Assembly (NCBI GenBank): GCA_023957755.1
Contig: JAMLGT010000003.1
Coordinates: 186,001-250,000, forward strand
From: Chitinophagaceae bacterium
GTDB lineage: Bacteria; Bacteroidota; Bacteroidia; Chitinophagales; Chitinophagaceae
Direction of reading: 5' to 3'
Length of the DNA stretch: 64,000 nucleotides
Both the position numbers and the translations under genes were made by a program. The notes under the pieces were generated by a model, which did no database searches, had not been told where the DNA came from, and worked only from the letters and a program-made list of their open reading frames with translations. This document shows positions 1 to 64,000 of the stretch, one piece after another. Positions within the stretch are counted from its first letter, which is position 1. Each line of letters begins with the position of its first letter.

Positions 1-2057
1 GTTACAGCTCCTGCAAGGCCTGCTTCTGCTACTATCTGCGCTTCTTTGGCATGCTGCTTGGCATTAAGCACATTGTGCTCAATATGCTTTTGCTTCATCA
101 TGCGGCTGAGCAGTTCACTTACTTCCACTGAAGTAGTACCTACGAGCACAGGCCTTCCAGCCTTGGTTAGGGCTTCCACTTCGTCAATTACCGCTTTGAA
201 CTTTTCTCTTTTTGTTTTGTACACCAGATCCTGGCTGTCTTTACGTATAACCGGTACGTTAGTCGGTATTGAAACTACATCCAGCTTGTAAATGTCCCAA
301 AATTCACCGGCTTCGGTTTCGGCAGTACCCGTCATCCCTGCGAGCTTATGATACATCCTGAAGTAGTTCTGCAGTGTGATGGTGGCGTAGGTTTGAGTAG
401 CGCTTTCAATTTTTACGTTTTCTTTTGCTTCAATTGCCTGATGTAGTCCGTCTGAATAACGCCTGCCTTCCATAATTCGGCCGGTCTGCTCGTCCACTAT
501 TTTTACCTGGCCGTCAATAACTACGTATTCATCATCCCTTTCAAACAGGGTGTAGGCTTTAAGCAATTGCTGAATGGTATGGATACGTTCGGCTTTTACA
601 CTATAGTCATTCAGCAGTGTTTCTTTCTTCTCGAGCTTTTGTTCAGCTGTCAACTCACTTTTTTCTATCTCAGCCAGTTTTACACCTATGTCGGGCATGA
701 TAAAGAACTCGGGGTCTTCACCACTTTTGGTTATGAGGGCTATTCCCTTATCAGTGAGCTGCACGGAGTTGTTCTTTTCATCGATCACGAAGAAGAGTTC
801 ATTATCGACAATGTGCATATTCTTTTGCTGATCTGCCAGATAGAAGTTTTCTGTCTTTTGCAGTTTTACTTTCATTCCCGGTTCGCTCAGGAATTTAATC
901 AGCGCATTGTTTTTCGGCAATCCTCTGTGCGATCTGAAGAGTGCCAAACCACCGCCTCCTTCCTTGGAATCATCGTTTCCTTCTGCGATTTTCTTTTTAG
1001 CTTCTATCAGGAATTGTCCCGTTACCTTACGTTGTGCTTCGACGATTTTTTCCACCCTGGGTTTGAGCAGGTCAAATTCCTGTTTATCGCCCTGGGGGAT
1101 TGGCCCTGAAATAATGAGTGGTGTACGGGCATCGTCAATCAATACGCTATCGACCTCATCCACCATAGCAAAGTGGTGTTTGGCCTGCACCATTTCCTCC
1201 GGACTGTGTACCATGTTATCGCGGAGGTAGTCGAATCCAAATTCGTTATTAGTACCGTAAATAATATCGCTTTGGTAAGCTTTTCTTCTTTCAGGCGAGT
1301 TAGGCTGATGCTTGTCGATACAATCTACCGTAAGGCCAAGCCATTCAAAGATTGGTCCGTTCCATTCACTATCTCTTCGTGCCAGGTAATCGTTGACCGT
1401 AACTATGTGTACGCCAAGTCCGGCAAGTGCGTTGAGGTATGCAGGTAATGTTGAAACGAGAGTCTTACCTTCACCGGTAGCCATCTCGGCAATCTTTCCC
1501 TGATGTAATACGATACCCCCTATCAGTTGCACATCGTAGTGCACCATGTTCCAGGTGATGCGGTTCCCTCCGGCTAACCAGTGGTTCTGATAGATAGATT
1601 TGTCGCCATCGATAGTAATGTATGGTTTTGTAACACTCAATGTTCTGTCGAGCTCTGTAGCTCCTGACGTCATTTCTGTGTTTTCCGTAAATCTTCTGGC
1701 AGTCTCTTTTACCACAGCAAATGCCTCGGGCAGGATATCCATTAGCGCCTTCTCAATTTCTTTATCCCTGTCTTTTTTCATGCTGTCTATTTCCTGATAA
1801 AGCGCATCACGACCCGAAATATCAGCGGAGTCCATCAGATCAACCTGTGATTGTCTCTCTTCTATTTGCTTGTCAATTGTGGCGGTATGTTGCTTGATCC
1901 TATTTCTGAAGTCAATTGTTTTTCCACGAAGATCATCGTTGGACAAATTCTTATATTCTTCGAAAAATGTGTTCGTCTTTGTTACTAGGGGCATTAATTT
2001 TTTAACGTCCTTCTGACTCTTATCACCACCAAACAACAGGGATAATATACCTGGCAT
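1..2057 (-). CDS. secA: SecA preprotein translocase ATPase (5' part, runs off window)
   Basis: ATPase motor of the Sec pathway, which pushes unfolded preproteins through SecYEG. About 685 codons are visible and the C-terminal part lies beyond position 1. The start ATG at 2055-2057 gives [11 protein letters not shown], a usual Bacteroidota SecA beginning. Reading inward one sees the Walker A region ([10 protein letters not shown]), the DEVD box with [16 protein letters not shown] after it, and [14 protein letters not shown] of the second nucleotide-binding fold. The visible part stops just before the expected motif VI. A promoter-like TAACTTTG lies about 85 nt upstream. Monocistronic as far as can be seen. 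Identification is secure. Confidence 0.96.
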
Positions 2058-2141
2058 AAAATATTTTGATTGATTAAATTTCTAAAAATGACTGTCAAAC
2101 GACGTGCAATTAATTCAGTTTAAGTCAAATTGACAGGCGCG

Positions 2142-2149
2142 CAAAGTTA
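2142..2149 (-). promoter_or_regulatory. -7 promoter element of secA
   Basis: On the minus strand this reads TAACTTTG, matching the Bacteroidota -7 consensus TAnnTTTG, followed by GC. It lies about 85 nt before the secA start. No convincing -33 TTTG is seen. Confidence 0.5.
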
Positions 2150-2335
2150 CGAAATAGTGGGCATTACTTTTATTGAGTTGCAGTAAAGCGATGAAAAATT
2201 TACAGAAAAAATATGATAATTATTTGAAGGTTGCCACAAATGGCCAATTGTGGTTTTATGCCTGTCCTTTTAGACGAAATATCTTTCGGCTGGATTGAAA
2301 ATGTTAACTTTAGCAGTAGATAAATCAGAGAAATT

Positions 2336-2785
2336 ATGAAATCTACTGAGCAATGGCTGAGTGAATATGGACAAAGCCATCAGAATCCTGTCAATAAGTT
2401 AATACACTGGATTTGTGTGCCCTCTATTTTTTTATCCATTATTGGCTTTTTATATTCGGTAAAAATAGGTACTAATCTGAATCTTGCTTACTTCGCCTTG
2501 CTTTTCCTGGCAGTGTATTATTTCCGGTTATCATTTTCCTTAGGTATCGGGATGCTGATATTTGCAATCCTTTGTCTGGGGATTTGTTACTTGTGGGAAA
2601 GTAGCATGTCGTGGCCTTTGTGGATTATTTGTGCTATTGTTTTTGTGGTGGCATGGATTGGTCAGTTTTACGGGCATGGGGTGGAGGGGAAGAAGCCTTC
2701 TTTTCTCAAAGACCTTCAGTTTTTGCTGATAGGGCCTATGTGGTTAATGAGTTTTGTTTACAGGAAAATAGGTATCAAATTTTGA
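2336..2785 (+). CDS. DUF962/Mpo1-like membrane protein
   Basis: A 149-aa protein of the DUF962 (YGL010w/Mpo1-like) family. The N-terminal signature is visible: HQNPVNKLIHWICVPSI at residues 16-32, with the conserved His and Asn residues. Four hydrophobic segments follow (about 28-45, 50-67, 70-90 and 94-112). In yeast, Mpo1 is a dioxygenase in alpha-oxidation of 2-hydroxy fatty acids; whether the bacterial members do this is unknown. The gene stands alone between divergent secA and pfkA, with a promoter-like TAACTTTA just upstream. Confidence 0.8.
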   Translation: MKSTEQWLSEYGQSHQNPVNKLIHWICVPSIFLSIIGFLYSVKIGTNLNLAYFALLFLAVYYFRLSFSLGIGMLIFAILCLGICYLWESSMSWPLWIICAIVFVVAWIGQFYGHGVEGKKPSFLKDLQFLLIGPMWLMSFVYRKIGIKF

Positions 2786-2907
2786 AATGGATGGCTGCAT
2801 GAATAATATGACAGCGTTACTTGCATTTAGCAAAGTGGCTGGGAGCCGGCATAGAGAGTCGAGGATACGGTATAGAGGTTGTAAATTTCAGTAATTCAAT
2901 TTTATTG

Positions 2908-2915
2908 TAGTTTTG
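2908..2915 (+). promoter_or_regulatory. -7 promoter element of pfkA
   Basis: TAGTTTTG followed by CG matches TAnnTTTG. It lies 43 nt before the pfkA TTG start and should also drive pyk. Confidence 0.5.
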
Positions 2916-2957
2916 CGCCTTGCAATTTTTTGAGCTTGAAAAACCAAACATAGTACT

Positions 2958-3938
2958 TTGACACAGAAAATCACGAAAATAGCTGTCCTGACATCTGGAG
3001 GAGATTCACCCGGTATGAATGCTGCCATCAGAGCAGTAGTCCGCACCGGAATTTATTACGGGCTGGAAGTTTATGGTATTATGAGAGGATATGCCGGTTT
3101 GGTAGAAGGCGATATCTTCAAAATGGAAAGTAAGAGTGTGGCAAACATCATCCAGCGGGGTGGCACCATTCTGAAAACAGCCAGATGTAAGGAGTTTCAT
3201 ACCAAAGAAGGAAGGCAAAAAGCCTATGATAATCTCAGGAAAATTGGTATTGGCGGACTGATTGCGATTGGTGGTGACGGTACTTTTCGGGGTGCACAAC
3301 TTTTCAGCAGTGAGTTTGATATACCCTGTATTGGGTTACCGGGAACTATTGATAAGGATATTGATGGTACAGACTTCACCATCGGTTTTGATACTGCCGT
3401 GAATACTGCTGTACAGGCAATAGACAGGTTGAGAGATACAGCTGACGCACATGACCGGCTCTTTGTAATTGAAGTGATGGGGAGAGATTCTGGTTATATA
3501 GCCTTGCATAGTGGCATTGCGACCGGTGCGGAAAATATTCTGATACCTGAAAAGAAAAGTGATATCAATGAAATCATGGCTTCCCTTCAGGAAAAGCAGC
3601 GTAGAAAGAAGCTGGTTAATATAATAGTAGTTGCCGAAGGGGGAACGTACGGGGCGGTTGAACTATCAAAAGTCATTACCGAAAATATTCCCGAACAGGA
3701 AGTGAGGGTGTGCATCTTAGGTCATATCCAGAGAGGGGGGGCACCTACCTGTCTGGACAGGCTGATTGCAAGCCGTATGGGCTATTCCGCCGTAGAGTGC
3801 CTTCTCGAAGGGCGTTATAATGTATTTGTAGGCATACTTAATAATAGTATGCATTATATTCCTCTGGAAAAAGCAGTAAAGCAGAAACAGACCGTCAGCG
3901 ATGAATGGTTGAAGATTGTAAAGATTCTGGCGAGCTGA
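2958..3938 (+). CDS. pfkA: ATP-dependent 6-phosphofructokinase
   Basis: Phosphorylates fructose 6-phosphate to fructose 1,6-bisphosphate, the committed step of glycolysis. At 326 aa it has the normal length of bacterial PfkA. Visible motifs are TSGGDSPGMNAAIR (12-25), GGDGT (105-109, Gly108 typical of ATP rather than PPi users), PGTIDKDI (128-135, with the catalytic Asp132), and VMGRDSGYIA and GHIQRGGAPT further on. The Lys in TIDKD replaces the Asn of the E. coli TIDND motif. The start is TTG: an in-frame TGA at 2937-2939 leaves no ATG before the conserved N-terminus. Only 22 nt separate it from pyk, so the two glycolytic enzymes are probably one operon. Confidence 0.96.
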   Translation: MTQKITKIAVLTSGGDSPGMNAAIRAVVRTGIYYGLEVYGIMRGYAGLVEGDIFKMESKSVANIIQRGGTILKTARCKEFHTKEGRQKAYDNLRKIGIGGLIAIGGDGTFRGAQLFSSEFDIPCIGLPGTIDKDIDGTDFTIGFDTAVNTAVQAIDRLRDTADAHDRLFVIEVMGRDSGYIALHSGIATGAENILIPEKKSDINEIMASLQEKQRRKKLVNIIVVAEGGTYGAVELSKVITENIPEQEVRVCILGHIQRGGAPTCLDRLIASRMGYSAVECLLEGRYNVFVGILNNSMHYIPLEKAVKQKQTVSDEWLKIVKILAS

Positions 3939-3960
3939 TTATTCCAATTAAGAAAAGAAC

Positions 3961-5475
3961 ATGTCGAAAAATATTAAGAAATATCTCCACAGGGAGATGG
4001 ACAACAAAGCGGGGTTTGATCATTCGCTGAAGAGAACGAAAATTGTAGCAACTATTGGCCCTTCGTGCGATAATTACGAAGCAATGGTAGAGTTAGTGAA
4101 GTCAGGAGCGAACGTGTTTCGGTTGAACTTCTCTCATGGAACACATGAGGACAAAGGACGCATCATCGATATCGTTAAGAAGATTAATGATACGCTACCA
4201 TACAACATAGCCATCATTGCAGATTTACAGGGGCCTAAACTGAGGGTGGGTGAAATAGAAAACAATGCGATGCAGGTGGTGCCGGGCGAGAAACTGGTAT
4301 TTACCAATAACAAATGTATCGGTACAAAAGAAAGAATTTATGTGAGTTATCCTGATTTACACAAAGATGTGGTACCGGGTAACACTATATTAATTGATGA
4401 TGGCAAACTTGAGGTTAGGGTAGTAAGAGTAATGCCGGATAATGATGTAGAAGTGGAGGTGGTTATGGGTGGAGTGTTGTCGTCAAAAAAGGGAGTGAAC
4501 CTGCCGGATACAAAAATTTCGCTTCCCGCATTAACTAAAAAAGATCTGGAAGATCTCAATTTTATTATTTCGAGAAAGGTAGATTGGATTGCGCTTTCTT
4601 TTGTCAGGAGAGTAGAGGATATCCTGCAACTCAAGGATATTCTTCAGAAGAATAGTTGCATGAGCAAGGTGATAGCTAAAATAGAAAAACCGGAAGCTCT
4701 TGAAAATATCAGGGAAATTATATTGGAAAGCGACGGGATAATGATCGCCCGGGGTGACCTTGGTGTGGAACTTCCGGTAGAGAAGGTACCCCTTATCCAA
4801 AAAGATATCATTCGTAAGTGCATGCATAGGGCTAAACCTGTGATTGTGGCCACCCAGATGATGGAGAGTATGATGGAGCGCATTAAGCCTAACCGTAGCG
4901 AGATTACAGATGTGGCGAATGCCGTACTCGAAGGAGCAGATGCAGTGATGCTGAGTGGAGAAACAGCGATGGGGCATCATCCGACTCTCGTAGTACAGAC
5001 TATGACCAAGATTATTATGGAGATTGAGAAGACTTCATACGATTATAATAGGGAGGAAATACTTTCACCGCAGCCCCATTCACCCTCTTTCCTCAGCGAT
5101 GCAATTTGTTACAGTGCCTGTAAACTTGCTCAGGATCTCAGAGCCGATGCATTAATCGGGATGACACAAAGCGGATATACCGGATTTATGCTAAGCAGTT
5201 ACAGGCCTAAGTCGCCTTTGTATGTTTTTAGTAAAGAAAAGAGCCTTATAAATCAGTTAAGCCTTTCCTGGGGTACACGTGGTTTTTTCTATGATGAAGA
5301 AGAGAGCCTTGACGCAATTTTCTTTGATCAGATTAATATTCTGAGAGAGCGTGGATACCTGAAACTTGGCGATGTGGTCGTGAACACCGGAAGCACACCC
5401 GTGAACCAACATCTGCCTACCAATGTAGTGAAAGTGACAAAAGTGAGTGAAAATTTTGAGGAAGACCTTCAGTGA
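3961..5475 (+). CDS. pyk: Pyruvate kinase
   Basis: Makes pyruvate and ATP from phosphoenolpyruvate and ADP. Visible are TKIVATIGPSCDN (26-38), the NVFRLNFSHG segment (51-60) with the substrate-binding Arg and Asn, KIEKPEALENI, and the signature MIARGDLGVELPVEKVP (261-277) binding Mg2+ and phosphate. ATQMMESM follows, then a C-terminal domain to residue 504. It is slightly longer than the common 470-480 aa because of an N-terminal extension; a start at the internal Met13 is possible. It follows pfkA in an apparent glycolytic operon. Confidence 0.96.
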   Translation: MSKNIKKYLHREMDNKAGFDHSLKRTKIVATIGPSCDNYEAMVELVKSGANVFRLNFSHGTHEDKGRIIDIVKKINDTLPYNIAIIADLQGPKLRVGEIENNAMQVVPGEKLVFTNNKCIGTKERIYVSYPDLHKDVVPGNTILIDDGKLEVRVVRVMPDNDVEVEVVMGGVLSSKKGVNLPDTKISLPALTKKDLEDLNFIISRKVDWIALSFVRRVEDILQLKDILQKNSCMSKVIAKIEKPEALENIREIILESDGIMIARGDLGVELPVEKVPLIQKDIIRKCMHRAKPVIVATQMMESMMERIKPNRSEITDVANAVLEGADAVMLSGETAMGHHPTLVVQTMTKIIMEIEKTSYDYNREEILSPQPHSPSFLSDAICYSACKLAQDLRADALIGMTQSGYTGFMLSSYRPKSPLYVFSKEKSLINQLSLSWGTRGFFYDEEESLDAIFFDQINILRERGYLKLGDVVVNTGSTPVNQHLPTNVVKVTKVSENFEEDLQ

Positions 5476-5509
5476 GAAAGCATTTTGGCGGGATAAAATT
5501 TTTTTTATT

Positions 5510-5517
5510 TAGCTTTG
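5510..5517 (+). promoter_or_regulatory. -7 promoter element of pyrB
   Basis: TAGCTTTG matches TAnnTTTG and ends 7 nt before the pyrB ATG, so the message would have almost no leader. It separates the pyrB group from pfkA-pyk. Confidence 0.5.
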
Positions 5518-5524
5518 ACTTTTA

Positions 5525-6460
5525 ATGCAACTTTCTACCAACCATTTACTTGGCATTAAAGATCTGACAATAGGCGATATCCAGCTTATTTTATCCACTG
5601 CAAAACAATTCAAAGAGGTATTACAAAGGCCCATTAAGAAGGTGCCCTCCCTGCGTGATACTACAATTGTCAATCTCTTTTTCGAAAACAGTACGAGGAC
5701 TCGGATTTCGTTTGAGCTTGCCGAAAAACGGCTGAGTGCCGACGTGCTAAACTTCACTGCTTCAGGATCTTCGGTATCAAAGGGAGAAACGCTGCTGGAT
5801 ACTGTGAACAATATTCTTTCCATGAAGATTGACATGGTGGTCATGCGACACAGCGCTACCGGGGCACCCCATTTTCTCGCTAAGCATATTCCCGTTTCAA
5901 TTGTAAATGCAGGCGATGGAATAAATGAACATCCTACCCAGGCATTGCTGGATGCATTTTCAATTCTCGAAAACCATGGCACACTTGAAGGTACTAAGGT
6001 GACTATAGTAGGCGATATACTTCACTCAAGAGTAGCCATGAGTAATATGTATCTTCTAAAAAAAGCTGGTGCAGAGGTAATGGTAGCCGGCCCGCCTACG
6101 CTGATTCCTAAGCATATTCAACAGGCATTTGATGTAAGGGTAGAGTACAATCTGAAAAAAGCCCTTGAATGGTGTGATGTAGCCAATATTCTGAGAATTC
6201 AGCTTGAACGTCAGAATCAAGTCTTGTTTTCGTCGCTTCGCGAATACAGCATGAGTTATGGTGTAAATAAGAAACTGCTGGATAGCCTCAATAAAAAGAT
6301 TACCATATTGCATCCCGGGCCAATTAACAGAGGTGTTGAATTAAGCTCAGATGCGGCAGATTCAGATCAATCCATTATTTTGCAACAAGTGGAGAATGGA
6401 GTTGCAGTGAGAATGGCTGTATTATTCCTTCTGAGCAACCGCAGTGCTACTTTAAACTAA
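5525..6460 (+). CDS. pyrB: Aspartate carbamoyltransferase catalytic subunit
   Basis: Condenses carbamoyl phosphate with aspartate, the second step of UMP synthesis. The 311-aa length is normal for the catalytic chain. The carbamoyl-phosphate signature FENSTRTR is at 53-60, HPTQALLDAF begins at 136, and HPGPINRGVE begins at 263. No regulatory subunit pyrI is adjacent. It is followed after 11 nt by coaD, so pyrB, coaD and the thioesterase gene look co-transcribed. Another pyrimidine gene, pyrE, lies 1.6 kb downstream on the same strand. Confidence 0.96.
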   Translation: MQLSTNHLLGIKDLTIGDIQLILSTAKQFKEVLQRPIKKVPSLRDTTIVNLFFENSTRTRISFELAEKRLSADVLNFTASGSSVSKGETLLDTVNNILSMKIDMVVMRHSATGAPHFLAKHIPVSIVNAGDGINEHPTQALLDAFSILENHGTLEGTKVTIVGDILHSRVAMSNMYLLKKAGAEVMVAGPPTLIPKHIQQAFDVRVEYNLKKALEWCDVANILRIQLERQNQVLFSSLREYSMSYGVNKKLLDSLNKKITILHPGPINRGVELSSDAADSDQSIILQQVENGVAVRMAVLFLLSNRSATLN

Positions 6461-6471
6461 ACCTGCTAAAA

Positions 6472-6951
6472 ATGGCGAATAACATCTGCCTTTTCCCCGG
6501 CACCTTTGATCCTGTAACGTTGGGTCATGTGGATATCATTAACCGTGCATTACCCATGTTCGATAAATTGGTAATTGGTATCGGTAGAAACTTCAGCAAG
6601 ACTACTCTGTTTTCTGAAGAACAAAGGGTGGAGTGGATAAGGGAAATTTACAAGGATAACCCCAAGGTAGAGGTGATGGCATACGACGGACTCACAGTCG
6701 ATTGCTGCAAAAGGGTGGATGCCAGCTATATCCTGAGAGGGATAAGGTATGTGAATGACTTTGAGTATGAGAAGGCTATTGCAGACATGAACAGAAGCAT
6801 AGGGGAGGGAATTGAAACTATTTTTCTTACCTGTCTTCCCAAATATATGTCGGTGGCAAGTACCCTGATCAGGGATGTGTACAGAAATGGTGGAGTAGTA
6901 TCCCAATTTCTGCCTGAGGCAGTTAATAAGACACTGTATCCAAACCTTTAA
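6472..6951 (+). CDS. coaD: Phosphopantetheine adenylyltransferase
   Basis: Transfers AMP from ATP to 4'-phosphopantetheine, the penultimate step of coenzyme A synthesis. At 159 aa it is a typical CoaD. The nucleotidyltransferase motif FPGTFDPVTLGHVDII (8-23) contains the T/HxGH-type element, here TLGH. Later come ILRGIRYVNDFEYE, and VASTLIRD (128-135) in the position of the usual ISSTxIR motif. It sits 11 nt after pyrB and 8 nt before the next gene. Confidence 0.95.
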   Translation: MANNICLFPGTFDPVTLGHVDIINRALPMFDKLVIGIGRNFSKTTLFSEEQRVEWIREIYKDNPKVEVMAYDGLTVDCCKRVDASYILRGIRYVNDFEYEKAIADMNRSIGEGIETIFLTCLPKYMSVASTLIRDVYRNGGVVSQFLPEAVNKTLYPNL

Positions 6952-6959
6952 ATGATATT

Positions 6960-7391
6960 ATGATTTGGTTTCATAAGGACATAAAGAAAGAACAGTTAGA
7001 GCCTGTCATGGCCAATACGATGGCAGAGTTCCTGGAATTGAGAATAGAGGAAGTAGGAGAAGATTTTCTTTCCATGTCGATGCCCGTTTTACCTAAGACC
7101 GCACAGCCATACGGATTTCTTCATGGCGGTGCGAATTGTGTATTGATTGAGACAGTTGGCAGTATTGCTTCAGCTCTAGTGATCGATGTGAGCAGACAGA
7201 TGTGCGTGGGAATAGAGATTAATGCCAGCCATCTGAAAAGTGTTACCAAGGGTAGGGTTGTGGCAACAGCAAGGCCCCTTCGGTTGGGTAAGACAACTCA
7301 TATATGGGAAGTAAGAATCGTAAATGAACAAAACGAACTTACATGTGCCGGAAGGCTCACTGTGGCTGTGAGAGATCATCGGAAGAGATAA
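6960..7391 (+). CDS. Hotdog-fold acyl-CoA thioesterase (PaaI/MenI-like)
   Basis: A 143-aa hotdog-fold thioesterase of the PaaI/YdiI/MenI group. The motif GFLHGGANCVLIETVGSIAS (52-71) holds the HGG turn and Glu64 at the place of the catalytic Glu63 of E. coli YdiI. Likely substrates are aryl- or acyl-CoA thioesters. 1,4-dihydroxy-2-naphthoyl-CoA hydrolysis in menaquinone synthesis is a candidate role, since Bacteroidota use menaquinone, but no men genes are in view. It is the last gene of the pyrB-coaD group and converges on the Nudix gene 6 bp away. Confidence 0.85.
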   Translation: MIWFHKDIKKEQLEPVMANTMAEFLELRIEEVGEDFLSMSMPVLPKTAQPYGFLHGGANCVLIETVGSIASALVIDVSRQMCVGIEINASHLKSVTKGRVVATARPLRLGKTTHIWEVRIVNEQNELTCAGRLTVAVRDHRKR

Positions 7392-7397
7392 TAACCC

Positions 7398-8012
7398 TTA
7401 TACTGATTCGTGTATCTTCTGGAGTATTTCTCTGATGGAACCATAGGTTTGATCCATATAATCCGGCAAATCGAAAACGGAAACCCATCTCAATTCGGTA
7501 ATATCTTCTTCAGTTTGGGGTATCAGAGGCTCGTCTCCTGCCCACTTCATTAAGAACCATTTCGTCTCCTTAAAAATCGCACTACGCTTTCCGCTATACG
7601 TGTGAAAAGTAATGCCAAACGAACGAATCACCGAGAGGTTCTTCAGCCCTGTTTCCTCAGTGCACTCCCGCAGCGCACACTCCACATCAGACTCACCTTC
7701 GTCCTGTTTTCCTTTGGGCAAATCCCATTTTCCTCTTCTGTACATGATTAATAATTCATCCCTGCTGTTGAAGATAATACCGCCACCGGCTGTAATCCGG
7801 CGGAAGTGTGCACATATCTCAGAAAAGAGAGTTTGCCTCCCCGATAAAAGAACATGGTTGTAGCTGCCACTTTCCAAATTGCCAATTATCTCGCTGAGCA
7901 GCTGAGGACTGGGGTTATGAAAAAACCGCTGATGGGTTAGAGGAGTGGGTTCTGCACTGTCGCCAGTCAGTTCGAGAATACGGTCGTCGAAGTAAATTTT
8001 TATGTTGCTCAT
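7398..8012 (-). CDS. Nudix hydrolase
   Basis: A 204-aa protein with a complete Nudix box starting at Gly101: GKQDEGE, then REC and EETGL ending at residue 123. The metal-binding glutamates are all present. Residues 1-70 form an N-terminal extension of no recognised family. Substrate cannot be told; Bacteroidota proteins of this build are annotated only as Nudix hydrolases. I start at MSNIKIYF because the longer reading frame (to 8060) would run into the beginning of the divergent pyrE. The two starts are only 21 nt apart, so the promoters overlap. Confidence 0.9.
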   Translation of the reverse strand: MSNIKIYFDDRILELTGDSAEPTPLTHQRFFHNPSPQLLSEIIGNLESGSYNHVLLSGRQTLFSEICAHFRRITAGGGIIFNSRDELLIMYRRGKWDLPKGKQDEGESDVECALRECTEETGLKNLSVIRSFGITFHTYSGKRSAIFKETKWFLMKWAGDEPLIPQTEEDITELRWVSVFDLPDYMDQTYGSIREILQKIHESV

Positions 8013-8021
8013 CTGATATGT

Positions 8022-8029
8022 TACCTTCG
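8022..8029 (+). promoter_or_regulatory. Possible -7 promoter element of pyrE
   Basis: TACCTTCG, a one-base variant of TAnnTTTG, ends 4 nt before the pyrE ATG. If used, the message is nearly leaderless. Confidence 0.35.
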
Positions 8030-8033
8030 CAAA

Positions 8034-8669
8034 ATGACAAATAAAAAGGCAGTTGCGCAAAAATTATTACAGATAAATGCAATCAAACTAAGCCCTGACA
8101 ACCCATTTACCTGGGCAAGTGGTTGGAAGAGCCCCATATATTGTGATAACAGAAAATCACTTTCGTTCCCGTATATTCGGGAATTTATTAAATCGGAATT
8201 ATGCAATGAAGTGTTTACATCCTTTCCTGAGGCCGAAATGATTGCCGGAGTAGCTACAGCGGGTATCCCCTGGGGAGCGATGGTTTCTGACCAGCTTAAA
8301 TTGCCTTTTATTTATGTAAGATCCAAACCGAAAGACCACGGGCTGGGCAATCAGATTGAAGGATTTTATGAGGAAGGAAAGTCTGTAGTGCTTATTGAGG
8401 ATCTGGTTTCTACAGGTAAAAGCAGTCTGGAAGCTGCAGAAGCATTGAGAAATGCAGGGCTGAAAGTGGAAGGTATGGTCTCCATTTTTACCTATGGATT
8501 TGGAGTGGCCGCAGATGCTTTTAAGGCATCAGGAATCAAACTGATTTCCCTGACAGACTATTCATCATTGATCCATCTTGCCCTTGAACAGCAGGTAATT
8601 ACCGAAGATGATGAAAAAGCCTTGTTAAACTGGCGGGAAAATCCTGCTGAATGGGGTAAATTCGTATAG
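8034..8669 (+). CDS. pyrE: Orotate phosphoribosyltransferase
   Basis: Joins orotate to PRPP to form OMP in pyrimidine synthesis. The 211-aa length is normal. The PRPP-binding loop VVLIEDLVSTGKSS is at 118-131, and the YVRSKPKDHGLGNQIEG segment (94-110) carries the catalytic Lys/Arg and His of the flexible loop. An internal AGVATAGIPWGA motif is also typical. It is divergent from the Nudix gene, and a small exported-protein gene follows 18 nt downstream. Confidence 0.95.
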   Translation: MTNKKAVAQKLLQINAIKLSPDNPFTWASGWKSPIYCDNRKSLSFPYIREFIKSELCNEVFTSFPEAEMIAGVATAGIPWGAMVSDQLKLPFIYVRSKPKDHGLGNQIEGFYEEGKSVVLIEDLVSTGKSSLEAAEALRNAGLKVEGMVSIFTYGFGVAADAFKASGIKLISLTDYSSLIHLALEQQVITEDDEKALLNWRENPAEWGKFV

Positions 8670-8687
8670 ACTAAGTTAAGTACACTT

Positions 8688-9056
8688 ATGAAAGCTTTTA
8701 TTCTTTGTTTATTGACGTCCATAGTATTTTCAGTACCCTCAGCTGTAGTGGCTCAAAAGCCTGTAAAGGCTGTGATATCTGTACCAAATGCACAAGATGA
8801 GGCATGCAAGGATCGGATTGAAAAATTTCTTGCCAGAGAGTACGGGGTGCTTAGTTCTAATGTGAATTACAGAAGGCATACGGTAACAGTTTCGTGGGTA
8901 CCCGGGCGTACTAACATAGAAAACATAAAGACTGCTTTAGCAAACCTTGGCTACGATGCAGATGATGTTAAAGCCGAGCCTGAAGCATATAAGCGACTTC
9001 CCAAAACCTGTCAGCATCTGACCAATAAAGAGGAAACCAGAAAAGAAAAGGGATAA
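8688..9056 (+). CDS. Exported HMA-like small protein
   Basis: A 122-aa protein with a signal peptide (about 1-22, ending VVAQ). The ~70 residues after it have the beta-alpha-beta pattern of heavy-metal-associated (HMA) domains: VKAVISVPN, then ACKDRIEKFL, then NYRRHTVTVSW, then NIENIKTALANLGYDAD. The metal-binding CxxC is reduced to a single Cys40, with Asp in place of the first Cys. A second Cys108 with His110 lies near the end. It may be a degenerate copper-chaperone-like fold working in the periplasm; metal binding is doubtful. It sits 18 nt after pyrE and may be co-transcribed. Confidence 0.65.
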   Translation: MKAFILCLLTSIVFSVPSAVVAQKPVKAVISVPNAQDEACKDRIEKFLAREYGVLSSNVNYRRHTVTVSWVPGRTNIENIKTALANLGYDADDVKAEPEAYKRLPKTCQHLTNKEETRKEKG

Positions 9057-9112
9057 ATAACAGCTAAGTGATATGGTTTATAGCCTGAAGCAATTCGTTA
9101 AATCGCTCAACT

Positions 9113-9415
9113 ATGAAATCATTATACATTCCCATATTGTTTTCTCTCTTACTGGTGTTTTCCGGGTGCAAAAAGGATGATTTTTCCGGTACCAGGGAGG
9201 CTATGGTAGTAGTGGATTGTACAGGTACCTATCTGCGAGTACAGCATAAAGATTTTAATGTTTGTAATATTAAAATAATGGCCGGATTCCAGGATGGCGA
9301 CCATGTAAAAGCCACTTTTACCAAAATTAAAGAATGTAGGGAGGTGCTGGGGCCGATCTGTGATATGTTTCATCCCTACGAAAGCTGGATAGAGGTTAAG
9401 GCTATCCACAAATAG
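9113..9415 (+). CDS. Small lipoprotein, unknown function
   Basis: A 100-aa protein with a lipoprotein signal: a hydrophobic stretch and LVFSGCKKDD with the lipidated Cys19. The mature part has about 80 residues, several Cys (VVDCTGTYLRV, FNVCNI, IKECREV, GPICDMF) and beta-rich character. I do not recognise a named family. It lies 56 nt after the HMA-like gene and could share its transcript. Confidence 0.7.
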   Translation: MKSLYIPILFSLLLVFSGCKKDDFSGTREAMVVVDCTGTYLRVQHKDFNVCNIKIMAGFQDGDHVKATFTKIKECREVLGPICDMFHPYESWIEVKAIHK

Positions 9416-9557
9416 CCATTTTAATATTCCGGATGCGTATGTTCTTCAAAATTTGGCCTTATTTTTTTGTATGCTCTTGCGGAGACTAAAAGTTTCTTTG
9501 GGGTTCTATTGTCGTTTCAGACGACAGGCTAAGACAGTTTCTGATACCTGCATAGCG

Positions 9558-10004
9558 CTAAAACAATGAAAATTTCTCTTTAGTTTCATATTTTACAGGG
9601 AAATACATGAATACATTTCCCTTCCCTACCTTGATTTTTCCGGCCAGCCTGATGCTCACTTCTTTACCGGAAAGTGCATTGAAAGCATTTTTAAAAGCAT
9701 TTTTCATATCCAGATCAAAGGTTACCGGTAGGATAAAAGTGCCCCTTCTGGGAATGTTAATCAGGGTGTCCGAAGTACTATGCCCAAACAAGGTCCCATT
9801 TATAAAAATATCCAGGTCAGAATTCTTCAGTTGTAGCCCATAATTGTTAGGGTTGTAGTATTCCAGATCCAGAGCCACTGTAGTCTTGTTAAAACCGAGA
9901 CTTCTGATAGCAAAATTATGATAGGTTTTATACTCCAGGGAGCGGGGTGGGGTGCATGACATAATGACGAAAGTGGAGGCGATAACCAGGAGGATTCTTT
10001 TCAT
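9558..10004 (-). CDS. LEA type 2-like lipoprotein
   Basis: A 148-aa lipoprotein (signal and lipobox FVIMSCTPP, Cys17) with the pattern of the LEA type 2/WHy beta-sandwich: KTTVALDLEYYNPNNYGLQL, then LDIFINGTLFGHS, then a polar linker and FILPVTFDLD. The NPN element is the usual family mark. Such proteins are common and uncharacterised in Bacteroidota and may have a structural role in the envelope. The gene is alone on this strand, next to a long AT-rich gap. Confidence 0.75.
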   Translation of the reverse strand: MKRILLVIASTFVIMSCTPPRSLEYKTYHNFAIRSLGFNKTTVALDLEYYNPNNYGLQLKNSDLDIFINGTLFGHSTSDTLINIPRRGTFILPVTFDLDMKNAFKNAFNALSGKEVSIRLAGKIKVGKGNVFMYFPVKYETKEKFSLF

Positions 10005-10970
10005 TTTCTAAAGGTAATTCACTTTGTCTATTCCGAGGGGCTATTTTTTAGTCCCAACTTTATTAGTATTTCTGTGTACAAATGCCCGATTTAAGTCCAC
10101 TAAATATGATAGCATATAATAAATACTGTAACAATACTGATTATCACATAGATATAAATTTCTTCTACAATAAAACATATAATATAATTCATTAGATTGG
10201 TTACTAATCCGGAATTATTATAAGGAATGGTTACCAACGGTATAGTATCTTACAATGAGTACAATAATTATCTGATAATCAATTATTAATAGCACATTGT
10301 GAATATAAAGTGTTATATAAGTGATTATATTTTTAAAATATTGATAGCTGGTAGGTCCAGCGTGCAGATTTTTGAATATCTTATTTTCTAAAAAATGAGG
10401 TTAGGTGAAATATTGACAGGAATAGTACAAAATCCGGCATTGTTATGTGAAATATTGAAATATTTCAAAAATAAGTTTAGATAATCGCTGGATAATTGAG
10501 TTAAAAGAGGCGATGATAAGGATATTTTCTAGTAACAGAGAATAAATATTAGATAATTTAAAAAATGATAAAATCAGTAAATTTACGGTATTGCAAAAAT
10601 CAAATGCGCATTATAAGTTTGCACTATCAACATTAAAAAATCGCTTACCTCGCGTTTCAAAGTTGATGTTATGATCCCCCATTCTGAGAAGAACCGAAAG
10701 AAACAGAATTTCGGAACATAAAAAATAAGAATGAACCAAAACTTTACTATTACTCTTTTAAATCGGATCTTCTTTCCTTATTTAAGACGGGTTTTTATAC
10801 CGGCCTATCAGCCTCTAAAATGCGCTTGATTATATTTTAAGTTAGAACCGGCGACATGGTAATAGGATAAGCTTTGCCTTCATTTTACTGAATCCAACTT
10901 TTTATTTAAAACCGTTGTAAATCTGATATTCATTGTAACCGCTAGTTTTTTAGATTAAAAAATTGCGACA
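10005..10970. other. 966-bp AT-rich gap without recognisable gene
   Basis: No ORF of usable size on either strand; very AT-rich compared with the flanks. It holds the direct repeat GTGAAATATTGA at 10405-10416 and 10447-10458 (42 bp apart). The second copy runs into the perfect 14-bp palindrome TTGAAATATTTCAA at 10455-10468. It could hold a regulatory region or an sRNA for the small secreted gene that follows, or be decayed DNA. No transposon end or tRNA is visible. Confidence 0.5.
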
Positions 10971-11342
10971 ATGAAAAAGAATAGTATAATACAATGGGTA
11001 GTAATCGTTTTATTTGCTTTAGCTGCTTTCCCGGCTCAGGCACAGGATAATACAAACATTCAGATCACCAGATTTGAGCTGAAGATGGAAAAGGCTCATA
11101 AGGTGAATATCAACTGGGCTACAGATGACAAAGTGGAAACTAACTACTTTGAAGTAGAGAGGAGTACAGACGGCGAAGTTTTTAAAACAGTCGCCCTGGT
11201 CTTTGGTCCTGATCCGGTTAAGGAAGGGGATCAATATGAAGCCTTTGATAAGATTTCAGGAAGAAAAGCATACTACAGGCTTAAGCACGTATCTCTGGAT
11301 GGCACACTCCAGTACAGCAGCGTTAAAATGATTAAGCTATAA
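10971..11342 (+). CDS. Small secreted protein, possible Fn3/Ig-like domain
   Basis: A 123-aa protein with a clear signal peptide (about 1-24, ending PAQAQ). The mature part has the pattern VNINWATDDKVETNYFEVER, then AYYRLKHVSLDGTLQYSSV. This resembles the cohesive Fn3/Ig-like modules that sit before sorting domains in Bacteroidota secreted proteins, here as a single free-standing module without a T9SS C-terminal signal. Function unknown. It has its own strong terminator and follows a 966-bp AT-rich gap, so it looks like an independently regulated gene. Confidence 0.7.
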   Translation: MKKNSIIQWVVIVLFALAAFPAQAQDNTNIQITRFELKMEKAHKVNINWATDDKVETNYFEVERSTDGEVFKTVALVFGPDPVKEGDQYEAFDKISGRKAYYRLKHVSLDGTLQYSSVKMIKL

Positions 11343-11401
11343 CAATAATATTAAATGGGTTTTCTTTGGGGGTTACAGAACCTTACTGGTTCTTAACAAA
11401 C

Positions 11402-11430
11402 CGCCGCATGTCTATGCGGCGTTTTTCTTT
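11402..11430 (+). terminator. Rho-independent terminator after small secreted gene
   Basis: Perfect 8-bp stem CGCCGCAT/ATGCGGCG with a 4-nt loop, followed by TTTTTC and more T. Confidence 0.85.
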
Positions 11431-11462
11431 ATAACTACCAAACCAGTTTGGGTTAAGATACT

Positions 11463-11486
11463 AAAAAAGCCGGTTCTATGACCGGC
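11463..11486 (-). terminator. Rho-independent terminator of ahcY
   Basis: Stem GCCGGT/ACCGGC (11469-11474 and 11481-11486) with a 6-nt loop. On the minus strand it is followed by six T. Confidence 0.8.
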
Positions 11487-11511
11487 CTTTCCTAAAAACA
11501 AACCTTTATAA

Positions 11512-12840
11512 TTAGTATCTGTAGTTATCGCTCTTGAATGGACCCTCCACAGGAATATTCAGGTATTCGCTTTGTGCTTTGGACAGGGTGTCCAATTCTA
11601 CCCCTATTTTCTTAAGGTGCAACCTTGCCACTTTTTCGTCCAGATGTTTGGGAAGTACGTACACCTTGTTTTCGTACTTCTCGTGGTGTTGCCAGAGTTC
11701 CATCTGTGCCAATGTCTGGTTAGTAAATGAATTACTCATTACAAAGCTGGGGTGTCCTGTGGCACATCCAAGATTTACCAGCCTTCCTTCTGCCAGTACA
11801 ATCACATCCTTGCCATCAATAGTGTATTTATCTACCTGAGGTTTGATTGTATCCTTAGTGGCTCCGTAATTGTCATTCAGCCAGGCCATATCGATTTCAA
11901 TATCAAAGTGGCCGATGTTACAAACGATTGCTTTGTCTTTCATCAGCCTGAAGTGTGCTCCGGTAATCAGGTCTCTGCATCCTGAAGCCGTTACAATGAT
12001 ATCTGCCTCCTTAACCGCATCAGCCATTTTTTTCACTTCATATCCATCCATAGCGGCCTGTAGGGCACAGATTGGGTCTATTTCCGTAACAATAACACGT
12101 GCGCCTGCTCCGCGTAAGCTGGCTGCTGATCCTTTACCCACATCTCCGTATCCACCTACTACTGCCACCTTTCCTGCCATCATCACATCAGTTGCGCGAC
12201 GAATAGCATCTACCAGGCTTTCCTTGCAGCCGTATTTGTTATCAAACTTGGATTTGGTCACTGAGTCGTTTACATTGATAGCCGGAATAGGAAGTGTGCC
12301 ATGTTCCATCCTTTCGTAAAGACGGTGCACGCCGGTGGTCGTCTCTTCAGAAAGCCCTCTGATTCCCTTTACCAGTTCAGGATATTTATCAAAGACCATA
12401 TTGGTAAGATCTCCACCATCGTCAAGAATCATGTTCAGAGGACGGTCTGCGCTTCCAAAGAAAAGTGTCTGCTCAATGCACCAGTCGGCCTCTTCCACTG
12501 TCTGTCCCTTCCAGGCAAATACAGCTACGCCTGCTTTAGCGATAGCCGCTGCTGCCTGATCCTGGGTAGAGAAGATATTGCAGGAACTCCATCTCACTTC
12601 GGCTCCCAGTTCTACCAGTGTTTCGATAAGTACCGCTGTTTGGATGGTCATGTGCAGGCATCCTGCGATCCGGGCGCCTTTCAATGGTTTCTCTTTTCCG
12701 AATTCTTCGCGCAGTGCCATCAGTCCGGGCATTTCAGCTTCGGCTAACTTGATTTCTTTGCGGCCCCATTCAGCAAGGCTCATATCTTTCACCTTATGTT
12801 TTAGTGAAAAGTCTATCTGGGTTTTTGTTTGAGTTGACAT
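11512..12840 (-). CDS. ahcY: Adenosylhomocysteinase
   Basis: Splits S-adenosylhomocysteine into adenosine and homocysteine with bound NAD, keeping methylation going. The protein is 442 aa. The start at [11 protein letters not shown] matches family length; the longer frame to 12879 runs through the promoter. Visible are the active-site segment [11 protein letters not shown] (191-201), the Rossmann loop [15 protein letters not shown] (223-237), [15 protein letters not shown], and the C-terminal KSDNYRY with the conserved Lys and Tyr that reach the neighbouring subunit. It is divergent from an Lrp/AsnC-type regulator and has a terminator directly downstream. Confidence 0.97.
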
Positions 12841-12866
12841 ATTAAATTTTAATTTAAAAAGATTTG

Positions 12867-12874
12867 CAAATTTA
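12867..12874 (-). promoter_or_regulatory. -7 promoter element of ahcY
   Basis: On the minus strand TAAATTTG followed by C, matching TAnnTTTG, 26 nt before the ahcY start at 12840. Confidence 0.5.
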
Positions 12875-12971
12875 CCCAAAAAAGAATAATGTTCTTAAGT
12901 ATATCAAATAATTAGAATAAAAATGCAATTTTGTTTTTGATTACAGGATAAAGTATAGAAAAACAGTAGTT

Positions 12972-13466
12972 ATGGCACTTTCAAAAGAAAAATCGTCTCA
13001 GAGCAGGGGATTGGTAGATGAAAAGGATTTGGCAATTCTCAGCATTTTGGAAAAGAATGCGCGGTTTACGATTAAAGAGATTGCCGAAAAAGTCAATCTC
13101 AGTACAACCCCAGTACATGAACGAATAAAGAGAATGGAGGAGGCAGGCATTATTAAGCAATATATTGCTCTTCTGGATGCATCAAAGCTAAATAAGTCGC
13201 TTACCGTGATTTGTTATGTATCACTGAAGGAACATGGTAAGAAAGCGGGTAGTCATTTTATAAATGCGATTCAGAAAATGCCTGAGGTGGCGGAGTGTTT
13301 CAGTATTTCAGGTGAGTTTGATTTCTTGTTGAAAGTGATTTGCGAGGATATGAATAGCTATTATGACTTTCATGTAAACACGCTAAGCGAAATTGAGAAT
13401 GTAGGCCATGTGCAGAGTGTATTTGTAATGGGGGTGATAAAAGACTCGCACCGCCTTGTATATTGA
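12972..13466 (+). CDS. Lrp/AsnC-family transcriptional regulator
   Basis: A 164-aa regulator with the standard two parts. The N-terminal winged helix-turn-helix covers about residues 18-66: DEKDLAILSILEKNARFTIK, EIAEKVNLSTTPVHERIKRM. The C-terminal RAM ligand domain includes the GEFDFLLKV motif near residue 115. Family members bind amino acids and control amino-acid metabolism. It is divergent from ahcY, with 131 bp between the starts, so it may act on ahcY or on itself; no operator can be named from sequence. Confidence 0.92.
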   Translation: MALSKEKSSQSRGLVDEKDLAILSILEKNARFTIKEIAEKVNLSTTPVHERIKRMEEAGIIKQYIALLDASKLNKSLTVICYVSLKEHGKKAGSHFINAIQKMPEVAECFSISGEFDFLLKVICEDMNSYYDFHVNTLSEIENVGHVQSVFVMGVIKDSHRLVY

Positions 13467-13599
13467 TATGAAATAGTAGTGGCACGTTCCTCGTGTAGTG
13501 AGTTTTTAACTTATCATCAGACTCATTTCATTCATGTTTGAATTAATCAAAAAAATCTGCTTAATTTGAATCTCTGTTTTTATACAAAATACCTACTCT

Positions 13600-14145
13600 A
13601 TGAACCGTTATTATTTGTCTGTATTCCTGTTTGCATTGTTTTTTGTAATGTTTTCATTTTCACAGTCGCACAATGGAGCTGGAAATAAGAAAGGGCTCTC
13701 TCAGGACGAAGAAAGAAAGGTAATTAACCTGACTCTGGACTCTTTCAATTTAGCTGCATCCAAAGCTAATTTCAAGGCTTATTTCGATTTCTATACTTCC
13801 GATGCAATTTTTACGGGTACAGATGCTACCGAGCGCTGGAATAAAGAGGAGTTTATGGCATTTGCCAAACCATACTTTGACAGGGGGCGTGCGTGGAGTT
13901 ACACCACATTAGGCAGACATATCTATTTTGATAAGTCGGGTAAACTTGCATGGTTCGATGAGTTATTGAATACCCAGATGAAGATTTGCCGTGGTTCGGG
14001 TGTATTGGTAAAGCAGGCTGACGGATGGAAATTAAAGCAGTATATACTCTCGGTTACCGTGCCTAATAATCTGATGAGTGAACTTGTAAGAAAGAAGGCT
14101 CCGGAAGAGGATACGCTGATGGACAAGCTCAGAAAGAAAATGTAG
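13600..14145 (+). CDS. Exported SnoaL/NTF2-like protein
   Basis: A 180-aa protein with a signal peptide (about 1-22). The mature region fits the SnoaL/DUF4440 cone-shaped fold: an initial helix (EERKVINLTLDSFNLAASKA), then YFDFYTSDAIFTGTDATERW, FMAFAKPYFDRGRAWSYTTL, and beta strands ending in a WKLKQYILSVTVPN stretch. The ERW-x(15)-F-R-G pattern is typical of SnoaL-like proteins used as putative binding or calcium-calmodulin-kinase-like association domains. Function unknown. It stands alone. Confidence 0.75.
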   Translation: MNRYYLSVFLFALFFVMFSFSQSHNGAGNKKGLSQDEERKVINLTLDSFNLAASKANFKAYFDFYTSDAIFTGTDATERWNKEEFMAFAKPYFDRGRAWSYTTLGRHIYFDKSGKLAWFDELLNTQMKICRGSGVLVKQADGWKLKQYILSVTVPNNLMSELVRKKAPEEDTLMDKLRKKM

Positions 14146-14163
14146 GCCAGATTGCGATCTGCT

Positions 14164-14835
14164 TTACACAGCCATTAAATTAATTACCAGGGCTATAATT
14201 ATTGTGTTATAGGCAAAGGAAATCAGGCCATGCCACGTAGCCAGTTTCCGAATATGAGGTGATGTAATCTGCACGTCTGAAACCTGAAAGGTCATTCCCA
14301 GTACGAAAGAGAAGTAGAAAAAGTCGTCGTATTCCGGTTTTCTGTTTCCCGGAAATAGCAGCCCGCCGGCGTGATTGGTGGGGTTATCTATATCGTTCCC
14401 ATAATAAATATGAGCATAGCGAAGTGTAAATAGCGTGTGGATTAATAACCAGGAAAGTACCATCCCGGCAATAGCTACAGGCAGCCTCCAGGATGATAGA
14501 GAAAAACCGGCTCCTTTTTGAAGAATGATTGTAACTATGATATATACGCTAACGAATGTAGAGAATAATACCAGAAGAAAAACTGTTGTTCTTTTTGGAT
14601 CCTGCTTGGCAGCCTGAGTACGGATTTCCTGTTGTGTAGTTATTTTGAAGGTGACCCAACTGAGAGATACCATTACCAGGCTGAATGCATCCCATCCTAT
14701 CATCAGGTCCATGAATTGTGTTTCTGAAAATCTGAAGGAGAGCAGATAACATGTAATACCTGCCACAATAGAAATAATTAGTTTTTCAAGAGAGTCGATT
14801 CTCTTTAGAATTGGAGGTCTTTTTTCTGTTTTCAT
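14164..14835 (-). CDS. DUF1345 family membrane protein
   Basis: A 223-aa protein with about five membrane segments (roughly 20-38, 43-62, 84-105, 117-140, 200-222). The family signature is near the end: DDFFYFSFVLGMTFQVSDVQ, then LATWHGLISFAYNTIIIALV. DUF1345 proteins are inner-membrane proteins of unknown role. The gene converges on the NTF2-like gene and is monocistronic. Confidence 0.88.
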   Translation of the reverse strand: MKTEKRPPILKRIDSLEKLIISIVAGITCYLLSFRFSETQFMDLMIGWDAFSLVMVSLSWVTFKITTQQEIRTQAAKQDPKRTTVFLLVLFSTFVSVYIIVTIILQKGAGFSLSSWRLPVAIAGMVLSWLLIHTLFTLRYAHIYYGNDIDNPTNHAGGLLFPGNRKPEYDDFFYFSFVLGMTFQVSDVQITSPHIRKLATWHGLISFAYNTIIIALVINLMAV

Positions 14836-15037
14836 AAACTGGCTGGTACATTACTAACTACGAATTTAGAATGATTTTGGTGTATTGGTTCATCGATAAT
14901 AGCAAAGTTATCTGGTCTTATTCCGTATGACGGAATTTTATGAAATAGGAAAATACTCGATTTTGAAAGGAGTTTTATATTTAATTTAAACGAATTACAA
15001 AAAAGGTTTACCCAAAAAAGTGGACTTTTGTAGCAAG

Positions 15038-16090
15038 ATGGTATTACATAACAGGATTTCTCAAAAGGAGCTAAGAGCAAGGCTGATGAAAGAGGAGTTT
15101 AAGCGGGTAACGCTCTCTTTTTATAAGTATGTGCATCTTTCAGCACCGGAAGATTTTCGGGATGAATTATATATTCGGTTGTTTGAATTAAATGTATTCG
15201 GTAGAATATATGTAGCCGCGGAGGGCATTAATGCCCAAATGAGTGTACCTGAATATAAGTTTGACAAGTTCAAAGCCTTAATTGAAAGTATCCCCGAACT
15301 AAGGGGTACCATGCTTAACATTTCGTATGATGATGGCGGCAAGAGCTTTTGGGTACTTAAAGTAAAATTGCGTGAAAAAATCGTAGCAGATGGAATCACA
15401 GATCCGTCATTTGATATGCGTATTAAAGGCAAATACGTGGATGCTGCAACGTTCAATAAACTGACAGAGGATCCGGATACGGTGGTGGTAGATATGCGAA
15501 ACCATTATGAGTATGAAGTCGGCCACTTTAAGAATGCTATAGAGGTGCCTTCAGAAACTTTCCGGGATCAGTTGCCAATGGCGGTGGAGATGCTTAAAGA
15601 GAAAAAGGATAAAAATATAATTATGTATTGCACTGGCGGTATTCGGTGCGAGAAAGCCAGTGCTTATTTCCTGCACAATGGATTCAAAAATGTGTACCAT
15701 TTGAATGGCGGAATTATAAATTACGCAAAGCAGGCAAAGCGTGAGCATCTGCCCAATAAGTTCCTGGGAAAGAATTTTGTGTTTGATGCAAGACTCGGTG
15801 AGGAGATAGGAGAGGAAGTGATAAGCCATTGCCATCAGTGTGGTGCTCCGTGTGATGTGCATGTGAACTGCGCAAATGAGAGTTGTCATCTGCTCTTTAT
15901 TCAGTGTCCTGAATGTGCTGTGAAAATGGAAGGATGTTGTTCTGAAAACTGTAGAGCAGAGATGCGCCTGCCACTGGAGGAGAGAAAACTCCGAAGGAAA
16001 GGGCAGAAAAATGGCAGGAAAATATTCAATAATAAATCCCGTGAAAGGATGGATTCGCTACTGATGAATCCGTCAGACCTTTCAGAATAA
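15038..16090 (+). CDS. trhO: tRNA uridine(34) hydroxylase TrhO (rhodanese-related)
   Basis: TrhO (YceA) hydroxylates U34 of certain tRNAs to ho5U, using oxygen. The start at ATG 15038 gives MVLHNRIS, matching the E. coli N-terminus; a GTG six codons earlier (15020) is less likely. Order of parts: N-terminal acylphosphatase-like domain to about 100, the conserved [17 protein letters not shown], and a rhodanese domain with [12 protein letters not shown] and the active-site loop CTGGIRC (Cys198 to Cys204). A Cys-rich C-terminal section follows ([20 protein letters not shown]). The gene stands alone. Confidence 0.95.
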
Positions 16091-16130
16091 CTTTTCTAAC
16101 GCTGTTCGACACCTGGTAATTTCTCTTACT

Positions 16131-17438
16131 TCAGGTGCCACTGAAAGGTATCTTTATATGATTTGCCCTTAATTCATTGAGTAGCGAATAAAGACCAAAG
16201 AAGGTGCGGTTGATATATATGAAGTGTTTAGAGCCCCGGTTGGAGTTAAATTTTTTCATCCTGGGTTCTGTATTAAACTTATCTGCCAGATCATACACCT
16301 TGTTAAAATAGGAAATGTCTGAAAAGTCGAAGGTGTCATGCTTAAGCGGAGTCATAAAGGTTGAAATCATTTCGCGAAACAAGGAGGAGAAAAAATTAAT
16401 TTCATCAGCAGAGTCCCCCTCTCTGATAAGCTCAAGTTGCTTCATTTTCTCTCTGAATGCTCCGGGGTTATTGAGTATATCATCGTTACTCAGCTCGAAA
16501 TAAGGGGTGTAGAATTCATCAGGAATTTCTTTTACACATCCAAAGTCAATAGCGATCAGCTCTCCTTCATTTGAAACAATAAAGTTTCCAGGATGCGGGT
16601 CGGCATGTACACTGCGCAACTGGTGGATCTGGAACATATAGAAATCCCATAATGCCTGTCCAATCTTGTTGGCCAGTTGCTTGTTTTTATTCTTTTTTGA
16701 AAATTCTGACAGGTGTTTGCCTTCCATATAGTCCATGGTGATGATCCTTTGAGACGACCACTGAGGATAGTAATTAGGAAATCGGAGGCCAGGAATATGT
16801 GCACAGGCCTTTGCTATCTGTATACTTCTTTTTACTTCCAGAATATAGTCAGTTTCTTCAAGTAATTTCTCTTCAACTTCATTGAAGTATTTGTCGGAAT
16901 CTTTCCCTTGCAGATTGAACATCCTGATTGCAATAGGCTTTACCATTTTAAGGTCAGACTTGATACTTTCAGCCACTCCCGGATACTGAATTTTGATGGC
17001 CAGGAGTTTGCCGTCTTTCCTGGCACGGTGCACCTGTCCGATGCTGGCAGCGTTTACCGATTCCTCTTCGAATTCATCGAACATTTCTGATGGCAGTTTG
17101 CCAAAATAGCGCTGAAATGTTTTGTTTACGAGTGGGCCTGATAGTGGCGGAACTGAGAATTGCGATAATGAAAATTTTTCAACGTATTGTTGTGGCAGCA
17201 GACTCTTATCCATGCTTAGCATTTGAGCCACCTTGAGTGCACTTCCTTTTAGTGTAGATAGGCTATCATAGATGTCTGAAGCGTTATTTTCATGTAATTT
17301 TTTTCGTGCCTTTTGTTCTGAGTCTATTATTTTATCCTTGTAATAATTGAGATAGTTGACTCCGATTTTGGCGCCCGTGAGTACAAGTTTGGATGCTCTT
17401 GAAACTTTTGTAACAGGTATATGGTCTAGTGTTTTCAT
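16131..17438 (-). CDS. ABC1/AarF (UbiB-like) family kinase-like protein
   Basis: A 435-aa member of the atypical ABC1 kinase family. The KxGQ-like helix is KGSALKVAQMLSMD (64-77, with Val-Ala-Gln in place of Gly-Gln). The Ala-rich loop is AASIGQVHRA (130-139), the nucleotide Lys is in LLAIKIQYPG, the catalytic loop is HADPHPGNF, and the metal motif is AIDFG. In other bacteria UbiB supports ubiquinone synthesis or lipid transport; here menaquinone is expected, so the role is open. It follows a TetR-like gene after 8 nt in an apparent two-gene operon. Confidence 0.9.
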   Translation of the reverse strand: MKTLDHIPVTKVSRASKLVLTGAKIGVNYLNYYKDKIIDSEQKARKKLHENNASDIYDSLSTLKGSALKVAQMLSMDKSLLPQQYVEKFSLSQFSVPPLSGPLVNKTFQRYFGKLPSEMFDEFEEESVNAASIGQVHRARKDGKLLAIKIQYPGVAESIKSDLKMVKPIAIRMFNLQGKDSDKYFNEVEEKLLEETDYILEVKRSIQIAKACAHIPGLRFPNYYPQWSSQRIITMDYMEGKHLSEFSKKNKNKQLANKIGQALWDFYMFQIHQLRSVHADPHPGNFIVSNEGELIAIDFGCVKEIPDEFYTPYFELSNDDILNNPGAFREKMKQLELIREGDSADEINFFSSLFREMISTFMTPLKHDTFDFSDISYFNKVYDLADKFNTEPRMKKFNSNRGSKHFIYINRTFFGLYSLLNELRANHIKIPFSGT

Positions 17439-17446
17439 AGGATTGG

Positions 17447-18109
17447 CTACCCAACCGGATTAAATTCTTTATAGAGAAATTTGCCAAGGTCAGTGACGCT
17501 TTTCAGGGGTTGGGTATTGATGAGATCAAACCCGGCAGTAACAGATTTTTCAATAAAAATATCTGTCTTTTCAAAATCGGCAGACTCATCTTGTAACCAG
17601 AATTTGAGAATACTTACTAGTTGAAACCATGCTGCTTCGTTAATTGCCTTTCGTTGTATTCTATTGACTTTATCATGTTTGAAGTCAATTGTATCTAAGT
17701 CAAGAGTATCTATATACTCCCCGAACCTTTCGTGGAGGTTTTTCAGTTTTCGGAAATGATCTAATTTATTACCGGAGAGGATATAGAGCACAAAACTCCG
17801 GTTAGCTGCCAGGTTACCAAAGAACGTGAAATAACAACTTAGCAGTTGTTCTTTGGAGTTATAAGTCTTATAGTTGGCTGACTTGAAAAGGGTATCCAGT
17901 GTCTTTGAAAAGATAAGTTCAAAAAAGTGATTTTCAATTCCTTCAAAACTATGGAAGAACTTGTAGAAATCGCTTTCTTTTATCTGATGCCTCCCGCTAA
18001 ATAAATAGACATTTTTGGGATCGTTGCCCTCCAAAATATCATTCATATACCAGGTGAGAATGGTTTCTTTTGAAAGTCGTGATTTAGTGCTGGTGCGGGT
18101 ACTTTTCAT
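17447..18109 (-). CDS. TetR-like regulator paired with ABC1 kinase
   Basis: A 220-aa helical protein. Residues 14-65 fit a TetR-type helix-turn-helix: KETILTWYMNDILEGNDPKN, then HQIKESDFYKFFHSFEGIEN, where FYKFF corresponds to the usual Y-F pair. The rest is a helical ligand/dimer domain. In Bacteroidota such proteins are annotated as TetR C-terminal domain proteins and lie next to ABC1 kinases, as here. The N-terminal part is divergent enough that DNA binding is uncertain. It is first in the operon and shares a 188-bp intergenic region with tRNA-Asp. Confidence 0.75.
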   Translation of the reverse strand: MKSTRTSTKSRLSKETILTWYMNDILEGNDPKNVYLFSGRHQIKESDFYKFFHSFEGIENHFFELIFSKTLDTLFKSANYKTYNSKEQLLSCYFTFFGNLAANRSFVLYILSGNKLDHFRKLKNLHERFGEYIDTLDLDTIDFKHDKVNRIQRKAINEAAWFQLVSILKFWLQDESADFEKTDIFIEKSVTAGFDLINTQPLKSVTDLGKFLYKEFNPVG

Positions 18110-18235
18110 TTTTGTCTGTTTTGTTCAAATTTCCGAAAAAGACTTTTGATTTGATGTTAAAATAGCATTCGACGGGGGACGATGCTTTTTTTTAGACGAA
18201 CTTTAAAAAATACTTTTTTCAGAATTAAATTTTAT

Positions 18236-18243
18236 TATCTTCG
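18236..18243 (+). promoter_or_regulatory. -7 promoter element of tRNA-Asp
   Basis: TATCTTCG followed by CCG, a one-base variant of TAnnTTTG, about 54 nt before the mature tRNA-Asp 5' end. It is the only promoter-like site seen ahead of the whole tRNA/GIY-YIG array. Confidence 0.45.
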
Positions 18244-18297
18244 CCGTCCGAAAATTGAAAGGATTGAGGGGTGGGGCAGGTGAAGATTTGAAATATT

Positions 18298-18371
18298 GGA
18301 TCGGTAGTTCAGTTGGTTAGAATGCTGCCCTGTCACGGCAGAGGTCGCGAGTTCGAGTCTCGTCCGGTCCG
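18298..18371 (+). tRNA. tRNA-Asp (GTC)
   Basis: A complete 74-nt cloverleaf. The acceptor GGATCGG pairs with CCGGTCC (18364-18370) and the discriminator is G18371. The D-arm contains AGTTCAGTTGGTTAGA. The anticodon stem is CTGCC/GGCAG around the loop CTGTCAC, with anticodon GTC at 18332-18334. The T-arm is GCGAG-TTCGAGT-CTCGT. CCA is not encoded. This is the only intact tRNA of the locus; its 3' part from 18348 is repeated at the end of each of the fifteen following 360-bp units. Confidence 0.97.
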
Positions 18372-18379
18372 CAAGAGAG

Positions 18380-18401
18380 CCTCACGGAAGTGGGGTTTTT
18401 T
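18380..18401 (+). terminator. Rho-independent terminator of tRNA-Asp, repeated in each unit
   Basis: Stem CCTCAC/GTGGGG (one G-T pair) with a GGAA tetraloop, then TTTTTT. It recurs every 360 bp ahead of each GIY-YIG ORF; the ATG comes only 5 nt after the T-run. In the last unit the run is interrupted (23796 T to C). Confidence 0.8.
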
Positions 18402-18406
18402 CGTTT

Positions 18407-18676
18407 ATGGGATATTATGTGTACATACTTCGGAGTGAAGTTGATGGCACCTATTACAAAGGCTCCACAGAAGCTCCTGTGAGCAGATTACAAGATCATA
18501 ATTCGGGCAGAAGTACTTACACATCCGGCAAAAGGCCGTGGGTGATGGTGTACTTAGAGGAGATGCCTGACAAGCGTGCAATGCTTATTCGGGAGAAGAA
18601 ACTCAAACGGGGTAATAAGGAATACTTTGAGAAGTTGATTAGCGGAGAAAAGAATATAGTATCACAGTTTTTCTGA
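18407..18676 (+). CDS. GIY-YIG nuclease, array copy 1
   Basis: An 89-aa single-domain GIY-YIG endonuclease of the UPF0213/UvrC N-terminal type. Motifs: YVYIL (4-8) for GIY, TYYKGST (15-21) for YIG with Lys in place of Ile, Arg27, HNSG (31-34), PWVMVYLEE (44-52), and IREKKLK (61-67) with the probable metal-binding Glu63. Small GIY-YIG proteins cut DNA; whether this one is a homing nuclease is inference from its position between tRNA-Asp 3' ends. No Shine-Dalgarno is seen and a terminator lies just upstream, so expression probably depends on read-through from the tRNA promoter. Fourteen identical copies follow. Confidence 0.92.
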   Translation: MGYYVYILRSEVDGTYYKGSTEAPVSRLQDHNSGRSTYTSGKRPWVMVYLEEMPDKRAMLIREKKLKRGNKEYFEKLISGEKNIVSQFF

Positions 18677-18732
18677 TGCTGACCTGTCATCTCTACGACC
18701 GTAGAGACGAGTTCGAGTCTCGTCCGGTCCGC
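18677..18732 (+). other. tRNA-Asp-like 3' fragment with hairpin (first of 15)
   Basis: After the ORF stop comes TGCTGACCTGTCA, differing by one base from the 5' half of the tRNA-Asp anticodon arm. Then there is a perfect hairpin TCTCTAC-GACC-GTAGAGA (18690-18707), then the T-arm and acceptor 3' strand identical to tRNA-Asp. An alternative fold gives a tRNA minihelix: GACCG (18697-18701) pairs with CGGTC (18725-18729) next to a 6-bp T-stem GACGAG/CTCGTC. The fragment recurs every 360 bp to about 23772. It cannot be a working tRNA, since the 5' half is missing. Confidence 0.8.
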
Positions 18733-18766
18733 AAGAGAGCCTCACGGAAGTGGGGTTTTTTCGTTT

Positions 18767-19036
18767 ATGGGATATTATGTGTACATACTTCGGAGTGAAG
18801 TTGATGGCACCTATTACAAAGGCTCCACAGAAGCTCCTGTGAGCAGATTACAAGATCATAATTCGGGCAGAAGTACTTACACATCCGGCAAAAGGCCGTG
18901 GGTGATGGTGTACTTAGAGGAGATGCCTGACAAGCGTGCAATGCTTATTCGGGAGAAGAAACTCAAACGGGGTAATAAGGAATACTTTGAGAAGTTGATT
19001 AGCGGAGAAAAGAATATAGTATCACAGTTTTTCTGA
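18767..19036 (+). CDS. GIY-YIG nuclease, array copy 2
   Basis: Identical protein to copy 1. Upstream it has the repeated tRNA 3' fragment and terminator rather than a whole tRNA. Confidence 0.9.
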   Translation: MGYYVYILRSEVDGTYYKGSTEAPVSRLQDHNSGRSTYTSGKRPWVMVYLEEMPDKRAMLIREKKLKRGNKEYFEKLISGEKNIVSQFF

Positions 19037-19126
19037 TGCTGACCTGTCATCTCTACGACCGTAGAGACGAGTTCGAGTCTCGTCCGGTCCGCAAGAGAGC
19101 CTCACGGAAGTGGGGTTTTTTCGTTT

Positions 19127-19396
19127 ATGGGATATTATGTGTACATACTTCGGAGTGAAGTTGATGGCACCTATTACAAAGGCTCCACAGAAGCTCCTGT
19201 GAGCAGATTACAAGATCATAATTCGGGCAGAAGTACTTACACATCCGGCAAAAGGCCGTGGGTGATGGTGTACTTAGAGGAGATGCCTGACAAGCGTGCA
19301 ATGCTTATTCGGGAGAAGAAACTCAAACGGGGTAATAAGGAATACTTTGAGAAGTTGATTAGCGGAGAAAAGAATATAGTATCACAGTTTTTCTGA
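19127..19396 (+). CDS. GIY-YIG nuclease, array copy 3
   Basis: Identical protein and surroundings to copy 2. Confidence 0.9.
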   Translation: MGYYVYILRSEVDGTYYKGSTEAPVSRLQDHNSGRSTYTSGKRPWVMVYLEEMPDKRAMLIREKKLKRGNKEYFEKLISGEKNIVSQFF

Positions 19397-19486
19397 TGCT
19401 GACCTGTCATCTCTACGACCGTAGAGACGAGTTCGAGTCTCGTCCGGTCCGCAAGAGAGCCTCACGGAAGTGGGGTTTTTTCGTTT

Positions 19487-19756
19487 ATGGGATATTATGT
19501 GTACATACTTCGGAGTGAAGTTGATGGCACCTATTACAAAGGCTCCACAGAAGCTCCTGTGAGCAGATTACAAGATCATAATTCGGGCAGAAGTACTTAC
19601 ACATCCGGCAAAAGGCCGTGGGTGATGGTGTACTTAGAGGAGATGCCTGACAAGCGTGCAATGCTTATTCGGGAGAAGAAACTCAAACGGGGTAATAAGG
19701 AATACTTTGAGAAGTTGATTAGCGGAGAAAAGAATATAGTATCACAGTTTTTCTGA
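19487..19756 (+). CDS. GIY-YIG nuclease, array copy 4
   Basis: Identical protein and surroundings to copy 2. Confidence 0.9.
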   Translation: MGYYVYILRSEVDGTYYKGSTEAPVSRLQDHNSGRSTYTSGKRPWVMVYLEEMPDKRAMLIREKKLKRGNKEYFEKLISGEKNIVSQFF

Positions 19757-19846
19757 TGCTGACCTGTCATCTCTACGACCGTAGAGACGAGTTCGAGTCT
19801 CGTCCGGTCCGCAAGAGAGCCTCACGGAAGTGGGGTTTTTTCGTTT

Positions 19847-20116
19847 ATGGGATATTATGTGTACATACTTCGGAGTGAAGTTGATGGCACCTATTACAAA
19901 GGCTCCACAGAAGCTCCTGTGAGCAGATTACAAGATCATAATTCGGGCAGAAGTACTTACACATCCGGCAAAAGGCCGTGGGTGATGGTGTACTTAGAGG
20001 AGATGCCTGACAAGCGTGCAATGCTTATTCGGGAGAAGAAACTCAAACGGGGTAATAAGGAATACTTTGAGAAGTTGATTAGCGGAGAAAAGAATATAGT
20101 ATCACAGTTTTTCTGA
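19847..20116 (+). CDS. GIY-YIG nuclease, array copy 5
   Basis: Identical protein and surroundings to copy 2. Confidence 0.9.
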   Translation: MGYYVYILRSEVDGTYYKGSTEAPVSRLQDHNSGRSTYTSGKRPWVMVYLEEMPDKRAMLIREKKLKRGNKEYFEKLISGEKNIVSQFF

Positions 20117-20206
20117 TGCTGACCTGTCATCTCTACGACCGTAGAGACGAGTTCGAGTCTCGTCCGGTCCGCAAGAGAGCCTCACGGAAGTGGGGTTTTT
20201 TCGTTT

Positions 20207-20476
20207 ATGGGATATTATGTGTACATACTTCGGAGTGAAGTTGATGGCACCTATTACAAAGGCTCCACAGAAGCTCCTGTGAGCAGATTACAAGATCATA
20301 ATTCGGGCAGAAGTACTTACACATCCGGCAAAAGGCCGTGGGTGATGGTGTACTTAGAGGAGATGCCTGACAAGCGTGCAATGCTTATTCGGGAGAAGAA
20401 ACTCAAACGGGGTAATAAGGAATACTTTGAGAAGTTGATTAGCGGAGAAAAGAATATAGTATCACAGTTTTTCTGA
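20207..20476 (+). CDS. GIY-YIG nuclease, array copy 6
   Basis: Identical protein and surroundings to copy 2. Confidence 0.9.
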   Translation: MGYYVYILRSEVDGTYYKGSTEAPVSRLQDHNSGRSTYTSGKRPWVMVYLEEMPDKRAMLIREKKLKRGNKEYFEKLISGEKNIVSQFF

Positions 20477-20566
20477 TGCTGACCTGTCATCTCTACGACC
20501 GTAGAGACGAGTTCGAGTCTCGTCCGGTCCGCAAGAGAGCCTCACGGAAGTGGGGTTTTTTCGTTT

Positions 20567-20836
20567 ATGGGATATTATGTGTACATACTTCGGAGTGAAG
20601 TTGATGGCACCTATTACAAAGGCTCCACAGAAGCTCCTGTGAGCAGATTACAAGATCATAATTCGGGCAGAAGTACTTACACATCCGGCAAAAGGCCGTG
20701 GGTGATGGTGTACTTAGAGGAGATGCCTGACAAGCGTGCAATGCTTATTCGGGAGAAGAAACTCAAACGGGGTAATAAGGAATACTTTGAGAAGTTGATT
20801 AGCGGAGAAAAGAATATAGTATCACAGTTTTTCTGA
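20567..20836 (+). CDS. GIY-YIG nuclease, array copy 7
   Basis: Identical protein and surroundings to copy 2. Confidence 0.9.
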   Translation: MGYYVYILRSEVDGTYYKGSTEAPVSRLQDHNSGRSTYTSGKRPWVMVYLEEMPDKRAMLIREKKLKRGNKEYFEKLISGEKNIVSQFF

Positions 20837-20926
20837 TGCTGACCTGTCATCTCTACGACCGTAGAGACGAGTTCGAGTCTCGTCCGGTCCGCAAGAGAGC
20901 CTCACGGAAGTGGGGTTTTTTCGTTT

Positions 20927-21196
20927 ATGGGATATTATGTGTACATACTTCGGAGTGAAGTTGATGGCACCTATTACAAAGGCTCCACAGAAGCTCCTGT
21001 GAGCAGATTACAAGATCATAATTCGGGCAGAAGTACTTACACATCCGGCAAAAGGCCGTGGGTGATGGTGTACTTAGAGGAGATGCCTGACAAGCGTGCA
21101 ATGCTTATTCGGGAGAAGAAACTCAAACGGGGTAATAAGGAATACTTTGAGAAGTTGATTAGCGGAGAAAAGAATATAGTATCACAGTTTTTCTGA
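20927..21196 (+). CDS. GIY-YIG nuclease, array copy 8
   Basis: Identical protein and surroundings to copy 2. Confidence 0.9.
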   Translation: MGYYVYILRSEVDGTYYKGSTEAPVSRLQDHNSGRSTYTSGKRPWVMVYLEEMPDKRAMLIREKKLKRGNKEYFEKLISGEKNIVSQFF

Positions 21197-21286
21197 TGCT
21201 GACCTGTCATCTCTACGACCGTAGAGACGAGTTCGAGTCTCGTCCGGTCCGCAAGAGAGCCTCACGGAAGTGGGGTTTTTTCGTTT

Positions 21287-21556
21287 ATGGGATATTATGT
21301 GTACATACTTCGGAGTGAAGTTGATGGCACCTATTACAAAGGCTCCACAGAAGCTCCTGTGAGCAGATTACAAGATCATAATTCGGGCAGAAGTACTTAC
21401 ACATCCGGCAAAAGGCCGTGGGTGATGGTGTACTTAGAGGAGATGCCTGACAAGCGTGCAATGCTTATTCGGGAGAAGAAACTCAAACGGGGTAATAAGG
21501 AATACTTTGAGAAGTTGATTAGCGGAGAAAAGAATATAGTATCACAGTTTTTCTGA
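21287..21556 (+). CDS. GIY-YIG nuclease, array copy 9
   Basis: Identical protein and surroundings to copy 2. Confidence 0.9.
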   Translation: MGYYVYILRSEVDGTYYKGSTEAPVSRLQDHNSGRSTYTSGKRPWVMVYLEEMPDKRAMLIREKKLKRGNKEYFEKLISGEKNIVSQFF

Positions 21557-21646
21557 TGCTGACCTGTCATCTCTACGACCGTAGAGACGAGTTCGAGTCT
21601 CGTCCGGTCCGCAAGAGAGCCTCACGGAAGTGGGGTTTTTTCGTTT

Positions 21647-21916
21647 ATGGGATATTATGTGTACATACTTCGGAGTGAAGTTGATGGCACCTATTACAAA
21701 GGCTCCACAGAAGCTCCTGTGAGCAGATTACAAGATCATAATTCGGGCAGAAGTACTTACACATCCGGCAAAAGGCCGTGGGTGATGGTGTACTTAGAGG
21801 AGATGCCTGACAAGCGTGCAATGCTTATTCGGGAGAAGAAACTCAAACGGGGTAATAAGGAATACTTTGAGAAGTTGATTAGCGGAGAAAAGAATATAGT
21901 ATCACAGTTTTTCTGA
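21647..21916 (+). CDS. GIY-YIG nuclease, array copy 10
   Basis: Identical protein and surroundings to copy 2. Confidence 0.9.
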   Translation: MGYYVYILRSEVDGTYYKGSTEAPVSRLQDHNSGRSTYTSGKRPWVMVYLEEMPDKRAMLIREKKLKRGNKEYFEKLISGEKNIVSQFF

Positions 21917-22006
21917 TGCTGACCTGTCATCTCTACGACCGTAGAGACGAGTTCGAGTCTCGTCCGGTCCGCAAGAGAGCCTCACGGAAGTGGGGTTTTT
22001 TCGTTT

Positions 22007-22276
22007 ATGGGATATTATGTGTACATACTTCGGAGTGAAGTTGATGGCACCTATTACAAAGGCTCCACAGAAGCTCCTGTGAGCAGATTACAAGATCATA
22101 ATTCGGGCAGAAGTACTTACACATCCGGCAAAAGGCCGTGGGTGATGGTGTACTTAGAGGAGATGCCTGACAAGCGTGCAATGCTTATTCGGGAGAAGAA
22201 ACTCAAACGGGGTAATAAGGAATACTTTGAGAAGTTGATTAGCGGAGAAAAGAATATAGTATCACAGTTTTTCTGA
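22007..22276 (+). CDS. GIY-YIG nuclease, array copy 11
   Basis: Identical protein and surroundings to copy 2. Confidence 0.9.
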   Translation: MGYYVYILRSEVDGTYYKGSTEAPVSRLQDHNSGRSTYTSGKRPWVMVYLEEMPDKRAMLIREKKLKRGNKEYFEKLISGEKNIVSQFF

Positions 22277-22366
22277 TGCTGACCTGTCATCTCTACGACC
22301 GTAGAGACGAGTTCGAGTCTCGTCCGGTCCGCAAGAGAGCCTCACGGAAGTGGGGTTTTTTCGTTT

Positions 22367-22636
22367 ATGGGATATTATGTGTACATACTTCGGAGTGAAG
22401 TTGATGGCACCTATTACAAAGGCTCCACAGAAGCTCCTGTGAGCAGATTACAAGATCATAATTCGGGCAGAAGTACTTACACATCCGGCAAAAGGCCGTG
22501 GGTGATGGTGTACTTAGAGGAGATGCCTGACAAGCGTGCAATGCTTATTCGGGAGAAGAAACTCAAACGGGGTAATAAGGAATACTTTGAGAAGTTGATT
22601 AGCGGAGAAAAGAATATAGTATCACAGTTTTTCTGA
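22367..22636 (+). CDS. GIY-YIG nuclease, array copy 12
   Basis: Identical protein and surroundings to copy 2. Confidence 0.9.
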   Translation: MGYYVYILRSEVDGTYYKGSTEAPVSRLQDHNSGRSTYTSGKRPWVMVYLEEMPDKRAMLIREKKLKRGNKEYFEKLISGEKNIVSQFF

Positions 22637-22726
22637 TGCTGACCTGTCATCTCTACGACCGTAGAGACGAGTTCGAGTCTCGTCCGGTCCGCAAGAGAGC
22701 CTCACGGAAGTGGGGTTTTTTCGTTT

Positions 22727-22996
22727 ATGGGATATTATGTGTACATACTTCGGAGTGAAGTTGATGGCACCTATTACAAAGGCTCCACAGAAGCTCCTGT
22801 GAGCAGATTACAAGATCATAATTCGGGCAGAAGTACTTACACATCCGGCAAAAGGCCGTGGGTGATGGTGTACTTAGAGGAGATGCCTGACAAGCGTGCA
22901 ATGCTTATTCGGGAGAAGAAACTCAAACGGGGTAATAAGGAATACTTTGAGAAGTTGATTAGCGGAGAAAAGAATATAGTATCACAGTTTTTCTGA
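22727..22996 (+). CDS. GIY-YIG nuclease, array copy 13
   Basis: Identical protein and surroundings to copy 2. Confidence 0.9.
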   Translation: MGYYVYILRSEVDGTYYKGSTEAPVSRLQDHNSGRSTYTSGKRPWVMVYLEEMPDKRAMLIREKKLKRGNKEYFEKLISGEKNIVSQFF

Positions 22997-23086
22997 TGCT
23001 GACCTGTCATCTCTACGACCGTAGAGACGAGTTCGAGTCTCGTCCGGTCCGCAAGAGAGCCTCACGGAAGTGGGGTTTTTTCGTTT

Positions 23087-23356
23087 ATGGGATATTATGT
23101 GTACATACTTCGGAGTGAAGTTGATGGCACCTATTACAAAGGCTCCACAGAAGCTCCTGTGAGCAGATTACAAGATCATAATTCGGGCAGAAGTACTTAC
23201 ACATCCGGCAAAAGGCCGTGGGTGATGGTGTACTTAGAGGAGATGCCTGACAAGCGTGCAATGCTTATTCGGGAGAAGAAACTCAAACGGGGTAATAAGG
23301 AATACTTTGAGAAGTTGATTAGCGGAGAAAAGAATATAGTATCACAGTTTTTCTGA
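23087..23356 (+). CDS. GIY-YIG nuclease, array copy 14
   Basis: Identical protein to copy 1. The spacer after it carries the first base changes of the array (23362 A to G, 23415 G to A). Confidence 0.9.
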   Translation: MGYYVYILRSEVDGTYYKGSTEAPVSRLQDHNSGRSTYTSGKRPWVMVYLEEMPDKRAMLIREKKLKRGNKEYFEKLISGEKNIVSQFF

Positions 23357-23446
23357 TGCTGGCCTGTCATCTCTACGACCGTAGAGACGAGTTCGAGTCT
23401 CGTCCGGTCCGCAAAAGAGCCTCACGGAAGTGGGGTTTTTTCGTTT

Positions 23447-23716
23447 ATGGGATATTATGTGTACATACTTCGGAGTGAAGTTGATGGCACCTATTACAAA
23501 GGCTCCACAGAAGCTCCTGTGAGCAGATTACAAGATCATAATTCGGGCAGAAGTACTTACACATCCGGCAAAAGGCCGTGGGTAATGGTGTACTTAGAGG
23601 AGATGCCTGACAAGCGTGCAATGCTTATTCGGGAGAAGAAACTCAAACGGGGTAATAAGGAATACTTTGAGAAGTTGATTAGCGGAGAAAAGAATATAGT
23701 ATCACAGTTTTTCTGA
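23447..23716 (+). CDS. GIY-YIG nuclease, array copy 15
   Basis: Identical protein to copy 1, with one silent change (GTG to GTA, Val46, at 23584). It is the last complete copy. Confidence 0.9.
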   Translation: MGYYVYILRSEVDGTYYKGSTEAPVSRLQDHNSGRSTYTSGKRPWVMVYLEEMPDKRAMLIREKKLKRGNKEYFEKLISGEKNIVSQFF

Positions 23717-23806
23717 TGCTGACCTGTCATCTCTACGACCGTAGAGACGAGTTCGAGTCTCGTCCGGTCCGCAAAAGAGCCTCACGGAAGTGGGGCTTTT
23801 TCGTTT

Positions 23807-24010
23807 ATGGGATATTATGTGTACATACTTCGGAGTGAAGTTGATGGCACCTATTACAAAGGCTCCACAGAAGCTCCTGTGAGCAGATTACAAGATCATA
23901 ATGCAGGCAGAAGTTACTACATAGTTTTGGGAGCTAATTATTATAGTTTGCGAGGTGTGGTACCCGGAGAACTATTTTTTCAGCACCTGCAGAGCCTTGA
24001 GCACAGTTGA
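23807..24010 (+). pseudogene. Truncated GIY-YIG gene, array copy 16
   Basis: The first 32 residues match the other copies. Two base changes (23903, 23905) turn Ser33 into Ala, and similarity ends near 23914. The frame then runs through unrelated sequence for a 67-aa product lacking the PWVMVYLEE and REKKLK parts, and its end overlaps the 3' end of the opposite S41 protease gene by 39 bp. The catalytic Glu is lost, so this is a broken end unit. It may be the oldest unit, or the remnant of the other border of the original insertion. Confidence 0.85.
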
Positions 24011-25567
24011 GTCTGAATAATTTTTTATTTCGAAGTAACCCTGGGTGCCCCAGATAAGCCTTGCTGTCAGCATCTTTATCTGTGAGGCTGCCTGAACCTT
24101 TTGGTTTGTATTTGCCAGGTTTAGGGTAATGGAATCTTTTTCCAGAAATTGTTTGAAGTGGTGTAGTTCCGGTTCAGATGTCGAATACTCCTTTTCAAAC
24201 TGGAAGGCATTATTATATTTTCGGAATTCGTTTTTGTAATTAAGGAAATTGTAATAAACAAATCTGTCAATCTTACCGTCAATTCGTGCTCTCATAATAG
24301 GTCTTTCAAAAGATTTGTTATCCACACCCACAAACACATCCGGTGTGATTCCGCCTCCTCCATACAATACCTTTCCTGTCTTGGAAAGAAACTGAGGTTC
24401 ACCCTTGTGGTTAATAGAGTCTGCTGAATTCATTTCTCCTCTTTCGAATCTGGTTATCATATCGTGATAGTAAGCCCATGTACCTTCTGTGTAAGGTCGT
24501 TGGATACTTCGTCCTACCGGCGTAAAGTATCGTGCTACAGTAAGTCTCAGGCCTGAACCGTCGCTCAGCTCGTATTGTTCCTGTACCAACCCTTTACCAA
24601 ATGATCGTCTGCCAACGATTTCAGCGCGTCCCCAATCCTGAAGAGCCCCGGCAAGTACTTCACTTGCAGAGGCAGTGCCCTCATTGATAAGCACCACCAG
24701 TTTTCCCTTTTCGAAGATTCCCTCCTTATTGCTTTTGTAATCCTTTCTTCCTGTGTGGGCGCCTATGGTATAGGTTATGAGTTTGTCTCCATCCAGAAAT
24801 TCATCGGCTATGTAGATAGCTTCATTGAGTATACCTCCGCCATTATCACGCAAATCAAGTATTAGTGATTTCATTCCCTGCCTTTGCAGTGTATCCATAG
24901 CAGTCATAAACTCCTTGTATGTTCGTTCTGAGAATCTGCTTATCCGAATAAAGGCAGTAGTATCGTTCAGCATGTATGCGGCATCTATACTTACGATGGG
25001 TACAGGGCCTCTGGTTATTTCTTTTACCAGAAGCTGACCGTCGCGCAATATGGTAGCTGTTACCTTAGTACCGTTTTTTCCGCGCATCAGATTTTTGAGA
25101 GTAGCCTCTGTGGTATGGTTTCCAGCCACCAGGCTGTCTCCAACTTTAATAAATTCGTCACCTGTCTGAAGACCTGCTTTGTCGCTTGGGCCTCCCTTAA
25201 TCACGCGTAAGGTGTGCGTAGTGTCGTTTATAATACTGAATTCAATGCCTATTCCGAAAAATACTCCTTCCAGGTCTTCATTAATTTCCTGTAGCCTTTC
25301 GTATGGGATATATACAGAGTGCGGGTCCAGTCCTTCTAAAATATTTTCTATAGCTACATTTCCCAGGGAGTCGATATTCACTGAATCTACATACTTTCTC
25401 TGGATCAGATCTATAACCTCCTGAACCGGCTTTTGACTATCGATAAAAAAGAGGCTCTTGTTGTTGGGCATGTTGCCTCTGATCCTGTAACCTATAAACA
25501 TACCTGCTACCACACAAAGACTAAGGATTAAAGGAAGCCATACCTGCAACTTTTTTTTGCTGGCCAT
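23972..25567 (-). CDS. S41 family C-terminal processing peptidase
   Basis: A 531-aa periplasmic serine protease of the CtpA/Prc family. The start at MASKKKLQVW puts a single membrane anchor at about 10-27; the longer frame to 25636 would overlap the divergent kinase start. A PDZ domain lies at about 95-185 (FFGIGIEF, GGPSDKAGLQTGDEFIKV). The protease domain has LILDLRDNGGG, the Ser motif INEGTASASEVLAGAL (about 295-310), and FGKGLVQEQYELSDGSGLRL with the Lys of the Ser-Lys dyad near 325. These enzymes trim or remove envelope proteins. The GIY-YIG array ends at its 3' end without interrupting it. Confidence 0.93.
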   Translation of the reverse strand: MASKKKLQVWLPLILSLCVVAGMFIGYRIRGNMPNNKSLFFIDSQKPVQEVIDLIQRKYVDSVNIDSLGNVAIENILEGLDPHSVYIPYERLQEINEDLEGVFFGIGIEFSIINDTTHTLRVIKGGPSDKAGLQTGDEFIKVGDSLVAGNHTTEATLKNLMRGKNGTKVTATILRDGQLLVKEITRGPVPIVSIDAAYMLNDTTAFIRISRFSERTYKEFMTAMDTLQRQGMKSLILDLRDNGGGILNEAIYIADEFLDGDKLITYTIGAHTGRKDYKSNKEGIFEKGKLVVLINEGTASASEVLAGALQDWGRAEIVGRRSFGKGLVQEQYELSDGSGLRLTVARYFTPVGRSIQRPYTEGTWAYYHDMITRFERGEMNSADSINHKGEPQFLSKTGKVLYGGGGITPDVFVGVDNKSFERPIMRARIDGKIDRFVYYNFLNYKNEFRKYNNAFQFEKEYSTSEPELHHFKQFLEKDSITLNLANTNQKVQAASQIKMLTARLIWGTQGYFEIKNYSDSTVLKALQVLKK

Positions 25568-25629
25568 AGAAGGTTTTCTATTTTTAATTAAAAGGAGCGG
25601 CAAATTTCCATAATAAACACGACAAAACG

Positions 25630-26475
25630 ATGGCAAATATTAAATTGATAGCAGACAGCGGATCTACCAAAACTGAATGGTGTCTGATGGGAGAAAAGAA
25701 ACCCCACTATTATTTTACACAGGGGTTAAGTCCTTATTTTCTGAATAAGTCAGCAATTAGAGACGTGCTCGCTGCAGAACTGTTCCCAAAGTTGAAGAAG
25801 ATAAAAGTAGATGAACTGTACTTTTATGGTACAGGATGCAAGAGCACTGAGAATAAGCGGATGATGAAATCTGTTTTCAAATCCTTTTTCCCGGCGGCAT
25901 CTGTATTGGTGGAGGATGATGTAACTGGGGCAGCACGGGGCCTTTGCGGAAAAACCAAAGGAATCGCGGCAATATTGGGTACGGGCTCCAGTAGTTGTTT
26001 TTTCAATGGCAAACGCATTACCAGGAATAGTCCGGGGATAGGTTATGTGTTAGGTGATGAGGGGAGTGGGGCGGTGTTAGGAAAAATGGTTATTCAACAT
26101 TTTCTCTACGGTCTGATGGATGAGGAACTTGAGGGACGCTTCAACAGAAAGTATGGCCTGGACAGGGCTTCTATTTTAGAGGCGGTTTACAGAAAAGAAA
26201 AACCCAATCGTTTTTTGGCATCTTTTACCGTCTTCCTCGCTGAGAACAGAGGGCATTATATGGTAGAGAATATAATTGCGGATGGATTAAATGCTTTTTT
26301 CTACACCCACCTTATTCGCTTCAGGGAAAGCAGTTTATACCCTGTTAACTTTACAGGTGGGGTATCTTATATCTTCAGGGATGTGATTGAAGCGTTATGC
26401 TCGGATTATGGTTTTGTAGTGGGGAATATCTATAAAACTCCGATGGAAGGACTAGTCAAGTATCACAGAGGATAG
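25630..26475 (+). CDS. BadF/BadG-type ATPase, probable amino-sugar kinase
   Basis: A 281-aa ASKHA-fold protein of the BadF/BadG/BcrA/BcrD family. The phosphate-1 loop is IADSGSTKTEWCLM (7-20), phosphate-2 is AAILGTGSSSCFFNG (about 115-130), and GYVLGDEGSGAVLG follows. The family includes N-acetylglucosamine kinases and MurK, the MurNAc/GlcNAc kinase of Clostridium. murQ lies 2.6 kb downstream on the same strand, so a role in peptidoglycan amino-sugar recycling is a fair inference. The 2-hydroxyacyl-CoA dehydratase activator subfamily is unlikely, as no Cys cluster is seen. Confidence 0.85.
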   Translation: MANIKLIADSGSTKTEWCLMGEKKPHYYFTQGLSPYFLNKSAIRDVLAAELFPKLKKIKVDELYFYGTGCKSTENKRMMKSVFKSFFPAASVLVEDDVTGAARGLCGKTKGIAAILGTGSSSCFFNGKRITRNSPGIGYVLGDEGSGAVLGKMVIQHFLYGLMDEELEGRFNRKYGLDRASILEAVYRKEKPNRFLASFTVFLAENRGHYMVENIIADGLNAFFYTHLIRFRESSLYPVNFTGGVSYIFRDVIEALCSDYGFVVGNIYKTPMEGLVKYHRG

Positions 26476-26534
26476 TTGACACTACTGATAATCAATTCAG
26501 GTAAGTAGAACCCTGTATAGTGAATCAGAAAAGA

Positions 26535-28889
26535 CTATTCCATTATCTTGACAATGTGTGCCATCTGGCCTGTCCTGGTCACTCCTTCAATAACAATCCT
26601 GAAAGATTCAGAAATGTCATTGTTGTAAAATGTAAGTTTCACTTTTTTAGTATCCCCCTTTAGCAACACTTCCGGATTCCAATAAAGGGTAGTTCTGACA
26701 TCACGGGCGTTATCACCTCCCAGCAAATAATCCGGTGAATAGAATTTTCTGATAGCGGTGTATCCGGTCACTGTATTTTTGGGGAGGCCTCTGCCAGGTG
26801 TGGCATCCACATCGTCGTCTCCCCTCCGCGTATAGATAGCTATTGCCCCGTTTGCTCCACCACCTACAGCCCCAAGGAAAGGAGGGTGAATCACTTTCAC
26901 GTAAGCGATATTTGTAACTGGTACTGTGGTAAGCATTTCTACATCAACAGGCATTTCGTCCAGAAAGAATGCGGGTGTACCTCCTCTCCAAGTTACCTGC
27001 GGTGGATCTGAAGCCACAATTACCACGCCGGCCACACGCCCCTGCAAGTATGAAAATATATCCTTATATCCGGCAGCTGCTTTTTCATGAACCAGGTCGA
27101 AGTCGGTAGAGGTGCCACCGCTAAACATACCAGTCGTGTACTTTTCATCCATCTTTTCCAGATCAGATTTTGCTTTGCCTTTGATGGTTACAGTTTCAAG
27201 CACCTTGCCCTGCGCCAATTTGAGTATGCCCGCTACTTCATCTGATAATTGTAGGTGGCGATAAGATCCTGAAGTGTCACCAGGCATCGGTGCGAAGGGA
27301 GGTAAATCGCTTCCTGGTGGGATAGGGGTCAGGCTTCCAAGGAATTGCACGGCAGCACTGTTCATTATTTTGCCTTTTGGAAGCTGATAGTAAACAGTGG
27401 CCGTGTCGATAAGAATCAGGTCATCTACTCTGAAGGTGCCGTCCGGCTTTATGGGAGCCATTACAAATTCTTTATTATTCTTCTGGTTGATGATCATTAT
27501 CAGATCTCCGGCATTTGCTAATTGATTAGGCAATGCGCCATGTATGCGGCCCTCTACTGTGGTGTAGGCCGTATCCACGGGGTATTTTACTTCAGGCAGT
27601 TTACCTGCTGCAATGTCTGTCCAGGAAATCTTTCTCCAGCCATTGGTAAGCATTACTAAATCCAGATAGTTGTTGGTAGAGTCGGCCTTGTCCTGGAAAT
27701 AAAAAGAAGGGTTGTTGATTTTACCTTTTAACTCGGAGCTGAGAAGAAAATCGCTTACTATGGTTCGGCTGTCGTTGAAGTCTATGGCGGCATCAGTCAC
27801 AGAGATAGAAAGATTCGCTTCCAGAGAATCGGGAATCTCAATTTCCACTTCATTTCGGGCTCTCTTGTTCATTCCCCAGTGGGCCACATCGAATTGTGGT
27901 GTAAAAGTGTATTCCTCGTTATTTATGAAGGTAATTCGTTCGGCAAGGGGTTGAAATTTTTCGTTCAGGACTGTGATTACAAGAATTCCTGAAGGAAGTT
28001 CTTTGACAGGGATGGCTCCCTGTGTGACACCGTTTACAAGTGGGCGCTCAATATTAAAAACCGGCTGATTATACATTGTACCTATGATTCTTACAGCCCG
28101 CGCTACATTTTCACTGTTCGATTGCACATAGAATATTCTGTTATCCTTGCTTTGACTTACTCTGAGCAGAAGCCCTGTTTTTTCCACCTCAGGAAGCGGT
28201 GTGTTGTGCGATGCCCCTGTTGTGTCCTTCCAAATAAGTGTGTACTTTTTTTCTGCCCTGGGCTGAAGGTAAAAGGCTCCCATCCCATCATGTACAGATG
28301 AAATTTGAGTAATGGATTTGCCGTCTTCCATTACGTTACCAATTATTTTGACAGGCTGGCCGTATTGGTCGGTGGCCTTAAATGCAATTTTAGTATTGAG
28401 CCCTTCAACGAGGTTGCCACCTTCGGCAAAAAGGTGGATCGTGGGATTGAACTTGCGTTCTGTAGTGCTGGCAGTGGGTGTCAGAATTCTGATATAATTA
28501 TTATATAGGAAGGCGCTGTCGAAGTTGAGCATCCACTTTGTGTAAGCCTTAACGGAAATTGCAGAAGAGTGGTAATCCAAAGGAACGTTTATTTGGCCGA
28601 AGGTCACTCCTTCCACTATGGGCCAACTGGTTCTTTTAATTATTTTTCCATTTGGGTCAGCCCAGTCCACATAAAGCGTCTTGCTGGTTATTTCAGGCGT
28701 TATTCCTTTCATCAGATAGGCTTTAAACCAGATAGTATCCCCGGGGCCATAACTTGATTTGTCAAAGTGAAAATGAATTCTTTCCGGAACATAATCAGTA
28801 GCAAAGTTTTCCAGCGTGTTTTCAAAGGCCTGTCCGGTGGCATATCCTGTGATTAAGAGAAGTAGAGTAGCAACGCTTAATTTTTTCAT
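26535..28889 (-). CDS. Exported MG2-like protein with TonB-plug domain
   Basis: A 784-aa protein with a signal peptide (about 1-19). The N-terminus resembles alpha-2-macroglobulin MG2-type beta-sandwiches: ERIHFHFDKSSYGPGDTIWF at 36-55, then KTLYVDWADPNG. Several beta domains follow. At about 605-690 lies a SusC/TonB-receptor plug-like region: YKDIFSYLQGRVAGVVI, FFLDEMPVDVEML, then NGAIAIYTRRGDD. No beta-barrel follows; instead there is a ~95-aa tail with TTLYWNPEVLLKG. Function unknown; possibly periplasmic or surface-attached. It lies between the kinase and murQ on the opposite strand. Confidence 0.8.
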   Translation of the reverse strand: MKKLSVATLLLLITGYATGQAFENTLENFATDYVPERIHFHFDKSSYGPGDTIWFKAYLMKGITPEITSKTLYVDWADPNGKIIKRTSWPIVEGVTFGQINVPLDYHSSAISVKAYTKWMLNFDSAFLYNNYIRILTPTASTTERKFNPTIHLFAEGGNLVEGLNTKIAFKATDQYGQPVKIIGNVMEDGKSITQISSVHDGMGAFYLQPRAEKKYTLIWKDTTGASHNTPLPEVEKTGLLLRVSQSKDNRIFYVQSNSENVARAVRIIGTMYNQPVFNIERPLVNGVTQGAIPVKELPSGILVITVLNEKFQPLAERITFINNEEYTFTPQFDVAHWGMNKRARNEVEIEIPDSLEANLSISVTDAAIDFNDSRTIVSDFLLSSELKGKINNPSFYFQDKADSTNNYLDLVMLTNGWRKISWTDIAAGKLPEVKYPVDTAYTTVEGRIHGALPNQLANAGDLIMIINQKNNKEFVMAPIKPDGTFRVDDLILIDTATVYYQLPKGKIMNSAAVQFLGSLTPIPPGSDLPPFAPMPGDTSGSYRHLQLSDEVAGILKLAQGKVLETVTIKGKAKSDLEKMDEKYTTGMFSGGTSTDFDLVHEKAAAGYKDIFSYLQGRVAGVVIVASDPPQVTWRGGTPAFFLDEMPVDVEMLTTVPVTNIAYVKVIHPPFLGAVGGGANGAIAIYTRRGDDDVDATPGRGLPKNTVTGYTAIRKFYSPDYLLGGDNARDVRTTLYWNPEVLLKGDTKKVKLTFYNNDISESFRIVIEGVTRTGQMAHIVKIME

Positions 28890-29094
28890 TTGTAGGGTTT
28901 CTCGCTATGAGTGATTATAATTTCTCAAAAATCGGAAACTATCTTAATGAAGCCAAAGTATTTTATGATGAGAATGGTGGATTTAAAAAATAGATTCTCT
29001 AATTTTGATATCTTTAATCGCGAAATCGAAGATTGACGGATGAGAAGAAATCGTATATCAGAAATAATTAAATTTGAATTCTTTATTATAGAAT

Positions 29095-29904
29095 ATGGCA
29101 TTTAAGAAAGTTACCGAGGAGTCTTCCCTATATCGTCATCTTGAGAAAATGTCTGTTTCAGAGATTGTTTCCAGCATAAATAAGGAAGATAAGAAAGTTG
29201 CGGATCAGGTAGCAGATGCCCTGCCACAAATTACAGCATTAATTGAAGCAGTTTCGAAGAAGATGAAGAAAGGGGGAAGGTTGTTCTATATTGGTGCAGG
29301 TACCAGTGGAAGGCTGGGAATCCTTGATGCCAGTGAGTGTCCGCCAACTTATGGAGTACCTCATGGGCTGGTTGTAGGAATCATTGCAGGTGGAGAAAAA
29401 GCCATTGTAAATGCAATTGAAAATGCTGAAGATAATGCAGCGCAGGGTTGGACAGATCTCTGTGAGTATAAGGTGAATAGCGCCGATTTTGTTGTAGGAA
29501 TAGCCACAAGCGGCACTACCCCTTATGTGATAGGGGCTTTGGAAAAATGCAGGGAAGAAGGTATTGCTACAGGCAGTATTAGTTGCAATCCCGACTCTCC
29601 TGTGAGCCATGTTGCAGATTATCCAATTGAGGTGATTGTAGGGCCGGAGTTTGTAACCGGTAGCACCCGGATGAAGGCAGGTACCGCTACTAAGATGATA
29701 TTGAATATGATAAGTACGGCAGCCATGATACAGTTGGGAAGAGTTGAAGACAACAAGATGGTGAACATGAAGCTTACAAATAATAAGATATTCGATAGAG
29801 GCACACGCATGCTAATGGAGAAGGGTAATATTGACGAGGTGGAAGCCAGGGCTTTGCTAATGAAATTCAGAAGTGTGAAACAAGCTCTTGAAAATCTTAA
29901 ATAG
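29095..29904 (+). CDS. murQ: N-acetylmuramic acid 6-phosphate etherase
   Basis: Cleaves the lactyl ether of MurNAc 6-phosphate to GlcNAc 6-phosphate and D-lactate in cell-wall recycling. At 269 aa it is a compact MurQ with one SIS domain. The signature GAGTSGRLGILDASECPPTY (68-87) contains the catalytic Glu81, equivalent to Glu83 of the E. coli enzyme. VVGIATSGTTPYV and TGSTRMKAGTATKMILNM also match the family. No murP transporter is nearby, so the substrate probably comes from a cytosolic kinase; the BadF-type kinase at 25630 is a candidate. Confidence 0.95.
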   Translation: MAFKKVTEESSLYRHLEKMSVSEIVSSINKEDKKVADQVADALPQITALIEAVSKKMKKGGRLFYIGAGTSGRLGILDASECPPTYGVPHGLVVGIIAGGEKAIVNAIENAEDNAAQGWTDLCEYKVNSADFVVGIATSGTTPYVIGALEKCREEGIATGSISCNPDSPVSHVADYPIEVIVGPEFVTGSTRMKAGTATKMILNMISTAAMIQLGRVEDNKMVNMKLTNNKIFDRGTRMLMEKGNIDEVEARALLMKFRSVKQALENLK

Positions 29905-29988
29905 GGTTCCATAATATTAGAGTTATCATTGTCCGGTGAAATTATTCAAAATGTGGTTAAAGCCCTTGTTGAGTAAGACCTTCATAGC

Positions 29989-30006
29989 CCTACCCTAAAG
30001 GGTAGG
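29989..30006 (+). terminator. Possible terminator/palindrome after murQ
   Basis: Perfect inverted repeat CCTACCCT-AA-AGGGTAGG, 85 nt after murQ, followed by TTAATAAATA rather than a clean T-run. It could be a weak terminator or a dispersed intergenic palindrome. Confidence 0.4.
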
Positions 30007-30169
30007 TTAATAAATATAAAACCTAAACCCAGTGAGCTTTAGCCCAACTAAATCGGACAACAATAATTAGAATAAAACATAGTCTGCCCTCATTTTCTTA
30101 CAAAAAAGGTTTGGATTTTATTTGCAGATTCATATCTGGAAAATCTGTGTTGAATGAGTAAATTTGTGA

Positions 30170-30175
30170 AGGAGG
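30170..30175 (+). promoter_or_regulatory. Shine-Dalgarno site of the 192-aa protein gene
   Basis: AGGAGG nine nt before the ATG at 30185. Such strong sites are rare in this window and support this start. Confidence 0.6.
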
Positions 30176-30184
30176 ATTTCTGGT

Positions 30185-30763
30185 ATGCAAGATCTGGAGC
30201 CATTTGATAACTGGCATTATTTATATCTTTCAGAAGAGGATGAGCAATCACCGTTTTACGGTCGTGAGTATAGCGAATTCGAATTTTCCAATACAATCTA
30301 CAATTATTATATCCACCCACTATGGGATGAGTTTGGTAGTCGCACCCTTTATCTCAAGGTGCTGATGGCTGATTACGAATTGGGATACATGATAATTGAA
30401 ATGATAGGAGAGTGGAATGACGCTATTGAGAATGATATTATGACGCTGAAGAGGGAAGTGATTGACGAATTTCAGCAGTTAGGTATCAGAAAGTTTATCC
30501 TGATCGTTGAGAATGTCTTAAATTTTCACAGCAGCGATGATAGTTATTACGAAGAGTGGTTCGAAGAGTCGCTTGATAATGATGGATGGGCAGTATGTCT
30601 GAATATGCCGGTGTCTTCCCAACATGATTTTCTCCAGGCAAATCTGCATCGGTATGTTCCACTGATGGAAATTTTGAATTGGCGGACAATGAAGCCTGAT
30701 ATGCTTTTTCAGCAGGTGGATAACTATTTCCACCGCAGATTGAATGCCGATTCTTCAATTTGA
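30185..30763 (+). CDS. Conserved hypothetical protein upstream of sdhCAB
   Basis: A 192-aa acidic soluble protein without signal peptide or membrane segments. Features seen: FDNWHYLYLSEEDEQSPFYG, an aromatic-rich NTIYNYYIHPLWDEFGSRTL, a central predicted helix (WNDAIENDIMTLKREVIDEF), a beta strand IRKFILIVENVLNF, then GWAVCLNMP. The order resembles a small alpha/beta domain, but I recognise no family. It has a strong ribosome-binding site. Its link to succinate dehydrogenase is only positional (87 bp upstream of sdhC). Confidence 0.75.
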   Translation: MQDLEPFDNWHYLYLSEEDEQSPFYGREYSEFEFSNTIYNYYIHPLWDEFGSRTLYLKVLMADYELGYMIIEMIGEWNDAIENDIMTLKREVIDEFQQLGIRKFILIVENVLNFHSSDDSYYEEWFEESLDNDGWAVCLNMPVSSQHDFLQANLHRYVPLMEILNWRTMKPDMLFQQVDNYFHRRLNADSSI

Positions 30764-30808
30764 TTTTTGAAGTCCATTGCTATTTTCTTAAGTTTACATT
30801 TTCTACTT

Positions 30809-30816
30809 TACATTTG
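30809..30816 (+). promoter_or_regulatory. -7 promoter element of sdhCAB
   Basis: TACATTTG matches TAnnTTTG, 34 nt before the sdhC ATG. Confidence 0.5.
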
Positions 30817-30850
30817 TAGAATCTAAAACTAATTTAACACCTTTTCACTT

Positions 30851-31519
30851 ATGACCTGGAAGCAAACGCTAACATCTCCGGTAGGCAGGAAATTTGTTAT
30901 GGGATTTACCGGCTTATTTCTAATTGCCTTTTTGATAGTACACGCCGGATTAAACGCTACGATATTCATGAATGATGATGGAGCTACATTCAATGCTGTG
31001 GCAGGATTCATGAGTCATAACTGGATTATGAGGATTCTGGAGTTGGGCCTGTTCATAGGGTTCGCGTTTCATATCGTCCAGGGCCTGATGCTTTGGAAGA
31101 TGAACAGAGCAGCACGTCCTGTGAAGTATTCCATGAAGCGTTATATTCCTAAGATAAAATGGTATAGCCGCTATATGGGTTTGCTGGGCACATTAGTATT
31201 GTTATACCTGGTTATGCACCTTGCCCATTTCTGGGTACACACTAAAGATGAATTATATTTTGGAGGGTCAGAGGTGAATCTGTATGAGAGAATGCGCGAT
31301 ATATTTACGCAACCACTCTGGTTCGTGCTGTATATGCTAGGGTTGGCTTCTCTGTTGTTTCACTTGCTGCATGGTTTCCAGAGTGCTTTCCAGTCGCTTG
31401 GGATGAATGATAAGGCCTGGACACCGCTTGTAAAGAAAGCCGGTGTGGCTTATTCTGTTATTATAGTAGTCTTATTTGCGTTGATGCCGATTGCCTTTAT
31501 GGCTGGATGGTTACAGTAA
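30851..31519 (+). CDS. sdhC: Succinate dehydrogenase cytochrome b subunit (type B)
   Basis: A 222-aa diheme membrane anchor of the type-B succinate:quinone oxidoreductase, the single-anchor form used with menaquinone. Five membrane segments are visible, starting with GLFLIAFLIVHAGLNA (residues 21-36), and histidines that can bind heme: FHIVQGLML, LYLVMHLAHFW, SLLFHLLHGF. It starts the sdhCAB operon, with sdhA 39 nt downstream. Confidence 0.93.
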   Translation: MTWKQTLTSPVGRKFVMGFTGLFLIAFLIVHAGLNATIFMNDDGATFNAVAGFMSHNWIMRILELGLFIGFAFHIVQGLMLWKMNRAARPVKYSMKRYIPKIKWYSRYMGLLGTLVLLYLVMHLAHFWVHTKDELYFGGSEVNLYERMRDIFTQPLWFVLYMLGLASLLFHLLHGFQSAFQSLGMNDKAWTPLVKKAGVAYSVIIVVLFALMPIAFMAGWLQ

Positions 31520-31558
31520 CCGGTTATAAAATATTTAATTCAATTAATTGCTTCGAAT

Positions 31559-33532
31559 ATGGTATTAGATTCTAAAATCCCCGCTGGCGACTTAAAAGAT
31601 AAGTGGCAGAATTACAAAGACCACTGCAAGCTGGTAAGTCCGGCTAATAAGAGAAATATTCAAATAATTGTAATAGGCACCGGCCTTGCCGGAGCATCTG
31701 CAGCTGCTACACTGGGCGAACTTGGATACAATGTGAAAGCGTTTTGTTTTCAGGATAGTCCCCGGCGCGCACATAGTATTGCTGCGCAAGGGGGGATTAA
31801 TGCAGCCAAAAACTATCAGAATGATGGAGACTCTACTTTCAGGTTGTATTACGAAACGCTGAAGGGAGGCGACTACCGTAGCCGTGAGGCGAATACATAC
31901 AGACTTGCTGAGGTAAGTGGTAATATCATAGATCAGGCCACCGCACAAGGCGTACCGTTTGCAAGGGAATATGGTGGCACTCTGGCAAACAGATCATTTG
32001 GCGGCACACAGGTTTCCAGGACATTCTATGCAAGAGGACAAACCGGACAGCAGCTACTACTGGGAGCTTATGGTGCGCTGGAGCGTCAGGTGGCTACTGG
32101 AAAAGTAACGATGTATTCTCGTCACGAAATGCTCGATTTGGTGATTATTGATGGTAAGGCTCGGGGTATCATCGCAAGAAATTTGGTTACGGGTAAGCTT
32201 GAACGTTACTTTGGACATGCTGTGGTATTGGCATCGGGTGGATATGGAAATGTATTTTTCCTTAGCACAAATGCTATGGGAAGTAATGTTACAGCGTCCT
32301 GGAAATCACATAAGAAAGGGGCTTTCTTTGCAAATCCGTGTTTTACGCAAATTCATCCCACCTGTATTCCTGTATCCGGCGACTATCAGAGTAAACTGAC
32401 ATTGATGAGTGAGAGTCTCAGAAATGATGGTAGAATCTGGGTTCCGAAAAAGAAAGATGATAACCGGAAAGCCAAAGATATTCCTCATGACGAGAGAGAT
32501 TATTATCTGGAAAGGAGATATCCCGCGTTTGGTAATCTTGTGCCACGCGATGTGGCATCACGTGCAGCGAAAGAGAGGTGTGATGCGGGGTATGGAGTAG
32601 GTAGTTCCAAGATGGCTGTGTATCTGGATTTTGCAGATGCTATCAAGAGGTATGGCAAGATGGAGGCTCACAAAAAAGTTATTGAGAATCCCTCAGAAGA
32701 GACAATCAGAGAATTGGGCATGCAGGTAGTAAAAGATAAGTATGGAAACCTGTTTGAGATGTATGAGAAGATTACGGGTGAAAATCCGTATGAGGTGCCC
32801 ATGAGAATCTATCCCGCCGTGCATTATACTATGGGAGGCCTTTGGGTCGATTATGAATTACAGACTACCGTACCGGGTCTCTTTGCAATCGGAGAATGTA
32901 ATTTTAGTGATCATGGTGCAAACAGATTAGGGGCTTCTGCATTGATGCAGGGATTAGCAGATGGATATTTCGTGTTGCCATACACTATTGGTAATTATCT
33001 TTCTTCAGAGATCAGGACACCCGCAATTCCGGTTACAGACCCGGCGTTTGAGGAAGCAGAAAAAGCAGTAGCTGAAAGAATTAATAAGTTGATGAATATT
33101 AAAGGGGCCAGGTCTGTAGATCACTTCCACCGTGAACTTGGAAAGATTATGTGGGACAAATGCGGAATGGCAAGAAACGAGAAAGGGCTTACAGAAGCAA
33201 TTACAGAAATTCAGCAATTGAGGGAAGAATTCTGGAAAGATTTGCGGGTACCGGGAGAAGTGGAAAGCATGAATCCTGAACTGGATAAAGCACAGAGAGT
33301 AGCTGACTTTATGGAACTCGCTGAGCTCATGTGTCGCGATGCGCTGAATCGCAGAGAGAGTTGTGGGGGTCACTTCAGAGAAGAGAGCCAGACCTCTGAA
33401 GGAGAGGCGCTGCGGATAGATGATGAATTCAGCTTTGTGTCGGCATGGGAGTATAAGCCCGAAGGAGAAGTGCTTAACAAAGAACCTTTGATATTTGAGG
33501 TGTCGAAACCTTCACAAAGGAGCTACAAGTAA
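31559..33532 (+). CDS. sdhA: Succinate dehydrogenase/fumarate reductase flavoprotein
   Basis: The FAD-carrying catalytic subunit, oxidising succinate to fumarate; 657 aa, typical for the type-B enzyme. The dinucleotide loop [20 protein letters not shown] is at about 37-56, and [15 protein letters not shown] holds the His that binds FAD covalently. The substrate/active-site region has [13 protein letters not shown] and the [15 protein letters not shown] motif. [20 protein letters not shown] lies in the C-terminal half. Middle gene of sdhCAB. Confidence 0.96.
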
Positions 33533-33569
33533 ATTATTGAAATAGAATTTAAACAAAAAATAACCGCTC

Positions 33570-34349
33570 ATGGAACACTATACTATGAACCTCACTCTGA
33601 AGGTGTGGAGACAAAAAAACTCACAGGAACATGGACATTTTGAAACCTTTCAGGTAAAAGATATTTCGTCTGAAATGTCGTTTCTGGAAATGTTTGATGT
33701 GTTAAACGAGCAATTGATAAACGAAGGAAAGGAACCCATAGCATTTGACCATGATTGCCGTGAAGGGATCTGTGGTGCGTGCAGTATGTATGTAGATGGA
33801 AGGGCACATGGCCCCTGGGAGAAAAATACTGTATGCCAACTTCACATGAGAGCCTATAAGGATGGAGATACTATTGTGGTAGAGCCGTGGAGGTCTGCCG
33901 CATTCCCGGTTATCAAGGATTTGATGGTGGATCGTAGAGCTTTTGACAGAATAATTGAAGCAGGCGGGTTTGTCTCAGTCAATACAGGCAATGCGCCGGA
34001 TGCCAATGCCATTCCGGTATCAAAAGTTGCAGCCGACGAGGCATTTGATGCAGCGGCTTGTATCGGGTGTGGCGCTTGTGTGGCAGCCTGTCCAAACGGA
34101 TCTGCAGCATTATTCATCGGAGCCAAAGTGTCTCAATTGGCGTTTCTGCCGCAGGGAGATGCCGAGAGGGCAAGTCGCGTAAGAAATATGGTTGACCAGG
34201 CTGCGAAAGAAGGATTTGGAAACTGCGGAAATATTTACAACTGTGAAGCAGAATGTCCTAAAGGTATTTCGGTAGGGAATATTGCAAAAATGAAGCGTGA
34301 ATACATGAGGGCAAGCGTAACTACAGGGCCTGCGGGTATCAGGGAGTGA
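33570..34349 (+). CDS. sdhB: Succinate dehydrogenase iron-sulfur subunit
   Basis: A 259-aa electron-transfer subunit. The N-terminal plant-type ferredoxin domain binds [2Fe-2S] through CREGICGAC and the later TVCQLHM. The C-terminal domain has [14 protein letters not shown] and a [15 protein letters not shown] segment for the [4Fe-4S] and [3Fe-4S] clusters. It passes electrons from SdhA to the quinone site at SdhC. Last gene of the operon, with a terminator 42 nt after the stop. Confidence 0.96.
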
Positions 34350-34390
34350 TAGCTTTCAAAGCTTAGACTCGAATTTTTAGTCATATTATT

Positions 34391-34430
34391 ACTTCCCGGG
34401 GGCAATGTGCCTTCGGGAAGTTTCGTTTTA
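34391..34430 (+). terminator. Terminator of sdhCAB
   Basis: Stem ACTTCCCG/CGGGAAGT (34391-34398, 34414-34421) with a 15-nt loop holding a small inner GGC/GCC stem. It is followed by TTCGTTTT. Confidence 0.65.
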
Positions 34431-34455
34431 TGGGTGCGGTAAAGGTGATTAAGCT

Positions 34456-34463
34456 TAGTTTTG
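34456..34463 (+). promoter_or_regulatory. -7 promoter element of the 1151-aa protein gene
   Basis: TAGTTTTG matches TAnnTTTG and lies 23 nt before the ATG. Confidence 0.45.
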
Positions 34464-34486
34464 TTTTATATCCTGATGTGTATTGA

Positions 34487-37400
34487 ATGTTCCGGAAACC
34501 CCTAATTCTGATTCTTCTGCTCCTAAGTGCAGCGGTTGTTCATTCGCAACAGCATGTGCTTTCCAATCTCAGAATAAAGAAATGGGTTGCTCCTGTTGCC
34601 GGAAACCTGGTGCTGGATTCTTTTAGTATCGTGCCTAATACAGTGGTGGTTAGTGGCGCTGCTCCTGCCGATTACCGGATTGATTATGCTAATGCTTTAT
34701 TGATTCTGAACAGAGATTTGTCAGACACCCTGACTATTTCATTTCGGGTGTTCCCTTTCAGAATGGGGGGCGAAGCGAAAAGATTTAATTATGATAGTAT
34801 TCGCTACAACTTCACAATAGAGCAGCCTGTGAGGCCCCCTGGCTCACAGCAAACGGCAAAGGTTATTGATTGGCCTGTCAATTATAATGGGAGTATTGGC
34901 AGGGGAATCTCCTTTGGCAACAATCAGGATGCGATAGTAAGTTCAACGCTTAACCTACAGCTCAATGGATTTATTGGAGACAGCCTGGAGTTTGCAGCTG
35001 CAATCAGCGATAATAATATTCCTGTGCAACCCGACGGGAATACGCAAAACATTCAGGATTTTGACAGGATCTTCATGCAAATAAAAAAGAATGGCTGGCA
35101 GGTAAATTTGGGGGATATTGATGTCAGGCAAACCAGTAATCGGTTCCTGAGTTTTTATAAGAGATTGCAGGGAGCCTCTTTTGTATCGGAGAATAAACTG
35201 AAAGGTGGGAACTCTAATTCGTTAATTGTGAGTGGTGCAATAGCGCGGGGGAAGTTTGCAAGAAATATAATCAATGCCCTGGAAGGAAACCAGGGGCCTT
35301 ATAAACTGTACGGAACAAACGGAGAATTATACTTCGCTGTACTTGCGGGAACTGAACGTGTATATGTCGACGGCCAGCTGATGGAAAGAGGGGATGACAG
35401 GGATTATGTAATTGATTATAACACGGCAGAGCTAACCTTTACAGCTAAACGTATGATTACCCGTGATTCAAGAATTCAGGTTGAATTTGAATATACGGAT
35501 AGAAATTTTCTAAACTCTATGCTGTACTTGGGAGATGAATTTAAGTTGGGCAGGAAGTGGGAGTTCAGTGTGGGAGCCTATGCCAACACGGATGCTAAGA
35601 ACAGTCCCATCAATCAGTCGCTTTCAGATGCCCAACGTCAGTTTTTAAGTACCATAGGCAATAAGATTGATAGCGCGTATTACCCCGATGTGGTTCCTGA
35701 TACATTCTCGGTTGATAAAATTTTGTATAGCAGGATAGATACTACAGTAAATGGTATTTCGGATTCAATCTATGTGTTCTCAACTGACAAGGCCCAGACT
35801 TTATACAGTCTCTCATTTATAAATGTGGGCCAGGGGAGGGGAAATTATGTGCCGTTGGCCGGGAATGCCAATGGCCGTGTGTATCAGTGGGTAGCACCTG
35901 TAGATGGTAAGCCGCAGGGTGATTGGGAGCCTGCGCTGTTGTTGATAACGCCCAAGAAACATCAGGTGGTTACCGCAAGTACAAAGTATCAGATTAGTGC
36001 GCATAGTGCTGTGTCGGCTGCTGCTGCTTTTAGTGATTATGATGTAAATACTTTTTCAGAAATTGGAAATGCTGATAACAGAGGGGCAGCCTGGAATATT
36101 TCAGTTAAGGATAACCGGCCCGTTTCAAAGGACAAAAGTGCACCATGGGTGCTTTCGACAGAAGTGGGTTATGAGAATGTAAATCACAAGTATAAAGCGC
36201 CTGAGACACTTCGGGGCGTTGAGTTTTATCGGGACTGGGGGCTGGGGATTTTGGTACCACCGGCTGATGAAAAACTTTTTAATATCAGCATGGGAATGTC
36301 AAAGCTTAAAAATTTTATTCGCTATCAATATCTGAATTACAGAAGGGATAATGACTTCAGAGGAAGCAGAAATGTGGTGGAAACGTTTTATGCCACAAGA
36401 GGATGGGAGTTTAACAACCGGTTATACGTTACCTCTGGTAACGGGTATGATTATTCTGTCAACTATATTAAACCTGATTTGGGAATCAGCAAGACATTTC
36501 AGTCATTTCATAAATACAGAATAGGCACTTCCTTCCAGGCTGAGGACAACAGGCAACTGATGAAGTTATATGATACACTGTCTCTTTTGAGCTATGGATA
36601 TTCGTTATGGAAAGTGTTTTTGAATAGTGATGCGGAGAAACCAACTAAATGGGGAATTAGTTACTACTCAAGGGTGAATAAATTACCCTCAGGAGATAAG
36701 TTGAAAAATGCAGACAGGAGTAACAACATTACGCTCTCGCTGGATGCCATGCAAAGTGAAAGTCAGCAGTTTAGTTTAAACCTGACTTACAGGACACTCA
36801 GCGTTGACGAAAATCTTCATACAACTCAAAAGGATGATAAAAGCCTGCTGGGTCGGGCAGAGTATGCTTTTAATGGATGGAAAGGCCTTCTGACTGGTGC
36901 CGTTTTGTACGAGTTAGGCGCGGGACAGGAGCAAAAACGTCAATACACTTATTTGGAAGTTCCTGCCGGGCAGGGATATTATATGTGGATTGACTATAAT
37001 GGAGATGGCATACCACAGCTTAATGAATTTGAAATTGCAGTGTTTCAGGATCAGAAGCGCTGGATAAGAGTGCTTACCCCCACTAATGAATATGTGAAAG
37101 CCAATTACGTGCAGTTAAACTATAGTGTGTCTGTCAATCCTTCGCGGTTGAAATCGGATGGGGCTTCTGCATTCAGAAAGTTTATTAACAGATTTAATAC
37201 CACCTCCTCATTACAGATAAACAGGAAAGAAATATCGAGAGGGAGTTTTGCTTTTAATCCATTCGGGAAAACATTTGACGACACAAGCCTTATCTCGTTG
37301 TATTCATTTCTCGCTAATAGCATTTATTTTAACCGGAATAGTGCAGTATTCGGACTTGATCTTACGCACAGATTGAATACGAGCAAAGCGGTGCTGAGTT

Positions 37401-37942
37401 ATGGTTACGAAAGTAACAGTCTGCGTGATTTGGGAGTTCGTTCCAGATGGAATTTGTCCAGAAGTTTCTCAAATGTAATTGTGTTTAATTTCAGAAAAAA
37501 AAGGCTTTCTGTACCTGCCTTTGCAGACAGAAATTATGAGGTGAAAGAGCTGAATTTTGAGCCATCTTTTTCTTTTATCTATAAGACTGCTTTTAGAGCC
37601 ACTCTGGGTTACGGACTCAACACCAAGGAGAATCAATTAGGTGCGAAGGAGAAGTCTGTCAGCAATGCGGTGACAGCCGAATTAAGATACAATGTCTTTT
37701 CCAGTGGTATGATAAACGGACGTTTCTCTCTGAACAATATCTCTTTTGAAGGTAATGCTAATTCTCCGGTAGGATTTCTTCTACTGGATGGATTGCAACC
37801 GGGAGGTAACCTACTCTGGAATCTGGAGTTTACCAAAAGGATTGCAGGTAATATCGAGATGAGTTTGCAATACGAGGGTAGGAAGCCATCATCAGGTATG
37901 GTAATTCATACAGGACGCGCCTCGCTCAGAGCTATTTTCTGA
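34487..37942 (+). CDS. Large outer-membrane beta-barrel-like protein
   Basis: An 1151-aa protein with a signal peptide (about 1-20, ending VHSQ). It is beta-rich throughout, with alternating aromatic residues, and ends in Phe (SLRAIF) as outer-membrane barrels do. The stretch VIDYNTAELTFTAKRMITRD, then IQVEFEYTDRNFLNSML, is like segments of the T9SS protein SprA/Sov, though SprA is about twice as long. Near residue 845 a Ca-loop-like DYNGDGIPQLNEFE occurs. Probably an outer-membrane protein of a Bacteroidota-specific family; function unknown. Confidence 0.75.
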   Translation: MFRKPLILILLLLSAAVVHSQQHVLSNLRIKKWVAPVAGNLVLDSFSIVPNTVVVSGAAPADYRIDYANALLILNRDLSDTLTISFRVFPFRMGGEAKRFNYDSIRYNFTIEQPVRPPGSQQTAKVIDWPVNYNGSIGRGISFGNNQDAIVSSTLNLQLNGFIGDSLEFAAAISDNNIPVQPDGNTQNIQDFDRIFMQIKKNGWQVNLGDIDVRQTSNRFLSFYKRLQGASFVSENKLKGGNSNSLIVSGAIARGKFARNIINALEGNQGPYKLYGTNGELYFAVLAGTERVYVDGQLMERGDDRDYVIDYNTAELTFTAKRMITRDSRIQVEFEYTDRNFLNSMLYLGDEFKLGRKWEFSVGAYANTDAKNSPINQSLSDAQRQFLSTIGNKIDSAYYPDVVPDTFSVDKILYSRIDTTVNGISDSIYVFSTDKAQTLYSLSFINVGQGRGNYVPLAGNANGRVYQWVAPVDGKPQGDWEPALLLITPKKHQVVTASTKYQISAHSAVSAAAAFSDYDVNTFSEIGNADNRGAAWNISVKDNRPVSKDKSAPWVLSTEVGYENVNHKYKAPETLRGVEFYRDWGLGILVPPADEKLFNISMGMSKLKNFIRYQYLNYRRDNDFRGSRNVVETFYATRGWEFNNRLYVTSGNGYDYSVNYIKPDLGISKTFQSFHKYRIGTSFQAEDNRQLMKLYDTLSLLSYGYSLWKVFLNSDAEKPTKWGISYYSRVNKLPSGDKLKNADRSNNITLSLDAMQSESQQFSLNLTYRTLSVDENLHTTQKDDKSLLGRAEYAFNGWKGLLTGAVLYELGAGQEQKRQYTYLEVPAGQGYYMWIDYNGDGIPQLNEFEIAVFQDQKRWIRVLTPTNEYVKANYVQLNYSVSVNPSRLKSDGASAFRKFINRFNTTSSLQINRKEISRGSFAFNPFGKTFDDTSLISLYSFLANSIYFNRNSAVFGLDLTHRLNTSKAVLSYGYESNSLRDLGVRSRWNLSRSFSNVIVFNFRKKRLSVPAFADRNYEVKELNFEPSFSFIYKTAFRATLGYGLNTKENQLGAKEKSVSNAVTAELRYNVFSSGMINGRFSLNNISFEGNANSPVGFLLLDGLQPGGNLLWNLEFTKRIAGNIEMSLQYEGRKPSSGMVIHTGRASLRAIF

Positions 37943-37950
37943 TCGGAGAT

Positions 37951-39150
37951 TTATTGAGCTGAGAGTGTTTTAAGTGTCTGTTCGAATTCTTCTTTGTATC
38001 TGGTAAAATGTATTCCGGTAGCAGGCCCGTCGAATCCGTTGTGCACTTTTACGATGTATCCACTTTTATTTATGAAAATGGTTGTAGGAAATGCCACAAT
38101 ATTGTCTATCTGCGGAATCGTTTTTTCTGTTTTGTGCTCGTCAGCTACTGATACCGGTGGTATCAGAATAGGATAGGGGATATCGAACTTTTTTAGAAAT
38201 GGCTGCAATGCCTTTTGAGATTCCCTGAAATTATCCGTGCGTTCATAAGCCAGGGCTATGAATTCTACGCCCATTGCTTCATACCGCTTATAGTTGTCGA
38301 TAATAAATTGCATCTCGTCCAGGCAATTTGGACACCACGAGCCCATAATCTGTAATACCACCACCTTATTTTTATATCTGTCGTCATTGATGCTCACGAG
38401 GTTTCCATCTGTATCCGGGAAAGTAAAGCTGACCTTTCCTGCATCGGGCTTGATTTTCGTAAGGTTGTCGGGTAAATCAACCTGTCCTTTATCAGAGTGC
38501 CAGTTCAGTGCATCACTATTTCGTGAATACATCTTACCCACAATCTTTTTGCGGTAAATCTTTCCTTTGAATAACAACGCCATGCTGCCATCGAATCCTG
38601 AGAGTGAAATGCTGTCGCCCGATACTATTCCCTGGAGGAACCGGTAATCGCCGTATGGTGTTCTGAAAGTTCCTGTGATGTAGTTTCCGTTTTGCACAAA
38701 CTCTCCACCTGCTTTTGATTCCTTCTTCTCATCGGTGAAGGTGGTAGCCCATTCTCCTGTTACATTATATCTGGCTTTCTTACTGGCTGGAAATCTTGTG
38801 CGATTGCCATATTCTGCGATGACGGGCATTCTGAGCACAGGCACTCCGGCTGAACTCTTTATCCACTCGCCCCGTAAATTATGTGCTGCATCAGACTTTA
38901 CCATAAAGGCAGATTCATAGAATGGCAACTCTATATAAATTGAATCTTCTTTACGACTGATATTTTCAACTAAGAGGCTGTCTGCACCATTTATAAGCAG
39001 GAATCTCTTCCCGTCCTGCAGTACCTTAGTATTAAAAATTATTGCCTGGCCATCATTTCGTTGAATCTGCCAACGGTAGTTTCCGGGGGCTAACATCTGC
39101 CCGTAGAGAGAGCCTGAAAATAATAGGAGTGCAATTGATAGTAGCTTCAT
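37951..39150 (-). CDS. TlpA-like thioredoxin-fold exported protein
   Basis: A 399-aa protein. The start at MKLLSIALLLFSGSLYGQ gives a clean signal peptide; the longer frame to 39174 adds eight residues before it. The first ~240 residues are a beta-rich domain of unknown kind. The C-terminal ~150 form a TlpA/AhpC-type thioredoxin domain, with VVLQIMGSWCPNCLDEMQF carrying the CxxC pair (Cys-Pro-Asn-Cys) and the later cis-Pro region AFPTTIFINKSGYIV. Probably a periplasmic thiol-disulfide reductant. It converges with the outer-membrane protein gene 8 bp away. Confidence 0.88.
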   Translation of the reverse strand: MKLLSIALLLFSGSLYGQMLAPGNYRWQIQRNDGQAIIFNTKVLQDGKRFLLINGADSLLVENISRKEDSIYIELPFYESAFMVKSDAAHNLRGEWIKSSAGVPVLRMPVIAEYGNRTRFPASKKARYNVTGEWATTFTDEKKESKAGGEFVQNGNYITGTFRTPYGDYRFLQGIVSGDSISLSGFDGSMALLFKGKIYRKKIVGKMYSRNSDALNWHSDKGQVDLPDNLTKIKPDAGKVSFTFPDTDGNLVSINDDRYKNKVVVLQIMGSWCPNCLDEMQFIIDNYKRYEAMGVEFIALAYERTDNFRESQKALQPFLKKFDIPYPILIPPVSVADEHKTEKTIPQIDNIVAFPTTIFINKSGYIVKVHNGFDGPATGIHFTRYKEEFEQTLKTLSAQ

Positions 39151-39264
39151 TCGGTAGTCTAAAAGAGCAATCAAGTTACATAATTTCGGTGAGATGAACG
39201 ATAGAGCGATTTGGGTGTCCTGATGATTGCAGAGGGAGATGGGAATAATGGTAATCCCAAATGC

Positions 39265-39297
39265 AAAAAAAACTGCCTGTGTGGTAGCAGGCAGTTT
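39265..39297 (-). terminator. Terminator of the aldehyde dehydrogenase gene
   Basis: 10-bp stem AAACTGCCTG/CAGGCAGTTT with an 8-nt loop. On the minus strand it is followed by a run of T. Confidence 0.85.
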
Positions 39298-39318
39298 AAA
39301 ATATGCTCACTGTTATGT

Positions 39319-40845
39319 TTATACTGTAAACTTGATTCCTTGTGCCAGAGGCAATTGGTCAGAGTAATTGATTGTGTTGGTTTGCCGGCGCATATAGGCT
39401 TTCCAGGCATCACTACCACTTTCTCTTCCGCCACCTGTTTCTTTTTCTCCTCCAAAAGCACCACCTATTTCAGCACCAGATGTGCCAATGTTGATATTGG
39501 CGATACCGCAATCGCTTCCCGCCACGCTGAGGAATCGCTCAGCCTCCCGAAGATTCAGTGTGAAGATAGCTGATGAAAGTCCTTGTGGTACGCCATTTTG
39601 GATTGCAATAGCCTCCTCAATCTTTTTATATTTAATAAGATAAAGAATAGGCGCAAAGGTTTCCTTTTTCACTATTTCCATATCAGGGGTCACTTCGGCA
39701 ATACATGGCCGCACATAGCACCCGCTTTCAAACCCTTTTCCCGTGAGCACACCGCCCTGTACTACCATTTTACCGCCTTCTTTTTTCACTTCTGCAAGTG
39801 CATTCAGGTATCCGTTTACTGCATCTTTATCGATCAATGGGCCCACATGATTTTCCTCTTTCAATGGGTTGCCAATCTTCAACTGCTTGTAAGCATGTAC
39901 CAGTTTCCTTTTGAAGGTTTCATAAACATCTTCATGGATAATCAGCCTTCTGGTGGTAGTACATCTTTGGCCTGCTGTACCTACTGCCCCGAAAAGGCTT
40001 CCTACGATGGCAATGTCGAGGTCAGCTTCTTTAGATATGATGATGGCATTGTTACCTCCTAATTCCAGAATGCTTCTGCCAAGACGAGCCGCTACGGCAG
40101 CTCCCACAGCTTTACCCATTCTGGTACTTCCTGTGGCAGAAATCAGCGGTACTCGTTCGTCGGAAGTGAGCCACTGGCCTATCTCGGCACCACCAATTAT
40201 GATGCTGCTTACGCCTTCCGGTACCTTATTTTCTTTGAAAACTTTTGCTATGATATGCTGGCATGCAATAGCGCTAAGAGGTACTTTCTCAGATGGTTTC
40301 CATACGCACACATCGCCACATACCAGTGCAATCATACAGTTCCAGCTCCACACGGCTACCGGAAAGTTGAATGCAGAAATGATTCCGGTAATCCCTAACG
40401 GGTGATATTGTTCGTACATCCTGTGTCCGGGGCGTTCACTATGCATTGTAAGTCCATAAAGCTGTCTGGAAAGGCCAAGCGCAAAGTCGCAGATGTCTAT
40501 CATTTCCTGCACTTCACCCATTCCTTCCTGGAGGCTTTTTCCCATTTCGTAGCTAACCAGTTTCCCGAGGGTGGCTTTATTCTTCCGTAATTCGTTTCCA
40601 ATCTGTCGTACGATCTCTCCTCTCTTAGGAGCGGGCCATGTTCTCCACTCTACGAATGCTGCCTGGGCAGTTTGCATAATGGTTTCGTAAGCCTTCCTGT
40701 CGCAATAGGTTACAGACGCTATGGGTTTTCCGTCAACGGGCGAATAAGAAACTATTTTTGTTCCTGTTGAAGCATACCATTTTGATCCGGTGGATGCTCC
40801 CTTATTCATTTCTGAAATTTTCAATTCTTTTAGAAGACTGGCCAT
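39319..40845 (-). CDS. Aldehyde dehydrogenase, ALDH7/aminoadipate-semialdehyde type
   Basis: A 508-aa NAD(P)-dependent aldehyde dehydrogenase. It most resembles the ALDH7A1 (antiquitin)/AmaB group that oxidises L-2-aminoadipate semialdehyde (piperideine-6-carboxylate) in lysine breakdown. Catalytic elements: oxyanion Asn160 in ISAFNFPVAVWSWN, Lys183 in VWKPSE, the base Glu261 in ELGGNNA, and the nucleophile Cys295 in GTAGQRCTTTRR. The GGNNA form and the C-terminal GGAFGGEKETGGGRESGSDA are typical of this group. No lysine-catabolic partner is adjacent, so the substrate is inferred from family only. Confidence 0.88.
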   Translation of the reverse strand: MASLLKELKISEMNKGASTGSKWYASTGTKIVSYSPVDGKPIASVTYCDRKAYETIMQTAQAAFVEWRTWPAPKRGEIVRQIGNELRKNKATLGKLVSYEMGKSLQEGMGEVQEMIDICDFALGLSRQLYGLTMHSERPGHRMYEQYHPLGITGIISAFNFPVAVWSWNCMIALVCGDVCVWKPSEKVPLSAIACQHIIAKVFKENKVPEGVSSIIIGGAEIGQWLTSDERVPLISATGSTRMGKAVGAAVAARLGRSILELGGNNAIIISKEADLDIAIVGSLFGAVGTAGQRCTTTRRLIIHEDVYETFKRKLVHAYKQLKIGNPLKEENHVGPLIDKDAVNGYLNALAEVKKEGGKMVVQGGVLTGKGFESGCYVRPCIAEVTPDMEIVKKETFAPILYLIKYKKIEEAIAIQNGVPQGLSSAIFTLNLREAERFLSVAGSDCGIANINIGTSGAEIGGAFGGEKETGGGRESGSDAWKAYMRRQTNTINYSDQLPLAQGIKFTV

Positions 40846-40870
40846 GATATAAATCGTTTTTTTTTATTTG

Positions 40871-40878
40871 CAAAGTTA
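40871..40878 (-). promoter_or_regulatory. -7 promoter element of the aldehyde dehydrogenase gene
   Basis: On the minus strand TAACTTTG followed by C, 25 nt before the start at 40845. Confidence 0.5.
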
Positions 40879-40964
40879 CGTTATAGCTTTCAGTAAAGCA
40901 GGAGGAAAGAATTGGATTAGCGTGGGTTTGTAAATTTTAACGATGGCATGCAGCATGCCTGTTA

Positions 40965-41780
40965 TCAATATTGTTCCGATGCGCTGGGAAAATCACCTGA
41001 TCTGACATCTCCTATATAATGCCGGATTGCGCTCGTGATTTCAGTGTGTAGCTCCAGGTAAGTTCTGAGAAATCTTGGCCTGAATTCGGTATTGATGCCC
41101 AGCATATCGTGCATCACCAGTACCTGGCCATCGCAACCGTTTCCCGCTCCAATACCGATGGAAGGTATTTCCAAACTTTCGGATACTTCGCCGGCCAGCA
41201 GGGCGGGGATCTTCTCGAGTACAATTGCGAAACATCCTGCATTTTGTAACAGCAGCGCGTCTTTCCTCAGTTTTTCTGCTTCTGCCTTTTCTCTGGCGCG
41301 CACTGTGTAGGTTCCAAATTTATAAATAGACTGTGGGGTGAGCCCCAGGTGCCCCATTACCGGAATGCCGGCACTGATTATTCTTTGTACAGAATCCAAA
41401 ATTTCTTCACCTCCTTCGAGTTTTATAGCATGCGCCCCGGTCTCCTTCATAATTCTTACAGCAGACCTTAGGGCTTCAAGACTATCACCCTGGTACGAGC
41501 CAAATGGAAGGTCGACCACTACCAGTGCCCGTTGTGCACCGCGCACTACGGAAGAGGCATGATAAATCATCTGGTCTAATGTGATGGGAAGTGTGGTTTC
41601 GTGTCCTGCCATCACATTACTGGCGCTATCGCCAACCAGCAATACGTCGATACCGGCTGCATCAAAAATGCGCGCGAAAGAAAAATCGTAAGCCGTAAGC
41701 ATTGCAATTTTTTCTTTACTGGCCTTCATTTGCCTGAGTGTATGGGTGGTGATGCGTTTTACCTCTTTGTTTACAGACAT
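40965..41780 (-). CDS. panB: Ketopantoate hydroxymethyltransferase
   Basis: Adds a hydroxymethyl group from methylene-THF to 2-oxoisovalerate, the first step to pantothenate. The 271-aa length is normal. N-terminal [20 protein letters not shown] and [19 protein letters not shown] carry the metal-binding Asp and the substrate site. [18 protein letters not shown] and [20 protein letters not shown] also match. The other pantothenate genes are not nearby; coaD at 6.5 kb belongs to the later CoA steps. Confidence 0.96.
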
Positions 41781-41806
41781 TTGAATTATAATCTTTATTT
41801 AGACTG

Positions 41807-41814
41807 CAAAGGTA
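41807..41814 (-). promoter_or_regulatory. -7 promoter element of panB
   Basis: On the minus strand TACCTTTG followed by C, 26 nt before the panB start. Confidence 0.55.
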
Positions 41815-41860
41815 ATTTAATAGCGTGAGGAGCTCGTAACGGTGGTGGTTACAGTTGGTT

Positions 41861-42901
41861 CTATGGGTTGTCATCCGTGTTCAACGGCGTTTCGTGCGCA
41901 GTGGGATGATGTCTTCCTTTGTTTCTGTAGATGAGAAGGAGAAAGCTAATAGCACCGGCTACAATAATAAGTGCGGTATTGACACCCCATACCAGCCAGC
42001 CAAAGGAGATATTATTTACATGATAGACGAGTAATACCTGCTGAACCGCTACAGGAAATGCGCCCAGCCCACCGGGGGCTACTATCATAGCAATAGTGGA
42101 GAGAGCAAGCACGCTCATTCCGGCACCGATACCCAGATGTTGAGTCACATCCAGCGCCTTGAAGCCTATATATATTTGTGACAGGTAAAGTGCCCAAATG
42201 AGAATGGTATATAGCAGAAATGCACCTCTTTCTCTGAGACGGAATATGGTAGAGACTCCTTCACGAAGCCCGGCAAGCAGCCCTTTTATTTTCAATACGA
42301 GTTTACGGTCTTTATATTTCTTCATTAAATAACTACCGGCCGTTATACAAACTATTACAATTGCCAGGAAGATGAGTAATTTCAGCCATGAATGCACACC
42401 ACGCTTCTGTGCCGAGATCAGGCTGAGTTTTTCATCGAGGAAATCGCCCACAGTATTCAATTGAATAAGTACTGTCAGCAGAAGAAATAAGATAAAGCAT
42501 ACAAGGTCAAACAGACGTTCCGTGATGACAGTGCCAACCAATTTGCTGAATGGCACTTTCTCATATTTGCTAAGCATAGTGCATCTGAGTATTTCACCAA
42601 ACCGGGGAATGAAAGTGTTGCCAAAATAACCTGTCATTACAGAATAAAAGGCATTTTCTCCAGATACTTTCCCCATGGGATTGATGAGTAGTTTCCAGCG
42701 CAATGCACGGAAGAGATGGCTCAGTAAACCGAGAATCACAATAGGGATGACATAAATGTAACGTGCATTCCGGAGCGATTCATAAAACTGGGTCTTCTCC
42801 TCCGGAGTCATCCGTCCGAGTTGCCACCATACAAGCCCTAACCCGATAGCAAAGAATATCAGGTATTGGAATATGGTGGATAGTTTTATTCTCGGTTTCA
42901 T
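41861..42901 (-). CDS. Lysylphosphatidylglycerol synthase TM/flippase-like membrane protein
   Basis: A 346-aa integral membrane protein of the UPF0104/LPG-synthase transmembrane-domain family, the flippase-like part of MprF without the synthase domain. About eight membrane segments are visible. Family motifs: LLSHLFRALRWKLLINPMG, then GYFGNTFIPRFGEILRCTML, then VITERLFDLVCF, and late APGGLGAFPVAVQQVL. Such proteins may move lipids across the inner membrane. The start overlaps the stop of the RDD gene by 4 bp (ATGA), so they are translationally coupled. Confidence 0.88.
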   Translation of the reverse strand: MKPRIKLSTIFQYLIFFAIGLGLVWWQLGRMTPEEKTQFYESLRNARYIYVIPIVILGLLSHLFRALRWKLLINPMGKVSGENAFYSVMTGYFGNTFIPRFGEILRCTMLSKYEKVPFSKLVGTVITERLFDLVCFILFLLLTVLIQLNTVGDFLDEKLSLISAQKRGVHSWLKLLIFLAIVIVCITAGSYLMKKYKDRKLVLKIKGLLAGLREGVSTIFRLRERGAFLLYTILIWALYLSQIYIGFKALDVTQHLGIGAGMSVLALSTIAMIVAPGGLGAFPVAVQQVLLVYHVNNISFGWLVWGVNTALIIVAGAISFLLLIYRNKGRHHPTAHETPLNTDDNP

Positions 42902-43692
42902 GATTTCTTAGATGCCAGAAAGTTATAATCTGAAATGAGTGCTTTCAGAAAAGGTACTGCCTCCATATCAGTATCGATATGCAGCACAGATTTAATCTTT
43001 TCTTTTAATTTATCGCAAGTTGCAGTTTTTCCCGTCTTCTCAAAATTTTTTAATACCCGCAGGATGGTATTAATGTCTCTGTCCGATAGCTGCAATACTG
43101 CAGGGAAGCGTGCCTGATAATTTTTCTCTTCAATGCTTCTGTACAATGTGTCATCTACTGAAAGGTTAGATCTTGTTTTCACAACCACTGTGCCGGCAGC
43201 CAGATCCCCGAGCCGCTGATTCCTGGGAGTTAATAGTATGGGAAGTACCACTCCGGTAGCGAGGAATCCGGTTATGAAGAGGTAGAAATAGAGGTAGTCC
43301 ACAGAGAAAAACGTGTATCCAAAGAAAAATGGCCATTCAAAGGCACGGAATATCCAGCGCATCAAAAATTGGCCGATTGTTGGTTCCTTACCATCCAGCG
43401 AAATGACACGAATATCCAAAAGGCGCTTTCCTATTGATTGACCATGCATCATCACTTCGCAAATGAGGGAATATAACAGCATCGGCAGTGAAATGACCAG
43501 GATATCAAGCCCCATCTTCCTCCGGATATCATCAAGATCAGTTGTAGGGCCATACAGGAGGCTCTTGACGGTAAGAAAGTATAAAGAAAGAATTGTAAGG
43601 TCAACAAGATATGCCACAACTCTCCGAGGCAGGTCTGAGGTGACAAACTCTAGTTCGATATTAAAGACCGTTGCAATCTTGATCATTGGCAT
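42898..43692 (-). CDS. RDD family membrane protein
   Basis: A 264-aa protein with an N-terminal RDD domain: TSDLPRRVVAYLVDLTILSL (19-38) with the conserved Arg and Asp, three to four membrane segments, and MMHGQSIGKRLLDIRVISLD. The C-terminal ~100 residues are soluble and helical (YQARFPAVLQLSDRDINTIL). RDD proteins are thought to take part in transport, but their role is largely unknown. It is divergent from the SpoIIM-MoxR operon 235 bp away; RDD, SpoIIM, MoxR and DUF58 genes commonly cluster. Confidence 0.88.
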   Translation of the reverse strand: MPMIKIATVFNIELEFVTSDLPRRVVAYLVDLTILSLYFLTVKSLLYGPTTDLDDIRRKMGLDILVISLPMLLYSLICEVMMHGQSIGKRLLDIRVISLDGKEPTIGQFLMRWIFRAFEWPFFFGYTFFSVDYLYFYLFITGFLATGVVLPILLTPRNQRLGDLAAGTVVVKTRSNLSVDDTLYRSIEEKNYQARFPAVLQLSDRDINTILRVLKNFEKTGKTATCDKLKEKIKSVLHIDTDMEAVPFLKALISDYNFLASKKS

Positions 43693-43927
43693 AAGGCAAA
43701 ATAAATGAATTAAAAGACGGAATCCTAAGCAAAGTCTTGCCGCACAATAAAAAAACAGGATTTTGTGAAAGCAGGAGTGTGTAAAAGAACCCAGTATGCA
43801 AACAGGAGGACATTATGCGTTGGTCGCCTCCGGTTTTTAAACTGCCGGCTACCATTGGTAACATTAGTGGAATTTTATTAATCTTGTGGAACATTACAGA
43901 CAACGGCTTGCCTTACTAATATAATTT

Positions 43928-44962
43928 ATGCGTGAAGCGGAATTTTTGAAGAAGAATGTGGAGAGATGGAATACCTATCAGCACACTACGCCTGATGGGC
44001 CGGATGAAACGGCCGACCGTTTTGTGAATTTGCTCGATGATCTTTCCTATTCCCGAACTTTTTATCCGCACAGCAATGCTACATCATGGATAAATGGAAT
44101 GGCGGCAGGCATCTACCAGCGGATTTATCAAAACAGAAGGCAAAGCCTGAAGGAAATTGGCCGCTTTTGGAAATATGAACTTCCCCTGCTTTTTAGGAAG
44201 TATCACAAGATATTGCTGTTTACCACACTGCTATTTATATTATTTGTAGCGATGGCTGTATTGTCCAGTGTGTTAGATCCTGACTATGCAAAGAGTTATT
44301 TCGATCATAAAGTGCAACAGGGATATTACGATATGACAATCGATAACATCCATAACGGAGATCCTTTTGGGGTATATAAAGACCGGAATCCTTTTTCCGC
44401 CTTCGTGCGAATAGCATACAACAATATTCGAGTGGCATTCACTACTGTATTGCTGGGGCTTACTTTTGGAGTGGGTACTTTCTGGATGCTGTGGACAAAT
44501 GGATTTATGTTAGGATGTTTCCAGTTTATATTTTTTTCTCAGGGACTGGGTTGGGAGTCTGTCCTGGTAATCTGGATTCATGGTACTATTGAGATATCTT
44601 CAATCGTGATTGCCGGTGCAGCCGGGTTTATCCTGGGGAAAAGCCTGCTGTTTCCGGGCACGTTTTCCAGAAAGGCTTCATTCCGTACGGGAGTTCGGGA
44701 TGCTATTAATATCTGCCTTGCACTCGTACCTTTTTTTATTGTGGCAGCCTTTTTTGAGAGTTATGTGACGCACCTGATGAGCAGAACCTTCGAGAAGAAT
44801 GCTACAAATATTGGGCTTCCTGTCCCGGTAAGTATTTTAATTCTTGCAGCCTCACTTGCTTTGATGCTTTGGTATTTCGTTTTTTATCCTATTCGTTTGG
44901 AAAGGCAGGGATTTCAGATGAAGGGGAAGATACTTTTTAAGAATGGGAGCCGATATGAATAG
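43928..44962 (+). CDS. SpoIIM-like (stage II sporulation protein M) membrane protein
   Basis: A 344-aa protein with a soluble N-terminal ~90 residues (FLKKNVERWNTYQ, LLDDLSYSRTFYP) and six or so membrane segments. The SpoIIM core is visible: FVRIAYNNIRVAFTTVLLGL, then VLVIWIHGTIEISSIVIAG. In non-sporulating bacteria this family accompanies MoxR/DUF58 clusters and may be an envelope membrane component; no sporulation role is implied. First gene of a five-gene operon. Its last codons overlap the next gene by 8 bp. Confidence 0.88.
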   Translation: MREAEFLKKNVERWNTYQHTTPDGPDETADRFVNLLDDLSYSRTFYPHSNATSWINGMAAGIYQRIYQNRRQSLKEIGRFWKYELPLLFRKYHKILLFTTLLFILFVAMAVLSSVLDPDYAKSYFDHKVQQGYYDMTIDNIHNGDPFGVYKDRNPFSAFVRIAYNNIRVAFTTVLLGLTFGVGTFWMLWTNGFMLGCFQFIFFSQGLGWESVLVIWIHGTIEISSIVIAGAAGFILGKSLLFPGTFSRKASFRTGVRDAINICLALVPFFIVAAFFESYVTHLMSRTFEKNATNIGLPVPVSILILAASLALMLWYFVFYPIRLERQGFQMKGKILFKNGSRYE

Positions 44963-45656
44963 GAGGATGTTTTTTTTATTTTTTTTATTTTTCATGATAT
45001 GTCCTGCATCTTATGCACAGCAGGATGTTTCAGGAAAGGTTCATCCTGACCAGACGGAAAAGCTCCTTTGGGAAAAGGACCCTGATTATGGATATATGCG
45101 AACACTAGCGAGGGATCTCAGAGAGAAGAATAGCAAAGAACTTGCGAGGGCGCAACGCACCAGAAACCGGGACAGCAGAGGTTCTGTCCTTGACAAATTC
45201 AGATTATTGTTTGAGAGTAATGGCTTTAAGGCAGTGCTATGGGTTTTGTTAGGAGTATTTGTATTGTTCCTGATTTACAGAACGGGGAACTTCTTAAAGC
45301 TCACTAATCGGAAAACAGCATCCGGTGAAACAGTCACTGAGGAAAACGTGTCGCAGTTAAAGTCTGCCGTGTTTTATGATGCCTCCATTTCGGCGGCAGA
45401 GTCCGAAAAGAATTTTTCGGAGGCTGTCAGGTTAAACTTTTTAAAACTGCTCGCAGGATGGAGTGCTGCCGAAATCATAGAGTTCCTTCCGGAAAAAACA
45501 AATGCGGAATATCTGAGTGAAATTCCTACCGGGGAAGAGAGGAAAAGCTTTAATATGCTGGCAGCTATTTACGAAAGAGTCTGGTATGGTAAATTCAAAC
45601 TAAATGAAACCCAATACCGGGGTATTAAAGAATTATTCAATCAACATTTTAAATGA
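44955..45656 (+). CDS. DUF4129-like exported/membrane protein
   Basis: A 234-aa protein with a signal peptide or first membrane segment (MFFLFFLFFMICPASYAQQ), a second membrane segment at about 94-112 (AVLWVLLGVFVLFLIYRTGN), and a C-terminal DUF4129 domain. The domain signature is DASISAAESEKNFSEAVRLN, and AAIYERVWYGKFKLNETQY near the end. In related gene clusters DUF4129 is sometimes fused to transglutaminase-like proteins. I start at ATG 44955, inside the end of the SpoIIM gene; 44943 is an alternative. The next gene follows with no gap. Confidence 0.82.
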   Translation: MNRRMFFLFFLFFMICPASYAQQDVSGKVHPDQTEKLLWEKDPDYGYMRTLARDLREKNSKELARAQRTRNRDSRGSVLDKFRLLFESNGFKAVLWVLLGVFVLFLIYRTGNFLKLTNRKTASGETVTEENVSQLKSAVFYDASISAAESEKNFSEAVRLNFLKLLAGWSAAEIIEFLPEKTNAEYLSEIPTGEERKSFNMLAAIYERVWYGKFKLNETQYRGIKELFNQHFK

Positions 45657-46901
45657 TTGCCGTTGTATAGACTGGTTATATATGGGTGGATTGCTGTAAC
45701 TGTGCTAGTGACTGGCTGTATTGGCGGGCAGAACCGGAAAATGCCATCGTTGAAAGAGACTTACAAGAAAAATGACAAGATACCCTTTGGAGGGAGTGTG
45801 GTTTATAATGAGTTAAAGGAAGATTTTGATTCGGTGATAGTAGTAGAGCGCAAGCAGCAACTGCCCTATGATGGAAGTCTGGATGATGACGAAACGACAC
45901 CGGTATCATTTGGTGATTTTTTTGTGATCATTACCCCGCGAATATTTATGACAGAAGAGGAGGCCAACAGCCTTGTGGCCTTTGTGAGGCGCGGCAATGA
46001 TTTGATGATAGCGGCAGCCGACCTTGATTCCTATTTTCTGGAATTGATTGGCGTGCAGATAATAAATGTGCCGGCTTTTCTGGAACGTATGCCGGGCACG
46101 ATGGCTGACACTAAAGTGTCGTTGTCCATTCAGAAGAGTGCAGAAACAGTTGCTTTCGGATATTTTTATTATCCTTTGCTGAATTACTTTAAGAAGTTCC
46201 CGGAGACGCGTACACAGATTCTGGGATTGAACGAGAGAGGCGAGCCCGATTTTATTTCGGTTTCAATAGGAGCGGGTCATTTATATCTCCATGCATCCCC
46301 CAGAGTATTTAGCGACTATTTTCTTTTGACGGGGAATAATATTCAATATGCGAAGCGTGCATTCAGCCTTATGGGAAGTGCACACACTACCGTGCATTGG
46401 GATGAGTATTTTAAGAAATTAAGGAACAAGCAGAATAAGGCTCCTGAAAAGTCTTTTTCTTCTCTGGATGCGATCATGCAGCGACCATTGCTGAAATGGG
46501 CATTGCTGCTTGGAGGGGCAGCCCTTTTCTTTTTTGTCTTTTCAAATGTCAAGCGCAGGCAGCAGGCTATTCCCCGCAAGGTGCCTGTGGCCAATGATTC
46601 TGTAGATTTTGCAGAAACTATGGGACGGTTATATTTTCTCAATAAAGACAACAAGAATATTGCCTCTAAAATGATTGGCTATTTCAGGGAGCATGTAAGA
46701 ACCAGGTTTTTTATCCACTTGTCAGACCCTTTGTCTGTAAAGGAAGACACTGTCAGGCTGGCGCAAAAGTCAGGAAAGCCTGTGGAGCAGATTACAGAAT
46801 TATTAAATTGCATTCAGGGGGTAGAAGCCTCCGCAGAAATAACAGATGAAGAGTTGCTGATGTTGAATCTGCAGATTGAAAAATTTTATAAAAAGAAATA
46901 A
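45657..46901 (+). CDS. DUF4350 domain protein, probable lipoprotein
   Basis: A 414-aa protein starting at TTG directly after the previous stop. The N-terminus IAVTVLVTGCIGG looks like a lipobox (Cys about 22). The DUF4350 region has SLKETYKKNDKIPFGGSVVY, then DFFVIITPRIFMTEEEANSL and a Rossmann-like FVRRGNDLMIAAADLDSYF. A membrane segment (WALLLGGAALFFFVFSNV) lies at about 280-297, with a cytosolic helical tail after it. DUF4350 proteins sit in MoxR/DUF58 clusters across phyla; function unknown. Its stop overlaps the MoxR start by 1 bp. Confidence 0.82.
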   Translation: MPLYRLVIYGWIAVTVLVTGCIGGQNRKMPSLKETYKKNDKIPFGGSVVYNELKEDFDSVIVVERKQQLPYDGSLDDDETTPVSFGDFFVIITPRIFMTEEEANSLVAFVRRGNDLMIAAADLDSYFLELIGVQIINVPAFLERMPGTMADTKVSLSIQKSAETVAFGYFYYPLLNYFKKFPETRTQILGLNERGEPDFISVSIGAGHLYLHASPRVFSDYFLLTGNNIQYAKRAFSLMGSAHTTVHWDEYFKKLRNKQNKAPEKSFSSLDAIMQRPLLKWALLLGGAALFFFVFSNVKRRQQAIPRKVPVANDSVDFAETMGRLYFLNKDNKNIASKMIGYFREHVRTRFFIHLSDPLSVKEDTVRLAQKSGKPVEQITELLNCIQGVEASAEITDEELLMLNLQIEKFYKKK

Positions 46902-47878
46902 TGGACGAAGAAATTTTTAAAACTGACGAAGAAGTCCGGAAACTAAATGCAAGCCTCGATAGTATCAGGCACGAAATCGGGAAAGTGATTGTAGGGCAGG
47001 ATAAAATGGTGGAACTAATGCTTGCCGGGCTGCTATGTGAAGGGCACGTGCTGATAGAAGGAGTGCCCGGCGTAGCCAAAACGCTTGCGGCAAAACTATT
47101 GGCAAAGACCATCCATACGGGTTTTTCCCGGATCCAGTTTACCCCTGATCTGATGCCGGCAGATGTATTGGGTAACTCAGTTTTTAATCCTGAGTCAGCA
47201 TCATTTGAATATAAGCGTGGTCCCATATTCAGTAATATCATACTGATAGATGAAATAAACCGCGCTCCTGCCAAGACGCAGTCAGCACTTTTTGAAGTGA
47301 TGGAGGAAAAACAGGTGACGATGGATGGTCAAACCTATCCGATGGAGTTTCCGTTTTTGGTATTAGCCACACAAAATCCGGTAGAGCAGGAGGGTACATA
47401 CAGGTTGCCGGAGGCGCAATTAGACAGGTTTTTGTTTAAGATTATTGTGGACTACCCCAGCAAGGAAGAGGAGGTAAGGATTTTAATGGGGCAGCAAAGA
47501 AGTACCACTGCCGAATTGCTATTGAACGTGCAGCCTGTAGTGACTGCTGAAGATCTTCATAGTTTCAGAACAAGTGTCAACGGTGTTCTTATAGAGCCCG
47601 GACTGGTGAGCTACATTGCAGATATAGTGCAGGCCACCCGAAATAATCCTAATTTGTTTCTAGGCGCCTCTCCTCGTGCTTCTCTTGCCTTATTGCGTGC
47701 ATCCAAAGCTTCTGCGGCTATCAAGGGCAGAGGATTTGTAAGCCCGGATGATATAAAGGAAATGGCATTGCCGGTGCTTCGTCACCGACTGATCCGTACA
47801 CCTGAAAAGGAAATGGAAGGTGTTTCGGAGGATGTAATCATAAATCAGATTTTGTCAGAACTGGAGATCCCCAGATAA
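46901..47878 (+). CDS. MoxR-family AAA+ ATPase
   Basis: A 325-aa AAA+ ATPase of the MoxR/RavA lineage (AAA_3). Walker A is EGVPGVAKT (53-61) in the MoxR form. Walker B is IILIDEINRAPAKTQSALF. The ATQNPVEQEGTYRLPEAQLDRF sensor-1/Arg-finger region is complete, in two contiguous parts: ATQNPVEQEGTYRL and PEAQLDRFLF. A C-terminal lid domain follows. MoxR proteins act as chaperones that mature protein complexes, often with the VWA/DUF58 partner encoded next. Fourth gene of the operon. Confidence 0.94.
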   Translation: MDEEIFKTDEEVRKLNASLDSIRHEIGKVIVGQDKMVELMLAGLLCEGHVLIEGVPGVAKTLAAKLLAKTIHTGFSRIQFTPDLMPADVLGNSVFNPESASFEYKRGPIFSNIILIDEINRAPAKTQSALFEVMEEKQVTMDGQTYPMEFPFLVLATQNPVEQEGTYRLPEAQLDRFLFKIIVDYPSKEEEVRILMGQQRSTTAELLLNVQPVVTAEDLHSFRTSVNGVLIEPGLVSYIADIVQATRNNPNLFLGASPRASLALLRASKASAAIKGRGFVSPDDIKEMALPVLRHRLIRTPEKEMEGVSEDVIINQILSELEIPR

Positions 47879-47887
47879 ATATTAGTA

Positions 47888-49231
47888 TTGAGTTATTTCA
47901 GGACATATATATTAGACCTCTTTGCAGGCAGGAACCTTTACATTGGTCTTGGAATATGTGCGTTGCTGATGGTGCTGGCTTTCTTTCTTCCAATTTTGGA
48001 GTCTGTGGCATTTGCATGTTTTCTACTTTTTGTGATATTGTTCCTGACAGATTATCTGGCCCTCTTTTTCACAAAACAGTTAGTAAGTGTGGTGAGGAGA
48101 GTGCCATTGCGGTTGAGCAATGGTGAAGAAAACCCGATTCACTGGACACTTAAGAATCGCTATCCTTTTCGCACAAGTGTGACCATGATAGATGAATGGC
48201 CGGAGCAGTTTCAGTTTCGCAAACCGGTGGGCAGGTTTAGCATGCGACCGGGTGAAAATAAGAAAGTCGCACAGCAGGTAATACCCGTTGAACGTGGCTC
48301 GTATCAGTTTGGCAGTATCAGATTATTGGTAAGTACGAGGTTGAATTTTCTGATGAGGAGGTTTACGGTAGATGCAGATCAGACGATTCCGTGCTATCCT
48401 TCCTTCAGAAGGCTGACACAGTATGAGCTACATGGCAATGCTACACTGCTCAACCGGTCGGGTGCGATCAGGGTGCGGCGTGTAGGACAGAGTATGGAGT
48501 TCGAGCAGATTAAAGAATATGTCAGAGGAGATGATGTACGTACAATCAATTGGAAGGCTACAGCCAGAAGAGGCAATCTGATGGTAAACCAGTTTATTGA
48601 GGAACGGGCACAGCAGGTTTATTGCATCATCGATAAGGGAAGACTGATGAAAATGCCATTTGAGGAAATGACACTTTTGGATTATGCGATAAACAGTGCA
48701 CTGGTCATTTCATCCGTTAGCCTCCATAAGATGGATAAGACAGGGTTGATCACTTTTTCTGACAGGATAGAAACATTGCTCGCTGCTGATAACCGTCCCT
48801 CCCAGATGAGTAAGGTAATGGATGCCCTGTATAAGGAAGAGACTGATTTTCCGGAATGTGATTTTGAAAGATTATATACCACCGTCAGAAGTAATATTAG
48901 AAACAGAAGCCTGCTGATACTCTTTACAAATTTTGAAACGGTATCAGGAATGAAGCGGCATCTGAATGCGCTCAGGATGCTTGCCCGATATCACCTGCTG
49001 CTTGTCGTGTTTTTTGAAAATACAGAATTAAAAGCGATGGTAAAAAAGCCGGCACATGATGTGGAGCAGGTGTATATTAAAACTATTGCACAAAAATATA
49101 TTTTTGAAAAACGCGCAATTGTGCATGAATTGGAGAAATATGGAATCCTGACTATTTTATCCAGGCCCTCGGATCTTACTTTCAAAACTCTGAACAAATA
49201 TTTAGAGTTAAAAGTCAAGCAGGCATTGTAA
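47888..49231 (+). CDS. DUF58 domain protein (MoxR partner)
   Basis: A 447-aa protein with two N-terminal membrane segments (about 14-31 and 33-56), a middle beta domain, and the DUF58 signature EFEQIKEYVRGDDVRTINWK at about 203-222. Then comes a VWA-like domain starting at QQVYCIIDKGRLM. DUF58 proteins are the usual partners of MoxR ATPases. The start is TTG at 47888, 9 nt after the MoxR stop. Last gene of the cluster; truB begins 10 nt later and may be co-transcribed. Confidence 0.9.
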   Translation: MSYFRTYILDLFAGRNLYIGLGICALLMVLAFFLPILESVAFACFLLFVILFLTDYLALFFTKQLVSVVRRVPLRLSNGEENPIHWTLKNRYPFRTSVTMIDEWPEQFQFRKPVGRFSMRPGENKKVAQQVIPVERGSYQFGSIRLLVSTRLNFLMRRFTVDADQTIPCYPSFRRLTQYELHGNATLLNRSGAIRVRRVGQSMEFEQIKEYVRGDDVRTINWKATARRGNLMVNQFIEERAQQVYCIIDKGRLMKMPFEEMTLLDYAINSALVISSVSLHKMDKTGLITFSDRIETLLAADNRPSQMSKVMDALYKEETDFPECDFERLYTTVRSNIRNRSLLILFTNFETVSGMKRHLNALRMLARYHLLLVVFFENTELKAMVKKPAHDVEQVYIKTIAQKYIFEKRAIVHELEKYGILTILSRPSDLTFKTLNKYLELKVKQAL

Positions 49232-49241
49232 TTTGCCCACG

Positions 49242-49916
49242 ATGGAACAGCACACTTTTGAAGAAGGTAAGGTTATTCTTATAGACAAGCCACTGCATTG
49301 GACTTCCTTTGATGTGGTGAAGAAGATTAGAAATGTAATTAAACTCAGGAAGATAGGCCATGCCGGCACGTTGGATCCATTGGCCACAGGCCTGCTCATA
49401 CTCTGTACCGGAAAGTTCACAAAGAAAATTAATGACTACATGGCAAAAGAGAAGGAGTATGTAGGAAGTTTTACTCTGGGAGCTACCACGCCCACCTACG
49501 ATTTGGAGAGCGATCCTGTGAACTTCAAGTCCCTTGAAGGCATCACTGAAGAGCAGATTCTGCACACTTCTGAAAAGTTTTTAGGCGAAATAATGCAGGT
49601 GCCGCCATCGCATTCTGCAGTAAAGCAGGCAGGGAAACCGGTATATCTAAAAGCCAGAAAAGGTGAGGATGTGCAATTGGAACCACGAAGGATAATTATA
49701 AAAGAATTTGAAATCAGTGATATCGAGTTGCCGGTGGTATCTTTCAGAGTAGTTTGCTCTACAGGTACCTATATCAGGAGCCTTGCGCACGATTTCGGAA
49801 AAGCACTGGGGTGTGGCGCCTATCTGTCGGGGCTCAGGAGGACCGCTATCGGGGCACTCCGGGTAGAGGAGGCTTTGGATATAGAAGAATTTGTGGAGAG
49901 ATATGGTGCGAAATGA
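49242..49916 (+). CDS. truB: tRNA pseudouridine(55) synthase
   Basis: Makes pseudouridine 55 in the T-loop of tRNAs. The ATG at 49242 gives MEQHTFEEGKVILIDKP at 224 aa; a TTG three codons earlier is also open. The catalytic motif KIGHAGTLDPLATGLL (37-52) contains Asp45. VGSFTLGATTPTYDLES, PPSHSAVKQAGKPVY and CSTGTYIRSLAHDFGKAL also match. The C-terminal PUA domain of some TruB proteins is absent, as in the short form. Confidence 0.95.
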   Translation: MEQHTFEEGKVILIDKPLHWTSFDVVKKIRNVIKLRKIGHAGTLDPLATGLLILCTGKFTKKINDYMAKEKEYVGSFTLGATTPTYDLESDPVNFKSLEGITEEQILHTSEKFLGEIMQVPPSHSAVKQAGKPVYLKARKGEDVQLEPRRIIIKEFEISDIELPVVSFRVVCSTGTYIRSLAHDFGKALGCGAYLSGLRRTAIGALRVEEALDIEEFVERYGAK

Positions 49917-50041
49917 ATCCTCCGCTACAGGGAGCTCTTCCATTTTTTACCTTTTTAGTAAAACAAAGCAAGTATCCTTGCGGTGTATTCTCCGGATGAG
50001 GGGTATCGCAATATGGCAATAAACCGGCCTGAATTTCAGAT

Positions 50042-50049
50042 TATCTTTG
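50042..50049 (+). promoter_or_regulatory. -7 promoter element of the 326-aa protein gene
   Basis: TATCTTTG followed by CG, an exact TAnnTTTG match ending 6 nt before the ATG at 50056; a nearly leaderless message. Confidence 0.5.
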
Positions 50050-50055
50050 CGTGGT

Positions 50056-51036
50056 ATGGAAAAAAGTATTGAAGGAAAACTGTATAATTATTTTACTGAA
50101 CAAAAAACTGACAAGTGCCTGTTTACAGGCAGGCTGGTAAATGAAAGTGAAAACATCACTGTGTTTCCTGAATGGTTAATGACCCGATATCATCTCCACG
50201 ATCAATGGCTGGGTATGCTCAACTGGAACAGGGAAAAGTATGGGGATATGAAAGTGCCCTGTGCGCCGGAAGCGAGAGCGGTCATAGAAAATCTTGAAAA
50301 GCAAATTCAATCTGCATTTGAGACAGGTTATGAAGCGGTAAGCAGATTAAATACAGATTTGATTTTTTTGTGGGCATCCAGAATCGTCTGCGGGCTTCTT
50401 TATTACGAACTGGAATATGGAAAGGAGTTTGGTCGAAAACGCGGAAGAGAGTTTATCATTTCTCCGTTACTGGGCCGTAAGTACAGTGATCTGATGCTGA
50501 TGGTGCAGTCGTTATTTTATCCTGTAAGGTGGGTGGGCACGCCTTATAGTATTGCAGTCAGGAAAGTACAGTATTCGAAGGATGGATTCAATTTCAGAGA
50601 TGAGACACGAAAGTTAAATTTGTCGCTGGGCATGCTGGATTTCGGTTTTACACTTTGCCTCCAGGATCAGGGCCAGGTGAGGAAGTTTAATAAAGAAATC
50701 TTGGATAAGATGGGCAAGGCTGTATTACATCCAATTCAGTTTGAAGAATTAAATGCCCGCTTTATCTATTCAAACTATATTTTGAAAGAACATTCAGGAT
50801 GGGATGTCAGCTATTTCGATAATGAGGTGGTAATGCGCCCCAGAGAGGAAGATCAGGAGGCGGTATTTGGCAAATGGGACGATAAGATTTATTCATCTAC
50901 ATTAGGTGAGTACTGGAAGCCTTGGGGGATTGAGTCAAAGGATATTTACAACTTCCCTGATTCACCTGTGAGTTATCTGGTGAATGAATATACCAATGAG
51001 TTTATTGACAAAGATTCGATTCCTCTTCCATACTAA
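50056..51036 (+). CDS. Conserved hypothetical protein, 326 aa
   Basis: A soluble protein with no signal peptide. The N-terminus DKCLFTGRLVNESENITVFP, then EWLMTRYHL, has the layout of the CxxC...H...P.W start of many HNH-like proteins, but the second Cys and the His are missing. The rest is mixed: WNREKYGDMKVPCAPEARAV, a helical stretch with FLWASRIVCGLLYYELEYGK, then LMLMVQSLFYPVRWVG. I recognise no family. A TTG at 50047 is a possible earlier start. The gene stands between truB and an ABC exporter. Confidence 0.72.
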   Translation: MEKSIEGKLYNYFTEQKTDKCLFTGRLVNESENITVFPEWLMTRYHLHDQWLGMLNWNREKYGDMKVPCAPEARAVIENLEKQIQSAFETGYEAVSRLNTDLIFLWASRIVCGLLYYELEYGKEFGRKRGREFIISPLLGRKYSDLMLMVQSLFYPVRWVGTPYSIAVRKVQYSKDGFNFRDETRKLNLSLGMLDFGFTLCLQDQGQVRKFNKEILDKMGKAVLHPIQFEELNARFIYSNYILKEHSGWDVSYFDNEVVMRPREEDQEAVFGKWDDKIYSSTLGEYWKPWGIESKDIYNFPDSPVSYLVNEYTNEFIDKDSIPLPY

Positions 51037-51099
51037 GCCTTCCGTGGGTTTTGGAGAAGATTAATATTTTGAGTACCAAAGGTTGATTAATTTCGCAGG

Positions 51100-52932
51100 A
51101 TGGGTTCTTTGCGTTCCTTAAATAAATATTTTTTTAAATACAGGTGGTTGTTGCTTTGGGGAGTATTGTTTACTGTAGCATCGAACTACTTTAAGATTTT
51201 ATCTCCTCAGGTAACTAAGTACGTATTAAACCTGATAGAGCAAAGCCTGGGAAACTTTAATTCTGCCACGGCTTCTGCTACACATTACGATCCGGTTATA
51301 CAGGCATTCATCAGCACACTCAACTTTGACGGAGCGGATTATAAGACTCGAATTCTTTTCAGTGGCCTGATTCTTCTGGGCCTGGCCTTCATTAGCGGAC
51401 TGTTTCTGTTCTTAATGCGGCAGACAATCATAGTAATGAGCCGCCATATTGAATACGACCAGAAGAATGAGATATATACGCATTATCAATCGCTCGATAG
51501 CCAGTTTTATAAGACGCATAATATTGGTGATCTGATGAATCGTATTTCTGAAGATGTGAGCAGGGTAAGGAGTTATGTGGGGCCTGCGATGATGTATATG
51601 GTAAATCTGCTTGCCACAATTGGTTTTTCGCTTACCTATATGTTTAGAGAGAATGCAGAACTGACCCTGTATGTACTGGCTCCGTTACCTATCCTTGCTG
51701 TTACGATATATTATGTAAACATGGTAATCAACCGTAAGGCAGATAAGATACAAAGGCTTCTCTCAGATATCACGACCAATGCGCAGGAATCGTATAGTGG
51801 AATCAGGGTGATTAAGTCGTTTGTTCAGGAAAAGGCGATGTATAATTTTTTTAGGAAAAACAGTCTGGATTATCGCGACAATGCCATTAGCCTTGCCAAA
51901 ACGGAAGCAGTATATTTTCCTTCTATGGCGCTGCTGGTAGGCCTCAGTACACTGATCACCATTATGATTGGGGGTTTCTATGTCATTGATGGTAGCGTGA
52001 ATATCGGTGTGGTTGGTGAATTTGTAATGTATATTCTGATACTCACATTTCCTGTGAGCGCTATTGGATGGACGGCGAGTATGATTCAGAGAGCTGCTAC
52101 TTCCCAGGCCAGAATCAATGAGTTCCTCGACCGGGCATCTACCATTAAGAATACACCTCGATTTCCCGAAGCTGTTTTGAAAGGAAATATTGAGTTCAGA
52201 AATGTTGATTTTGTGTATCCTCATACAGGCATTCATGCACTTAGGCATTTCAGCCTCAGGATACAGGCAGGAGAGAAGGTGGCGATAGTTGGAAAAACCG
52301 GATCAGGGAAGTCCACAGTTGCACAGCTATTGCTTAGGTTTTATGATGTGGAGCAGGGGGAAGTATTACTGGATGGTGTACCTGTTAATGAGTTTGATAT
52401 CAGCGGTTTGCGGTCGCAGATAGGTTATGTGCCGCAAGATGTATTTCTTTTCAGTGATAGTATCAGAAACAACATAGCATTTGGGAAAGACTTCGCCATA
52501 CAAGAAGAGGTGGAGAAAGCAGCCAGGATGGCGTCTGTGCATGATGAGATAATGGGCTTTGAACAAGGCTATGACACCATAGTAGGAGAGAGGGGAGTGA
52601 TGCTGAGTGGCGGACAGAAGCAGCGGATTTCAATAGCCCGCGCACTGATCCATAACAGACAAATTGTAATTTTTGATGACTGTTTGAGCGCAGTAGATGC
52701 TAAAACAGAGAAAGAAGTACTTGCCAATTTATATGAATATCTGCATGGCCGTACTGCGATAGTAATTACTCACAGGATATTTTCTCTTTTTGAATTTGAT
52801 AAGATTATTGTGTTGGATGACGGAAGAATAGCAGAGCAGGGCACACATCAGGGCCTGATGGAAAAGGATGGCATATATGCAGCGATGTATAAGCGTCAAC
52901 AGCGCGAAAACCAGGCTGATACAGTGCAGTAA
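51100..52932 (+). CDS. ABC-type exporter, fused permease and ATPase
   Basis: A 610-aa half-transporter of the MsbA/multidrug type. The N-terminal six-helix membrane domain covers about 1-325 and the ATPase domain about 360-600. Walker A is VGKTGSGKST (about 396-405), the Q-loop is IGYVPQDVFLFSDS, the signature is MLSGGQKQR, and the Walker B region is IVIFDDCLSAVDAKTE. Asp stands where the catalytic Glu is expected (DD instead of DE), as in degenerate sites of heterodimeric exporters. No partner gene is next to it. Substrate unknown. Bacteroidota exporters with this DD form are not rare. Confidence 0.9.
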   Translation: MGSLRSLNKYFFKYRWLLLWGVLFTVASNYFKILSPQVTKYVLNLIEQSLGNFNSATASATHYDPVIQAFISTLNFDGADYKTRILFSGLILLGLAFISGLFLFLMRQTIIVMSRHIEYDQKNEIYTHYQSLDSQFYKTHNIGDLMNRISEDVSRVRSYVGPAMMYMVNLLATIGFSLTYMFRENAELTLYVLAPLPILAVTIYYVNMVINRKADKIQRLLSDITTNAQESYSGIRVIKSFVQEKAMYNFFRKNSLDYRDNAISLAKTEAVYFPSMALLVGLSTLITIMIGGFYVIDGSVNIGVVGEFVMYILILTFPVSAIGWTASMIQRAATSQARINEFLDRASTIKNTPRFPEAVLKGNIEFRNVDFVYPHTGIHALRHFSLRIQAGEKVAIVGKTGSGKSTVAQLLLRFYDVEQGEVLLDGVPVNEFDISGLRSQIGYVPQDVFLFSDSIRNNIAFGKDFAIQEEVEKAARMASVHDEIMGFEQGYDTIVGERGVMLSGGQKQRISIARALIHNRQIVIFDDCLSAVDAKTEKEVLANLYEYLHGRTAIVITHRIFSLFEFDKIIVLDDGRIAEQGTHQGLMEKDGIYAAMYKRQQRENQADTVQ

Positions 52933-52973
52933 GATGCCTTAATAGTGCAATAGTCATAATACTTTGCAAATTT

Positions 52974-53003
52974 TTTGTCAATTCAAAAACAAGTTTATCT
53001 TTG
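52974..53003 (+). promoter_or_regulatory. Promoter of the DUF3276 gene
   Basis: TTTG (52974-52977), an 18-nt spacer, then TATCTTTG (52996-53003): a near-complete Bacteroidota -33/-7 promoter, 46 nt before the GTG start. Confidence 0.7.
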
Positions 53004-53049
53004 TTGGCATTAAAAATTTTTAATTTCGAATTTCTAAAAGCTAATTACA

Positions 53050-53496
53050 GTGGCGTACGACAATAACGAAAAAAGAGCTGACAGTGTTTATAGTCAAAGA
53101 GTAAGAGCAGGAAAGCGCAGAACTTATTTTTTTGATGTCAGGGAAACAAGAGGGAATGATTATTTTTTAACAATTACCGAGAGCCGCAAAAAGTTTAACG
53201 AAGATGGCTATGACAGGCATAAGATTTTTCTTTACAAGGAAGACTTTAATAAGTTCCTGAAAGGAATTACTGAAGCGATTAATTATGTAAAGACTGAGTT
53301 GATGCCTGATTTTGATTTTGATGTGTTTAACCACGATCAGGATGATAATGAAGGCGCTGCCGGAGAATCCGCGTCAGATTCACCCCAGGCTACTTCTGCT
53401 CCTGTAGCTGAGCCTAAGCAGGAAGAGTCCGGCTCATCGGCTGATGATAGCAGCACTGACCAGTCACACAAAGATGAACATGTAGATAAGTGGTAA
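53050..53496 (+). CDS. DUF3276/PUR-family nucleic-acid-binding protein
   Basis: A 148-aa protein of the bacterial PUR-alpha-like (DUF3276) family found in Bacteroidota and spirochaetes. The conserved N-terminal ~90 residues have YSQRVRAGKRRTYFFDVRET, FLTITESRK and HKIFLYKEDFNKFLKGITEA. The tail after 98 is acidic, Ser/Asp/Glu-rich and likely disordered. Family members bind single-stranded or duplex nucleic acids. The start is GTG. It has a strong promoter and its own terminator, so it is probably well expressed. Confidence 0.92.
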   Translation: MAYDNNEKRADSVYSQRVRAGKRRTYFFDVRETRGNDYFLTITESRKKFNEDGYDRHKIFLYKEDFNKFLKGITEAINYVKTELMPDFDFDVFNHDQDDNEGAAGESASDSPQATSAPVAEPKQEESGSSADDSSTDQSHKDEHVDKW

Positions 53497-53523
53497 ATTA
53501 TTTTTTGCTACATTTTTTAAAAA

Positions 53524-53548
53524 AGGTTCGCTGAATGCGGGCCTTTTT
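53524..53548 (+). terminator. Terminator of the DUF3276 gene
   Basis: Stem AGGTTCGC/GCGGGCCT (two G-T pairs) with a 5-nt loop, then a T-run. Confidence 0.7.
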
Positions 53549-53680
53549 GCTTTTTGTATCCATCCATCGATATTGCAACGGATAAGTCCGCATTTTACGT
53601 GGCGATATAAGGTAGAATGTAGCTGTCGCTTTTCTATCTGAAGACTGCTTCCAATTAATAATGAAACTACCTTGAGTGGA

Positions 53681-55312
53681 TTACCCCTCACGCAGTTTCT
53701 TGTATGCATTGATCAGCCCGTTAGTGGAAGAGTCGTGTGTTTTCACTTGCCGGTTGTCCTCAAGTTCAGGTAGTATTTTTTTTGCAAGTACTTTCCCTAG
53801 TTCCACTCCAAACTGATCAAAACTGAAAATATTCCATATTATGCCCTGTACAAAAATTTTGTGCTCATATAACGCGATTAATTCACCCAGCGTAAAGGGG
53901 GTAATTTTTGTAATAAGGAATGAATTGGTCGGTTTGTTACCTTCAAATTCTTTGAATGGAATCAGCGCTTCAGGTACTTTTTCCTCTTTCAGCTCCCTTT
54001 TGGATTTCCCATTCATCAGCGCTTCTGTCTGCGCAAAGAAATTACTCAGTAGTATTTTATGATGTGCTCCTAGCGGATTATGGCTGAATACAGGAGCAAT
54101 AAAGTCGCAGGGGATGATTTCAGTACCCTGGTGTATTAACTGGTAGAAGGCATGCTGGCCGTTAGTGCCTGGTTCGCCCCAGATGACAGGCCCGGTAGTA
54201 TAGGTGACACGAGTGCCGTTTCTGTCCACATGTTTACCGTTGCTTTCCATATTTCCTTGCTGAAAGTAGGCAGGGAAACGATGCATATATTGATCGTAGG
54301 GGAGAATGGCTTCAGACTGGGCTCCAAAAAAATTGATATACCACAGACTGATAAGCGCCATAAGCACGGGGACATTCTTTTCAAACTTCTTTTCCCTGAA
54401 GTGGTTGTCGATTTCGAATGCACCTTTCAGTAATTGTTCGAAGTTTACGTATCCAATGGTGAGTGCAATCGAGAGCCCGATAGCGCTCCACAAGCTGTAA
54501 CGGCCGCCAACCCAATCCCAGAATACGAACATGTTTTCTTTATCTATCCCGAAGTCCACCACAGCTTTTTCGTTGGTACTGAGCGCTACAAAGTGTTTGG
54601 CTACCGCTTTCGGATCCTTAGCTGACTTCAGGAACCATTCACGGGCACTGAAAGCATTTGTCATGGTTTCCTGTGTAGTGAATGTCTTGGAAGCAATAAG
54701 GAATAGTGTTTCTTCGGGACTGATTTTTTTCAAGGTTTCAGCAAGGTCTGTACCGTCCACATTGCTTACAAAATAGGGTTGAATGCCATTAATCCAGTAA
54801 GGTTTTAGCGCTTCTGTTACCATTTGAGGTCCCAGGTCACTACCACCAATCCCAATATTGACAATGTATTTTATTTTTTTGCCTGTGTATCCTGTCCATG
54901 TGCCGGAATGGATTTTTCGGCAGAAAGCTTTCATCTTTTTGCGTACTGCAATCACTTCAGGCATGACATCCTTACCCTCAGAATAAACGGGCTTATCCGA
55001 AAAGTTTCTTAACGCCGTATGCAATACGGATCGATGTTCTGTCTGATTGATGATATCTCCCTTGAACATAGCCTTTATGGCTTTGTGCACTTCAGTCTCA
55101 TACGCGAGGTCGATCAACAGCCGCAAAGTGTCCTCTGTAATAATGTTTTTAGAAAAGTCGATTACAATATCAGGCACAGAAAATGAAAAGTGTTTAAAAC
55201 GATTGGAATCTTCTTTGAAAAGATCTTTCATCTTTACTGACTTCATTTCTTTGTAATGTGCAGCCAGCTTTTCCCATGCTGCAGTTTTGGTTGGATTCAC
55301 ACTTGGAAGCAT
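53681..55312 (-). CDS. pgi: Glucose-6-phosphate isomerase
   Basis: Interconverts glucose 6-phosphate and fructose 6-phosphate. The start at [16 protein letters not shown] (544 aa) matches the family; the frame is open 16 codons further, to 55360. Motifs: [36 protein letters not shown], the signature [17 protein letters not shown], the catalytic QGNMESNGK, and [18 protein letters not shown]. With pfkA and pyk it gives the window three glycolytic enzymes, although pgi lies 50 kb away. It is a large, E. coli-like form. Confidence 0.96.
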
Positions 55313-55389
55313 AATTTTCTTTTTTAACTCATTCTTTAACAAAAGTAATACCGAATTCAACAGAAGGCCAATATCCGGTGAAAGAGCAC

Positions 55390-56403
55390 CTAAAGGGTGT
55401 TTATTATGTGGATTGTCTTATCCACATCTTTGGGAGTGATGTCCAGATGTGTGACTATCCTGATTTGAGTGGGTGAAATTGGGATTACCCTGATATTATT
55501 TTTCAGAAGTGCATCGGCGAGGCTTTTTGCCGAATATTTTCCGTTGACTTCAAAAATGAGAATATTCGTTTCTACAGGGAACATATTGCTAATAAAGGAT
55601 TTTTGAAGAAGTGCCTCGGCAATCAGTTGGGCATGATGGTGGTCTTCCTTAAGCCTTTCAATATTGTGCTTTAATGCATACAGGCCTCCTGCTGCTATGA
55701 TACCGGCCTGCCGCATCCCCCCTCCAAATACTTTTCTAATGCGCCTGGCGTAGTTAATAAAATCTTTGTTGCCTAATAAGAGGCTTCCCACGGGGGCACC
55801 CAGCCCTTTGCTCAGACAAATTGAAATACTGTCGAACACCCTTCCGTAATCAGATGGAGTTTCGCCTTTTGCGATGATTGCGTTGAAGAGCCGTGCTCCG
55901 TCCAGATGCAGCGCAAGTCCATTTTTTAGGCATACTTCTTTGATTGCCACAATCTCATTGAAGTCATAACAACTTCCACCACCGCGGTTACTCGTATTCT
56001 CAAGTCCTACGAGCCTGGTCCGTGGCTTATGGATATCGTCCGGATTGATTGCATTCAGCACCTGATCTGCTGTGATTCTGCCGTGATAGCCCGGTATCAG
56101 CTTCGCCTGGCAGCCCGAATTAAAGGCGATTCCACCTCCCTCGTACACATAGATATGGCTTTGGGCTTCACACACCACCTCATCTCCGGGTCTGGTATGG
56201 GCCTTAATGGCGATTTGGTTGGTCATAGTACCACTGGGGCAGTAAAGTGCGGATTCCATCCCGAAAAGCGATGCTGCATATTCCTGAAGCTCATTCACGG
56301 TCGGGTCTTCTTCGAATACATCGTCACCTACTTTGGCGCTGAGCATAGCCTCCCTCATTTCTTTTCCGGGGCGGGTAACGGTGTCAGATCTATAGTCTAT
56401 CAT
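55390..56403 (-). CDS. ltaE: Low-specificity threonine aldolase
   Basis: A PLP enzyme splitting threonine/allo-threonine into glycine and acetaldehyde. At 337 aa it is typical of fold-type I aldolases. Seen are [20 protein letters not shown] (2-21), the PLP-ring stacking HIYVYEGGG region, [11 protein letters not shown] with the PLP-binding Asp, and [14 protein letters not shown] with the Schiff-base Lys near 203. It sits 77 bp upstream of pgi on the same strand, perhaps on a shared transcript; the start is close to a TATCTTTA promoter-like site (56408-56415). Confidence 0.92.
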
Positions 56404-56599
56404 GCGCTAAAGATAATGGAGATTCCATTTTTGATGGACATTTTGTGTGTAGAGGTTTTTATTGGAGACCGATGGGGATGGTACGTAAAACAAGGCATGA
56501 AAAATATTTTTTATTTGACATAATGGCTGGTATGGGTGAATAGGAATGGAATTTGCTGATCACTGCATTGATAATCCTGAGCAGAGGTGAATTGCAAAA

Positions 56600-56683
56600 A
56601 TGAAAGGGAAGGAGCGAGGATTTCGGAACAGATTGGCGTCGAAAAAGAAGATCAGGGCAGAAAGAGATGGAAAGCCTAAGTAA
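56600..56683 (+). CDS. Possible 27-aa basic micro-protein
   Basis: ATG at 56600 to TAA at 56681-56683. The product would begin MKGKERGFRNRLASKKK, and about 40 percent of its residues are Lys or Arg. AGGTGA lies 9 nt upstream, a good ribosome-binding site. No family is recognised; chance is a serious alternative at this length. It precedes the rpoD promoter and so would have its own transcript. Confidence 0.25.
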   Translation: MKGKERGFRNRLASKKKIRAERDGKPK

Positions 56684-56735
56684 ATAATTAACTATTTTCT
56701 TGGGCTAAAAGCTATGAAATGTTAATTTAACACAT

Positions 56736-56743
56736 TACTTTTG
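56736..56743 (+). promoter_or_regulatory. -7 promoter element of rpoD
   Basis: TACTTTTG followed by CG matches TAnnTTTG. It lies 102 nt before the rpoD ATG, leaving a leader of about 95 nt. Confidence 0.55.
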
Positions 56744-56845
56744 CGAATAGTTTAAAAGACCACTGCGAATTAGCAAATCTTTTGCAACACTTTCCCATCC
56801 ATTTTTATCCTTATACGGACATAAAAATAAACACAGAGTACAAAT

Positions 56846-57703
56846 ATGAGGCAACTTAAAATTGCTACACAGATCACGAACAGAGATTCGCAGGCTGTAG
56901 AGAAGTATCTGCAGGAAATCTCAAAGATCGGAATGATTACTCCTGAGGAAGAAACCATTCTCGCGCAAAAAATCAAGATGGGCGACCAAAGGGCGCTCGA
57001 AAGGCTTACAACAGCCAACTTGCGATTTGTGGTTTCGGTTGCGAAGCAATACCAACATCAGGGATTGTCATTGAGTGATCTTATCAACGAGGGTAACCTC
57101 GGCCTGATCAAAGCAGCACAACGCTTTGATGAAACAAAAGGATTTAAGTTTATTTCGTACGCTGTTTGGTGGATCCGCCAGTCTATCTTACAAGCGTTGG
57201 CAGAGCAGGGCAGATTAGTCCGCCTGCCTCAAAACAAAATTGGCACTTACAACAAGGCAAACAAAGCCTACATGGCTTTTGAGCAGGAACACGAAAGGGA
57301 GCCTTCTACTGAAGAGCTTTCCGAGATTCTGGAAATGAGTGAAACTGAAATCAACAACATTTTCCAGAGCAACACCCGCCATACTTCACTGGATGCTCCG
57401 GTTCACGAAGCAGAAGATGTAGCTATGGGCGATCTTTTGAAAGGTTCGGGTGAAACAGATGAAGATGTAATGCATGATTCACTGAAAAACGAAATCAGGC
57501 GTGTGCTTAAATCATTGAGCCCTCGCGAAGCTGAAATCGTCAATGCCTATTTTGGCCTGGACGGTGAAAATGGAGTTACCATCGAGCAGATAGGTCAGAA
57601 GTATGACCTCACTAAGGAGCGTATCCGCCAGATTAAAGAAAGAGCGATTAAGCGACTTCAAAAAGCTCGTTACAGCAATGCATTAAAAGCCTATCTGGGA
57701 TAA
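56846..57703 (+). CDS. rpoD: Primary sigma factor RpoD/SigA (short Bacteroidota form)
   Basis: The housekeeping sigma-70, 285 aa, lacking region 1.1 and the large non-conserved insert, as is normal in Bacteroidota. Regions in order: 1.2 (SQAVEKYLQEISKIGMITPE, 15-34), region 2 with LTTANLRFVVSVAKQYQ and RFDETKGFKFISYAVWWIRQ, region 3, and region 4 ending IRQIKERAIKRLQKARY. This factor would read the TTTG/TAnnTTTG promoters seen through the window. It has its own promoter and a strong terminator. Confidence 0.96.
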   Translation: MRQLKIATQITNRDSQAVEKYLQEISKIGMITPEEETILAQKIKMGDQRALERLTTANLRFVVSVAKQYQHQGLSLSDLINEGNLGLIKAAQRFDETKGFKFISYAVWWIRQSILQALAEQGRLVRLPQNKIGTYNKANKAYMAFEQEHEREPSTEELSEILEMSETEINNIFQSNTRHTSLDAPVHEAEDVAMGDLLKGSGETDEDVMHDSLKNEIRRVLKSLSPREAEIVNAYFGLDGENGVTIEQIGQKYDLTKERIRQIKERAIKRLQKARYSNALKAYLG

Positions 57704-57730
57704 TATTCCATTGAGTGTAAAAAGAAATCA

Positions 57731-57765
57731 GCCGTCTGAAAGAAATTTCCGACGGCTTTTTTTTT
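57731..57765 (+). terminator. Terminator of rpoD
   Basis: Stem GCCGTC/GACGGC (57731-57736, 57751-57756), then nine T. Confidence 0.88.
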
Positions 57766-57938
57766 GCGGGCAGGAGATGTTTAATCCCTGGAAAAAGCTG
57801 GCAAATTTCGTTTGAGGGCTGTCCGAAAAAATATTTGAATAAAAGGTAGTGAAAACCGTCTCTGATCCTTTGTATTATCTGCAAAGTGGAAAAGAGTACC
57901 ATAATATCTTCCCAAAATTTCTGATAGTACCTATAATC

Positions 57939-57971
57939 AAAAATGCCCTTCAGTCAGGAAACTGAAGGGCA
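57939..57971 (-). terminator. Terminator of the small lipoprotein gene
   Basis: 11-bp perfect stem TGCCCTTCAGT/ACTGAAGGGCA with a 6-nt loop. On the minus strand it is followed by TTTTTGATT. Confidence 0.82.
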
Positions 57972-58036
57972 ATATTATTAAAGGATTCTGGAAATCGTGT
58001 GATTCAGACTACTTCTTATCCTCTCTATGCATTTGT

Positions 58037-58237
58037 CTATCTGTTATACACTCTGGGGAGTGATTCTCTGAAGGCTTCCATTTCAGCTTCGCTCCACAGA
58101 TGGTGTTTCTGAGCCGGTAATACAGAGTCTGCATTGGTAGGGGTACCTTTTACAATGTCTTTAGAGCCTGTGCGCACAGTGCATGCTGAGAAGGCAATCA
58201 GAATAAACGAAAAGATAAAAAGCTTTGTTAGTTTCAT
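58037..58237 (-). CDS. Small lipoprotein, 66 aa
   Basis: A lipoprotein signal with IAFSACTVRTG (lipid Cys19) and a 48-residue polar mature part ending in SEAEMEAFRESLPRVYNR. Similar short lipoproteins with a C-terminal amphipathic stretch are frequent in Bacteroidota; no function is known. It has its own promoter (58264) and terminator. Confidence 0.65.
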   Translation of the reverse strand: MKLTKLFIFSFILIAFSACTVRTGSKDIVKGTPTNADSVLPAQKHHLWSEAEMEAFRESLPRVYNR

Positions 58238-58263
58238 TTTATGATAAATTAAATATGGTTTTG

Positions 58264-58271
58264 CAAATCTA
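58264..58271 (-). promoter_or_regulatory. -7 promoter element of the small lipoprotein gene
   Basis: On the minus strand TAGATTTG followed by C, 26 nt before the start. Confidence 0.5.
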
Positions 58272-58300
58272 TATCTTATGATTGTGACCTCAAAAAGTCT

Positions 58301-58831
58301 CTACAAAAATAACGACAGTCTGAACATAAGTGCAGAGAAACCGCCATGTCCGGCATAGCCGTCATAGGAGACTGTAAAGTCCAGAGGGAAGTCGTTTCTG
58401 CTAAAGTTATATCCTAACTGTGGTGAATATGCGAAAGTGGTCGCACTGGATCCGGAGAGGCTGTTCAGGCCAAGGCCTATAAGTGCGCCGGCATGGAAAC
58501 TACCTGCATACAGGTTGCCGCCCGCCATTACAGGAATGGCTGTATAGGCTTTATTTTTGGTGTTGGAGCCGGCCGATCTGCCTGCGAAACTGATGATACC
58601 TGCCTGTGCTACACCACTCATATTTTCGCGGAAGAAATGCTCTACCTGGAGAATACCGCCGATACCCAATCCCCATCCTTTATTGTTTGGAACGTCTTTC
58701 AAAGGGTTATGTGTAGCCACTCCGATTGCAGGTCCGATACCGAATTTGGTTCTGCCTTCCCTGTCACCTCGCTGTGCTGATACTGCTATTGCTACAAATA
58801 AAAGGGCAAATGCTAAAGCTGTCTTTTTCAT
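58301..58831 (-). CDS. Small outer-membrane beta-barrel-like protein
   Basis: A 176-aa protein with a signal peptide (about 1-19, ending AVSAQ). The rest is Gly/aromatic-rich and suited to about eight strands: FGIGPAIGVATHN, WGLGIGGILQVEHFF, FHAGALIGLGLNSL, FAYSPQLGYNFS. It ends in a FRLSLFL strand, as for a small OmpA/OmpW-like barrel. Function unknown. Confidence 0.72.
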   Translation of the reverse strand: MKKTALAFALLFVAIAVSAQRGDREGRTKFGIGPAIGVATHNPLKDVPNNKGWGLGIGGILQVEHFFRENMSGVAQAGIISFAGRSAGSNTKNKAYTAIPVMAGGNLYAGSFHAGALIGLGLNSLSGSSATTFAYSPQLGYNFSRNDFPLDFTVSYDGYAGHGGFSALMFRLSLFL

Positions 58832-58856
58832 AAATAAATATAATTTAGAATGGATA

Positions 58857-58864
58857 CAAAGATA
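58857..58864 (-). promoter_or_regulatory. -7 promoter element of the small barrel gene
   Basis: On the minus strand TATCTTTG, an exact TAnnTTTG match, 25 nt before the start. Confidence 0.55.
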
Positions 58865-58894
58865 AAGAGATGCTTAATAATGAAGTAAAAGATT

Positions 58895-58924
58895 AATCCC
58901 CATGTCCGTTAAGTCATGGGGATT
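58895..58924 (-). terminator. Hairpin after the DUF2911 gene
   Basis: 10-bp perfect stem AATCCCCATG/CATGGGGATT with a 10-nt loop, followed on the minus strand by TAATCTTTTA. A probable but weak terminator. Confidence 0.55.
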
Positions 58925-58960
58925 TACAATGGGTAGCAGGGCAGCGCCCTTCTATATATA

Positions 58961-59797
58961 TTATTTGAGTTCGGCAAGTAATTGCTCGCTCATAATTGTG
59001 TAGTTCTCATTTTTTGCTGCTTTCGCTGCCTCAAGTGCCTTGGTTACTGTTTCCTTTGCACCTTTTTTGTCTCCCAGTTTTTTCTGTATTACAGCCTTCT
59101 GATAGACCATATAGTATGGAGCTTCTTTTTGTGAAGTAATTGCGCCATTTACCATCTCAAGAGCTTTCTTATAGTTTTTATCGTAATCGAAGTAGAAGGC
59201 TGCCGCCTGCCAATAAGGCTTGTTGTCGCTCTTGAGGGCTTCTTCAATAGATGCCCTTATCCTGTCAGTGATGTTAGTGAATATAGGTATCTGAAGTCCG
59301 AAGTCTTCCCATTTAATGTTCAGCTTCAGGCTTTCAGGCTTCACATCTGAAAACTGCATTGTGAGGGTTTCTACCTTACCCGGGTTTTTCGACGCCTTTA
59401 CTTTCATTCTTAATACATCATCGCTTTCTTTGTATCCTGTGGCACCCCAGTTGTTTACACCTTTATTAAGTATAAAAGTCCAGTTGCCATCCTGAGCCGG
59501 AATGGTGTAGAGTGCATAAGTTCCGGAATCAATCTTTTTCCCGTTGATAGTAACCTCATCGGTGAAACGGATCTTGGTGGAAGCATTGGCACCTGTACGC
59601 CATACGGAACCCCAGGGCTCTATATTGCCGATCATATTTCTCCCTTTCAGTCCGGGACGCGAATAAGTGAGCTCGATACTTCCCAGTCCGAACTCCTGTT
59701 TGATAAACTGAGTAGGGGAGGCTGCCGGCATTTTTACCTGAGCATACACACCACTAATACAAAATAATGCGACTATCCCACTAAGAATTTTTTTCAT
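58961..59797 (-). CDS. DUF2911 domain exported protein
   Basis: A 278-aa protein with a signal peptide (about 1-19). The DUF2911 domain follows: PTQFIKQEFGLGSIELTYSR (28-47), PWGSVWRTGANASTKIRFTD, SGTYALYTIPAQDGNWTFIL, NWGATGYKESDDVLRM. The C-terminal ~90 residues are a TPR-like helical stretch (YWQAAAFYFDYDKNYKKALE, YMVYQKAVIQKKLGDKKGAK). Found mainly in Bacteroidota; function unknown. Confidence 0.9.
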   Translation of the reverse strand: MKKILSGIVALFCISGVYAQVKMPAASPTQFIKQEFGLGSIELTYSRPGLKGRNMIGNIEPWGSVWRTGANASTKIRFTDEVTINGKKIDSGTYALYTIPAQDGNWTFILNKGVNNWGATGYKESDDVLRMKVKASKNPGKVETLTMQFSDVKPESLKLNIKWEDFGLQIPIFTNITDRIRASIEEALKSDNKPYWQAAAFYFDYDKNYKKALEMVNGAITSQKEAPYYMVYQKAVIQKKLGDKKGAKETVTKALEAAKAAKNENYTIMSEQLLAELK

Positions 59798-59844
59798 AAA
59801 TGTACATTTTGATTAATGGGTAAATATAGCCAATTAGCCCCTGA

Positions 59845-60663
59845 TTATTCGAAGAATATTCTCACAGTTTGGTAAAGAATTCTGTTCTTGCTGTCATCAG
59901 GCCCGGGGTCTTTATATCGTTCCAAACCAAAGAGCCCGGCAGCATTGCCTTTATTGACTGCAATCTCCAGGTAACCTGCGGTATTAAAAAGAGCCAGCTT
60001 TTCACTCATGGGCACATCGCCATAAGTTTCACTTATTTTTTCTATAGGTTCGCCACGGGTACAATGTATTTTAAAACTCCTGCCTTTTCTGTTTTCTTCA
60101 AATTCTTCACGGGTAATATTGATAACCACATTTTCGAACCGGTCGATAAACAGGATTTGCCCTTCGATGGAGTTAGATGTAATGATAGGACGAAGCGAGT
60201 TTTTTTCAGCAATTTCAATTTGTGTATCTCCAATTTCTGAGAGCGACTTACCACTTTCTATTTCGCGGATGGCTTCTGCAAATACTTTTACACAGGTGAT
60301 CGTGTTTTTTTGCCCCTTATTTTTAAGTGATAAGGCTACTTTCTCCACAGGAGATTCGCCGAGAATCATTTTTATCAATCCGTTATCGGCTAGGCCAATA
60401 TACTGTCCTTGATGGCGTACCAATATTAGAAAGTCATGATTCTTATCGAATAAGTCGATTAATACAAGATGAATTGTGCCTTCAGGGAAATTGCGCAGGG
60501 TATTTTTACAGATATAGGCTGCTTGTGGATAATTAAATGGGTTTAGCGTGTGCGATATGTCGATGATGGTTGATTGCCGGTTAGCTGTCAGAATTTGCCC
60601 TTTAACAGCACCCACCATATAATCTTGTGTGCCGAAGTCTGTAGTAAGGGTAATGAGCGCCAT
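59845..60663 (-). CDS. SAM hydroxide adenosyltransferase (DUF62)
   Basis: A 272-aa member of the DUF62 family, related to SAM-dependent fluorinase/chlorinase. Characterised members hydrolyse S-adenosylmethionine to adenosine and methionine. The N-terminus LITLTTDFGTQDYMVGAVKG (3-22) and the IIDISHTLNPFNYPQAAYIC segment match; residues typical for a hydroxide-using rather than halide-using enzyme cannot be fully checked by eye. With ahcY it belongs to SAM turnover, although far apart. Monocistronic with its own promoter. Confidence 0.88.
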   Translation of the reverse strand: MALITLTTDFGTQDYMVGAVKGQILTANRQSTIIDISHTLNPFNYPQAAYICKNTLRNFPEGTIHLVLIDLFDKNHDFLILVRHQGQYIGLADNGLIKMILGESPVEKVALSLKNKGQKNTITCVKVFAEAIREIESGKSLSEIGDTQIEIAEKNSLRPIITSNSIEGQILFIDRFENVVINITREEFEENRKGRSFKIHCTRGEPIEKISETYGDVPMSEKLALFNTAGYLEIAVNKGNAAGLFGLERYKDPGPDDSKNRILYQTVRIFFE

Positions 60664-60698
60664 GGATATCCGGAAAATTATTTATTACTATATCTCTG

Positions 60699-60706
60699 CA
60701 AATCTA
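60699..60706 (-). promoter_or_regulatory. -7 promoter element of the SAM hydrolase gene
   Basis: On the minus strand TAGATTTG followed by C, 35 nt before the start. Confidence 0.5.
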
Positions 60707-60733
60707 TGTTTTCCTTAGCTTTTAATGGACTGC

Positions 60734-61534
60734 CTATTTGATGAGTACACCATTTTTGTAGAAGAAATTACGTGTCAGGCGATCAGACCAGGCTGGAAAG
60801 AATTTATTCATAAACACTGTGAGTTTACCCTGTGCTGTCATTACCAATGTGCGTTTTCTTTTTTTGATAGCCCGGATGATGAGCGCAGCACACTCTTCAG
60901 GTGTCATGAGTTTATCTTCATTTAATGGTGATTTACCCTGTGCTGACGTGGTTTTGGTGAGTGCGGCCTTCCTTACGTTCGACTTGGTAAAACCCGGACT
61001 CACCCATAAGACATTCACTCCTGTATCCAGTAATTCGCTTCGCAATGCTTCCATCCATCCCTGAAGTGCAAACTTGCTGGCACTATATCCACTTCTGCCC
61101 GGAAGTCCGCGGTTACCGGCGATACTTGAGATACCCACAATCGATCCCTGGTTGTCGATGATGGATTGGATAGCATACCGGGTGCAATTGATCGCGCCAA
61201 AAAAGTTAATTGCCATTACTTTCCTCATGGTTTCCAGCGACACTTCGTTAAAAGGAGATCTCATGGATATGCCGGCATTATTGATAAGGATGTCTATTTT
61301 ACCGTAGTGGGCAATGGTTTTTTCTATGAATTCCCGCGCCTCCCCTTCATCACTCACGTCGCAGGGGAGTGCAAGTAAATGTTGATTATTATGGCTGGTG
61401 ATTAGCGCATTAAGTTTTTCCTGCGATCTGCCACATGTAGCCACTCTGGCGTCCTCCTGTAATAATTGTGATACCAGCGCCTTCCCAATACCATCCGACC
61501 CTCCGGTGACTACAATTACCTTGTCTTTTAACAT
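60734..61534 (-). CDS. Short-chain dehydrogenase/reductase
   Basis: A 266-aa classical SDR. Cofactor loop VTGGSDGIGKAL (9-20), NNAGISMRSPF (the NNAG motif), the catalytic Ser in VGISSIAGNRGLPG, and YSASKFALQGW with the Tyr-x3-Lys pair. The C-terminal ~40 residues have basic and hydrophobic character (IIRAIKKRKRTLVMTAQGKL), as in the DHRS7-like membrane-associated subgroup. Substrate unknown; lipids or retinoid-like compounds are typical of that subgroup. Confidence 0.92.
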   Translation of the reverse strand: MLKDKVIVVTGGSDGIGKALVSQLLQEDARVATCGRSQEKLNALITSHNNQHLLALPCDVSDEGEAREFIEKTIAHYGKIDILINNAGISMRSPFNEVSLETMRKVMAINFFGAINCTRYAIQSIIDNQGSIVGISSIAGNRGLPGRSGYSASKFALQGWMEALRSELLDTGVNVLWVSPGFTKSNVRKAALTKTTSAQGKSPLNEDKLMTPEECAALIIRAIKKRKRTLVMTAQGKLTVFMNKFFPAWSDRLTRNFFYKNGVLIK

Positions 61535-61550
61535 GCGATTTCAATTTTGA

Positions 61551-61558
61551 CAAAAATA
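61551..61558 (-). promoter_or_regulatory. -7 promoter element of the SDR gene
   Basis: On the minus strand TATTTTTG, 16 nt before the start. Confidence 0.5.
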
Positions 61559-61672
61559 ACAGAGAAAGCCGACTAAATCGCTAAAAGACAATACAGTTAA
61601 TACTTAGGGCTTGCCCCTGAGACCGCCAAAACCGCCTTAATGCAGGTGTGTTGAAAAAAAACATTTTAAAAG

Positions 61673-61703
61673 TTTGGCTCAATGCCTTTTTGCCCTATTT
61701 TTG
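61673..61703 (+). promoter_or_regulatory. Promoter of tRNA-Lys
   Basis: TTTG (61673-61676), a 19-nt spacer, then TATTTTTG (61696-61703): a textbook Bacteroidota -33/-7 pair, 20 nt before the tRNA. Confidence 0.8.
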
Positions 61704-61723
61704 CACACCTTTTTAAAAGGAAA

Positions 61724-61796
61724 GATTCGGTAGCTCAGTTGGTAGAGCAATACACTTTTAATGTATGGGTCCTGGGTTCGAGTCCCAGCCGGATCA
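61724..61796 (+). tRNA. tRNA-Lys (TTT)
   Basis: A 73-nt cloverleaf. The acceptor GATTCGG pairs with CCGGATC, discriminator A61796. The anticodon stem is ATACA/TGTAT around the loop CTTTTAA, with anticodon TTT at 61757-61759. The T-arm has TTCGAGT. No CCA is encoded. Strong promoter and terminator; unlike tRNA-Asp it carries no cassette at its 3' end. Confidence 0.97.
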
Positions 61797-61799
61797 CAA

Positions 61800-61827
61800 C
61801 CCTGAATTTTCCAGTTCAGGGTTTTTT
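61800..61827 (+). terminator. Terminator of tRNA-Lys
   Basis: Stem CCCTGAA/TTCAGGG with an 8-nt loop, then TTTTTT. Confidence 0.88.
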
Positions 61828-61853
61828 CTTTTATAGCCCTCGGTCAGGAAGGC

Positions 61854-62276
61854 CTATCTCTTGATAGGATTAGTAGTCACCGCGCCTGCCCCTTCTTTAT
61901 TCTTTTCGTAAGTGTTATAGAGCGGACTGCTACTGCCCAGTCGTGTGTCTCTGTACATGTGTTTTTCAGGGGTCAATTTTGCGGCTGCAGAATCAATTGC
62001 CATTTCTTCAGATGAGATAGGTATCATGCCACCGGACTTATTAGGGTTGGTAGTAATCGCTCCGGCGCCATTGTCATTTTTTTGGTAGGTGTTGTAAAGC
62101 GGACTACTGCTCCCCAGCCTGGTATCCCTGTACATGGGAGTAGCTACAGGCTGTTGTGATTTTTGTTTCAGGATGGTTGATTTTATTTTGGCCGTATCTG
62201 TTTTTGTGTAGCTGAAATCCTGTGCCTTGGCAGTGAATGCGAAACAGCAGCACAGTATAATCATTAAGTATTTCAT
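61854..62276 (-). CDS. Small secreted protein with an internal 33-residue duplication
   Basis: A 140-aa protein with a signal peptide (about 1-18). The mature part holds two near-identical 33-residue blocks at 48-80 and 107-139. Each starts MYRDTRLGSSSPLYNTY and continues with GAGA and TTNP. The 26-residue linker is acidic. The block has no membrane or catalytic pattern that I recognise. Known relatives are short Bacteroidota exported proteins of unknown role. It has its own promoter. Confidence 0.75.
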   Translation of the reverse strand: MKYLMIILCCCFAFTAKAQDFSYTKTDTAKIKSTILKQKSQQPVATPMYRDTRLGSSSPLYNTYQKNDNGAGAITTNPNKSGGMIPISSEEMAIDSAAAKLTPEKHMYRDTRLGSSSPLYNTYEKNKEGAGAVTTNPIKR

Positions 62277-62321
62277 GGTAACATTATTTTCTTCTGAAAA
62301 GTGTCAATAAAAAATAGTGCC

Positions 62322-62329
62322 CAAAAATA
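62322..62329 (-). promoter_or_regulatory. -7 promoter element of the duplicated-motif gene
   Basis: On the minus strand TATTTTTG followed by G, 45 nt before the start at 62276. Confidence 0.4.
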
Positions 62330-62404
62330 TTCGCGGGCTGATTTTATCAATCCTTTAGTACAGATGACTACCTTTTATCTTGCAACGCAGGAAAATGAAA
62401 ATAG

Positions 62405-64000
62405 TTATCCGGGTATTACAGACACTTGTTTCAGCGCTTCTTCCACATCCTCTGTGGGCGACTGGCACGATTTGTTACGGCATACATAGATAAGAGTTTT
62501 GCCTTGTTTATATTTAGATTCCAGCAGAGGAAGGTTTTCATCAGATGCACTTCCGCAAAAGGTGGTTGCAGGAAGATAATGTTGTTGAAGTGCCTGTAAT
62601 TGTTTCTTCCAGCGATTTCCGATTATAGCCACTTCGCTCTGAGGATATGCTTCTCGGAGCAACAGTGCAGCCCAGTTTGAATAGTACGCAGGGTGCGCGA
62701 GGATTCCTGACAAAAGTGTCTTTAACATTTGCACCGATTTTTCTGTGTACGCTGTATCATCAAAGTATTGTCCAAGTGCTCCCAGATTATGCGCCATTGT
62801 ACTGTTTGATGATGGAATGACATCATCTGTAAGCTCTTTGGTTCTCACAATTATTTCGTTGAAATCTTTATCGTTGTAGAAGAACAGGCCGGTACGCTGG
62901 TCGTAAAAATTTTCAAGTGTATAGTCAGTCAGTTCCTTTGCTATTTTCAAATAGTTCACATCAAAACTGAGTTGATAGAATGCTATTAGTGCAGCGATAG
63001 TAAAGGCATAGTCGTCAAGGAAAGCATGAACGGACGCACGTCCTTTCTGAAAGTTTCTGAACAGATTGCCAGTGTCAGTATTTCTCATTCTGGAAATGAT
63101 AAAGTCTATTGTCTTTTGTGCGTAATCATAGTATTCCTCTTCGCCAAAAGCCCTGTATGCATCTGCGAATGCAATGGCCATCAAAGCATTCCATGAAGTC
63201 AGGATTTTATCATCTGTTGCAGGCCTTGTTCTCTTTTCTCTTTCGTGCAGCAGCGTAGAAAGTGCTTCATCCAGTATTTGTGCCGTCTTCGCATCCTGAA
63301 TTTCTTTTGCAAGTGGATTCATCAGATTTCTGTCAGGGATGTTTTTCCCGTGTTCCCAGTTACCACTTTTTGAAATGCCATAGTATTCGCAAAACAAAAT
63401 GGCGCTGTCGCCCAATACCTGGTGGATTTCGTCGTATGTCCAGGAGTAAAACTTTCCTTCTTCACCTTCGCTGTCAGCATCGAGCGATGCAAAGAAGGCC
63501 TCTCCTGAGTAGAGTTCTCTGATCACAAATTTGATGGAAGATAATGCTGTGTTACGGAAGAGCGGATTGTGTGTGACCTGCCACGCGTGAGCATATAATG
63601 AAATAAGCTGTGCGTTATCATAAAGCATTTTTTCGAAGTGAGGCACATGCCACAATGGATCAGTGGTATATCGTGCAAAACCTCCTCCAATCTGATCAAA
63701 AATGCCACCCTTTGCCATTCTTGTCAGGGTAAGGTTTACGAGTTCCAGGTCTGTGTCATTACCACTTATCACTGCACGTTTTAGTAAGAAACTCCATACA
63801 GAAGGCATTGGAAATTTCACAGTGGCCGATAATCCGCCGTGTACTTTATCAGCCTGCCTGTGGAGTTTGTGAGCGACCTCTTCCGCCATTTCCTTTGTAA
63901 AAATTGCCGATTCTGTGGGTGGGGCAATAATGTCGTTCTCTGCGATCCCATTGGCGAGCTGGTGAGCCTGCTCCTTTATTTCGCGGTAGTTTGTTTTGTA
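62405..64000 (-). CDS. DUF255/thioredoxin-domain protein (5' part beyond window)
   Basis: The C-terminal 531 residues of a DUF255 (YyaL/SPATA20-like) protein; the frame is open to position 64000, so the thioredoxin-like N-terminus lies outside. Visible are the family segments GLSATVKFPMPSVWSFLLKR, GGIFDQIGGGFARYTTD with WHVPHFEKMLYDNAQLISLY, FFASLDADSEGEEGKFYSWT, and DDKILTSWNALMAIAFADAY. These belong to an alpha/alpha six-hairpin barrel. The C-terminus ends IYVCRNKSCQSP. Function is unclear; highly conserved from bacteria to animals. Confidence 0.93.
   Translation of the reverse strand, partial: YKTNYREIKEQAHQLANGIAENDIIAPPTESAIFTKEMAEEVAHKLHRQADKVHGGLSATVKFPMPSVWSFLLKRAVISGNDTDLELVNLTLTRMAKGGIFDQIGGGFARYTTDPLWHVPHFEKMLYDNAQLISLYAHAWQVTHNPLFRNTALSSIKFVIRELYSGEAFFASLDADSEGEEGKFYSWTYDEIHQVLGDSAILFCEYYGISKSGNWEHGKNIPDRNLMNPLAKEIQDAKTAQILDEALSTLLHEREKRTRPATDDKILTSWNALMAIAFADAYRAFGEEEYYDYAQKTIDFIISRMRNTDTGNLFRNFQKGRASVHAFLDDYAFTIAALIAFYQLSFDVNYLKIAKELTDYTLENFYDQRTGLFFYNDKDFNEIIVRTKELTDDVIPSSNSTMAHNLGALGQYFDDTAYTEKSVQMLKTLLSGILAHPAYYSNWAALLLREAYPQSEVAIIGNRWKKQLQALQQHYLPATTFCGSASDENLPLLESKYKQGKTLIYVCRNKSCQSPTEDVEEALKQVSVIPG

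Follow-up and report, generated by a model that had tools for sequence, protein, structure and literature searches.

The locus lies within the window, by which we mean the whole stretch of 64,000 nucleotides from a Chitinophagaceae bacterium that was analysed. It consists of an intact tRNA-Asp gene, a long tandem array that begins inside this gene, and the following features:

18298..18372, + strand: intact tRNA-Asp (GTC), host gene of the array (ARAGORN; Rfam RF00005, 66.5 bits)
18348..23914, + strand: whole tandem array (TRF; 360-bp period, 15.5 units)
18374..18400, + strand: terminator-like hairpin and T-run of the tRNA, with a copy in each unit (from the sequence; RNA fold -14.0 kcal/mol)
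18407..18676, + strand: copy 1 of an 89-aa GIY-YIG ORF (ORF list; Pfam match)
18672..18733, + strand: decoy 1, a partial tRNA-Asp that recurs in each unit (alignment; local alignment gives tRNA nt 25-75)
18690..18707, no strand assigned: palindrome TCTCTACGACCGTAGAGA within decoy 1 (pattern search)
23028..23914, + strand: units 14-16, distal to the tRNA (unit-by-unit comparison)
23807..24010, + strand: broken distal ORF copy, about 39 nuclease residues followed by flanking sequence (ORF list)

The array is a single TRF call with 99% matches. TRF, the ORF list and Pfam bear out what the initial annotation had described, namely a 360-bp period with 15 full 89-aa GIY-YIG genes and one broken copy; the intact ORFs are spaced by 360 bp and the fifteenth is located at 23447-23716. 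The cassettes had also been called identical, which holds for the 15 intact proteins and for units 1-13, but not for the DNA of units 14, 15 and the partial unit 16, which carry one, two and four substitutions, respectively (23362, 23415, 23584, 23775, 23796, 23903 and 23905). The break in the distal ORF is found at the equivalent place in the relative G006 (L048). Each unit had been described as a tRNA 3' end plus the ORF; the tRNA 3' end is indeed present, but the unit additionally contains a decoy tRNA with a palindrome and a copied terminator, in the order ORF, partial tRNA-Asp (the decoy), intact tRNA 3' end and terminator-like hairpin. The ORF starts 6 nt beyond this hairpin and T-run, which are absent from the consensus scan listing, and decoy 1 overlaps the stop codon of ORF 1. 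The GIY-YIG ORF occupies most of the unit and is the only ORF with a named domain found there, next to two shorter antisense ORFs in the list. Rfam calls only the intact copy a tRNA and does not recognize the decoys. Because a 19-nt tRNA 3' pattern has 16 genome matches at up to 2 mismatches, all inside the array, and the whole tRNA-Asp matches the genome only once, this is apparently the sole tRNA-Asp gene of the genome.

Judged by its profile match to Pfam PF01541 (E 1e-15, 58.2 bits against a cut-off of 22.6) and by its motif residues, the window ORF is a member of the GIY-YIG nuclease superfamily. Y6, S10, Y17, G19, R27, H31, E63 and K67 are invariant in all 25 aligned sequences (the window ORF and 24 relatives), and we take the catalytic residues to be among Y6, Y17, G19, R27, H31 and E63. 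Comparison with G006 gives a dN of 0.056 and a dS of 0.44, and the resulting dN/dS of about 0.13 points to purifying selection on the ORF. The closest solved structures by sequence are UPF0213 BH0048 (E 1.7e-17), UPF0213 EF2693 and SLX1. A search of the ORF against NCBIfam gave no match, and the only PHROG match, to a homing endonuclease, is weak (E 0.0064). A known anti-phage defence system was considered and rejected, as PADLOC returned no family for the nuclease at E values up to 0.01. An origin of the cassette from phages or plasmids was likewise discarded, since only 12 of 50,697 phage records and 7 of 72,556 plasmid records match, every match being below 60% identity; IMG/VR added two weak loci. 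The idea that every unit has its own promoter also fails, as sigma-70-like sites are close to chance (one weak site per unit, 2 in the stretch with 0.9 expected) and the Bacteroidota-type promoter pattern TTTG-N18-21-TAnnTTTG does not occur within the array.

The decoy corresponds to tRNA-Asp from about nt 21-25 to nt 75, in which nt 39-50 are swapped for the hairpin-forming palindrome TCTCTACGACCGTAGAGA, and in decoy 1 this palindrome sits at site 38/51 of the tRNA. Genome-wide, the palindrome pattern occurs in 15 copies in the array and at 3 other sites, with no occurrence of the reversed-pattern control. Among 54 mapped cases from loci other than the window, the anticodon arm (27/45, 28/46 or 26/44) is exchanged for a hairpin of similar size in at least 15. 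The palindrome site agrees with nuclease relatedness in 40 of these 54 cases, which none of 500 within-isotype shuffles reached. Across families and within isotype, the agreement is 24 of 54 against 19.8, a value that 64 of 500 shuffles reach and that is not significant. We therefore dropped the view that the palindrome position follows the nuclease whatever the host, and keep it only as a suggestion. In the class of the window, the pattern TCCCGA..TCGGGA has a median count of 8.5 in GIY-positive genomes (n=84) and 3.0 in GIY-negative genomes (n=20; p 0.0005), in a comparison that is uncontrolled for kinship and leaves out 105 further GIY-negative genomes. As GIY-negative genomes carry such palindromes too, the nuclease was not accepted as their spreader.

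Short GIY-YIG ORFs of relatives adjoin intact tRNA genes of 16 amino-acid types. A tRNA gene is present in 23 of the 29 best loci from other genomes, and an ORF lies next to a tRNA in 73 of 128 cases when the loci of the window and its relatives are counted and in 117 of 200 distinct ORFs in the wider search. The relatives were sampled by similarity and some loci were picked partly for their tandem hits; in the sets for array polarity, enlarged fragment count, decoy site and tail comparison, repeated loci of the same place were removed. Opposite the tRNA, across the ORF, a fragment of the same isotype was found in 42 of 51 cases with the tRNA upstream (type A) and in 15 of 17 with the tRNA downstream (mirror type), a count that omits two type A ORFs with short flanks and three ORFs with tRNAs on both sides. 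The enlarged set, which omits one type A ORF, gives 81 of 91 and 25 of 28; its hairpin spans take in 18 nt on each side of the decoy, which places a few hairpins beyond the tRNA portion. To be counted, a fragment had to outscore all 100 shuffles as well as all other isotypes. Fragments at mirror-type loci mostly keep the tRNA 5' end, and fragment borders vary between loci.

The initial annotation had named occurrence of the ORF free of tRNA sequence as evidence against its proposal, and this does apply to a part of the wider family, as 51 of the 83 ORFs without an adjacent intact tRNA lack a tRNA-like flank at the threshold used. These 51 include some inner array copies, contig ends and about 15 longer ORFs (at least 98 aa) outside arrays. 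The distinction between short and long ORFs is rough, since 3 of the 18 longer flankless ORFs (L213 and a pair in L216) come from the interior of tRNA arrays.

On a nuclease tree that was built with the tRNA-encoded protein tails cut off, the isotype changes 40 times, compared to a mean of 87 and a minimum of 81 in 200 shuffles. The nearest ORF of another bacterial family has the same isotype in 60 of 114 cases, against a mean of 10.2 and a maximum of 23 in 1000 shuffles; the 200-ORF set holds one record twice, as L019 and L048, and L019 was removed from this test. Nuclease clades thus keep to one isotype across families beyond chance, although vertical inheritance of orthologues at one and the same tRNA may account for some of the signal. 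The search of relatives proposed for tRNA-Asp loci was rewarding, as the nine tRNA-labelled ORFs nearest to the window ORF on the tree, two of which are one record, are all located at tRNA-Asp.

Arrays also occur at other tRNAs in other genomes, and the single-contig genomes G383, G328, G224 and G262 contain arrays of 3-5 near-identical units, so that tandem arrays are not merely assembly artefacts. Among 26 arrays with both intact and broken copies, the broken copies are distal to the tRNA in 22, proximal in 2 (L079 and L083) and mixed in 2; five of the 26 are of the mirror type, four of these with distal broken copies. Nine loci that were ambiguous or had no intact tRNA at one end are excluded from this count, as is the window (L002), and one second copy is truncated by a contig end. 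Arrays are polar, with broken or diverged copies mostly away from the tRNA.

Among the 14 genomes of the genus with tRNA-Asp, that of the window included, 4 are filled, 1 holds an ORF relic (G005), 1 holds decoys only and 8 are empty, as read by eye from 230 nt upstream and up to 330 nt downstream of the gene. The zero-, one- or few-unit relatives anticipated by the initial annotation thus exist. G022 possesses one empty and one filled tRNA-Asp; the terminator of the empty copy comes after the decoy of the filled copy, 61 of 62 nt being common after the decoy, and a new 3' end upstream with the resident end downstream of the ORF is clear in this genome. At 62 loci other than the window, the stretch that follows the last decoy was compared with the one that follows the tRNA; the two differ in 29 and are similar in 33, so displacement of the resident 3' end is not the rule. 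The tail of the latter 33 looks like that of a plain tandem duplication, and by its own sequence the array of the window falls into this class.

Based on these observations, we consider it rather probable that a homing-type cassette cleaves and restores the tRNA gene and is extended by one unit at a time on the tRNA-proximal side, where cutting and mobility are inferred. The unit would comprise the tRNA 3' end, the terminator, the GIY-YIG nuclease gene and the decoy tRNA; the target would be the intact tRNA gene, and the palindrome of the decoy may mark or mask the cut region. A break in an empty allele would be mended with a filled allele as template, with the intact tRNA as left and the tRNA 3' end of the decoy as right homology arm, so that repair would restore the tRNA and shift the resident 3' end, with its terminator, downstream. 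In a filled allele, a self-inflicted cut would be repaired from the sister chromosome, and a right end that paired not with the intact tRNA but with the first decoy would add one exact unit beside the tRNA. Repeated gains of this kind would yield a period-perfect array with the youngest unit at the tRNA, and the mirror arrangement would follow from the same process in reverse. Two features of homing elements are found, namely same-isotype fragments of the target gene in the flanks (81/91 and 25/28) and presence or absence at the orthologous tRNA-Asp (4 filled and 8 empty among 14). More tentatively, and with somewhat less than even expectation, we suggest that such elements, each one GIY-YIG gene plus pieces of one tRNA gene, are minimal mobile elements across the phylum that parasitise most isotypes in a clade-matched manner, carry decoys rendered uncuttable by a dispersed palindrome in place of the target arm and grow only proximally by self-cutting. 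Such polarised arrays would keep a record of their own past and resemble CRISPR spacer arrays in the direction of growth.

Several observations count against the homing reading. ARAGORN finds the tRNA-Asp, the presumed target, intact after insertion, and because it stays intact in the filled allele the immunity of the donor is unexplained. The nearest solved proteins, UPF0213 and SLX1, are not classical homing enzymes, about 15 longer ORFs of the family have no tRNA-like flank, and tRNA-proximal broken copies do exist (L079, L083). The relatives at tRNA-Asp and the arrays at other tRNAs support the earlier proposal that a minimal element, selfish or regulatory in nature, undergoes tandem expansion at a tRNA gene; its selfish character is presumed.

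As alternative to a homing-type cassette, the units could have been amplified by plain recombination between tRNA fragments, driven by RecA or slippage and perhaps selected for dosage, with the nuclease uninvolved. In its favour, the array repeats its unit exactly and in tandem, and the tail resembles the post-tRNA sequence at 33 of 62 loci, but the 16 amino-acid types of host tRNA, the same-isotype fragments, the isotype fidelity and the one-sided decay in both orientations (with only five mirror-type arrays) are left unexplained, and we regard it as unlikely. A gain in nuclease dosage also looks doubtful, since a terminator-like hairpin precedes each ORF, sigma-70-like sites are near chance and a Bacteroidota-type site was not found in the array. 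We think it hardly credible that the array is an assembly artefact with a true copy number of one or few. The assembly is a 35-contig draft, and the assembly of G006 has about 1.4 units on a short contig that might be collapsed in its turn; the ordered variants in units 14-16 and the arrays in the four single-contig genomes speak against an artefact. The array is real as sequence, while its exact copy number is not provable from the assembly alone.

tRNA genes are classic integration sites, and integrative elements rebuild the tRNA 3' end. The fragments might accordingly be attL and attR sites of a site-specific recombinase supplied in trans, with the GIY-YIG gene as cargo, and both the rebuilt 3' end at type A loci and the insertion-like structure of the G022 pair would agree with this. 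However, no recombinase was found in the 360-bp unit, where the domain search covered its one gene, the GIY-YIG ORF; 25 of 28 mirror-type loci have a same-isotype fragment that mostly keeps the tRNA 5' end, the fragment borders are variable, and the cassette is nearly missing from the phage and plasmid records (12/50,697 and 7/72,556), which makes such an insertion very improbable. A host function, in which the nuclease acts on tRNAs or tRNA genes, for example in defence or as a toxin, and decoy RNAs restrain it as tRNA mimics, would fit the purifying selection on the ORF and the decoys, which are still tRNA in part and show a similar-size hairpin in place of the anticodon arm in at least 15 of 54 cases. 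We judge it improbable in view of the missing PADLOC match, the patchy and decaying distribution (the G005 relic and 8 of 14 empty genus members) and the solved-structure relatives UPF0213 and SLX1, of which SLX1 bears the name of a structure-specific endonuclease.

If the homing reading is true, tRNA genes across Bacteroidota harbour very small nuclease cassettes that rebuild their essential host gene, which would account for the rows of partial tRNA copies and of small GIY-YIG genes found next to tRNAs. The position of the palindrome would predict the cut region of each enzyme, which should be easy to assay given the small size of its only domain, the catalytic one. The unit order of an array may then record its history.

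The literature matches listed, as titles and abstract openings, contain no account of tRNA-nested GIY-YIG cassettes, nor are these mentioned in the accessible part of a 2006 survey of the superfamily (PMC1564403). The earlier statement that no system of this type has been described is nevertheless too strong, because fungal mORFs and phage SegB, as portrayed in the available portions of their sources, are close functional precedents, to which the cassette would be a bacterial chromosomal counterpart. In the mORFs of Allomyces atp6 and Glomus atp6, atp9, cox2 and nad3, an endonuclease ORF, of the GIY-YIG type in atp9, imports a host-gene 3' end in place of all or part of the native one, while the native end stays downstream of the ORF (PMC3630166). 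The likeness to the window cassette, a nuclease ORF with the 3' end of its host gene, is one of described architecture. mORF hosts are protein-coding mitochondrial genes, and the accessible text speaks neither of tRNA targets nor of tandem arrays or decoys with palindromes (PMC3630166).

UPF0213- and SLX1-like proteins are the nearest solved structures to the window ORF, SLX1 being a structure-specific endonuclease subunit by its PDB name. SegB of T-even phages is a free-standing GIY-YIG enzyme that, according to the part of the source available, cuts in tRNA genes and is required for the tandem amplification of its own segment (PMC13096335); as such it resembles the window ORF, a GIY-YIG gene beside a tRNA gene and within a tandem array, and lends support to the homing reading. 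At the T4 locus, segB begins 41 nt past tRNA-Ile and stops 5 nt short of tRNA-Arg, and the flank opposite the neighbouring tRNA shows no fragment of it. SegB has 221 aa (compared without its first residue) and the window ORF 89 aa, and membership in the SegB family was rejected on sequence (BLASTP E 0.10; hhalign profile probability 4.9). From what the source describes, SegB belongs to a phage and its array amplifies a full tRNA, whereas the window array is chromosomal and does not. By analogy, the cassette would thus work like the fungal mORFs and phage SegB, yet it is not a SegB by sequence.

The tandem array that the initial annotation had placed behind tRNA-Asp is recovered as a single repeat, which lies with its tRNA gene as follows:

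18298-18372: intact tRNA-Asp(GTC), with the array directly behind it (tRNA gene prediction)
18348-23914: tandem array, period 360, 15.5 copies (tandem repeat search)

Every full unit contains an 89-aa ORF with a GIY-YIG domain, as seen in the ORF listing and the domain search. The ATG of this ORF is located 34 nt past the tRNA 3' end and is immediately preceded by a terminator-like hairpin with a T-run, and every unit carries a copy of the hairpin. Each ORF is followed by a partial tRNA-Asp, here termed decoy, that starts at about nt 21-25 and continues to an intact tRNA 3' end, with TCTCTACGACCGTAGAGA in place of tRNA-Asp nt 39-50. Units 1-13 are identical, and unit 14, unit 15 and the partial unit 16 carry 1, 2 and 4 substitutions (unit comparison). 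In the whole genome, the tRNA-Asp 3' pattern is confined to the array (16 matches at up to 2 mismatches), and the ORF is under purifying selection (dN 0.056, dS 0.44, compared with the close relative G006).

The ORF has a match in 61 of 99 relatives, and a search with the GIY-YIG profile A1 gave matches in 267 of 392 genomes of the phylum, each at least 90% complete, which is an upper bound for cassettes because the count takes in family members without tRNAs. A tRNA gene lies within 23 of the 29 best loci from other genomes (L019-L047), and 5 of the remaining 6 are at or near a contig end. In a first set of 128 ORFs of at least 60 aa, an adjacent intact tRNA on the same strand was found upstream of 53 (type A), downstream of 17 (type B) and on both sides of 3, with none at 55; in an enlarged set it was found at 117 of 200 distinct ORFs (90 type A, 27 type B) and comprised 16 amino-acid types, the sample being non-random, as it was drawn by similarity, profile A1 was made from tRNA-associated ORFs, and some loci were chosen partly for tandem matches. 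Where an ORF lacks an adjacent intact tRNA (83 in all), a tRNA-like flank is present in 31 of 64 that are shorter than 98 aa and in 1 of 19 with at least 98 aa, a rough contrast rather than a clean control, and 3 of the 18 long ORFs without such a flank are inner array copies with read-through ends. Apparently, some 15 longer family members reside away from tRNAs. A second cassette in the window's genome (L017, G000:C2, 147804-150998) combines tRNA-Glu with a GIY-YIG ORF 43% identical to that of the window, followed by tRNA-Glu 3' fragments with the T-loop split by another palindrome. Two loci from Candidatus Wolfebacteria and Parcubacteria MAGs (L052, L053) have same-type ORFs whose end falls at a tRNA-Cys gene or just ahead of it; the arrangement may, from these two, extend beyond Bacteroidota, and a decoy was looked for at both tRNA-Cys loci and not detected.

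On the far side of the ORF from the tRNA, a same-isotype fragment had to outscore all 100 shuffles as well as every other isotype; it did so at 42 of 51 loci of type A and 15 of 17 of type B in the first set, and at 81 of 91 and 25 of 28, respectively, in the enlarged one. What a decoy retains of the tRNA is mostly the 3' end in type A and mostly the 5' end in type B, and the C-terminal codons of several ORFs extend into tRNA sequence. Perfect hairpins of at least 6 bp occur in 75 of 106 decoys (taken with 18 nt on either side), compared with 26 of 106 intact tRNAs and 0.13 per shuffled span. In tRNA coordinates, the hairpin borders of 54 mapped ORFs recur exactly, with 27/45 found nine times, 28/46 four times, and 38/51, 22/23 and 25/36 three times each; the commonest border corresponds to a swapped anticodon arm, and the window, which is outside these 54, has 38/51. 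TC or NTCC stands at the start of 54 of 77 hairpins. One of the common hairpin types, TCCCGA..TCGGGA, is dispersed well over its reversed-pattern control in many of the 392 genomes and in most of an initial eight, and the dispersal of TCCGCC..GGCGGA is less clear (8 versus 4 in the control in G383, 4 versus 3 in G280).

Many genomes across the phylum contain dispersed short TCCCGA-N-TCGGGA palindromes, as many as 111 in one genome; the reversed-pattern control gave mostly 0-5 but 29, 29 and 40 in three genomes. Eleven of these palindromes lie inside 1.2 kb of one contig of the window's genome (G000:C7:41291-42487). Downstream of tRNA-Phe in L070 (877-1060, G000:C33) and L063 (G006:C411), an apparent degenerate tRNA-Phe 3' end has a TCTCTAC..GTAGAGA palindrome instead of the T-arm, and tblastn found no nuclease ORF in these loci of 2-3 kb. 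A same-pattern palindrome in L056 (G000:C4:54240-54257) and L061 (G006:C210) makes up a stem of an apparent RNase P RNA.

In a nuclease tree based on the first 70 aligned residues, which keeps tRNA-encoded tails from driving the grouping, 40 isotype changes were counted versus a mean of 87 and a minimum of 81 in 200 shuffles, and 52 changes of bacterial family versus 67.7 when shuffled. In 60 of 114 cases, an ORF shares its isotype with the closest ORF of another bacterial family, versus a mean of 10.2 and a maximum of 23 in 1000 shuffles, with an uneven distribution (Asn 8/9, Met 10/12, Asp 10/14; Lys 0/6, Phe 0/3, Leu 0/3). The nuclease thus tracks its tRNA for the most part, a signal that fits horizontal homing and descent with orthologous tRNAs alike. 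Gain and loss are favoured, since the cassette is patchy in one genus and relics are found.

A tRNA-Asp match is present in 14 genomes of this genus, G000 included. With 230 nt of upstream and at most 330 nt of downstream sequence considered at every tRNA-Asp (just about 200-240 nt of contig downstream in G001 and G008), we read 4 as filled, namely G000, G006 and G014, where the ORF follows the tRNA, and G016, where it precedes the tRNA, 1 as having an ORF relic (G005), 1 as having decoys only (G004) and 8 as empty. In the close relative G006 (99% identity in the S41 protease next to the array), tRNA-Asp is followed by one full unit and a copy with its break at the same place as in the window array, on a contig of 3,780 nt, possibly a collapsed one, and hairpin-bearing tRNA-Asp copies lie upstream as well. 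In G004, next nearest by this protease (79%), the protease adjoins tandem tRNA-Asp decoys with a different palindrome; no ORF was found among them in the assembled part, where contigs end within the repeat. In G003, a degenerate copy of the tRNA-Asp 5' part precedes tRNA-Asp. ORF-less tRNA-Asp decoys with 1-2 hairpins also occur upstream of the intact tRNA in L023/L073 (G014), L048 (G006) and L049; those of G014 and G006 are in tandem, with the tRNA leader copied too.

Genome G022 possesses two tRNA-Asp genes on one contig, of which the empty one is followed by the terminator AGGAAGCTTCGAAGAAATTCGGGGC and the filled one by a different terminator, the ORF, the decoy and then the empty copy's terminator AGGAAGCTTCGAAGAAATTCGGGGC, the match covering 61 of 62 identical nt with the tRNA 3' end included; the two upstream flanks have no BLAST match to each other. 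A cassette that imports a tRNA 3' end and a terminator of its own and pushes those of the resident gene aside is expected to leave just this structure. Not every locus fits: in 62 type A loci where a tRNA 3' end recurs further on, the stretch behind its last occurrence was compared with the stretch behind the intact tRNA, and a score cut-off of our choosing separates 29 in which the two are different from 33 in which they are alike. Of 26 arrays that contain broken as well as intact copies, 22 have the broken ones tRNA-distal, 2 have them tRNA-proximal and 2 are mixed (binomial, 22/24, p = 3.6e-5), and the window array, outside the 26, obeys the same rule. Decay through lost read-through from the tRNA is disfavoured as explanation, because broken copies are also distal, here meaning upstream, in 4 of the few (5) type B arrays. 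Arrays are found in single-contig genomes as well (tRNA-Asp with 5 copies in G383, tRNA-Leu with 5 in G328, tRNA-Ser with 3 in G224, tRNA-Met with 5 in G262).

The geometry, isotype fidelity, polarity, the one empty/filled pair and the purifying selection are the observed parts of the model that we propose, which is homing with self-carried homology arms. Cutting, cut site, repair, protection and movement we infer as follows. The nuclease would cut inside the tRNA, whereupon the left end could copy from any intact donor tRNA and the right end, the tRNA 3' part, could anneal to the donor's decoy, so that repair would yield a rebuilt tRNA, the cassette, and the resident's 3' end and terminator. 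On a filled chromosome, the same cut would be repaired from the sister, and pairing of the right end one unit out would add exactly one unit beside the tRNA. The decoy hairpin would indicate where the cut falls and shield the decoy from it. Such a mechanism would therefore give period-perfect arrays with the youngest units at the tRNA, both of which match observation; its weak point is that the donor's intact tRNA would still be a target.

We regard the mORFs of fungal mitochondria, including a case in Allomyces described in the same source (PMC3630166), as the closest precedent for a nuclease ORF which carries in the 3' end of a gene and displaces the native end. The GIY-YIG enzyme SegB of T-even phages, whose published motif is RAWTSGAAC (PMC13096335), is the closest precedent in another respect: it cuts within tRNA genes and is required for tandem amplification. 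The window protein was rejected as a SegB on sequence comparison, and among solved structures, UPF0213 and SLX1 proteins are nearest to it. On our reading, the SegB motif is the complement of the tRNA T-loop consensus. In phage T4 (L294, AF158101, 69500-74500), segB starts 41 nt downstream of tRNA-Ile and stops 5 nt short of tRNA-Arg, which is similar in layout to the bacterial cassettes. Among the matches listed from the openly licensed literature, with bioRxiv outside this scope, no account of tRNA-nested cassettes in bacterial chromosomes was found, and as far as searched, we consider the chromosomal cassette system real and undescribed. As its mechanism is proposed by analogy, we would place it with an already known kind, the free-standing homing cassettes that carry a 3' end; what is new to us is the tandem, decoy-bearing and isotype-matched form.
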